This document shows positions 1-33,509 of a DNA stretch of 33,509 bases, piece by piece. The position numbers and the translations under genes are program-made. The notes under the pieces were generated by a model. That model searched no databases. It worked only from the letters and a program-made list of their open reading frames with translations, and had not been told where the DNA came from. Source of the DNA: Metabacillus rhizolycopersici (GTDB taxonomy: Bacteria; Bacillota; Bacilli; Bacillales; Bacillaceae); NCBI RefSeq assembly GCF_020075705.1, contig NZ_JAIQUM010000060.1:1-33509 (forward strand). Reading direction: 5' to 3'. The stretch's first letter is position 1. Each line of letters begins with the position of its first letter.

Positions 1-65
1 ACCTCTAAGCTTGAGTGAATCACAAAGAGGCGAAGGTGGGGGATAACTGCCCGTAAAAGCCCGAT

Positions 66-123
66 AAGTCTCGCTATCCATCAGTGGGGGATAAGGAAAA
101 CCCCCACTGATGGAAGTCTCGCT
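66..123. repeat. Inverted-repeat element, terminator-like
   Basis: A perfect 13-bp inverted repeat (78-90 with 101-113; arm CCATCAGTGGGGG) encloses the 10-nt loop ATAAGGAAAA. The decamer AAGTCTCGCT occurs directly on both sides (66-75 and 114-123). A related hairpin lies after araD (22263-22311), with the same GGGATAA(A/G)GAAAA core and the same GGAAGTCTCG right edge, so this looks like a dispersed element. The 60 bases before it contain a partly similar stretch (GGTGGGGGATAACTGCCC) that may be a decayed copy. It lacks a clean T-run, so a terminator role is only possible. Confidence 0.6.
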
Positions 124-170
124 TTATAACGACTATAATGTTTAATGGAACACTATTTGTTGAAATGTAA

Positions 171-206
171 GAACCATCTATCGTTGATCTGATAGATGGT
201 TCTTTT
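171..206 (+). terminator. Hairpin terminator
   Basis: A perfect 12-bp stem (GAACCATCTATC at 171-182 with GATAGATGGTTC at 191-202) has an 8-nt loop and is followed by TTTT. It most likely ends a plus-strand unit that begins left of the window. It could also serve the minus-strand gene ending at 284, although the T-run on that side is poor. Confidence 0.65.
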
Positions 207-283
207 CGGTGATGTTAGTGAAAAAATACAAAGAAATTATTCCAGCTGATTCGACGTTATTTGTAGTAGAGATTCTTTTACTG

Positions 284-742
284 CTAAGATAGCTGTAAAT
301 ATTCTTGTGTCTTCTCTGCCGCAAATTGAAACGCGTCAATCTCAGTAATACGCTCTTTATATGGTAATTTTTTATCCGATTCGAAATGATGCCTAAAATC
401 AGGATTGAGGTCCTGCATTACGTGACGAAATTCATGAAACAGAATTTCAATTAATGGGATATACTCATCAAAGACAAAAACGAAAATAATCCCTAAATCT
501 CTCCAATAAATAGCTGATTCAAATCGTAAATATTCTTCCTCTTCATCACCTAAGTCACTAATGATTTTATTTGCATCGAGTATCGAACAGAAAATAACAG
601 GGATAGTAAAGAGTGAGTCTAAGTGTTTAAAAATCGTATCGTATAAGGATTCAATGTCCCAAGAAAATTCATCATCTAATACATACCAATTTTTGTGCTG
701 CTGAAAAATAATTCGTTTTTCGAGAACTTGACTTAAATGCAT
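284..742 (-). CDS. Small HExxH (ImmA/IrrE-like) protein
   Basis: Predicted 152-residue soluble protein. The motif HEFRH (H103, E104, H107) is a zinc-peptidase HExxH site. About 27 residues later comes E134 in EIDAFQFAAE, the position and style of the third metal ligand of ImmA/IrrE-type peptidases (E..A..FA). The rest is not recognisable, and an acidic run (DEEEE) lies near residue 66. I chose the ATG at 742 because GGAGG sits 9 nt before it; an ATG 30 nt upstream has no comparable site. It stands alone, with no HTH regulator beside it as many ImmA genes have, so its target is unknown. The fold is inferred from the motif only. Confidence 0.7.
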   Translation of the reverse strand: MHLSQVLEKRIIFQQHKNWYVLDDEFSWDIESLYDTIFKHLDSLFTIPVIFCSILDANKIISDLGDEEEEYLRFESAIYWRDLGIIFVFVFDEYIPLIEILFHEFRHVMQDLNPDFRHHFESDKKLPYKERITEIDAFQFAAEKTQEYLQLS

Positions 743-998
743 GAATAACAACCTCCAATACATTTTCCTCAATAGTTCTTATAGGATATGCCCAAAAAGA
801 TTGTAATTATACATGTTTTTTAGGGTGTTTATCCATTTTTTTATTGCTTATGAATTTATAAAATTCTTGTAATGTGCTATTAAAATTGTACTAAATGGTA
901 AACAAATCATATAGGTAAAGTACAACCTTTTCTTTGTATGAACAAAATGACTATGATACATTGGAGGAAGTTTGTTTATGTGAAGGGAGATTCATTTA

Positions 999-2198
999 GT
1001 GGAATTGCGAAAGTCAAATGATAAGTCGAGATCATTATACATAGTTTTGCTTATTGCAGGGATTGTTCTTGTCGCGTTTAATTTAAGGCCGGCGATTACT
1101 TCATTAGGGCCATTAGTTGGGATGATCCAGGAAGATGTTGGACTGGCGCATTGGAGTGCGGGACTGTTAATGAGTCTACCATTACTCGCTTTTGCCATCA
1201 TGTCGCCGGTTGTACCGAAGCTTGCAAATCGTTTGACGAATGAGTTGCTGCTCGTAGTTGGTTTGTGTATTCTTTTAATCGGTATCGGGATTCGTTCCAT
1301 CTCAATGGTGTTTTTTCTTTTTACTGGAACATTATTCATAGGTATCGGAATAGCTGTTGGGAATGTTCTCTTACCAGCCATAGTAAAGGATAAATTCCCT
1401 AAGAAATTCAGTTTAATGACAAGTGTTTATTCAACCTCTATGGGCGTCGTTGCTTCGTTAGCATCGGGAGTAAGTGTTCCTTTAGCGAATGGTTTGAACC
1501 TTGGATGGCAAGGGGCTTTACTTGTATGGGGTGTCCCAACAGTTATGGCTATCTTAATTTGGGTTTATCTTCTCAAATATAATCAGGGAAATCAAACGGA
1601 AATCAAAAAGGGTCGTTCCGGTGATAACCAAATCTGGCGTTCACCCCTTGCTTGGCAAATAGCGATATTTATGGGATTTCAATCATTTTTATTTTATGTC
1701 ACGATCGCTTGGTTACCTGAAATCTTACATGATCATGGTTTAAGTATGGAGACAGCTGGCTGGTTGCTTTCCTTTGCGCAAATCATGGGATTACCGGCTA
1801 GTTTCTTCATTCCTGTCATCGCAGGACGGTTACGTTCTCAACTATGGCTTGCATTCGGGTTAGGTCTATGTTCAATCACTGGTTATGGAGGTTTACTCCT
1901 TGGCTCATCATATCCGATTTTGATTACAAGCATTATTTTAATTGGTATCGCATTGGGGGGATACTTTCCATTAGCTCTAAGCTATATAGGACTACGTGCT
2001 CGGAGTGCAAGACAAGCTGCAGAGTTATCGGGTATGGCACAATCAATCGGTTATATTCTCGCAGCAGTGGGGCCAATGTTTATTGGGTATTTGTATGATT
2101 TTGCTCATGTTTGGACAGTTCCACTTATGACAATGATCATCATATCTCTATTAGTTATGGTATTTGGTATGAGCTCCGGTCGAGATCAATATGTTTAA
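999..2198 (+). CDS. MFS transporter, CynX/NimT family
   Basis: A 399-residue integral membrane protein with about 12 hydrophobic segments and the usual MFS length. Near the N-terminus is NLRPAITSLGPL (residues ~28-39), a hallmark of the CynX/NimT branch (cyanate-type and 2-nitroimidazole transporters; YycB in B. subtilis). It probably exports or exchanges a small organic molecule; the substrate cannot be read from sequence. The start is GTG at 999 with GAAGGGAGA about 9 nt upstream. Just ahead lies a separate ribosome site followed by ATG-TGA (963-983), a start immediately followed by a stop. The gene is monocistronic: a strong terminator follows at 2332. Confidence 0.85.
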   Translation: MELRKSNDKSRSLYIVLLIAGIVLVAFNLRPAITSLGPLVGMIQEDVGLAHWSAGLLMSLPLLAFAIMSPVVPKLANRLTNELLLVVGLCILLIGIGIRSISMVFFLFTGTLFIGIGIAVGNVLLPAIVKDKFPKKFSLMTSVYSTSMGVVASLASGVSVPLANGLNLGWQGALLVWGVPTVMAILIWVYLLKYNQGNQTEIKKGRSGDNQIWRSPLAWQIAIFMGFQSFLFYVTIAWLPEILHDHGLSMETAGWLLSFAQIMGLPASFFIPVIAGRLRSQLWLAFGLGLCSITGYGGLLLGSSYPILITSIILIGIALGGYFPLALSYIGLRARSARQAAELSGMAQSIGYILAAVGPMFIGYLYDFAHVWTVPLMTMIIISLLVMVFGMSSGRDQYV

Positions 2199-2331
2199 TG
2201 GGCCAGCCTTGTTATCGTCGATTCAAATTTTTATCATCAAGGATACTGATTTGATTTTTGAATGAGCGGAGCAATGATTTTGCCCCGGTATTAGTGAAGT
2301 TACTACAAGTTAAAAAGAAAGTTCGTTATGA

Positions 2332-2363
2332 CTGACTCGATTTTGGGTCAGTTTTTTTCTTTT
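2332..2363 (+). terminator. Rho-independent terminator
   Basis: Stem CTGACTC (2332-2338) pairs with GGGTCAG (2345-2351) across a 6-nt loop and is followed by seven T, then C and more T. It ends the MFS transporter transcript. Confidence 0.85.
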
Positions 2364-2449
2364 TCTTATGTGTTCTACTAACATATAAATTTTCATTAGC
2401 TACATACTAAATGTATGAACTAAACCGAATAATAAAGGAGTATCGATAT

Positions 2450-3445
2450 ATGAAAAGAAAGCTGACTTGGCTGATTGTTATAGCAGGACTAATTCCTCCA
2501 ATGATTGCCCAGGCCCATGTAAAGTGGTTTGCCAGCGTTGAACCTGAAAAGGTCAACATTGAAGAGATATTATCACCGTTTTTCATTACGATATCAGTGC
2601 TGTGTGCAGTTATATTAGCTGTTTTGTCACAAGTAATGGGGAGGGTAATGGATATTCCATTTGCTTCTAAAATCGATTTGAAATTGGATAGTTTCCGAAA
2701 ATATTCTAGGCAATTGCTGAAATATGGGACAGCGGTTTCGTTTATTCTGCAAGTTTCGTATGGGACGATGTTTGCTCCTGAATTCACTATTCATAATACA
2801 TGGCAAAGAGTAGTGATGTGGATCATTATCATTTTTTTATTGATTCCACATCATATTGCAACTAAAATAGCAGCTTTGTTTATGTTAGGCTTGTTTATCC
2901 AAATATGGAGTGATTCAGGTTGGTTTCATATGCTTGACTATGGATTTTATTTAGCAATCATTGGTGTGTTATTAGTAGGTAAAACAAGGTTTGAAACAGT
3001 TGGCTTTCCGTTTTTATATTTAGGAACTGGATTAAGCTTATGCTGGGTTGCGGTAGAAAAATGGGTTTATCCGACGATGACAATTGATATCATCCATCAC
3101 CACCATGTTCCGACCTTTGGCTTTGAGGCGGGGATATTTGTCGTTCTATCGGCATTTATAGAATTTGTTGTAGGATATCTTTTAGTCGTGGGAATCTTAA
3201 ATCGCGTATTGGCTGTCGTTGTCACAATTCTTTTTATACTAACGACAATGATCTTTGGTTATACAGAGGTTGTAGGTCATGCGATGATTCATATTGTTTT
3301 GCTAATATTTATCATTGAAGGAGTATCATTTTATCATCCTCCGATTAAAATACATAAGACCAGAATGGATCAAATGATATTTGTTTCGTTGAATTTTTTA
3401 TTCGTTTTAAGTACGTTTTTACTTATTTATTATCGATTTGCATAA
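2450..3445 (+). CDS. DoxX-like multi-pass membrane protein
   Basis: Predicted 331 residues. It opens with a signal-like segment (MKRKLTWLIVIAGLIPPMIA) directly followed by AHVKWF, an opening seen in DoxX-related membrane proteins, and then has about eight further hydrophobic segments. A His-rich loop (IIHHHHVPTFGF, about two thirds along) and a later EVVGHAMIH segment could bind metal or a quinone-like ligand. That is inference; DoxX-type proteins are linked to redox or membrane oxidoreductase functions, but no reaction is established here. I chose the ATG at 2450 because AAAGGAG ends 9 nt before it; an in-frame ATG at 2411 has no such site. The gene stands alone between terminators. Confidence 0.7.
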   Translation: MKRKLTWLIVIAGLIPPMIAQAHVKWFASVEPEKVNIEEILSPFFITISVLCAVILAVLSQVMGRVMDIPFASKIDLKLDSFRKYSRQLLKYGTAVSFILQVSYGTMFAPEFTIHNTWQRVVMWIIIIFLLIPHHIATKIAALFMLGLFIQIWSDSGWFHMLDYGFYLAIIGVLLVGKTRFETVGFPFLYLGTGLSLCWVAVEKWVYPTMTIDIIHHHHVPTFGFEAGIFVVLSAFIEFVVGYLLVVGILNRVLAVVVTILFILTTMIFGYTEVVGHAMIHIVLLIFIIEGVSFYHPPIKIHKTRMDQMIFVSLNFLFVLSTFLLIYYRFA

Positions 3446-3556
3446 AAATTAATTTATGACTCAAAAAGGAAATTAGTAGGTGATACTATCGTTTGCTGCC
3501 ATGACTCTAAAAACTAGACAAGATCACATCTAACTTCAAATAATCTGAACACAATC

Positions 3557-3593
3557 AAAGACCTATTCCGGTTTTTAACTGGAATAAGTCTTT
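3557..3593. terminator. Hairpin between converging genes
   Basis: Thirteen-base arms (AAAGACCTATTCC at 3557-3569, GGAATAAGTCTTT at 3581-3593) pair with a single mismatch around an 11-nt loop. It lies between the plus-strand DoxX-like gene and the minus-strand XRE remnant, whose stop codon (3575-3577) falls in the loop. There is no clear T-run on either side, so termination is plausible, not certain. Confidence 0.45.
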
Positions 3594-3754
3594 GGTGACG
3601 ATGTGAGCCAATCCTTATCTTCTATAGTGACATCTGTTAAAAATCTATAAGGTTCAATGTCTAGTATTTCAGCAATTTCATACAATCTCTCTATACTACA
3701 AGGTGTTTTATTATTTTCTATTTTTGATAAGTAATTTCTAGTTATATTTATTTT
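3575..3754 (-). pseudogene. Truncated XRE-family HTH regulator
   Basis: Reading the minus strand from 3754 to the stop at 3575-3577 gives about 59 codons: NITRNYLSKIENNKTP, then SIERLYEIAEILDIEPYRF. This is the second half of a Cro/C1-type helix-turn-helix (recognition helix YLSKIE, then the helix-4 L..IA..L pattern) with a short tail. The first helices and the start codon are absent, and a TAG lies immediately upstream (3755-3757). It begins only ~17 bp after the stop of the DUF1385-like gene, so the missing 5' part was probably lost when that gene arrived or by a local deletion. No function is expected. Confidence 0.65.
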
Positions 3755-3770
3755 CTATATAAGTAAACTT

Positions 3771-4487
3771 TTACTTTGACTCTAACTTAATCAATTTGTT
3801 CAAAGTTTTTGTAGCAAGATATAAATGTTTGTCTTTTGGTTTTGAAGTGTATAACGGAATTTGAAAAAATGCCAGTATCTTATGAATAATAGCAAATCTT
3901 TTTTTATGATCATCGAGGAAGTCGATAATTTCATGACTTAAAGAATAAGCTAAAAAATACATTAGTAAAAAATCAAAGTTAAAAATCATTCCTATAATCA
4001 TAATAAAATTCCTAACTGTTGCAAAATTAGTACTACATAGAGAATGATATCTACTTTGTTTGCTTAAGTTTTCTATTGTCAACTTAAAACTATTTTCATA
4101 TGCGTTAATCGCCATGTGTTCTGCTGAATGGTATTTTCCTATTTCGGTTAATTTAGTATGCAAAATTGAAATTAAGTATGAAAGAAAATAAAGAAAATAG
4201 ATGTAATGAACAGGATATACATCAAAAATAACTAGACATAAATATAATGATAAAAGGATCATTGTTGAACCAGTAAGTATTTCTGTAAGTCCTCTTAAAA
4301 ATTTTATTTCTTCCATTTTATCTTCTATTTTTTCAAAAAGATTAAATTCATTCCATTTCTTTTCTTCATATTCCTCAACTTTAAATTTAACCTTACCATT
4401 TTTGTAATAACCTTCAACTTCGAATATATCACCTTCAAACGTCATTCCATTTTTATCGGCTGTACCTTCAAGATCAATATATTCCAT
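3771..4487 (-). CDS. Divergent DUF1385 (YqhQ-like) membrane protein
   Basis: Predicted 238 residues. Residues 119-131 read YHSAEHMAINAYE, followed by LTIENLSKQSRYHSLCSTNF. This matches the core of DUF1385 proteins such as B. subtilis YqhQ (YHGAEHK.I.AYE ... LT.EN....SR.HPRCGT.F), though the normally conserved glycine and the HPRCG residues are changed. Hydrophobic segments flank the core (~69-110 and ~158-185). The first ~60 residues are a charged domain (acidic, with many K and E) that I do not recognise. I chose the ATG at 4487 because AAAGGA lies ~10 nt upstream; a TTG at 4523 is the alternative. The gene is markedly AT-rich and flanked by gene remnants, suggesting acquisition. DUF1385 has no settled biochemical role. 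Confidence 0.65.
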   Translation of the reverse strand: MEYIDLEGTADKNGMTFEGDIFEVEGYYKNGKVKFKVEEYEEKKWNEFNLFEKIEDKMEEIKFLRGLTEILTGSTMILLSLYLCLVIFDVYPVHYIYFLYFLSYLISILHTKLTEIGKYHSAEHMAINAYENSFKLTIENLSKQSRYHSLCSTNFATVRNFIMIIGMIFNFDFLLMYFLAYSLSHEIIDFLDDHKKRFAIIHKILAFFQIPLYTSKPKDKHLYLATKTLNKLIKLESK

Positions 4488-4561
4488 TACATGTTCATCC
4501 TTTATGAGATATTTCCAAATCAAACTAAAATTTTAATTAAACCTCACTAATCGCTTTGTAA

Positions 4562-4591
4562 CTAAATACATCCTCTTCTTTTTCTGGGCAT
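4562..4591 (-). other. Nine-codon ORF with good RBS (leader or relic)
   Basis: On the minus strand, GTGAGGAG is followed after 8 nt by ATG and the codons MPRKRRGCI, then TAG. It lies downstream of a good promoter (4620-4649) and 74 nt ahead of the DUF1385-like start. It may be a leader peptide for that gene, or the surviving start of a lost gene: many Y1-type REP-associated transposases open with MPRKRR-like residues. Nine codons cannot decide. Confidence 0.3.
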
Positions 4592-4619
4592 AGTAGATTC
4601 TCCTCACTTATTGTGTATT

Positions 4620-4649
4620 ATTCTACTTGCCCTTATTTTTATTGTCCAA
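4620..4649 (-). promoter_or_regulatory. SigmaA-type promoter, minus strand
   Basis: Read on the minus strand, TTGGAC (4649-4644) and TAGAAT (4625-4620) are separated by 18 nt. The likely start of transcription is near 4613, upstream of the nine-codon ORF and the DUF1385-like gene. No competing gene lies between. Confidence 0.5.
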
Positions 4650-4712
4650 CTAAGTGTATCCTATCCAGTTATATAATGCCTAGTAGTAATCTTCAAGAAT
4701 ATTCGAAGATAA

Positions 4713-5079
4713 GGGATTGGTTGGAAATACTACAAGAAACTTCCCCCACTAAATAAAGGTTATTTTTCAACTGAAACATATTTTAATTATGTCAACAGCA
4801 ATTGGAATAATTATAAAAGCGAGGAAATTGCAAACAATTATGATGGAAATATAAGGTATCATTTATTGGGCATTTCTATAGGGAAAAGAAAGAATGTAAA
4901 TGAAGCTGTTCATAATGCAGTTGTACTAGATGAAGTAGCCAAACTGGCATTCCATACATTTTCAGTTGAATCCACAAATAGATCTAATAGATCAATTTCT
5001 GCTTGATAAGCACTATTTAAGAAAACACGGCCCGGTTGCTTATTATGGGCAAAAGTAATCCCTTTTTAGTGAGTAGAGA
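4713..5079 (+). pseudogene. Chimeric relic ending in a copy of the araD 3' end
   Basis: From 4893 to 5079 the sequence matches 21971-22156, the end of intact araD and its downstream flank, with roughly 15 differences by hand alignment. The AraD residues [21 protein letters not shown] can be read; then one extra T in a T-run (4959-4962, four T against three) shifts the frame, and translation stops at 5004-5006. The same frame is open upstream to 4713, giving 97 codons in all, and encodes GYFSTETYFNYVNSNWNNYK and similar residues that are unrelated to AraD and unrecognised. The first three quarters of araD are missing. It looks like a displaced gene end fused to foreign sequence. Confidence 0.8.
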
Positions 5080-5285
5080 ATGAAGTTTTAAGTGAAATCA
5101 AATAGTTCTTTACTAAAATTTATGATAGTAAAAGAGTTAAATAATAGGCATAAGAAAGGGTCGAACTATTTATAGTTCGGCTATACTTAGAAGTGTGACC
5201 ATTAATTGGGAAGAATTTTGCTACTTTTCAAACTTCTATTATGGTATCTTAATATAGACAAATTTTATCAGGGGGAAAGACTGTC

Positions 5286-6314
5286 ATGTGTAACTTAGAC
5301 CTTCATGTGGATCAAGTTATTTCTTTTTTAAAAGAAAATGGAGGAAATCATGTATCTCATCTGATCTTCTTACAAGATAAAGAAGTTTATTGGGCCGGGC
5401 AGCAAAAAGTATTAATTATATATAAACGAATCGCTAATAAATTAGTAGTATTAGGTGATCCAATCGGTGAAGAATTATATATACAAGGAGCTATTAAAGA
5501 ATTTAATGAATATTGCGAAAGTAAAGGACTCAAACCGATATTCTACCAAATTAGCCCTCAATTCATGCAGTATTATCATGAAACAGGTTATAGATTCCTG
5601 AAGTTAGGAGAAGAAGGAATCGTGAATCTCCAAACCTTTTCTCTTGAAGGAAAACGTTGTGCAAAATTACGAACAAGATTTAATAAATTTGCTCGAAATT
5701 CCTATACATTTATTGTTGTCAAACCACCTTATTCTAAAGAACTTCTTTCAGAGATTAAATCTATTTCGGATTCGTGGTTAGGAAAAAAGAAGGAAAAAGG
5801 ATTTTCAGTTGTTTCTTTTAGTGAAGAATATATTTCTCGTTTCCCTATAGCCCTTTTATTTGATTCTGATAAGAACATTATTGCTTTTGCAACATTAGCA
5901 ACTGATTATAAAAAGACAATTAGCATTGACTTAATGAGAAAATCTTCTGATAGCCCTCATGGAACAATGGATGTTTTATTTATTCATATCTTTAAATGGG
6001 CAAAAGATAAAGATTATCAAACATGTAGTTTAGGAATGGCACCACTCTCAAATGTTGGAAATTGTAAATATTCGTTCATAAGTGAAAAACTTATTCGCAT
6101 GGTATATCTTCATGGAAATTCATTATATAATTTTAAAGGTCTTAGAGAATTTAAAAGTAAATTTGCTTGTACGTGGGAACCTAAGTATTTAGCTTCCAAA
6201 AAAACATTCCTGCCAGCTATATTTATACAATTGCTTTTACTAATCAATAGACAACCAACGCCTAAATATAAAGTTATAGGAAAAATTAAATACTTTTTTA
6301 ATAAAGCCGGGTAA
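5286..6314 (+). CDS. Stand-alone MprF-type aminoacyl-PG synthase domain (DUF2156)
   Basis: A 342-residue protein matching the C-terminal catalytic domain of MprF/LysX-type phosphatidylglycerol lysyltransferases. Signature stretches in order: VVLGDPIGE (~60), FYQISPQFMQYYHETGYRFLKLGEEGIVNL (~94-123, quoted in part), SDSWLGKKKEKGFSV (~160), DLMRKSSDSPHGTMDVLF (~218) and LGMAPLSNVG (~253). Family enzymes transfer an amino acid from aminoacyl-tRNA to phosphatidylglycerol, reducing the negative charge of the membrane. The long N-terminal flippase region of MprF is absent; only a short hydrophobic patch near the C-terminus (FLPAIFIQLLLLI) could attach it to the membrane. ATG at 5286 follows GGGGGAAAG. 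A palindrome, CGAACTATTTATAGTTCG (5162-5179), lies upstream. The amino-acid and lipid specificity is unknown. Confidence 0.85.
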   Translation: MCNLDLHVDQVISFLKENGGNHVSHLIFLQDKEVYWAGQQKVLIIYKRIANKLVVLGDPIGEELYIQGAIKEFNEYCESKGLKPIFYQISPQFMQYYHETGYRFLKLGEEGIVNLQTFSLEGKRCAKLRTRFNKFARNSYTFIVVKPPYSKELLSEIKSISDSWLGKKKEKGFSVVSFSEEYISRFPIALLFDSDKNIIAFATLATDYKKTISIDLMRKSSDSPHGTMDVLFIHIFKWAKDKDYQTCSLGMAPLSNVGNCKYSFISEKLIRMVYLHGNSLYNFKGLREFKSKFACTWEPKYLASKKTFLPAIFIQLLLLINRQPTPKYKVIGKIKYFFNKAG

Positions 6315-6356
6315 CATGAAGGGATTTTCGTACAAATAAGGACTAAGCATTCTATT

Positions 6357-6488
6357 TTTTAACTAATCACATAATATACATTATATTCACTAGTTACGGC
6401 AATATCTTATTTTAACTAGTCATATAATGTGTAAAGTAGGTTCTTATTTTAGTTGGATTACCCACTTTTAACTCAGCATATAACGTGT
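6357..6488 (+). repeat. Three degenerate direct repeats
   Basis: A 23-bp motif TTTTAACTnnnCAyATAAyrT occurs in the same orientation at 6357, 6410 and 6466, with periods of 53 and 56 bp. Units two and three also share a weaker tail ending in TACCCAC or AACCCCAC. They lie just after the DUF2156 gene in a stretch without genes (6315-7000). Their nature is unknown. Confidence 0.6.
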
Positions 6489-6590
6489 CGCAAGATTTTT
6501 ACTCTGCTAGCTGCGAAATAACCCCACTATGTACACTTCATTTTTTAGTGCTATGTGTAAAGTGACAATAAAGTTATTTAATTTTAAAAG

Positions 6591-6648
6591 ATCAAACAAG
6601 CATAACCCTGTTCTAAATTTAGGACGGGGTTATGCTTGTTTGATTTTT
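6591..6648 (+). terminator. 24-bp perfect-length hairpin with T-run
   Basis: Arms 6591-6614 (ATCAAACAAGCATAACCCTG then TTCT) and 6621-6644 pair over 24 positions, two of them G-U, around the loop AAATTT, and are followed by a T-run (6644-6648). The shape is that of a terminator, but no intact gene precedes it closely (the DUF2156 gene ends ~280 bp upstream). It is itself framed by an 11-bp inverted repeat (6540-6550 and 6668-6678). Confidence 0.6.
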
Positions 6649-6683
6649 GATGTAAGATACTTCACTACACTAAAAAATATAAC

Positions 6684-6771
6684 AATAAAGTCGTTTAAAA
6701 ATCTAAGTTTTATTCAACAATCTGGCCCGATTGTTGAATAGCATAATTGGCGTTTTTTAAACAACTTTATT
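6684..6771. repeat. Compound palindrome (nested inverted repeats)
   Basis: Outer arms 6684-6701 and 6754-6771 (AATAAAGTCGTTTAAAAA and its partner) pair over 18 bp with one mismatch. Inside, TATTCAACAATC (6711-6722) and GATTGTTGAATA (6729-6740) form a perfect 12-bp stem with loop TGGCCC. The whole 88 bp folds as one long hairpin with an internal loop. It may be a small non-autonomous element or the tip of a lost insertion sequence. Confidence 0.6.
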
Positions 6772-6832
6772 ATCATGAAACACTATGTTGCCACGGTTTT
6801 AAAAAGAAGGGGATACGTCCGTATTATTTAGT

Positions 6833-6955
6833 GTTCGTTTAAGTACACTTTTCCGAACGGATCTTTTATTTATAAAATCAATCAATTTTAACGTTCGTTA
6901 ATGTTTTAAATCATTTTCTGAACGTTCTAATTTTTGAATGTAGTTTTACGAACGT
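6833..6955. promoter_or_regulatory. Array of inverted CGAAC half-sites (res-like)
   Basis: Five copies of a CGAACG-type half-site lie directly upstream of the resolvase start: GTTCG at 6833 (inverted), CCGAACGG at 6853, ACGTTCGTT at 6891 (inverted), TGAACGTTC at 6919 and ACGAACGTT at 6948. They pair into three inverted sites of about 26, 33 and 31 bp, with a ~30-bp gap after the first and the last two abutting. This is the layout of a Tn3-family resolution site (I, II, III, then tnpR). LexA boxes (CGAAC-N4-GTTCG) were considered, but the spacing does not fit. Confidence 0.45.
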
Positions 6956-7000
6956 TTTTGATAGAATAATAGGAAAGAAGGTTTGAAAAGGAGTGAAAAA

Positions 7001-7194
7001 ATGGATGTTCGCAAATTTGGTTACATACAAGTCAGCGGCAAAGATCAAAATGAAGGTCGATGGTTAGAAGCCAGAAAAAATTAGGAGTCGATGAACGAGA
7101 CAACTTTTTGGGCAAACAGAGTGGAAGAGATTTCAATCAAGTTCAGTACCTATTAATGAAACGAGTTATCTGTACTTGTCTAATTTTATTTTAA
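7001..7194 (+). pseudogene. Serine resolvase/recombinase, frameshifted and truncated
   Basis: ATG at 7001 follows AAAAGGAG. The frame reads MDVRKFGYIQVSGKDQNEGR, the catalytic N-terminus of small serine recombinases (usual form KFGYIRVSSKDQNEGRQLEA; the nucleophile corresponds to S12). After EAR one base is missing (near 7073), giving a TAG at 7082-7084. Restoring it continues KKLGVDERDNFLGKQSGRDFNQVQYLLMK as in the family, to about residue 62. The rest of the catalytic domain and the DNA-binding domain are gone. It is the remnant of a transposon or plasmid resolvase and cannot be active. Confidence 0.8.
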
Positions 7195-7522
7195 TCTTTT
7201 TAGTGTGACAATAAATATCAATGACAGGACCAATATCTTTTGTAAATTGTCCATCTTCACAATAAGTAAATTCCAGATCAGAGCTAGTTTGCATGCTCTC
7301 GTTAATCATTATGTCAAACTCGATTGGATATACGATTGCTGCTGTAACTTTTATTCAAGCTATTTAGGGAAAATTGCTAACTATCAAGGAAGTAAATATG
7401 ATGATATGACTATTATTTATATGTTTGTGTATGCTTTTTCGCCGGCATTCAGTTTGATGAAAGCACATGCAACCTCTCCCTATTTTGTAAATATCATCTT
7501 TTGTCCAGTCATTGTATCCTAA
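7166..7522 (-). pseudogene. Possible minus-strand gene remnant, unrecognised
   Basis: On the minus strand 7354-7166 is open for 62 codons with protein-like content (SDLEFTYCEDGQFTKDIGPV, IDIYCHTKK), ending with TAA at 7166. Upstream, short stretches in other frames also look coding (GYNDWTKDDIYKIG, ACAFIKLNAGEKAYTNI), as in a gene broken by several frameshifts. There is no ribosome site for the internal ATG at 7309. I do not recognise the family. The plus strand is also open here (7205-7522), but its composition is unconvincing and it has no ribosome site. Confidence 0.3.
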
Positions 7523-7640
7523 TGATTATTCCCCGATTTCCTTCTAAATGAAATCGCTCTCATAATATCATGGTAAATGATTAAGTACGTAAACAGACTT
7601 TTAAGCAACGAATCTGGTTTTATGAAGGGAGGGAATTATT

Positions 7641-8693
7641 GTGAAAATGAAATGTTTTCTTTTTCCTTTAATTCTTATTATTTTGTGTGGTTGCAGTGTA
7701 CTTGGAAATAAATCTACCGAGTATGAAGTTGTATATAAGGGTGAAGTACATAAACAGAAAGCCATTGAAACTAAAAAGTCACATAAGGATGAACCGTATA
7801 CGATTGGCATTGTGCCTAAAATTGAGGGAATCCCTTATTTCAACGCTGTGAAAGAAGGAGCTTTAGAAGCTGGGAAAGATTTAGGGGTAAATATTATTTA
7901 TAAAGGACCATCTTCTGCTAGTTGGAAGGAGCAGGCCCAAATAATAGACGAATTTATTGAAAGAAATGTAGATGGCATTGCAGTCGCTGCAAACGATCCT
8001 TTAAAATTGGGAAGTGTTTTGCAAAAGGCAAGAAATAGGGGGATAGAAGTGATTACATGGGATTCAGATACTAACCCAGAATTCCGAAGTTTTTTTGTCA
8101 ATATGGTAAACTCAGAAATATTAGGGAGACATTTAATGGATGCGCTTGCAACAGAAATAAATGAGAATGGAAAATACGTAATATTAACTGGCTCGTCCAC
8201 TGCAGCGAATTTAAACGATTGGATAAAATGGATGGAACAACAAAATGTTGAGTATTATCCAAATATGGAACTGGTTGAAGTGATACCAACAAATGAAGAT
8301 CCTCATATAGCTTATATGACGGCACAAAAAATTTTAGATAAATACCCGGATTTAAAAGGGATTATTGGTGTATCTACAGTCAATCCTCCTGTAGCTGCAC
8401 AGGTTGTAAAAGATAAGGGAAAGATAGGTGATATAAAAGTGATCGGTGTATCGTCGCCCCTTTTAATGAAGCCTTTTCTACAAGAGGGAGTTGCACAAAT
8501 GATAACACTGTGGAGCCCTCAAAAACTGGGATACTTAACTGTTAGTTTGGCTACTAACTTACTAAATGATGAAAGTCCATATAATGGACAACAAATTCGA
8601 AATATTGGTGTCATTGAATATGATGGCGATATGGTAATCATGGGCCAACCAATTGATATCACAAAGGAAAATGTTGATCAATATGATTTTTAA
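7641..8693 (+). CDS. Sugar-binding-protein-like lipoprotein, likely sensor subunit
   Basis: A 350-residue periplasmic-binding-protein type 1 fold, RhaS/LsrB-like, anchored as a lipoprotein: signal MKMKCFLFPLILIILCGC with lipobox LCGC (Cys18). The mature part starts YTIGIVPKIEGIPYFNAVKEGA and ends NVDQYDF, as in LsrB and its relatives, and resembles the transporter binding protein at 17620 along its whole length. Because it is encoded with, and overlaps, the histidine kinase gene, it probably senses rather than transports; XylFII with LytS/YesN in clostridia is a known precedent. The residues where LsrB has the AI-2-binding Asp-Gln read AANLNDW here, so AI-2 is unlikely. GTG at 7641 follows GGGAGGG by 7 nt. 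A weak TTCCTT-17-CATAAT promoter candidate lies at 7538-7566. Confidence 0.8.
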   Translation: MKMKCFLFPLILIILCGCSVLGNKSTEYEVVYKGEVHKQKAIETKKSHKDEPYTIGIVPKIEGIPYFNAVKEGALEAGKDLGVNIIYKGPSSASWKEQAQIIDEFIERNVDGIAVAANDPLKLGSVLQKARNRGIEVITWDSDTNPEFRSFFVNMVNSEILGRHLMDALATEINENGKYVILTGSSTAANLNDWIKWMEQQNVEYYPNMELVEVIPTNEDPHIAYMTAQKILDKYPDLKGIIGVSTVNPPVAAQVVKDKGKIGDIKVIGVSSPLLMKPFLQEGVAQMITLWSPQKLGYLTVSLATNLLNDESPYNGQQIRNIGVIEYDGDMVIMGQPIDITKENVDQYDF

Positions 8694-10482
8694 AAATAAA
8701 TCAATAAATGATTTGAGATTATCAAACAAATTAATTATTACGTACGTATTATTAACTGTTATTCCAATGGCCATATTAGGATTCATCGTATATAGCCAAT
8801 TTTCAAAATCTATTGAGAGACAGGTTGGGGAATATGTCCCTCAATTATTAAGTCAAGCGAATCAAAATATAGAAAATGAAATTAGAAAACTTGAAGATTT
8901 ACCTGAACTTATTTATAGCTCTGGTGAAGTGATGGAAGTTTTAAGGGATCATCGTGTACAAAATAAATCATCGCTTCTTCGAGGTAAGTATATTGTTCAA
9001 AACTATTTATCTAGTATTTACCTTACTTCAAATAATTCTAATATATTGGGTGCATTTTTAATTTCAAATCAGCGCCTATTTGCTAGCACTCGAACATCCT
9101 ATCAAGGATTCGGTTTTGATGATGGGTCATTTCCCTATGCAAACGATACGATTCAAGTCGGTAATATGGATTTGTTGTTATCCAATCAAATAAATTTAAC
9201 ATTTAAAGATAATCCATCGTATATATTACTTGTTAAACAAATTACAGACTTTGATAATAGAGAACATTTAGGCACCTTATACTTAGCTGTGAATGTGAGC
9301 TTTTTTGAGAAAGTACTAGAAGACTTGAATAGTAAAGACAATAATGAAATGTGGCTCATGGATAAACAAGGTAAGATTTTTTATCATACAAATGCAGGTA
9401 AAATAGGGAAAACAATGGAAGAGATTAATGAATTTCCATTTTTAAATGGAAGTTTCCGTACAAATGTGAATGGTCAACAAACACTAATTAGTTTAGCTGA
9501 GGGGAAAGAATTTTCTTGGATTTTAGGACATAGTATTCCGAAGAAAAATTTAACGGAACAAACGGATATTGTTAGAAATGTAACCGTTGTTATATTTATT
9601 ATAATGGCTTGTATCACGACTGTTATTTCTATTCTTTTGGCATGGACAGTAACAAGGCCGATTAAACAATTGAGTCATATCATGAAAGATGTAGAGACAG
9701 GAGATTTTAATGTTGAAATTCCTATTCATTCTGGTGATGAAGTCGGTATCCTGGCAAAAAGTTTTCGCTCGATGCTTTTCAAAATACGAGAATTGATTCA
9801 AAAAAATTACTTGAGAGAAATTCGGCAAAAAAATGCTGAATTATATGCGTTGCAGTCTCAAATTAACCCTCATTTTATGTACAATACGTTGGAAACGATC
9901 GGAATGGCAGTTGAGGAAGGCGAGCAAGAGCAGAGCGTTCATATGATTGCATTGCTAGGGAGAATGATGAGATTTTCGATTAGTAATAAAGACAGTCTTG
10001 TTTTAATTTCCAGCGAAGTTCAGCATATTCGTGACTATCTGAGTATTCAAAAGTTCAGATTTGAAGACCGGTTATCCTTTCATATTCATGAAGATATTAA
10101 TAGTATCAAGTATTATACTCCGAAGTTTGTTATGCAACCAATTATTGAAAACGCAATCAAATACGGATTGGAGAAAAGAAAAGAAATAGTGATTGAAATA
10201 GAAGTGGTTGAAGAAATCACTCCAGATGGAAAGGCAGTTATTTTATTTATTATCCGAGATAATGGGCCTGGTATGGAAGAAAATACATTATTAAGGATAA
10301 AAGATTTGTTAGTATCGGATCCAATGAAAAGCAGAGATTCCGGATTTGGGATTATTAACGTACATGCTAGGATTGCGATGATGTTTGGCGAGGAATATGG
10401 ATTACAACTAAAAAGTAAAGTGGAGAAAGGAACGGAAGTCTTTCTGAGAATTCCCAAAACCATCGAACCTAAAATAGAGTAA
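8683..10482 (+). CDS. YesM/LytS-type sensor histidine kinase
   Basis: About 599 residues. One transmembrane helix near the N-terminus (LIITYVLLTVIPMAILGFIVY) is followed by a ~250-residue extracellular sensor domain, a second helix (TVVIFIIMACITTVISILLAW), a HAMP linker (TRPIKQLSHIMKDVETGDFN), the His_kinase phospho-acceptor box QINPHFMYNTLE (His397) and an ATP-binding domain with IIENAIKYGL (~487) and DNGPGM (~526). The extracellular domain would contact the neighbouring lipoprotein. The reading frame overlaps the lipoprotein gene. ATG at 8683 gives the usual short N-terminus for this family; ATG 8671 and TTG 8653 are alternatives, and the site AAAGGA (8663-8668) is spaced ideally for none of them, pointing to translational coupling. 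Confidence 0.9.
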   Translation: MIFKNKSINDLRLSNKLIITYVLLTVIPMAILGFIVYSQFSKSIERQVGEYVPQLLSQANQNIENEIRKLEDLPELIYSSGEVMEVLRDHRVQNKSSLLRGKYIVQNYLSSIYLTSNNSNILGAFLISNQRLFASTRTSYQGFGFDDGSFPYANDTIQVGNMDLLLSNQINLTFKDNPSYILLVKQITDFDNREHLGTLYLAVNVSFFEKVLEDLNSKDNNEMWLMDKQGKIFYHTNAGKIGKTMEEINEFPFLNGSFRTNVNGQQTLISLAEGKEFSWILGHSIPKKNLTEQTDIVRNVTVVIFIIMACITTVISILLAWTVTRPIKQLSHIMKDVETGDFNVEIPIHSGDEVGILAKSFRSMLFKIRELIQKNYLREIRQKNAELYALQSQINPHFMYNTLETIGMAVEEGEQEQSVHMIALLGRMMRFSISNKDSLVLISSEVQHIRDYLSIQKFRFEDRLSFHIHEDINSIKYYTPKFVMQPIIENAIKYGLEKRKEIVIEIEVVEEITPDGKAVILFIIRDNGPGMEENTLLRIKDLLVSDPMKSRDSGFGIINVHARIAMMFGEEYGLQLKSKVEKGTEVFLRIPKTIEPKIE

Positions 10483-10503
10483 TGTCGAAAGGGGAAGTTA
10501 ACA

Positions 10504-12150
10504 GTGGGGATAATTAAAACTGTTATCGTAGATGACGAGCCAAGAATTAGAAAAGGAATCGAAAGACTTGTACTCTCAAATGGAGAAGAGTGGGAAGTTA
10601 TCGGCGTGTTTACCGATGGACAGGAAGCATATGATGCCATTGTGAATACGTTTAAATCAATCGATTTACTAATCACAGACGTTCAAATGCCCATCATGGA
10701 TGGTTTAACTCTCATTAAAAAATTAAACAGTGAATCGAAGGATTTTTTCTCGATGATTATTAGTGGCTTTGATGATTTCAAATATGCACAAGAAGCCATT
10801 CGCGAAGGGGCAAATGATTATATTTTAAAACCAATTGATCGAGAAAAATTTCAATTACAACTAAATGATGTAAAAGAAAAAATTATTCGAAAGCGAAAAG
10901 AAGAAGATAGATTGAGAGATATTCAAGAAAGGGCGTCACAACTATCTTATTCCAAACAAATTCAATTTTTAAGTGAGGTGACCTGGAATGATGAAACAGA
11001 TATTTCGTTAATGGAATGGGTTTTCCAGTTTCCTCAGGGGCGATATAAATTTGCCCATATCGACATCGATCAAATTTTTACAAAAGCGAATGAAGTTTCA
11101 TCATCAGAGCTTAGAACTTGGCATTTTGCTGTTGAGAATATTATTAAAGAGACGATGGCAAATGAATTAAGCAATCAAGGGGTTGATGCTTGGATCTGGA
11201 AGAATGATAATTTAAGTTTTTGGTTATTGTTATTTGATAAGGAGATAAATAGAATTGACTCATCTTTTTCCTACTTAATTGAGGAATATTTATTAAAGTT
11301 AAAAAAGACAATTCGACAATATTTGAAATTTACAGCGTCGATTGCAATCGGAAATGAATTTGAGGATTTATCACTTTTGCCAACGATGAGAGATCAATTA
11401 CTATCATTAATACAATTTCGAATTATTGAAGGCAATAATAGGATTTTCCAACTAAGTACTTTGAACGATCTTTCAAGCGAAAAACCATCGATTATGCCAT
11501 CTTCGGTCTATAAGTATACAGAGCAGATCGTAAATGCGCTAGGAGAAAAAAATGAAGCTGATGTGTCAAAGGCTCTCTTTAATTTTTTCCAGGAAATGGA
11601 GACTTTAAAATCACCTTTAATAATTCAGGAATCTATACAATATTTATGTATCCGTAGCATTAACCATTGGGTAGAAAATGATGGTTTGGCTGAAGATATC
11701 AACATGCTTATTGAGGCATTTAAAATAACTAAAAAATCGAGTAATTTAATTCAATTAAAGGATGGAATTAAGACCTGGATGATCCGTTTAGTAAAGAAAA
11801 TGAAAGAAATAAATTCCAGTCATTCCGATCCGATTCATCAAGTAAAAACGTGGGTTAATCATCATTTGAGCGAAAATATTACGATCAAGAAATTGGCGGA
11901 CAACGTATACTTAAACCCTACTTATTTATGTGAAATATTTAAAGCGCAGACGGGTGAAACTGTATTAAATTATGTGACAAATGCAAGATTAAAAAAGGCA
12001 AAGGAATTATTAGAAAAGACTGATTTGAAAATTTATGATGTAGCTACAAATGTAGGCTACCAAGATACGAAATATTTTAGTCGACTATTTAGACAATGGA
12101 CAAATCAGTCACCATCCCAATATAGGGAGAGATATAATAAACTCTATTAA
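10504..12150 (+). CDS. YesN-type AraC-family response regulator
   Basis: A 548-residue regulator. The receiver domain holds the acidic pocket D10/D11, phospho-acceptor D59 (LLITDVQMP) and K109 (ILKPID). A ~300-residue middle region has no clear motif, and the C-terminal ~100 residues are a double AraC helix-turn-helix (VYLNPTYLCEIFKAQTGETV, then VGYQDTKYFSRLFRQW). It is the cognate partner of the kinase encoded 21 bp upstream, and a terminator after it closes the signalling unit. It probably activates the metabolic operon starting at 12361, through sites in the intervening ~150 bp. GTG at 10504 is preceded by AAAGGGGAAG. Confidence 0.92.
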   Translation: MGIIKTVIVDDEPRIRKGIERLVLSNGEEWEVIGVFTDGQEAYDAIVNTFKSIDLLITDVQMPIMDGLTLIKKLNSESKDFFSMIISGFDDFKYAQEAIREGANDYILKPIDREKFQLQLNDVKEKIIRKRKEEDRLRDIQERASQLSYSKQIQFLSEVTWNDETDISLMEWVFQFPQGRYKFAHIDIDQIFTKANEVSSSELRTWHFAVENIIKETMANELSNQGVDAWIWKNDNLSFWLLLFDKEINRIDSSFSYLIEEYLLKLKKTIRQYLKFTASIAIGNEFEDLSLLPTMRDQLLSLIQFRIIEGNNRIFQLSTLNDLSSEKPSIMPSSVYKYTEQIVNALGEKNEADVSKALFNFFQEMETLKSPLIIQESIQYLCIRSINHWVENDGLAEDINMLIEAFKITKKSSNLIQLKDGIKTWMIRLVKKMKEINSSHSDPIHQVKTWVNHHLSENITIKKLADNVYLNPTYLCEIFKAQTGETVLNYVTNARLKKAKELLEKTDLKIYDVATNVGYQDTKYFSRLFRQWTNQSPSQYRERYNKLY

Positions 12151-12160
12151 TAAGCAGAGT

Positions 12161-12205
12161 AAGACTACTCTTTGGAGATTTTATTCCAATGAGGGTCTTT
12201 TTTTT
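12161..12205 (+). terminator. Terminator between regulators and metabolic operon
   Basis: Left arm AAGACTACTCTTTGGA (12161-12176) pairs with TCCAATGAGGGTCTT (~12185-12199), with one bulge and one mismatch, followed by a long T-run to 12205. It separates the sensor/regulator transcript from the catabolic operon, implying that the latter has its own promoter. Confidence 0.8.
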
Positions 12206-12215
12206 AATGATCCGA

Positions 12216-12242
12216 ACAATATCCCCCTAATCAGAATATTGT
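12216..12242. promoter_or_regulatory. Inverted repeat, candidate operator of the operon
   Basis: ACAATAT (12216-12222) and ATATTGT (12236-12242) form a perfect 7-bp inverted repeat with 13 nt between. The two halves can also be read as loose direct repeats (GAACAATATCCCCCTA and GAATATTGTCTCCTA). It lies between the terminator and the first metabolic gene, where an AraC-type response regulator would be expected to bind. Confidence 0.35.
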
Positions 12243-12291
12243 CTCCTAGTAATAAAGCTACATTCTTTATATAGTGAAATTAACAAGAAGG

Positions 12292-12318
12292 TTGACTGAT
12301 AAGTTATCATATTCTAAT
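12292..12318 (+). promoter_or_regulatory. Candidate promoter of the sugar operon
   Basis: TTGACT (12292-12297) and TCTAAT (12313-12318) are separated by 15 nt, shorter than ideal, which would suit an activator-dependent promoter. It lies ~45 bp ahead of the first start codon. A TATA-rich stretch at 12267-12275 is an alternative -10 region. Confidence 0.35.
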
Positions 12319-12360
12319 GAAAAAGATGTCAACAAATAAGTAATGAAAGGAAGTGTACGT

Positions 12361-13050
12361 ATGGCATTGATCGGTCCTTCACTTATGTGTGCTGATATGG
12401 GGAATCTTCAAGATTCAGTTTTAAAACTAGATCAAGCAGGAGTAGATTTTTTCCATATCGATGTAATGGATGGGAAATTTGTTCCGAACTTTACATTAGG
12501 TCCGGATTTAATTAAGAGATTAAGAGAATTTACAGAAAAACCTTTCGATGTACATCTTATGGTTGATAAGCCGGAAGATTACTTAAATTTGTTTATTGAA
12601 TCAGGTGCAGACATGATATCTGTTCATGCGGAAGCTACGAATCATTTGCAAAGAACATTACAAACAATAAAAGATAAAGGTTTGAAGGCAGGAGTAGCTA
12701 TAAATCCTGCAACTTCTATTCATGATATTGAGTATGTGTTGGATGTAGTCGATTATATAACGGTGATGACTGTAAATCCTGGATTTGCGGGACAAAAATT
12801 TGTTCCACTTATGAACAAGAAGCTAAAAGATTTAACAAATCTAATAAATGAAAACGGATACAAAATTGATATTCAAGTAGATGGAAATATTGGCTATGAA
12901 ACTATTCCTAATGTATTGAAGAATGGGGCTAATATGCTAGTTTGTGGAACTTCTAGTTTATTTAAGCCAGACCTTCCATTAGCATTAGCGGTTGCTAAAC
13001 TACGAAATTTTATCGAAGATGTCGAAGTCAATAAAAGTATAAAAATGTGA
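12361..13050 (+). CDS. Ketose-phosphate 3-epimerase, AlsE/Rpe family
   Basis: A 229-residue (beta/alpha)8 barrel of the ribulose-phosphate 3-epimerase family. Motifs in order: IGPSLMCADM, HIDVMDGKFVPNFTLGP, DVHLMVDKPEDY, VMTVNPGFAGQKF and GTSSLF. The opening SLMC, the alanine in PGFAGQ and GTSxLF resemble E. coli AlsE (D-allulose-6-phosphate 3-epimerase) more than a housekeeping Rpe (PGFGGQ). The enzyme inverts C3 of a ketose phosphate, either D-xylulose-5-P/D-ribulose-5-P or a hexose analogue. ATG at 12361 was chosen because AAAGGAAG sits 8 nt upstream; that site lies inside the short extension from an ATG at 12343. It is the first gene of the metabolic operon. Confidence 0.85.
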   Translation: MALIGPSLMCADMGNLQDSVLKLDQAGVDFFHIDVMDGKFVPNFTLGPDLIKRLREFTEKPFDVHLMVDKPEDYLNLFIESGADMISVHAEATNHLQRTLQTIKDKGLKAGVAINPATSIHDIEYVLDVVDYITVMTVNPGFAGQKFVPLMNKKLKDLTNLINENGYKIDIQVDGNIGYETIPNVLKNGANMLVCGTSSLFKPDLPLALAVAKLRNFIEDVEVNKSIKM

Positions 13051-13059
13051 GGGATAAAC

Positions 13060-14019
13060 ATGGCTGAAATAACGGTTGTAGGGAGCATCAACATGGATAT
13101 CGTTGCTCTAACAAATCGATATCCTGGACATGGGGAAACCCTTTTTGGACATAGTGTGAAAACCTTATGTGGCGGTAAAGGGGCTAATCAAGCAACAGCT
13201 TGTGCTCGGCTTGGAAAATCAGTAAATATGATAGGTTCGATCGGTCTTGATTCATACGGAAAAGAAATAGAGAAAAATTTTAAAGAGAATCAGATAGAGA
13301 CCTCTTTTTTAAAACTAGTTGAAGATGAATCAACTGGATGTGCCATTATTACCGTAGATGCGACAGCTGAAAATACAATGCTAGTCGTTAAAGGGGCTAA
13401 TGATTCTTTAAACGAGCATGATGTTCAAAAGGCTTTTTCGCAAATAGAAACCAGCAAAATTTTACTAGTACAAATGGAAATTCCTGAAGCGGCGGTTATT
13501 CGTGCCATGATGGAAGCTAAAAGGAAAGGGATGTTCATCATCTTGGATCCGGCTCCTGCAGAGGGTGTCACAAAACAAGCTTTGCTTTATGCGGACATCA
13601 TTACACCTAATCTGCAAGAAACAAAACAGCTAACGGGAATTGATGTAACGTCAATCAAAACAGCCATCGAAGCAGGCAAATATTTTGATCAATATCTTGG
13701 TGTTAAAAATAGTGTGATCAAAATGGCTGATAAAGGCGCATTGCTATATGAAAACGGCAAATCAATCTTTATTGAAGCGATTCCAGTGAAAGCTGTAGAT
13801 ACGGTTGGAGCTGGTGATTCATATGCTGGGGCATTGGCATGTGCGCTAGCAGATGGAGAAAGTCTTGAATCAGCTGCGCGATTTGCGGCGATTGTGGCAG
13901 CGCTTAAAGTATCCAAATTAGGAGCGCAATCAGGATTACCTACAATGGATCAAATAAATGAATATTGTGCAGAACATAATCTTACTTATTACGGTCTTCA
14001 GACGAGACAATTAAGATAA
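13060..14019 (+). CDS. rbsK: Ribokinase-family (PfkB) sugar kinase
   Basis: A 319-residue PfkB-fold kinase close in length to ribokinase. N-terminal SINMDIVALTNRYPGHGET is followed by CGGKGANQATACARLG (PfkB signature 1), LDPAPAEGV, ITPNLQET and the C-terminal DTVGAGDSYAGALACAL (anion hole and catalytic Asp in GAGD). Family members phosphorylate the hydroxymethyl group of ribose or related sugars with ATP. It starts 9 bp after the epimerase stop with GAGGGATAA as ribosome site. In this operon it may act on ribose or on the operon's own sugar, in parallel with the FGGY kinase. The symbol follows the family, and its true substrate is open. Confidence 0.82.
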   Translation: MAEITVVGSINMDIVALTNRYPGHGETLFGHSVKTLCGGKGANQATACARLGKSVNMIGSIGLDSYGKEIEKNFKENQIETSFLKLVEDESTGCAIITVDATAENTMLVVKGANDSLNEHDVQKAFSQIETSKILLVQMEIPEAAVIRAMMEAKRKGMFIILDPAPAEGVTKQALLYADIITPNLQETKQLTGIDVTSIKTAIEAGKYFDQYLGVKNSVIKMADKGALLYENGKSIFIEAIPVKAVDTVGAGDSYAGALACALADGESLESAARFAAIVAALKVSKLGAQSGLPTMDQINEYCAEHNLTYYGLQTRQLR

Positions 14020-14048
14020 AGCTGCAAGAGCTAGAACGGAGGGTGAAA

Positions 14049-15599
14049 GTGACTAAATATTTACTAGAAATGACGAATATTAGTAAAACATTTCCTGGTG
14101 TAAAGGCACTCGATGATGTGAGTCTCCAAATTAAAAAAGGAGAGGTTCATGCTTTAATTGGAGAAAACGGAGCGGGAAAATCGACATTAATAAAAATACT
14201 AGCTGGAATATACACACCTGATGAAGGAGCGAACTTCCTTTTTGAAGGAAAAGAAGCACAGATTAATAAACCAATCGATGCGACACTAAAAGGTATATCT
14301 ATTATTTATCAAGATTTGAGTTTATTTTCTAATTTATCGGTTGCGGAAAATATTTATATAGGACGCGATAGTAATAAAAAGCCATGGAAAAAAGTAAATT
14401 GGAGCGAAATGGAAACAATCGCAAAAAAAGCCCTTAAAGAACTAGATTTTGAAGTCGATGTTCACACTCCAGTGGAAAAACTAAGTATTGCCCAGCAACA
14501 ATTAATTGAAATCGCTCGTGCACTTGCGTTTGATTCAAAATTAATTGTTATGGATGAACCGACCTCTTCGCTTTCAACTGGGGAAGTTGAAAAACTGTAC
14601 AAGGTAATTAATAAGTTAAAACAAAGAGGAATATCTATTATTTTCGTCAGCCATAAACTAAAAGAATTATTTACGGTTTCAGATCAATTTACAGTATTAC
14701 GTGATGGGAAGTATGTAGGTAGCTATCCTGCGACTAAACTAGATGAAGATAAATTAATTACATTAATGGTAGGTAGACAAGTACAGTATGAAAAAAATCA
14801 AAAAAGAATAGCTGGTGGCCAAACTTTACTAGAGCTTCATCAACTATCGAAGGATGGAAATTTTAAGGACATTTCCTTTGAACTAAAAGCGGGAGAAGTG
14901 CTAGGTATTACAGGATTAGTTGGCTCAGGCCGTACAGAACTTGCACAAGCTATTTTCGGAATGAACAGACCGGATTCAGGGGTAATGAAGTTAAACGGTG
15001 AATCTGTCCAAATTAAATCATCAGTAGATGCTGTGAAACACAAGATTGCTTATATACCGGAGAGTAGGAAAACACAAGGTCTTATATTAGGGCAATCAAT
15101 TATTAATAATATTTCTCTCCCAATTTTGCATCAGCTGCGTGATCGTCTTGGATTGATTAAACGTAAAAAAGAAATTGACTTGGCCAATCACTATGTTGAA
15201 ACACTTGATGTGAGACCTGCACTTCCACATAGAGCAGCAGGAGATCTTTCCGGAGGAAATCAGCAAAAAGTAGTCATTGGAAAATGGCTCTCTACAAAAC
15301 CGCAAATATTAATCATTGATGAGCCAACAAACGGAATTGATATCGGTGCAAAAACAGAAATTCATAAATTACTTCGACAACTCGCAGCTGAGGGAATGGG
15401 TATTATTGTAATTTCATCAGAATTACCAGAGGTACTAGCGGTAAGCGATCGTATTTTAGTCATGAGGCATGGGAAAATAGCAGGGGGATTAAATATTGAA
15501 GAAGCAACGCAAGAAAACATTATGAATTACGCCTTGTTCGGCTCTCAAAATGCTACAACAGAAACGGACACGCCCGTTAGTCAGGGGGTTATTGCATGA
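14049..15599 (+). CDS. Sugar ABC transporter ATPase (RbsA/RhaT-like)
   Basis: About 516 residues with two fused nucleotide-binding domains. Domain 1: Walker [13 protein letters not shown], signature [15 protein letters not shown] (non-standard, usual in this family), Walker [12 protein letters not shown]. Domain 2: degenerate P-loop [12 protein letters not shown], signature [15 protein letters not shown], Walker [13 protein letters not shown]. This two-domain form powers importers of monosaccharides such as ribose, rhamnose or AI-2. Of the possible starts, GTG at 14049 is placed better after GGAGGG than GTG at 14043, which touches it. Its stop overlaps the next gene by 4 bp. Confidence 0.92.
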
Positions 15600-16579
15600 A
15601 AACATTTTTAAAGTCAAAAGAAATGAGTATTGTAGGCGTTGTGTTATTACTTTGTATCACATTAGCCTTTGTAAGCCCAGTTTTCCTTACTGCAGATAAC
15701 CTTCTAGATGTTTTAAAGGCAAACTCAGTCATCGGTATTTTAGCGGTAGGAATGACGTTAATTATCATTACTGGGGGAATAGATGTATCTGTTGCTGCAG
15801 TGACAAGTGCTGTCTGTGTCATTACAGTCAAATTAATGATGATTATGCCGGATCATTTTATTTCCTTATTATTAGCATTTTTAGTTGCACCATTATTAGG
15901 AATTCTCCTAGGAGCTCTTAATGGAGTGTTAGTATCGAAGATTAAGATTCCAGCAATTGTTGTAACGTTAGGGATGATGAGTATAATCAATGGATTAGTT
16001 CTCTATATAACGAATGGTGTATATCTAAATAGTAGTAATTTTCCGCAAATTTTTATTAACTTTGCAAATATAAAAATATTTGGCGTATCAATTATTATTC
16101 TCATTTTTGCAGCTGTTGCTTTTTTAACATGGTACATCTTGAAATATACATTAATCGGACGCGAAGTGTTAGCTATTGGTGGAAATAAAGAATCCGCGGT
16201 ACGAGTGGGGATAAACTTCGATAAAGTTCAAATTTTTGTATTTTCATATATGGGCTTTTTAGCAGGGATTGCTGCAATTGCTCAAACTGCATATACAAAA
16301 TCAGTAGATCCAAATGGGATGCTTGGTTTAGAGCTAATGGTTATTGCTGCTGTTGTACTAGGCGGAGCTAACATTATGGGTGGACGTGGCACCATTTTGG
16401 GAACAGTTTTAGGAGTGTTGTTGTTAGGTATTATTCAGAACGGTCTTATCTTAGCTCAAATTGATCCATTTTGGCAAAAAGTATTTACTGGAATCATTAT
16501 TCTATTAGCCGTTTCTTTTGATCAACTTCAATATAAACGCTCACAAAACAAGTTAGCCAAGATCGAAGTAGAAGCTTAA
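15596..16579 (+). CDS. Sugar ABC transporter permease 1 (RbsC-like)
   Basis: A 327-residue membrane protein with 8-10 hydrophobic segments. Characteristic BPD_transp_2 stretches are present: TLIIITGGIDVSVAAVTSA near the N-terminus, ALNGVLVSKIKIPAIVVTLG, GREVLAIGGNKESAVRVGI and VLGGANIMGGRGTILGTVLG. It overlaps the ATPase stop (ATGA), implying coupled translation. With the second permease it would form the membrane channel, the arrangement (one ATPase, two different permeases, one binding protein) seen in Lsr, Rha and YtfQRT/YjfF importers. Confidence 0.9.
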   Translation: MKTFLKSKEMSIVGVVLLLCITLAFVSPVFLTADNLLDVLKANSVIGILAVGMTLIIITGGIDVSVAAVTSAVCVITVKLMMIMPDHFISLLLAFLVAPLLGILLGALNGVLVSKIKIPAIVVTLGMMSIINGLVLYITNGVYLNSSNFPQIFINFANIKIFGVSIIILIFAAVAFLTWYILKYTLIGREVLAIGGNKESAVRVGINFDKVQIFVFSYMGFLAGIAAIAQTAYTKSVDPNGMLGLELMVIAAVVLGGANIMGGRGTILGTVLGVLLLGIIQNGLILAQIDPFWQKVFTGIIILLAVSFDQLQYKRSQNKLAKIEVEA

Positions 16580-16594
16580 AAAAGGGGTGAGAAA

Positions 16595-17557
16595 ATGAAA
16601 GCGATATCATTACCAAAAGAGAATATTTTAGGATTAATTGCTTTAAGTGTATTTGTGCTAATGAGTCTCTTTATACCAGGGTTCTTTGGCCATAATAATT
16701 TAAATAATATGATGTTCCAGCTTCCGGAATTTGGATTACTTGCCATTGCGATGATGATTGTGATCGTGACAGGTGGTATTGATCTATCTATCACATACAT
16801 TGCGGCATTATCAGGAGTAACTATTGCTATTATGCAAAGCCATGGATATCCAATCATTCCGTCTATTATCGTAGGAATTATCGTAGGGCTCTTATGTGGT
16901 TTGTTAAATGGAGTGATTGTATCAAAAATCGGTGTTTCTCCAATCCTTGTTACATTGGGAACAATGGTGTTGTTTGAAGGAATCATCCTTAGTATTACAA
17001 AAGGGAATTCTATATCTGGTTTTAGTGAGGTTTATAGTCTAATAGGAAATGGCTATTATATGGGGATTGTTCCACTTTCAATGATCATCTTTATTATCAT
17101 GGCGATATTAACGGGCGTTCTCTTAACAAAAACTAAATGGGGCAGAAGCGTTTATATGGTTGGTAGTAACCCAGTAGCTTCCCTATTTTCTGGGGTAAAT
17201 AATAGTAGAGTCCTAATGAAAGTTTATTTATTTGCTGCATTGCTTTCAGTAATTGCTTCTATCATTATGACTTCACGTTATAACTCAGCAAAAGTAGATT
17301 TAGGGTCTTCTTATCTTTTACAAAGTGTATCTGCAGCCGTTCTTGGTGGAACAGAAATTCAAGGTGGCTATGGAAAAGTAATTGGAACAGTATACGCAGC
17401 TATCATTTTCCAAATGCTCTCCAGTGGACTGAATTTACTAGGTGTTCCAAGGTCAATCGTGAACGTCATTATGGGAGCTATTTTGATCTTTGTCTTAGTA
17501 TTAAACTTCGTAAAATATAAATTGGATGAAAAAGCTCAAAAAACAGCTGTAGCATAA
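16595..17557 (+). CDS. Sugar ABC transporter permease 2
   Basis: A 320-residue paralogue of the preceding permease: MMIVIVTGGIDLSITYIAAL, LLNGVIVSKIGVSPILVTLG, GRSVYMVGSNPVASLFSGV and AVLGGTEIQGGYGKVIGTVY follow the same order. It starts 16 bp after permease 1 with AAAAGGGGTGAG as ribosome site. The two presumably form a heterodimer in the membrane. Confidence 0.9.
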   Translation: MKAISLPKENILGLIALSVFVLMSLFIPGFFGHNNLNNMMFQLPEFGLLAIAMMIVIVTGGIDLSITYIAALSGVTIAIMQSHGYPIIPSIIVGIIVGLLCGLLNGVIVSKIGVSPILVTLGTMVLFEGIILSITKGNSISGFSEVYSLIGNGYYMGIVPLSMIIFIIMAILTGVLLTKTKWGRSVYMVGSNPVASLFSGVNNSRVLMKVYLFAALLSVIASIIMTSRYNSAKVDLGSSYLLQSVSAAVLGGTEIQGGYGKVIGTVYAAIIFQMLSSGLNLLGVPRSIVNVIMGAILIFVLVLNFVKYKLDEKAQKTAVA

Positions 17558-17619
17558 GGAAATGTATGTTATCTGATTTCCAGATTAATATAAAAAAACT
17601 TTATTAGAGGGAGAAAAAT

Positions 17620-18651
17620 ATGAAAAAAATTCTTGGACTTATTACATCAGTAATGCTTGTAGGAGTTTTATTAGCAGGATGTGTGTCAGGCGGTGCTGCT
17701 GGAAGTAGCAGTGAAAAACAAAGCAGAGGTGACAATGACAAAATAAAAATTGCTGTTGTTCCAAAGTTGATTGGTATTCCATATTTTAACTCTTCCGAAG
17801 AAGGTGCGATTCAAGCAGGTAAAGATTTAGGGGTAGAAGTTATTTATACTGGTCCAACAGAAGCAGATGCAGCACAACAAGTAAAAGTTATTGAAGATTT
17901 AATTAGTCAAAATGTTGATGCAATCGCAGTTGCACCAAATGATGCTGCATCATTAACACCAGTGCTTAAAAAAGCAAAAGAGCAAGGAATTATTATCATC
18001 GACTGGGATACACCAGCTGACCAATCACTTGTAGAACTATCTGTTCACCAAATTGATGACGAAGCATATGGTCGTCACTTTACAAAAACGCTTGTTGAAC
18101 AAATGGGCACTGAAGAAGGAGAAATTGCTATTGTAACAGGTGGACTTTCTGCAGCAAATTTAAATACTTGGATTGATGCTGCAAAGAAAGAAATAGAAGA
18201 GAATTATCCTGGACTTAAGTTAGTAACAGATAAAATTCCTACCGATGAAAAACAACAAGTAGCGTATCAAAAAACATTAGATTTAATGAAGTCTCATCCG
18301 AATTTAAAAGGTATTATGGTTTTTTCAACACCAGCGCCACTTGGAGTAGCTCAAGCAATCCAGGAAAAAGGAATGCAGGATAAAATTGCAGTTATCGGTG
18401 GAACATTACCAAAGGATTCTATTCCTTATTTAGAAGATGGTTCTTTAGATATGGCCGTATTATGGGAGCCAGATAAATTAGGATATTTAACAGTTTCCCT
18501 TGCAAAAGATTTAGTTGAAGGGAAAAAACCAGAAAATGGACAAAATGTTGAAAATGTAGGGGAAATTGAGCTTTGGAAAGATGGAAAAACTGTTATCATG
18601 GGACCTCCTACTGACTTTACAAAAGAAAATGCTGGAGACTATGATTTCTAA
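17620..18651 (+). CDS. Sugar-binding lipoprotein of the ABC importer (RhaS/LsrB-like)
   Basis: A 343-residue lipoprotein: signal MKKILGLITSVMLVGVLLAG with Cys21 in the lipobox LAGC, then a Gly/Ser linker. The mature part has KIAVVPKLIGIPYFNSSEEG, VIYTGPTEADAAQQV, NVDAIAVAPNDA, IIDWDTPADQ and the C-terminal NAGDYDF, the pattern of LsrB/RhaS-type binding proteins. LsrB's AI-2 ligands Asp-Gln correspond to Asn-Leu in AANLNTW, so it probably binds an ordinary sugar. It resembles the putative sensor lipoprotein at 7641 throughout. AGAGGGAG is placed well before ATG 17620. A strong hairpin after the gene may protect its message and raise its level over downstream genes. Confidence 0.9.
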   Translation: MKKILGLITSVMLVGVLLAGCVSGGAAGSSSEKQSRGDNDKIKIAVVPKLIGIPYFNSSEEGAIQAGKDLGVEVIYTGPTEADAAQQVKVIEDLISQNVDAIAVAPNDAASLTPVLKKAKEQGIIIIDWDTPADQSLVELSVHQIDDEAYGRHFTKTLVEQMGTEEGEIAIVTGGLSAANLNTWIDAAKKEIEENYPGLKLVTDKIPTDEKQQVAYQKTLDLMKSHPNLKGIMVFSTPAPLGVAQAIQEKGMQDKIAVIGGTLPKDSIPYLEDGSLDMAVLWEPDKLGYLTVSLAKDLVEGKKPENGQNVENVGEIELWKDGKTVIMGPPTDFTKENAGDYDF

Positions 18652-18663
18652 ACCGTAAATTCT

Positions 18664-18704
18664 AAATCCCTCTTAATTGAACTATGCAATCAAGGGGGAT
18701 TTTT
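18664..18704 (+). terminator. Intra-operon hairpin after the binding-protein gene
   Basis: Arms 18664-18679 (AAATCCCTCTTAATTG) and 18687-18702 pair at 15 of 16 positions around a 7-nt loop, followed by a short T-run. It lies inside the operon, 29 bp before the next gene, so it probably acts as a partial terminator or mRNA-stabilising structure. Confidence 0.7.
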
Positions 18705-18732
18705 CATAAAAAAGAATAGGGAGTTAACAAAT

Positions 18733-19689
18733 ATGATACAGGAGCAAAATTATAAAATTAAGGACCATAAAATTCGCGAAGCCTTTTTCAAATTAAAAAG
18801 AGAGCAGCCGGAACGATTCAAACAGAAATTGAATTTGTCATGGAGTAATTGGGGATTTGGGCTTGAAACGTTAGAAGCCTCAGTTAAAAGATTAAAAGAA
18901 AGCGATATTAATTTTATTGAACTTCACGGAAACCATTATGGGGATGATCTTGGTTATCAAGCCGAAGAAACAATAGAGATCCTTACAAAGTATGAAATGA
19001 AAGTATCTGGTGTGTGCGGAATGTTTTCAGTAGAAAATGATCTTTCTAGCAATATTCCAAGTAAACGGCAAGCAGCGATTGATTATATTAAGAGAGAACT
19101 TGAGTTCATGAATAAGGTTGGAGGACATTATTTATTAGTTGTACCAGGGGCTGTAGGTAGACCTAATGCATATGACGACGCAGAGTTTGAGAGAAGCGTG
19201 GAGACGTTAAACATCGTTAGTGATCTATTTGTGAAATATGGCATCAAAGGAGTAATTGAGCCGATTCGTGCCGCAGAAACGAGTTTCATTCATACAGTAG
19301 CTGATGCAAAAAATTATATTAAGGCAGTAGGGCACCAAGGAATCAATCATATTAATGCTGACGTGTATCATATGCAATCAGAGGAAGCACATATTGGTGA
19401 AGCAGTTCTTGAAGCAGGAGATCAACTTGTCAATCTTCATATGGCAGATAGTAATCGTGGTGCATTGGGACAAGGTTTTATGGATTTAGACACGATCATT
19501 ATGGCATTATATCTAATTGGCTATAATCAGGACGGGAAATTTGTTACTCCTGAACCACTAGGCCCAGGTGGAGATCCTTACCCTGCAATGAACTCTATTC
19601 CTGACCCTAAAAAATTAAATCATTTAGTTTCACAAACTGCAAATTATTTTAGAGAACGTGAAAACATACTTCTAGAAAGAAATGAATAA
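18733..19689 (+). CDS. TIM-barrel ketose 3-epimerase (D-tagatose 3-epimerase-like)
   Basis: A 318-residue protein of the xylose-isomerase-like TIM barrel (AP-endonuclease 2) superfamily. Metal ligands are visible as E176 (GVIEPIRAAET), D210 (NADVYHMQ), H236 (VNLHMADSNRGALGQG) and E274 (VTPEPLG). Their spacing (34, 26, 38) closely follows that of D-tagatose/D-psicose 3-epimerases (33, 26, 35), and HMADSNR...GxG corresponds to the family's substrate-binding Arg loop. It would interconvert ketoses at C3, for example L-xylulose and L-ribulose, or act on the phosphate as UlaE/SgbU does. Between the transporter and the kinase genes, it likely supplies the FGGY kinase's substrate. Start ATG 18733 follows AATAGGGAG. 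Confidence 0.8.
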   Translation: MIQEQNYKIKDHKIREAFFKLKREQPERFKQKLNLSWSNWGFGLETLEASVKRLKESDINFIELHGNHYGDDLGYQAEETIEILTKYEMKVSGVCGMFSVENDLSSNIPSKRQAAIDYIKRELEFMNKVGGHYLLVVPGAVGRPNAYDDAEFERSVETLNIVSDLFVKYGIKGVIEPIRAAETSFIHTVADAKNYIKAVGHQGINHINADVYHMQSEEAHIGEAVLEAGDQLVNLHMADSNRGALGQGFMDLDTIIMALYLIGYNQDGKFVTPEPLGPGGDPYPAMNSIPDPKKLNHLVSQTANYFRERENILLERNE

Positions 19690-19757
19690 CAAGGACTAAA
19701 ACTTTGAGTTCAAAAGTTGGGGGTTTTTAGGGGGGAATAATTATATTAGCTAATAAG

Positions 19758-21353
19758 TTGAATCTAATAAAAGTTGATATTGCTAACAGTCGAACAGCTT
19801 TAGGTATTGAGTTTGGTTCTACTCGTATCAAAGCAATTTTGATTGATTCCAGTCATTCGCCAATAGCTTCCGGAAGCTATGCATGGGAGAATATTTTGAA
19901 AGAGGGGATATGGACATATTCTCTTGATGATATTTGGAAAGGTCTTCAAATAAGTTATCAAGAAATGGCAACTGAAGTGAAAGAAAAGTATGGAGTAACT
20001 CTTCAAAACGTTGGTTCAATTGGCTTTAGTGGGATGATGCACGGCTATATGGCGTTTAACAAAGATGGAGAGTTGTTGGTTCCATTTCGTACCTGGAGGA
20101 ATTCAATCACTGAACAATCGGAAAAAAAATTAACAGAGCTCTTCAATTATAATATCCCGCAAAGATGGAGCATTGCTCATTTGTATCAAGCAATTCTAAA
20201 TGAAGAAGAACATGTAGAAGATATTGATTTTTTCACCACACTAGCTGGCTATATCCACTGGAAGTTGACAGGCAAAAAAGTTTTAGGGATTGGAGATGCT
20301 TCCGGTATGTTTCCAATTGATGTGGAAACAAAGAATTATGATATAAGGATGATTCAAGCTTTTAATGATTTGATCAGTGAAAAGAATTATCCGTGGAAAT
20401 TAGAAGAAATTTTACCACAGGTGATGCTTGCCGGCAATCAAGCCGGGCACTTATCAGAAGAAGGAGCAAAGCTATTAGATGTGTGCGGGAACCTTCAAGT
20501 TGGTATTCCACTTTGTCCTCCAGAAGGCGATGCAGGAACTGGTATGGTCGCAACAAACAGTGTTTCAGAGCGTACAGGAAATGTTTCAGCAGGAACTTCA
20601 GTGTTTGCTATGATTGTGCTGGAAAAAGAATTGAAAAAGGTTTATCCGGAGATTGACCTAGTTACCACGCCTTCTGGTAATCTGGTTGGTATGGTTCATG
20701 CGAATAACTGTTCATCTGATATCAATGCTTGGGTGAAGCTTTTCAGTGAGTTTTCAGAAGTTCTAGGTTGTAAAGTAAATACAGACAAAATCTTCGAAAT
20801 CTTATTCAATAAGGCCCTTGAAGGGGATAGGGATTGCGGAGGACTATTGTCTTACGGCTATTATTCTGGTGAGAATACCACAGGAATGAGAGAAGGTCGG
20901 CCATTATTCGTACGTTCACCAGAAAGTAATTTCAATCTTGCAAACTTTATGCGCGTACATTTATTCTCAGCACTTGGAGCTCTGAAAATCGGAATGGATA
21001 TTCTGTTAAATGAAGAAAATATTCAGATTGACAAAATATTGGGACATGGAGGATTGTTTAAGACCAAAGGTGTTGGACAAAAGGTAATGGCCGCAGTTAT
21101 GAATGCACCTGTATCTGTTATGGAAACTGCTGGTGAAGGCGGTGCATGGGGGATTGCTCTGCTTGCATCTTTTATGACCAAAAGAGAAGAAAATGAATCA
21201 TTGGAAGAGTATCTTGACAAAAAAGTATTTATTGACTATGCCGGTGTAAAAGTAGATGCAGACGAAAAAGATGCTGAAGGCTTTGAAGTCTTTATCAAGC
21301 GCTATAAACAAGGACTTACAATCGAGCAAGCAGCCATTGATAGTTTAATTTAA
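19758..21353 (+). CDS. FGGY-family carbohydrate kinase
   Basis: Up to 531 residues from TTG 19758, typical FGGY length. Motifs: phosphate-1 loop [15 protein letters not shown] (~16-30), [14 protein letters not shown] with RTWRNSIT, phosphate-2 [11 protein letters not shown], and the adenosine region [17 protein letters not shown] followed by [13 protein letters not shown]. Such kinases phosphorylate the terminal hydroxyl of ribulose, xylulose or similar. Followed by AraD, the expected product is a ketopentose 5-phosphate, possibly L-ribulose-5-P. The start is odd: the ribosome site (AGGGGGGAA, ~19729-19737) is ~20 nt from TTG 19758 but 7 nt from an in-frame ATA (19743), followed by TTA GCT AAT AAG. 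The original start may have been an ATG mutated to ATA. Confidence 0.88.
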
Positions 21354-21439
21354 AAGAAGAAAGAGCAGCTTTGTTATAACAGCTTAATTAAGAAGTTTTT
21401 CATGCTAAGCTTGAATTAAAAAGATAGGAAGGAAACAGT

Positions 21440-22135
21440 ATGTTAGAACAGTTGAAAAAAGATGTTTTGGAAGCGAATCTTCAGCTTCCAAAACATGGTC
21501 TAGTCACTTTTACCTGGGGAAATGTAAGCGGAATTGACCGAGAACAAGGTTTAGTTGTTATTAAACCAAGCGGTGTTCCATACGAAAAGTTAAAAGTTGG
21601 GGATCTTGTTGTTTTAAATCTTGATGGCGAAATCGTGGAAGGGACTTTAAGACCTTCTTCCGATACCCCGACACACCTTGCTCTGTACCGTGGATTTTCG
21701 CAAATTGGCGGAATCGTTCATACTCATTCACCATGGGCTACGAGCTGGGCACAAGCTCATCGGCCGATTCCAGGGCTTGGAACGACGCATGCGGATTATT
21801 TTTACGGTGAAATTCCTATAACACGTCTACTAACTCAACAAGAAATTATGAATGGATATGAATTAGAAACAGGCAATGTCATCATAGAAACTTTTGAAAA
21901 ACTAGACCTTGACCCAATAGCAATGCCAGGCGTTCTTGTCGCTTCACATGCCCCATTTTGTTGGGGAAAGAATGCAGATGAAGCTGTTCATAATGCAGTT
22001 GTACTAGATGAAGTGGCCAAAATGGCATTCCATACATTTCAGTTGAATCCACAAATAGACGTAATAGATCAATTTCTGCTTGATAAGCATTATTTAAGGA
22101 AACACGGTCCGGTTGCTTATTATGGACAAAAGTAA
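21440..22135 (+). CDS. araD: L-ribulose-5-phosphate 4-epimerase
   Basis: A 231-residue class II aldolase-fold enzyme, the same length as E. coli AraD. The metal site is visible as D75 (SSDTPTH), H94 and H96 (VHTHSPW) and H170 (ASHAPFCWG), each one residue before the E. coli positions (76, 95, 97, 171). [12 protein letters not shown] and the C-terminal AYYGQ are also conserved. It converts L-ribulose-5-P to D-xylulose-5-P by retro-aldol cleavage and re-addition, delivering the sugar to the pentose phosphate pathway. It is the last gene of the operon. AGGAAGGAAAC precedes ATG 21440. Its last ~150 bp plus 3' flank are repeated at 4893-5079. Confidence 0.95.
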
Positions 22136-22262
22136 TTCTCTTTAAAGTGAGTAGAGTATTTTGTGGCAGATGTTGCTAGTATTAAGAATATAATATTATA
22201 TCCATTCCTAGTGTAATATCAACAGATTTTGGATCTTTAATTATGCTAAATCGTTATAAAAT

Positions 22263-22316
22263 GAGACTTCCACCAGAGGGGATAAAGAAAAACCCTACCG
22301 ACGGAAGTCTCGTTTT
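22263..22316 (+). terminator. Operon-end hairpin, dispersed-repeat type
   Basis: GAGACTTCC (22263-22271) and GGAAGTCTC (22303-22311) form a perfect 9-bp outer stem. The inner part pairs weakly around GGGGATAAAGAAAAACCC, and GTTTTAT follows. It shares its core and edges with the element at 66-123. It probably ends the sugar operon, though it lies ~130 bp after araD. Confidence 0.6.
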
Positions 22317-22344
22317 ATGTTATTTTCATTTAATTATGCTTTCT

Positions 22345-23034
22345 CTACATTGATTTTACTGAGATGGATTCCGACTTTTCATTGTGGTATACCCACTGCT
22401 CTAGGGGCTGTTGGAAATGCGCCATCATCCAACCTAGAATCTTTCCAATAAAATATGCGGCGGCCAGTGTTCCGATCCCGATTGAGCCAAATGAATGAAT
22501 GAAAATTAAACAAACTGCACCGGCCACACAAACATTAAGTAAATCACTTGTAATTTTGGCTTTGCTAAATATCAGCTTAAATCGTTCGCTAACTACATGC
22601 GTTAACGCATCGTAAGGCATTAATGGAAATTTTGCAGTAAAATAACCGAGTAAACCACTTGATACAATGAATAAACTAATAATTAAATAGATACATTGAA
22701 CAATGATTGTTTCGGGCGTTGGGAGAAGTTGTACGATGAAGAGTGTAGCATCCATAAAGAATCCAAATAAAAATGCGATAATTAATTGAAGCAAATACTC
22801 TTTTAACTTGATTTTTTTATTTAAAATTACTTGAATGATAATAAATAAAACATTTGCAAGCACCGTTGTTATGCCGATCGATAAGCCTGCAGTTAATGAA
22901 AATGCGTATGCTAGTGATGACACGGGAGATACGCCAAGTCCTGCTTGAATCGAAAAGCTAACGCCAAGTGACAAAATAAATAAACCGAGCACGTACAAGC
23001 CGAGTCGCTTCATGGGGACATTTATACAATTCAT
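22345..23034 (-). CDS. YczE/YyaS-like integral membrane protein
   Basis: A 229-residue protein with about five hydrophobic segments. SLGVSFSIQAGLGVSPVSSL near the N-terminus and KFPLMPYDALTHVVSERF in the middle are typical of the YczE/YyaS/YitT-like family, membrane proteins of poorly known function that are sometimes needed for secretion or antibiotic production in Bacillus. ATG at 23034 has AAGGA close upstream. It is divergent from the LysR regulator gene, with 119 bp between, an arrangement in which the regulator commonly controls the neighbour. Confidence 0.8.
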   Translation of the reverse strand: MNCINVPMKRLGLYVLGLFILSLGVSFSIQAGLGVSPVSSLAYAFSLTAGLSIGITTVLANVLFIIIQVILNKKIKLKEYLLQLIIAFLFGFFMDATLFIVQLLPTPETIIVQCIYLIISLFIVSSGLLGYFTAKFPLMPYDALTHVVSERFKLIFSKAKITSDLLNVCVAGAVCLIFIHSFGSIGIGTLAAAYFIGKILGWMMAHFQQPLEQWVYHNEKSESISVKSM

Positions 23035-23120
23035 AAAATCCTTCGCTTTCTATTATAATATTTTACTAATTTATCGTATCATCAATTTTGAGATATGAAA
23101 AATATATATATGATAAACTA

Positions 23121-23142
23121 ATCATATGAAAAAACATATGAT
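23121..23142. promoter_or_regulatory. Perfect palindrome, candidate LysR-type operator
   Basis: ATCATATG (23121-23128) and CATATGAT (23135-23142) form a perfect 8-bp inverted repeat separated by AAAAAA, ending just before the ribosome site of the LysR gene. It contains a T-N11-A-type core as LysR regulators bind, and its position near the start suggests autoregulation. A TTGAGA-17-TGATAA promoter candidate lies at 23088-23116. Confidence 0.5.
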
Positions 23143-23153
23143 GGAGATGTGAA

Positions 23154-24029
23154 ATGGATATTCGAAAATTACATTACTTCAAAGAAATTGTGAAACAGGG
23201 CAGCATTTCAAAAGCAGCAGAAGTGCTACACATCGCACAGCCACCGCTTAGTCAACTATTAAAAAAGCTTGAGACGGAGCTTGGCACGACTTTAATTCAT
23301 CGTTATCGCCAAAAATGGGAGCTGACAGAAACTGGTGAACTATTGTATCGATATGCCACGCAAATGACCATGCAAATGCAAGCTGTGAAGGAGCAAATTC
23401 AGGAGATTGAACAAGGTACTGCGGGAATGGTGCGCATTGGTGTATCGACAGCCTATTCGAATATGCTGATTGATTATATCATTAAGTATAGAGAACAATA
23501 CCCAAATGTTAAGATCAGTATAATTAACAGCAACTCTGAAGAATTATTAAAACGGCTCGAACAAAGAGAAATTGATGTTGCCTTACTTTTACGTACAAAC
23601 AATAGTGAACAATATAATATGAGGATTTTAAAAGGACAACCATATGTCGTTATTATCCCGACTAGTTGGTCTTCTTCTTTTCCATCACAGCACGCTACGT
23701 TTGAACAGATTGCCCAGTACCCATTCATTATGCTAGGAGCGATGGAAGGAGTCTCCTTCACTGAAGACATTCTTAAAGCTTTTGATGATCATCACGTTAA
23801 GCCAAATATCATTATCGAGTGTAAAGATATAATGATGGTTGCATCACTTGTTGGTAGAGGAGTAGGCTTATCTGTTATTCCAAGAATGGATTATGCATCG
23901 CCATTATTAGAACATATAACACATTTAGAACTAAAACACTTTGATTTTAGTGTGGAGCCCGTCATCATAAAATTAAAAGACGAACGAATTCCAAAAGCAG
24001 CATCTCAGTTTTGGGAAATTGTTGAGTAG
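23154..24029 (+). CDS. LysR-family transcriptional regulator
   Basis: A 291-residue protein of standard LysR length. The N-terminal winged HTH reads MDIRKLHYFKEIVKQGSISK, then AAEVLHIAQPPLSQLLKKLE, with the family signature (AA..L...QP.LS..L..LE). The C-terminal half is a substrate-binding-like effector domain (VRIGVSTAYSNMLIDYIIKY ... GVGLSVIPRM). ATG at 23154 follows GGAG by 7 nt. The gene is divergent from the YczE-like gene, its most likely target; the effector is unknown. Confidence 0.92.
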   Translation: MDIRKLHYFKEIVKQGSISKAAEVLHIAQPPLSQLLKKLETELGTTLIHRYRQKWELTETGELLYRYATQMTMQMQAVKEQIQEIEQGTAGMVRIGVSTAYSNMLIDYIIKYREQYPNVKISIINSNSEELLKRLEQREIDVALLLRTNNSEQYNMRILKGQPYVVIIPTSWSSSFPSQHATFEQIAQYPFIMLGAMEGVSFTEDILKAFDDHHVKPNIIIECKDIMMVASLVGRGVGLSVIPRMDYASPLLEHITHLELKHFDFSVEPVIIKLKDERIPKAASQFWEIVE

Positions 24030-24372
24030 AAGATATGAACCATTCAAAGTAATACATAAAGCGGGATTTGTTGGACCTTAGTGGGGAGGAATTTTAGGCT
24101 AATCTGTGAAAGGTAGCTTTTAAAAAATAAGGCTCTGTCGCTTAATTCAGCATGCATTTCGGTATTACTAATTGCTAAAAATGTGTTACTGGTAATTTTT
24201 CGTCATCATGGAAGTTTCTTTACAACTTCAAAATAAATGAGCGAACCTAGAAAATCTAAAAGGACTGATAGTAGCTTTATGTACGTGCTAAATTATTAGG
24301 GCAAAGTAGTAACATAAATCGAGAACGGGAAAATAGAGTTGTGAAAACTATATGTAGAGAAGGGGGTGTAAG
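24030..24372. other. Non-coding stretch
   Basis: I see no gene in this 343-bp interval. It holds many stop codons in all frames. GGCTCTGTCGCTTAATTC (from ~24142) loosely recalls the ends of IS6-type insertion sequences, but no second end or transposase fragment is visible, so I do not call an element. Confidence 0.5.
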
Positions 24373-24375
24373 CTA

Positions 24376-24738
24376 GAAATAAATATAAAGCAGTCTTATA
24401 AAATTAAAAAAGTTCAAGAAGATGATATCAGTCGGATAATTGAATTTATGATGAGGATTCGTAAAGAAATTTTTCCGATGTTATCTCAAGATCAACTTCC
24501 AACTGCAGAAATTGTAAAGTGCTATATTGATTCGAATTATAGGCGATTGGGAATTGGAACGATATTATTTAATCAAGCCTTGCGTTTCTGTAACGATGTT
24601 GGTTATGAAAAAGTCTATTTACATACACATCTGTTTCTACCTGGGGCTATCCCTTTTTGGAAAGCTAAAGGCTTTGAAGAAAGATTAGCCGAAGACAATC
24701 CAGTTTGGAATACGGTACATATGGATAGAAAAATGTGA
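24376..24738 (+). pseudogene. GNAT acetyltransferase, no start codon and internal deletion
   Basis: The frame from 24376 reads EINIKQSYKIKKVQEDDISR, an N-terminal GNAT strand, then MRIRKEIFPMLSQDQLP. It jumps directly to TAEIVKCYIDSNYRRLGIGT, the acetyl-CoA-binding motif (R/Q-x-x-G-x-G/A), and ends with FWKAKGFEERL. The ~50-60 residues that normally lie between (strands 2-4) are missing. Where the start should be, 7 nt after AGGGGG, stands CTA (24373-24375). An internal ATG at 24448 would give 96 residues without the first helix. It is probably non-functional. Confidence 0.7.
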
Positions 24739-24835
24739 TCCATCCTAATAACAAATGATCGATGTTAAATTATGTTGTGCAGATTCTGTGCAAGTTTTTA
24801 AAATGTGCAAGTTCTGAGGATAGACATACTGGAAA

Positions 24836-24873
24836 TAAAAAAGTCAAAACCCTTGATATATAAGAGTTTTGAC
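24836..24873 (-). terminator. tRNA terminator
   Basis: Read on the minus strand, GTCAAAACTCTT pairs with AAGGGTTTTGAC over 12 bp (one G-U) around a 7-nt loop, followed by six T (24842-24837). It ends the tRNA-Ala transcript. Confidence 0.85.
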
Positions 24874-24887
24874 CATTTAAATTAGTA

Positions 24888-24960
24888 TGGAGCATAGGGG
24901 GCTCGAACCCCTGACCTCTACGCTGCCAGCGTAGCGCTCTCCCAGCTGAGCTAATGCCCC
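24888..24960 (-). tRNA. tRNA-Ala (anticodon GGC)
   Basis: The minus strand folds as a full cloverleaf. Acceptor GGGGCAT pairs with ATGCTCC, the D-arm GCTC...GAGC follows, the anticodon stem CTACG/CGTAG holds the loop CTGGCAG (anticodon GGC), and the T-arm is AGGGG-TTCGAGC-CCCCT. The discriminator base is A and CCA is not encoded. It is a single-gene unit with its own promoter and terminator. Confidence 0.97.
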
Positions 24961-24986
24961 ACGATAGAAAATTGATTATTTTAAAT

Positions 24987-25014
24987 AGTATACTATATTT
25001 TCAAAAAAATACAA
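24987..25014 (-). promoter_or_regulatory. Promoter of tRNA-Ala
   Basis: On the minus strand, TTGTAT (25014-25009) and TATACT (24992-24987) are separated by 16 nt, placing the transcription start ~20 nt before the tRNA 5' end at 24960. Confidence 0.65.
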
Positions 25015-25203
25015 GATTTTTAGAATGTGTTTTCAAATTATTCTAAAATCTCCCCACTTAGCACTTCTCACCATTAATTATCGCATTAACTCATTTTCAT
25101 TAAATAATTATTTCATTAGGTGAACAATAATCAGATATACTATAATAGGAACGCAAAGTATCAAAGCAAGATCTATATACATAAAGAAGGTGACCAACAA
25201 AAA

Positions 25204-26931
25204 ATGTTAGATATGATCAAACATCTGAAGCCGTACAAAGCTCAACTGTTCCTCGTCGTTATTTTTTCCTTAGCAGCCATTTTATTTGAGTTATACTTAC
25301 CAACACTTATGGCAGATATTGTTGACGTCGGGATTGTCAATCAGGATGTGTCTTTTATTTTACAAACAGGGGGCTGGATGCTTCTTTTCTCTTTGCTGGC
25401 GATATTATTATCGGTCGGCGTTAGTTATTTTGCTTCGAAAGTATCATTTGGTTTTGGTCGAGATATGCGGAAGAAGCTTTTTGTGCATGTGGAGAATTTT
25501 TCTCTGCAGGAGTATGAAAAGTTTGGATCAGCGTCGCTTATTACTCGAACAACAAATGATGTAAAGGTAGTTCAAGATGTTATTAATATGATGCAACGAA
25601 TGATGACGAGAGCTCCATTAATGTTAATCGGTGGTGTTTTTCTGGCGGTGTCACGAGACCGTTATTTATCGCTAGTATTCCTTGCAGCATTACCAATTTT
25701 AGCACTTATTATTTTTATCGTTGCTAGAAAAGCCATTCCATATTTTTCAGCGCTACAGAAAAAGACGGATCGTTTAACCCTTATTCTTCGAGAGGTGTTA
25801 ACTGGGATTCGCGTTGTCAGAGCGTTTAATCGAGTGGAGTTTGAAAAGGATCGCTTTAATGTGGCGAATGAGGATTTTCGTGATACAGGAATTAAAATAG
25901 GAAAGTTGATGGCCTTAATGTTTCCGATTATGCTCATTATCATGAATTTTACGAATATCGCAATCGTTTGGTTTGGAGCGATGCGGATTGATCAAGGAGA
26001 TATGCAAGTGGGGAATTTATTGGCTTTTATCCAGTATGCTTCGATGATCTTAATGTCGTTGATCATGTTGTCGATGGCATTTATTATGATTCCGCGTGCT
26101 CAAGTATCTGCAAAGAGATTAAATGAAGTTTTATTAACAAAATCGACGATTAAAGATCCTGACCAGGAAGTGCAAACAAAACAGAGTGAAGGATTCGTCG
26201 AATTCAAAGATGTTACTTTTCGTTATGAAGGAGCTGAAAGGCCTGTTCTTGAGGGTGTTTCTTTTACGGCTAAGCCTGGTGAAACAACTGCGATAATTGG
26301 TAGTACAGGTTCAGGAAAATCAACTCTGTTACAACTAATTCCGCGATTTTACGATGTGGAAAGTGGTGACATCTTGATCGATGGAGTCAATATTCGCAAC
26401 ATAAAACAAAGCACACTTAGAGATAAATTAGGATATGTTCCGCAAAAAGCGAATTTATTTAGTGGCACAATTGCGGAAAATTTACGCTATGGGAAAGAAG
26501 ATGCTACAGAAGCAGAGATTCATGCTGCTTTGGAGACGGCTCAAGCGAGTGATTTTGTGCAAAAAAGAGACGAAGGTATTCAAAGTAAACTTGAGCAAGT
26601 TGGGTCTAACCTTTCTGGTGGTCAAAAGCAGCGGCTATCGATTGCGCGAGCGTTGGTAAGAAAACCAGAGATTTATCTGTTCGATGATAGTTTCTCAGCG
26701 CTTGATTATAAAACAGATAGCAAGCTCCGTCAGGCACTAAAAACAGAAACGTCTCATGCGACCATTATTATTGTTGCGCAGCGTGTGAATACTGTGAAAG
26801 CCGCCGAAAAAATCATTGTTTTAAATGAAGGAAAGATTGCTGGTGTTGGGACACATCAGGAGCTTTTAGCTGAAAATACAATTTATCAAGAAATTGTGGC
26901 ATCTCAAGAAAATGGGGAGGCGTCTGCATGA
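25204..26931 (+). CDS. ABC exporter half 1 (YfiB-like), degenerate ATPase site
   Basis: About 575 residues: six transmembrane helices (~10-300) followed by a nucleotide-binding domain with Walker A GSTGSGKST, signature LSGGQKQR and Walker B YLFDDSFSALD. The catalytic Glu after Walker B is Asp, and the switch His is Gln (VAQRV), so this half contributes the non-hydrolysing site of a heterodimeric exporter of the YfiBC/BmrCD/LmrCD type. ATG at 25204 follows GAAGGTGA and gives the standard length; a GTG at 25120 would add 28 unconserved residues. It overlaps the next gene by 4 bp (ATGA). Such pumps export drugs, lipids or peptides; the substrate is unknown. Confidence 0.9.
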   Translation: MLDMIKHLKPYKAQLFLVVIFSLAAILFELYLPTLMADIVDVGIVNQDVSFILQTGGWMLLFSLLAILLSVGVSYFASKVSFGFGRDMRKKLFVHVENFSLQEYEKFGSASLITRTTNDVKVVQDVINMMQRMMTRAPLMLIGGVFLAVSRDRYLSLVFLAALPILALIIFIVARKAIPYFSALQKKTDRLTLILREVLTGIRVVRAFNRVEFEKDRFNVANEDFRDTGIKIGKLMALMFPIMLIIMNFTNIAIVWFGAMRIDQGDMQVGNLLAFIQYASMILMSLIMLSMAFIMIPRAQVSAKRLNEVLLTKSTIKDPDQEVQTKQSEGFVEFKDVTFRYEGAERPVLEGVSFTAKPGETTAIIGSTGSGKSTLLQLIPRFYDVESGDILIDGVNIRNIKQSTLRDKLGYVPQKANLFSGTIAENLRYGKEDATEAEIHAALETAQASDFVQKRDEGIQSKLEQVGSNLSGGQKQRLSIARALVRKPEIYLFDDSFSALDYKTDSKLRQALKTETSHATIIIVAQRVNTVKAAEKIIVLNEGKIAGVGTHQELLAENTIYQEIVASQENGEASA

Positions 26932-28778
26932 GTGAAAAGAACCGTTCAGGTGGTTTTCCAATGCGTGGAGGGATGCATCGTGGTCCGGGTCCAGGAATGA
27001 TGGGCGAAAAACCAAAAGATTTTAAGAAAACGTTTAAAAGACTATTCGGTTATTTAAAACCTTGGAAAAATCGGATGATTCTAGTTACGATTGCAGCGAT
27101 TCTTTCAACCTTGTTTAGTGTTGTAAGTCCGAAGCTGTTAGGTGATGCAACTTCATCTATTTTTGGTAGCTTTACAGCTGGAACATCGATTGATTTTGAT
27201 TTTATAGCTAGAATTCTATTACTTTTAATTGGATTATATCTTCTTTCTTCGCTATTTGCGTATATTCAGCAATATGTGATGGCAAGCATTTCGCAACGAA
27301 CGGTTGCCCAACTACGAAAAGAAGTGAATGAAAAGCTCTCGCGATTACCACTTAGTTATTTTGACAAGCATTCTCATGGTGATTTATTGAGTAGAGCTGT
27401 GAATGATATTGATAGTATCAATAATGCTTTGCAACAGGCACTAACACAAATCATAAACTCGGTGATTTCGATTGTTGGGATTATTATTATGATGCTATTT
27501 ATAAGTCCGATTTTGACATTAGTCGTTTTAATTACAATCCCACTTAGCTTAGGGGTAGCGCAATTTGTGACAAAGTTTTCCCAAAAGCACTTTGTTAAAC
27601 AGCAAGCGGAACTTGGTAATATCAATGGTCATATTGAAGAGATGTTTACTGGTCACCAAGTAGTTAAAGCTTTTGGGCATGAGCAAAAATCAATTGCTGA
27701 GTTTGAGAAGATAAATGATCGATTATACCACTCAAGCTGGAAGGCTCAATTTATTTCGGGCATCATGATGCCGTTAATGGGGTTTGTCGGAAATCTTGGC
27801 TTTATTATCGTTTCGATCTCAGGTGGACTACTTGTATTAAATGGAAGCATTCGAGTAGGTGACGTACAAGCATTTATTCAATATACACAGCAAATTTCAT
27901 ATCCACTAGCACAAGCAGCAGGGATTGCAAACATGATTCAAGTGGCGATTGCCTCTGCAGAACGCGTTTTTCAATTATTGGATGAAGAAGAGGAAAAACA
28001 AGAAAACGATGCGCCAATCCAGGTTGATAGTCTTCATGGTCATGTCGTCTTTGATCATGTGCAATTTGGATATGAAAAAGATCAGCCAGTCATTAACGAT
28101 GTTAGTCTTGAAGTAAAAGAAGGGCAAACTGTTGCGATTGTTGGCCCAACTGGTGCTGGTAAAACGACGATTGTCAATCTTTTAATGAGATTTTACGAGC
28201 TAGATAAAGGCGCAATCAAAATTGATGGTGTTAGCTTAACCGATATGAGTAAAGAACAAGTTCGAAGCCTGTATGCAATGGTTTTACAGGATACTTGGCT
28301 TTTTAACGGAACGATACGCCAAAATATTGCCTATGGGTATGAAGGTGCGACAGACGAGGAGATTGAAAAAGCAGCTAGAAATGCATATGCAGACGACTTT
28401 ATTCGTACACTTCCAGATGGCTATGACACAGTGCTAGGTGAAGATGCGACGAATATTTCTCAAGGTCAACGTCAGCTGTTGACCATTGCCCGGGCAATCA
28501 TTGCAAAACCGAAAATCTTGCTTCTTGACGAAGCAACAAGTAGTGTCGATACGCGAACCGAAATGAAAATCCAAAAAGCGATGACCAAGCTATTAGAAGG
28601 AAGAACAAGCTTTGTCATTGCACATCGCTTATCAACGATACGTGATGCCGACCTCATTCTTGTCATGAATCATGGAGATATCATTGAAAAAGGTACTCAT
28701 GAAGAACTACTTGCACAAGGTGGTTTCTATGCAGACTTATATGAAAGCCAATTTTCAGAAACAGAGTCAGCTTCATAA
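26928..28778 (+). CDS. ABC exporter half 2 (YfiC-like), catalytic
   Basis: A 616-residue partner of the preceding half-transporter. A Gly/Met-rich N-terminus (GGFPMRGGMHRGPGPGMMGE), common in this family, precedes six transmembrane helices and a nucleotide-binding domain with GPTGAGKTT, Walker B ILLLDEATSSVD (Glu intact) and switch His (VIAHRLST). Its signature is ISQGQ instead of LSGGQ. Because a site combines Walker motifs of one half with the signature of the other, the changed signature matches the degenerate site of half 1, leaving one working site. Translation is coupled by the 4-bp overlap. A terminator follows. Confidence 0.92.
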   Translation: MSEKNRSGGFPMRGGMHRGPGPGMMGEKPKDFKKTFKRLFGYLKPWKNRMILVTIAAILSTLFSVVSPKLLGDATSSIFGSFTAGTSIDFDFIARILLLLIGLYLLSSLFAYIQQYVMASISQRTVAQLRKEVNEKLSRLPLSYFDKHSHGDLLSRAVNDIDSINNALQQALTQIINSVISIVGIIIMMLFISPILTLVVLITIPLSLGVAQFVTKFSQKHFVKQQAELGNINGHIEEMFTGHQVVKAFGHEQKSIAEFEKINDRLYHSSWKAQFISGIMMPLMGFVGNLGFIIVSISGGLLVLNGSIRVGDVQAFIQYTQQISYPLAQAAGIANMIQVAIASAERVFQLLDEEEEKQENDAPIQVDSLHGHVVFDHVQFGYEKDQPVINDVSLEVKEGQTVAIVGPTGAGKTTIVNLLMRFYELDKGAIKIDGVSLTDMSKEQVRSLYAMVLQDTWLFNGTIRQNIAYGYEGATDEEIEKAARNAYADDFIRTLPDGYDTVLGEDATNISQGQRQLLTIARAIIAKPKILLLDEATSSVDTRTEMKIQKAMTKLLEGRTSFVIAHRLSTIRDADLILVMNHGDIIEKGTHEELLAQGGFYADLYESQFSETESAS

Positions 28779-28884
28779 ATCTAATGCATAGATTGCTCAT
28801 CTTGATGAATGTAAAAATTAGTAGTGAAAGCTAACGTAATCTTTAATCTACTAACTCTTTAAAGAGCCTAGAATTAGATACAAT

Positions 28885-28923
28885 AAAAGCCCAATCCTAA
28901 AATGAAAATAGGATTGGGCTTTT
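28885..28923. terminator. Bidirectional terminator
   Basis: AAAAGCCCAATCCTA (28885-28899) and TAGGATTGGGCTTTT (28909-28923) form a perfect 15-bp stem with a 9-nt loop, flanked by A-rich and T-rich tails. It serves both the exporter operon (plus) and the SGNH hydrolase gene (minus), which converge here. Confidence 0.9.
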
Positions 28924-28950
28924 ACATTATTTAAAGATAAATATTCTTAA

Positions 28951-29901
28951 TTAGAAATGAGTTTTCTCACTCTTTAGTTTACGTATTCTTTGTATAATAA
29001 ACACTCCAGCACCAGCGCCAATTAAACAAAATCCTACAGTTAAAAAGCTAAACATGGAAGTAGCTATGTTTGATGGTTTATTTTCTGCTGGAGGCTCCAC
29101 TTCCTCTGGATCTTCTTTCATAGCTTCTTCGATGGTAATTTCTTCTTTAGGCGGTTGAACTGCAATCCATGCATTAGTAGCTAGTTTTGCTAAAGCTTTG
29201 TGTCCTGCTAATGTAGGGTGAATATCTCCAGGAATAATATAAGTTAATTGATTGTCATTAAAAGTTGAATTTGTATCAAGATAAATGGCCCCTGTAACGG
29301 ACGATAAAGGTCCTATTACTAGAGTGTTTACATTTGTTGTAACTTGCTCACCCAGCATATGTAAGGAAGCGGCAAATGGATCTTGACTTGGTCCAAAAGG
29401 ATTATAGATAGAGTACAGTAAAATAGGTGCAGCTGAATTCGCACGGATAATCGTAATCATTTCTTGTAAATTTACAGCCAGCTGATTCGATGCAAGGTCT
29501 ATTTTAGCTAAATGCTCTTCTGTTGGAACAAACGGCTGTTGTGAGGCGATAATTTCTCCAATTCCAATTGCCTGCATTAAATCATTTGCCCCAATATTTA
29601 ACGTGATAACATCCGCTTCTTGTAGCTTGGCAGCAGCGGCTTGATTGGCTTTTAAATCAGTTAATAAATCAGTAGATGTCCAACCTGGGTAACTTATATT
29701 CGTAACATGATTCGACCCATTTCCGATTAAATGGGGATAAGCTTTGCTTGGTTCTGAAAGTCCGTAACCGTACGTAATCGAATCACCAAGCGAGACAACA
29801 TTCAACTTCTCGGGTTCATCTGCAGATGCAAACGGTGAAAGGATCATGCTTAGAAGTAAAATAATAGCTAGTAGAAATGGTAGTTCCTTAAACCTATTCA
29901 T
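28951..29901 (-). CDS. Membrane-anchored SGNH/GDSL hydrolase
   Basis: A 316-residue secreted esterase-type protein. Signal peptide with a likely cut after ASA (residue 27), then the four SGNH blocks: GDSITYG (Ser41), a glycine in SYPGWTS, GAND, and the catalytic Asp/His in GDIHPTLAGH. A Pro/Glu-rich linker (EEVEPPAENKP) leads to a C-terminal membrane helix (FLTVGFCLIGAGAGVFII) and a basic tail (RIRKLKSEK), so the enzyme is tethered outside the cell with its tail inside. Probable substrates are acyl or acetyl esters of lipids or wall polymers. ATG at 29901 is preceded by AGGAGGA. The gene stands alone. Confidence 0.88.
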   Translation of the reverse strand: MNRFKELPFLLAIILLLSMILSPFASADEPEKLNVVSLGDSITYGYGLSEPSKAYPHLIGNGSNHVTNISYPGWTSTDLLTDLKANQAAAAKLQEADVITLNIGANDLMQAIGIGEIIASQQPFVPTEEHLAKIDLASNQLAVNLQEMITIIRANSAAPILLYSIYNPFGPSQDPFAASLHMLGEQVTTNVNTLVIGPLSSVTGAIYLDTNSTFNDNQLTYIIPGDIHPTLAGHKALAKLATNAWIAVQPPKEEITIEEAMKEDPEEVEPPAENKPSNIATSMFSFLTVGFCLIGAGAGVFIIQRIRKLKSEKTHF

Positions 29902-30031
29902 TTGTTCATCCTCCTCGATTATATTCTATTTAGTTTTTTTGGTTTGATAGTCTGAATATTCATTCTTTTATCTCGTTCTTATTATGATAGAATAGGTTAG
30001 GTTTTAGATGAAAAGTTAGGAGAGACATAGG

Positions 30032-30944
30032 ATGAAATCTTCACGACTATTTCCATACGTAGCTCTAGTAATTGGAGTACTTGCAGTTTCAACTTCTGCA
30101 ATCTTTGTCAAGCTGACTTCTGCTTCTGCACCTGTTATTGCCTTTTATCGATTGTTCTTTTCAACAGTCCTAATCGCGCCATTTTTTTCGTGAAAAATTT
30201 AGGTGAAGTAAAGAGGATGTCAAAGAAAGACTGGATCTTTTCAATAGTTGCTGGTGTATTTTTAGCTTTTCATTTTATTTTATGGTTTGAATCATTGAAC
30301 TACACCTCTGTTGCAAGATCTGTTGTACTTGTTACATTACAGCCATTATTTGCGTTTATCGGAACGTATTTCTTTTTCAAAGAAAAGGTGTCGAAAATTG
30401 CGATAATCAGTGGAGGAATTGCCATTGCTGGCAGTGTAATCATTAGCTGGGGAGGTTTTCAAAAATAAGTGGATTAGCGTTGTTTGGGGATGTGCTAGCA
30501 CTAGTAGCTTGTGCGTTGGTAACAGCGAATTTTTTAATGGGTCAGGAGATTCGAAAACGCCATTCCTTAACGTTGTATACTTTTATTGTTTATGGAAGTA
30601 GTTCGATTACGTTGTTCATCTATTGTTTACTATTGAAGTATCCTTTAGCCCCGTATCCATTATCAGATTGGTATTAATTCCTCTTATTAGCTATCATTCC
30701 GACGCTTTTAGGGCTTTCACTTTTGAATTGGTCGATAAAATGGGTAAGTGCCAACACAATCTCGGTTGTGATCCTATTTGAACCTGTTGGTGCGATTATT
30801 CTTGCTTACTATATACTACATGAAAAAGTGGTTATTACTCAAATAATAGGTAGTATTGTTATCATGGTGGGAATTATTTTGTTTTTGCTAGAAAAATGGA
30901 TAAACCGAATAGGTGTAAAGAAGGAATTAAAGCCTGCAAGCTAG
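30032..30944 (+). pseudogene. EamA/RhaT-family (DMT) transporter with three lesions
   Basis: From ATG 30032 (AGGAG upstream) a drug/metabolite transporter of ~300 residues can be rebuilt in three pieces. Piece 1 (MKSSRLFPYVALVIGVLAVS ... APFF) stops at TGA 30191 after loss of one T in a seven-T run (30182-30188). Piece 2 (KNLGEVKRMSKKDWIFSI ... SWGGFQK) stops at TAA after loss of one A in an A-run (~30463-30467). Piece 3 (ISGLALFGDVLALVACALVT ... LSDWY) meets an in-frame TAA at 30675-30677, beyond which the frame continues FLLLAIIPTLLG ... WVSANTISVVILFEPVGA to 30944. Both EamA repeats are represented. Sequencing error could explain the two homopolymer losses, but not the nonsense codon as easily. 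Confidence 0.85.
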
Positions 30945-30957
30945 CGCAGGCTTTTTT
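30929..30957 (+). terminator. Terminator after the EamA pseudogene
   Basis: AAAGCCTGC (30929-30937) pairs with GCAGGCTTT (30946-30954) around an 8-nt loop, followed by T to 30957. The left arm overlaps the last codons of the pseudogene. With its A-rich left flank it may also serve the minus-strand peptidase gene. Confidence 0.8.
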
Positions 30958-30981
30958 GAATATTATCTATTATGTAATTCC

Positions 30982-32109
30982 CTATGTTTCATCACCCGTT
31001 TGTTTTGCTTCCACTAAATAAAGTGCTTGAAGATCGTCTATTGTAATACCGGTAGCCCGCGTAAACCCTTCATTAAAATCATTCGCCTTCGCTGTTTCTT
31101 CAATAATCGACTTAATCATCGTTTCCCCATATTGATTGACTATATATTGAATCGCATACAAGCTTTGGAGGTAAACATCATAGTCTTTCAAACGATATTT
31201 TTCCCAATCATCATGAGTAACAAGTTTTGTAAATGATGTCTCTCGAAAAGGATAATATCGTTGTGTGACATTATACATCCCGACAAATTCAGCAACACCC
31301 TCGTGAAACCAAAGTGGAACTTTATAAACGAAAAGTCCTTGCTCCTTAATGAATGCTTGTAAGCGATAATGAGTATATTCATGCATTAATGTGCTCTGGA
31401 AATAAAAAGTTCCAGGCATGCGGTCAGTTACTATTTCCTCTAAATCTGAAATTGCAACACCCAAAGTATCATTAGGATCATCAAAATAGCCCATCGTCTC
31501 AAATAGTTTCGTACTTTCGTAAAGTTCTTCTGTAGAAGGGTGGAGAATAAGGTCAATTTCGTTATCTTTTACTGATCCGAATAAACTTGTTGTTATCGAG
31601 TCAGCTGTATCAAGATTCTGTTTTATGATTGGTAAGAGATCTCTTTCATCTGGTTCATAATAAATTTCTACATTTAGATATGATTGGACTAATTTATTTT
31701 CCTTGATTGCGTTATAGTTCGTTTGCGAAGTCTGATTTTCTCTGAATAGAATCATATATAAATTGAATTTTTCCTCTAACGTCAGGTTTTTGCTTGGTTC
31801 ATTTGAAATCATAAGATTGATGGAAAAAAAGAATATCAATACAAAGAAAGTTGTAATCGTTAAAAACGTAAAAGAAAGTAGTCCGCTTAATCCTTTGAAA
31901 TAAAGAAGGTGGAAAGACCGTTTCGCATATACAAATTTATAAATACAAAAGCAAAATAGCCCAAAAGAAAAGAGAATCATCATTATGTTAATAACAAGGC
32001 TCACTTGTATACTTACTAGTAAAAATAGAGAAAGTAAAAAAACAATTATCAAGTAAAAGGAAATAAAGAAAGAAATAAGATTTCTAAAAATAAGTTTAAT
32101 TTTTTTCAA
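30982..32109 (-). CDS. Membrane-anchored gluzincin (peptidase MA-like)
   Basis: A 375-residue protein with three N-terminal membrane helices (~10-30, 37-60, 74-100) and an outer domain carrying HEYTH (H243, E244, H247). About 23 residues further on comes PLWFHEGVAEFVG, in which E270 fits the third zinc ligand of MA-type peptidases (W.xEG.AE). It is therefore probably a zinc protease or a relative acting at the outer membrane surface; the substrate is unknown. TTG at 32109 follows AAGGAGGT closely; no ATG lies nearby in frame. The nearest neighbours are a pseudogene and a small membrane protein, which give no functional hint. Confidence 0.8.
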   Translation of the reverse strand: MKKIKLIFRNLISFFISFYLIIVFLLSLFLLVSIQVSLVINIMMILFSFGLFCFCIYKFVYAKRSFHLLYFKGLSGLLSFTFLTITTFFVLIFFFSINLMISNEPSKNLTLEEKFNLYMILFRENQTSQTNYNAIKENKLVQSYLNVEIYYEPDERDLLPIIKQNLDTADSITTSLFGSVKDNEIDLILHPSTEELYESTKLFETMGYFDDPNDTLGVAISDLEEIVTDRMPGTFYFQSTLMHEYTHYRLQAFIKEQGLFVYKVPLWFHEGVAEFVGMYNVTQRYYPFRETSFTKLVTHDDWEKYRLKDYDVYLQSLYAIQYIVNQYGETMIKSIIEETAKANDFNEGFTRATGITIDDLQALYLVEAKQTGDET

Positions 32110-32236
32110 AGTTACCTCCTTCAGAGATGTTTCTTACTGATATTTATGAAGGAACCAAGAAAAAAATCATGATAATTGATATTTAGTTAAATAGGAAACA
32201 AATAATCTTTGCTTTTTGGTGACTAGATTTGAGCGT

Positions 32237-32267
32237 ATAAAAAAACGTTATGCAAAATGCACAACGT
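32237..32267 (-). terminator. Terminator of the small membrane-protein gene
   Basis: On the minus strand, ACGTTGTGC pairs with GCATAACGT (32267-32259 with 32253-32245) around ATTTT, followed by seven T. It lies 15 bp after the stop of the 32282-32473 gene. Confidence 0.8.
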
Positions 32268-32281
32268 CTGAACGTACTATG

Positions 32282-32473
32282 TTAAACTTGTTGATAAAAA
32301 ATCGATGACAAATAAGCGAATGTAAAACCGAGGGGGATGCTGACAATCACAAACAACCCTTGAACAGGTCCCTCTTCATTGCTAATTCGAATCGCTTCTT
32401 TATAACCGTAAGAGAAATGAAATATGGATAGAAAAAGTGTAAGTAACATTACTGCATAAGAAACATTCATCAT
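32282..32473 (-). CDS. Small two-helix membrane protein
   Basis: A 63-residue (or 62, from the second ATG) hydrophobic protein: helix 1 VSYAVMLLTLFLSIFHFSYG, a short polar loop with EEGPVQG, then helix 2 LFVIVSIPLGFTFAYLSSIF. GGCGGAGGACAG lies immediately upstream, spaced better for the second ATG (32470). It has its own terminator, supporting a real gene. I do not recognise the family. Confidence 0.6.
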   Translation of the reverse strand: MMNVSYAVMLLTLFLSIFHFSYGYKEAIRISNEEGPVQGLFVIVSIPLGFTFAYLSSIFYQQV

Positions 32474-32604
32474 CTGTCCTCCGCCTTTTCTTTAGCTAAT
32501 CTTTCTACTAATAGATGCCAATTACTCTAGTAATATGATAACTTTTTCAGAAGTCTGTCCCGTTCGCTAGAGAAAGTAACTTAACAAGAGGCGACTCTGA
32601 TAAC

Positions 32605-32967
32605 TTAATGAAGCCCTCCACCATTGACTAAGGGATTTTGAAATGTTATTTTCGTGTAACTAATCGTGGTGATGTTAATAGATAGGAAGCAAACCATGAT
32701 AATAGCAATAATAAAAGTTGGAATCATTGCGAGAGATGCTGAATTTGTCGTCTTTATAATTGAGGTTGAGTAAAGTGGAGAATTATATAGCCTTGAAGGA
32801 TAGCTGGTAAAACGGTTAATCCCGCATTAACAGGTAATAACCCCACCATAAAGGTTTTAGTGAATTACAAATAAGTGAAGATAGGGGTGAAACTTTCTTT
32901 AAAAGCTAAGGTTAGTATTGTTAACGATCCGTAGTAGATAAAGAAAATCGTCAAGGATGGAAGCATT
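32605..32967 (-). pseudogene. Decayed multi-pass membrane protein gene
   Basis: The minus strand from ATG 32967 reads MLPSLTIFFIYYGSLTILTL and AFKESFTPIFTYL, then a stop, then in the same frame KTFMVGLLPVNAGLTVLPAI and LQGYIILHFTQPQL, another stop, and, one frame over, SIIKTTNSASLAMIPTFIIA and IIMVCFLSINITTISYTK to TAA at 32605. The hydrophobic, transporter-like character persists through the stops and the shift, so this is a degraded gene; its 5' part may also be missing. The family is not recognised. Confidence 0.5.
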
Positions 32968-33033
32968 GCTTATTCAAGCAATCGTTATTTACATTCTAAT
33001 TTTATAAAATAATAAAATTTCATAAAAAACTGC

Positions 33034-33062
33034 TTGATTAAATTATTTTATCATGATATATT
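33034..33062 (+). promoter_or_regulatory. rRNA operon promoter P1
   Basis: TTGATT (33034-33039) and TATATT (33057-33062) are separated by exactly 17 nt, ~98 bp upstream of a second promoter. Tandem promoters are usual for Bacillus rRNA operons. Confidence 0.65.
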
Positions 33063-33131
33063 ATTAAACGTCGCTAATGAATGTGACGAAAACAACATCA
33101 CAAACTTGAGAATTGAAAAACAAATTAAGTG

Positions 33132-33160
33132 TTGACAAATTCAAAATGGGATGTTAAATT
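33132..33160 (+). promoter_or_regulatory. rRNA operon promoter P2
   Basis: Consensus TTGACA (33132-33137) and TAAATT (33155-33160) are separated by 17 nt. The leader that follows includes GATCTTTGAAAACTAAAC (from ~33196), a stretch commonly found ahead of Bacillus 16S genes and thought to belong to antitermination or processing signals, and a small GTTAAT-TTCG-ATTAAC hairpin. Confidence 0.85.
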
Positions 33161-33291
33161 AATAAAGTTGCTTCTAGACGAAGTGACAATTAAATGATCT
33201 TTGAAAACTAAACAAAACCAAGCGTGCCAACGTTAATTTCGATTAACAAAAACGTACTATACAGTACAAAATTATGAGCAAGTCAAACTAC

Positions 33292-33509
<218 letters not shown>

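Follow-up and report, generated by a model that had tools for sequence, protein, structure and literature searches.

The window analysed here, a 33,509-nucleotide stretch of a Metabacillus rhizolycopersici contig, carries three adjacent genes (the trio) for a sugar-binding lipoprotein, a YesM-type histidine kinase and a YesN-type response regulator, with a sugar-transport operon behind them (Table 1). The initial annotation had placed three reading frames here, with the lipoprotein gene overlapping the kinase gene and the regulator gene following, and ORF and domain scans bore this out, coordinates included. The lipoprotein has 350 aa from a GTG start and matches PF13407 at 204.8 bits. The kinase frame opens upstream of the lipoprotein stop, at TTG 8653 or ATG 8683; the latter, which sits within the Tyr-Asp codons of the C-terminal YDF of the lipoprotein, is the likelier start because P0121, 98% identical over the compared region, has 599 aa. 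All four kinase domains (dCache_1, HAMP, His_kinase and HATPase_c) exceed their Pfam cut-offs, and His407 (of 609) lies within an NPHF motif. For the first gene of the operon, a start at 12361 is likelier, because its relatives in loci L002 and L005 open with MALIGPS.

Table 1. Features of the trio and of the operon behind it
Feature	Position	Strand	Remarks
Sensor lipoprotein: PF13407 sugar-binding protein, lipobox LCGC (Cys18)	7641..8693	+	LsrB-like fold, model pLDDT 87.3
YesM-type histidine kinase: dCache-HAMP-His_kinase-HATPase	8653..10482	+	probable start ATG 8683, which overlaps the stop of the lipoprotein gene
Kinase extracellular domain, dCache fold	8794..9570	+	limits set by eye from hydrophobic stretches
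YesN-type response regulator: REC and AraC HTH, phosphoacceptor D59	10504..12150	+	from domain content
Terminator-like hairpin and T run, between trio and operon	12161..12205	+	imperfect hairpin 12161-12199, T12200-12205
Predicted response-regulator site: 40-bp direct repeat, period 20 bp	12210..12249	+	comparative genomics
Predicted -10 box TATAGT	12270..12275	+	20 nt after the predicted site
Degenerate cre-like (CcpA) sequence	12318..12331	+	window copy fails the strict consensus
Ribulose-phosphate/allulose-6-phosphate 3-epimerase-like enzyme	12343..13050	+	start 12361 likelier
Ribokinase-like PfkB kinase	13060..14019	+	
Sugar ABC transporter ATPase	14043..15599	+	
Sugar ABC permease	15596..16579	+	
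Sugar ABC permease, second	16595..17557	+	
Transporter binding protein, sensor paralogue	17620..18651	+	41% identical to the sensor
Sugar 3-epimerase-like TIM barrel (AP_endonuc_2), probably same operon	18733..19689	+	equal position behind the binding protein in L111, L114
FGGY sugar kinase	19758..21353	+	
L-ribulose-5-phosphate 4-epimerase AraD	21440..22135	+	391.4 bits, cut-off 389.1

Between the trio and the operon, where a terminator had been claimed, we found a terminator-like hairpin followed by a T run; the folding energy of the 66-nt stretch is -15.8 kcal/mol versus -10.8 kcal/mol for shuffles, a modest z of -2.0 (6 of 200 shuffles equal it), and a simple terminator scan of the window did not flag it. 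The FGGY kinase was considered as part of the operon core and rejected, since in three of eight genomes close relatives (67–87%) lie on a contig other than that of the trio and since L114 and L111 have a ribulokinase in its stead.

The lipoprotein had been assigned to the RhaS/LsrB family, and this stands loosely: it is related to these proteins, but with 243 bits against the RhaS equivalog TIGR02637 (cut-off 342.25) and 184.6 bits against the LsrB equivalog NF011937 (cut-off 384) it falls short of both, whereas the transporter binding protein of L048 scores 376.6 bits against TIGR02637. The nearest solved sequences and folds are the autoinducer-2 (AI-2) receptors LsrB, and many of its relatives bear the NCBI label autoinducer 2 binding protein. 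XylFII (5xsj, 5xss), AraP (6sw4) and GanP (6gq0) also match it in sequence and fold; the earlier statement that it belongs to a family different from that of XylFII is thus not upheld, and the two differ in subfamily only. A plasmid search (758 records) gave no match of at least 60% identity, the 20 matches listed lying at 32.6–35.9%.

The architecture of the trio matches that of XylFII-LytS-YesN, AraPST and CuaDSR. AraP and GanP of Geobacillus stearothermophilus are, like the sensor lipoprotein, Bacillales binding proteins of one family and fold; they act as sensors together with a kinase and a regulator, and their ligands differ (arabinose for AraP, glucose/galactose for GanP). In the Vibrio AI-2 system LuxP-LuxQ, a binding protein of the same superfamily acts on a kinase of tandem-PAS/dCache type, although there the receptor is free in the periplasm, the output is a hybrid phosphorelay and the signal is one of quorum. 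Of the features of the XylFII-LytS-YesN kind, the window has a sugar-binding lipoprotein encoded directly with the kinase and separate from the transporter binding protein, a YesM/LytS-type kinase with a large ectodomain, and a YesN-type regulator with an AraC HTH. The XylFII-LytS-YesN system, which senses D-xylose in Clostridium beijerinckii, likewise has a PF13407-type protein, an ectodomain kinase, a YesN regulator and a link to sugar transport, the binding protein there being, unlike ours, XylF-type and specific for xylose. CuaDSR of Ruminiclostridium cellulolyticum, as presented in PMC10384115, resembles the trio in combining a lipoprotein, a kinase and an AraC-type regulator in one operon with regulation of a neighbouring transporter, and differs in that the lipoprotein binds cellobiose and comes from another structural family and that the ectodomain has no predicted domain; according to the same paper the lipoprotein binds the kinase ectodomain in two-hybrid assays. 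Further, araPST is named as a gene in PMC4194401, and PMC13068155 points out an arabinose locus in which YesM-YesN have a PF13407 protein next to them.

Relatives were collected by scanning one genome per GTDB species with a 20-lipoprotein alignment in whose choice gene context played no part. This yielded 114 confirmed relatives, the best 80 of which were kept as loci (by NCBI names, 56 in Bacillaceae, 21 in Paenibacillaceae and 3 in Caryophanaceae). In every one of these best 80 of 114 the lipoprotein gene and the longest kinase frame share 1 to 128 bases, and the pair can therefore not be due to chance; a regulator frame, in some cases short or cut by the contig end, follows in 79 of the 80, L050 being the exception. 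A second sample comprised 193 genomes of the family that contains the genome of L002 (G002), with no more than 10 lipoprotein and 6 kinase candidates scored per genome. At E 1e-70 or better there were 35 lipoprotein matches here. A kinase adjoins 30 of them, and the five without one are relatives of the window transporter binding protein (69–81% identity); conversely, all 30 kinases at E 1e-90 or better have an adjoining lipoprotein. The case named beforehand as counting against a joint sensor, a sensor lipoprotein without the kinase, was searched for and found neither among the 80 loci nor among the 30 sensor-type proteins of the 193 genomes; the loci being related to one another and the genomes overlapping them, these counts are of non-independent events. 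The trio is a member of a Bacillales family.

As stated initially, the operon has a binding protein of its own that is a paralogue of the sensor, and this paralogy could be taken to mean that the lipoprotein is a second binding protein of the ABC transporter, lying next to an unrelated two-component system by coincidence. Since linkage to the kinase persists before quite different transporters, an MFS transporter included, and since sensor and transporter proteins part on the tree, we disfavour such a role and regard it as exceedingly improbable. In that tree of 134 proteins (unrooted, quickly built and with long branches) a single branch with an SH-aLRT of 98 splits 81 sensor from 53 transporter proteins.

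Co-divergence within the family points the same way as to the partner of the lipoprotein. Across the window and 72 loci (leaving out L006, L050 and L054 as well as L042, L045, L067, L074 and L075, whose regulators are shorter than 480 aa), the partial correlation of distances was 0.54 between lipoprotein and kinase ectodomain, 0.20 between lipoprotein and catalytic part, and -0.08 between lipoprotein and REC domain, with 0.44 between catalytic part and REC domain as the internal control. That lipoprotein divergence tracks the ectodomain is a contact-like signal, possibly inflated because both partners are extracellular.

The ectodomain itself raises another possibility. With its dCache_1 domain above cut-off and a model of dCache fold, the kinase is of the dCache sensor type, and the model lies near many direct small-molecule receptors (LytSN, the ectodomain of the XylFII kinase, is absent among the matches listed for it). 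The ectodomain might accordingly sense the sugar directly, the lipoprotein merely sharpening or concentrating the signal, in the manner suggested for CuaSR in the presence and absence of CuaD; according to PMC10384115, CuaSR perceives cellobiose even when its own lipoprotein CuaD is missing, and the lipoprotein of the trio may therefore help rather than be essential. Considering that none of the 30 family kinases (E 1e-90 or better) in the 193 genomes was without a lipoprotein and that lipoprotein divergence follows the ectodomain, we think direct sensing rather unlikely.

For the output of the system, alignment of the gap between regulator gene and operon in eight window-type sequences gave one conserved block, from which a site matrix was derived. 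With each of the eight left out of training in turn, its site scored 33.9–47.6 bits, and the next-best site on either strand reached at most 10.2. In the 73 held-out loci we found 52 sites of at least 20 bits in 46 loci, all 52 on the same strand as the operon and intergenic (under a rule allowing a 60-base overlap with a longest frame; in L037 and L065 the site reaches the start of such a frame), while none of 219 sequences simulated by an order-2 Markov model reached 20 bits (maximum 17.9). The next labelled gene after these sites is a RhaS-type ABC ATPase in 26 cases, an MFS transporter in 13, a rhamnosidase in five and another or unlabelled gene in eight, and a TATAAT-like hexamer begins exactly 20 nt past the site in 28 of 60 cases. 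No site was found at 20 bits in 27 of the 73 held-out loci, some of them on cut contigs, with real misses among Paenibacillus, Planomicrobium and Halalkalibacter loci.

Within the window the pattern of the site occurs once, even with three mismatches allowed, and a match arose in two of 100 shuffles. Among the 193 genomes, the pattern with one mismatch is present in 22, comprising 21 of the 27 genomes with a trio (six have none) and one of the 166 without (Fisher p 1e-21), in a test that includes some loci used earlier and is hence not fully independent; the lone pattern-bearing genome without a trio (G086) looks like a chance match, and the reversed pattern occurs in one of the 193. Of 32 pattern places, 21 lie 1.65–1.85 kb past the kinase, that is, directly behind the regulator gene. 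Three window-type transport operons that lack an adjoining trio (L111, L112 and L113) reach no more than 12.6, 10.2 and 9.4 bits, compared with 33.9–47.6 bits in the eight that have one, so the predicted site follows the trio and not the operon; a further trio lies elsewhere in the genome of L113 (G166) and has a site of its own. We suggest that 12210-12249 is a probable site for the YesN-type regulator of the trio. The trio of the window has no predicted site before it and is therefore probably under a control different from that of the operon; at L012 an MFS gene adjoins the trio on its upstream side, and a predicted site stands before that gene.

Taken together, the constant linkage, the split in the tree, the co-divergence with the ectodomain and a probable site before the operon that tracks the trio favour what had been proposed for this locus, a dedicated sensor apart from the transporter. 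We propose that the trio works as a binding-protein-dependent three-component sugar sensor, and put the probability of the whole mechanism, the predicted site included, at roughly 0.8. The surface-anchored lipoprotein would bind a monosaccharide and, once loaded, act on the kinase through its dCache ectodomain; the kinase, to go by domain content, would phosphorylate the regulator at Asp59; and the phosphorylated regulator would bind the predicted 40-bp repeat, which immediately precedes the promoter core, and from there activate the epimerase-kinase-ABC operon behind it.

Which sugar may be sensed can be approached through the genomic settings of the family, taken from BLAST gene labels for which NCBIfam scans of representative proteins (L048, L012, L114 and L001) serve as anchors. 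By the genes 3' of the trio, the 80 loci divide into 48 with a CUT2 ABC operon, 24 with no ABC operon (some of these ended by the contig, e.g. L006), seven of window type and one intermediate. A RhaS-like binding protein is present in 39 of the 48 CUT2 loci and a rhamnosidase in 12; the 24 loci without an ABC operon include 16 with an MFS transporter, six with RhaA and six with RhaB. Overall, 53 of the 80 have a rhamnose gene (RhaEW, RhaA, RhaS-like protein or rhamnosidase, over set identities) in the fetched flanks. From these neighbours, L-rhamnose is the most frequent setting of the family and is probably its usual ligand. A ligand common to sensor and transporter, as put forward initially, is a candidate reading to be weighed with the rhamnose genes near these 53 relatives.

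Whether this extends to the window is less evident. The sensor of the window might still bind L-rhamnose, with the operon induced alongside rhamnose catabolism, and the frequency of rhamnose genes across the 80 loci speaks for this, as do the window-type loci themselves: Rha-type genes lie at most 10 kb upstream of the trio in five of the seven (L001-L004 and L007; in L003 merely a 42% RhaB relative), and behind the site L002/L114 carry, in this order, epimerase, kinase, ABC genes, binding protein, 3-epimerase, ribulokinase, AraD, RhaB and RhaA, so that RhaB and RhaA stand behind AraD in L114. Against it, the scanned proteins of the window include no rhamnose enzyme and the window transporter binding protein scores under the RhaS cut-off; moreover, the sensors of the window clade differ from the rest at positions where a change of ligand might be expected to show. 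When nine window-clade sensors (L006 placed in the clade by the tree) were compared with 69 others, L020, L028 and L037 being set aside, four differences were near-fixed (at least 0.89 in both groups), with E219, T246, N248 and Q294 in the window clade for D, S, G and K in the others. All four lie in strand-to-helix loops of the model (63 of 265 residues), with a chance of 0.003 that is post hoc, the strict set of four having been picked after the table was viewed; looser thresholds give 11 diagnostic sites, eight of them within residues 54-318, five of these eight in such loops. The strand-to-helix loops of this fold are expected to line the ligand cleft. The transporter proteins have E at position 219 in window-type operons too and D in RhaS-type ones, and mirror the sensors incompletely at the positions of T246, N248 and Q294. 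The four loop differences fit a ligand change in the window clade and do not name the sugar; we consider L-rhamnose a doubtful ligand for the window sensor, and the window clade has probably shifted to another sugar, one handled by its own operon.

AI-2, which the database names of the lipoprotein would suggest and which LsrB as the closest solved sequence and fold might seem to favour, is a further candidate. At the six contacts that we take from the LsrB literature to hold AI-2 (K35, D116, D166, Q167, P220 and A222), the sensor lipoprotein keeps four (K60, D141, P250 and A252) and has N190 and L191 in place of D166 and Q167; in a count over 80 sensors, from which L037 is excluded, 73 have N at position 190 and not one has D. 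The two altered residues and the LsrB score far under its cut-off weaken the case for AI-2 sensing, the AI-2 kinase model is absent among the matches listed for the FGGY kinase of the operon, and we judge such a function very improbable.

Returning to a shift of ligand in the window clade, L020 and L028 also have the window-clade state at the four near-fixed positions, and their operons start with a 6-phospho-3-hexuloisomerase-like gene. We offer, as a tentative scenario held at clearly less than even odds, that rhamnose-sensing systems of Bacillales switched sugar through a few substitutions in the cleft while the kinase, the regulator and the type of operator were kept, and that the window clade together with L020 and L028 senses a rare ketose or pentose. 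If so, candidate ligands would be, for example, D-allulose or a sugar of the L-lyxose/L-xylulose type, and in genomes with two trios both would use a common operator code, which raises the question of how cross-talk is avoided. The few differences between the clades in any case offer a compact test of ligand change in sensor binding proteins.

A comparison of rhamnose regulons names RhaR and RhgR for Bacillales and describes direct repeats with a 21-bp period for AraC-family regulators (PMC3870299); its main text does not contain the words lipoprotein, two-component or histidine kinase, and the passages covered from PMC10766802 and PMC8579813 include none relevant to the trio family. A search of a collection of open-access papers, covered mainly through titles and the beginnings of abstracts, listed no description of the trio family or its site, and nothing on a rhamnose isomerase together with a ribulokinase and AraD. 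The design is known already, while neither this branch nor the DNA site that it targets seems to have been described so far. Proteins often labelled 'autoinducer 2 ABC transporter substrate-binding protein' can be set apart as a defined sugar-sensor family, for which an operator, targets and a -10 spacing are predicted, and we caution against reading the lipoproteins of such trios as quorum-sensing receptors. In addition, lipoprotein, kinase and operator could serve Gram-positive hosts as a sugar-sensor module.

Finally, the region ahead of the operon also contains, at 12318-12331, a degenerate cre-like (CcpA) sequence, and intact cre-like sequences are present in several of the related loci.

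In databases P0002 (a relative of the sensor lipoprotein) and many other members of the sensor family go by the name 'autoinducer 2 ABC transporter substrate-binding protein'. Neither the residues nor the context of these proteins support that name. The four residues of the window clade (E219, T246, N248 and Q294) are common to the sensors of L020 and L028, two of the relative Bacillales loci, where a predicted regulator site of the same type lies upstream of a different operon. This operon encodes, in order, a 6-phospho-3-hexuloisomerase-type protein (a label scanned in L028), a binding protein, an ABC transporter and a ribokinase-like kinase. At L078 the sensor binding protein has no lipobox cysteine, which is replaced by an N-terminal membrane-anchor-like stretch.

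In three Domibacillus loci (L045, L074 and L075) the regulator gene 3' of the kinase encodes just 249–270 aa, the long middle region apparently being missing. At L067 the kinase gene is followed by a regulator-like frame of 229 aa and then by a second such frame. The L050 trio, which has no regulator gene and whose kinase shows the lowest similarity in the set (41%), is possibly decaying.

CcpA cre-like sequences lie 3' of the predicted regulator site in several loci (L001, L002, L003 and L005), and the strict form was found within 180 bp of 8 of the 60 predicted sites, against an expectation of 0.01 per site; the copy in the window is degenerate. Window-type loci repeatedly encode a protein of 432 residues, whose L115 copy carries a class II aldolase domain. 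Elsewhere in the window, the sorting signal of a GDSL lipase falls narrowly below the curated cut-off (28.9 vs 32 bits), and an MprF synthase domain stands free, without the flippase part.

Coordinates of features in the window and in related loci
Locus	Position	Strand	Feature
Window	5286–6314		MprF C-terminal synthase domain
Window	28951–29901	−	GDSL lipase with LPxTATN-like sorting signal
L001	8435–9733		432-residue protein
L002	8577–9875		432-residue protein
L115	3910–5208		432-residue protein
L020	14651		Predicted regulator site
L028	14595		Predicted regulator site
L050	10980–12533		Trio
L067	12862		First regulator-like frame
L067	13702		Second regulator-like frame
L078	9998–11044		Sensor binding protein
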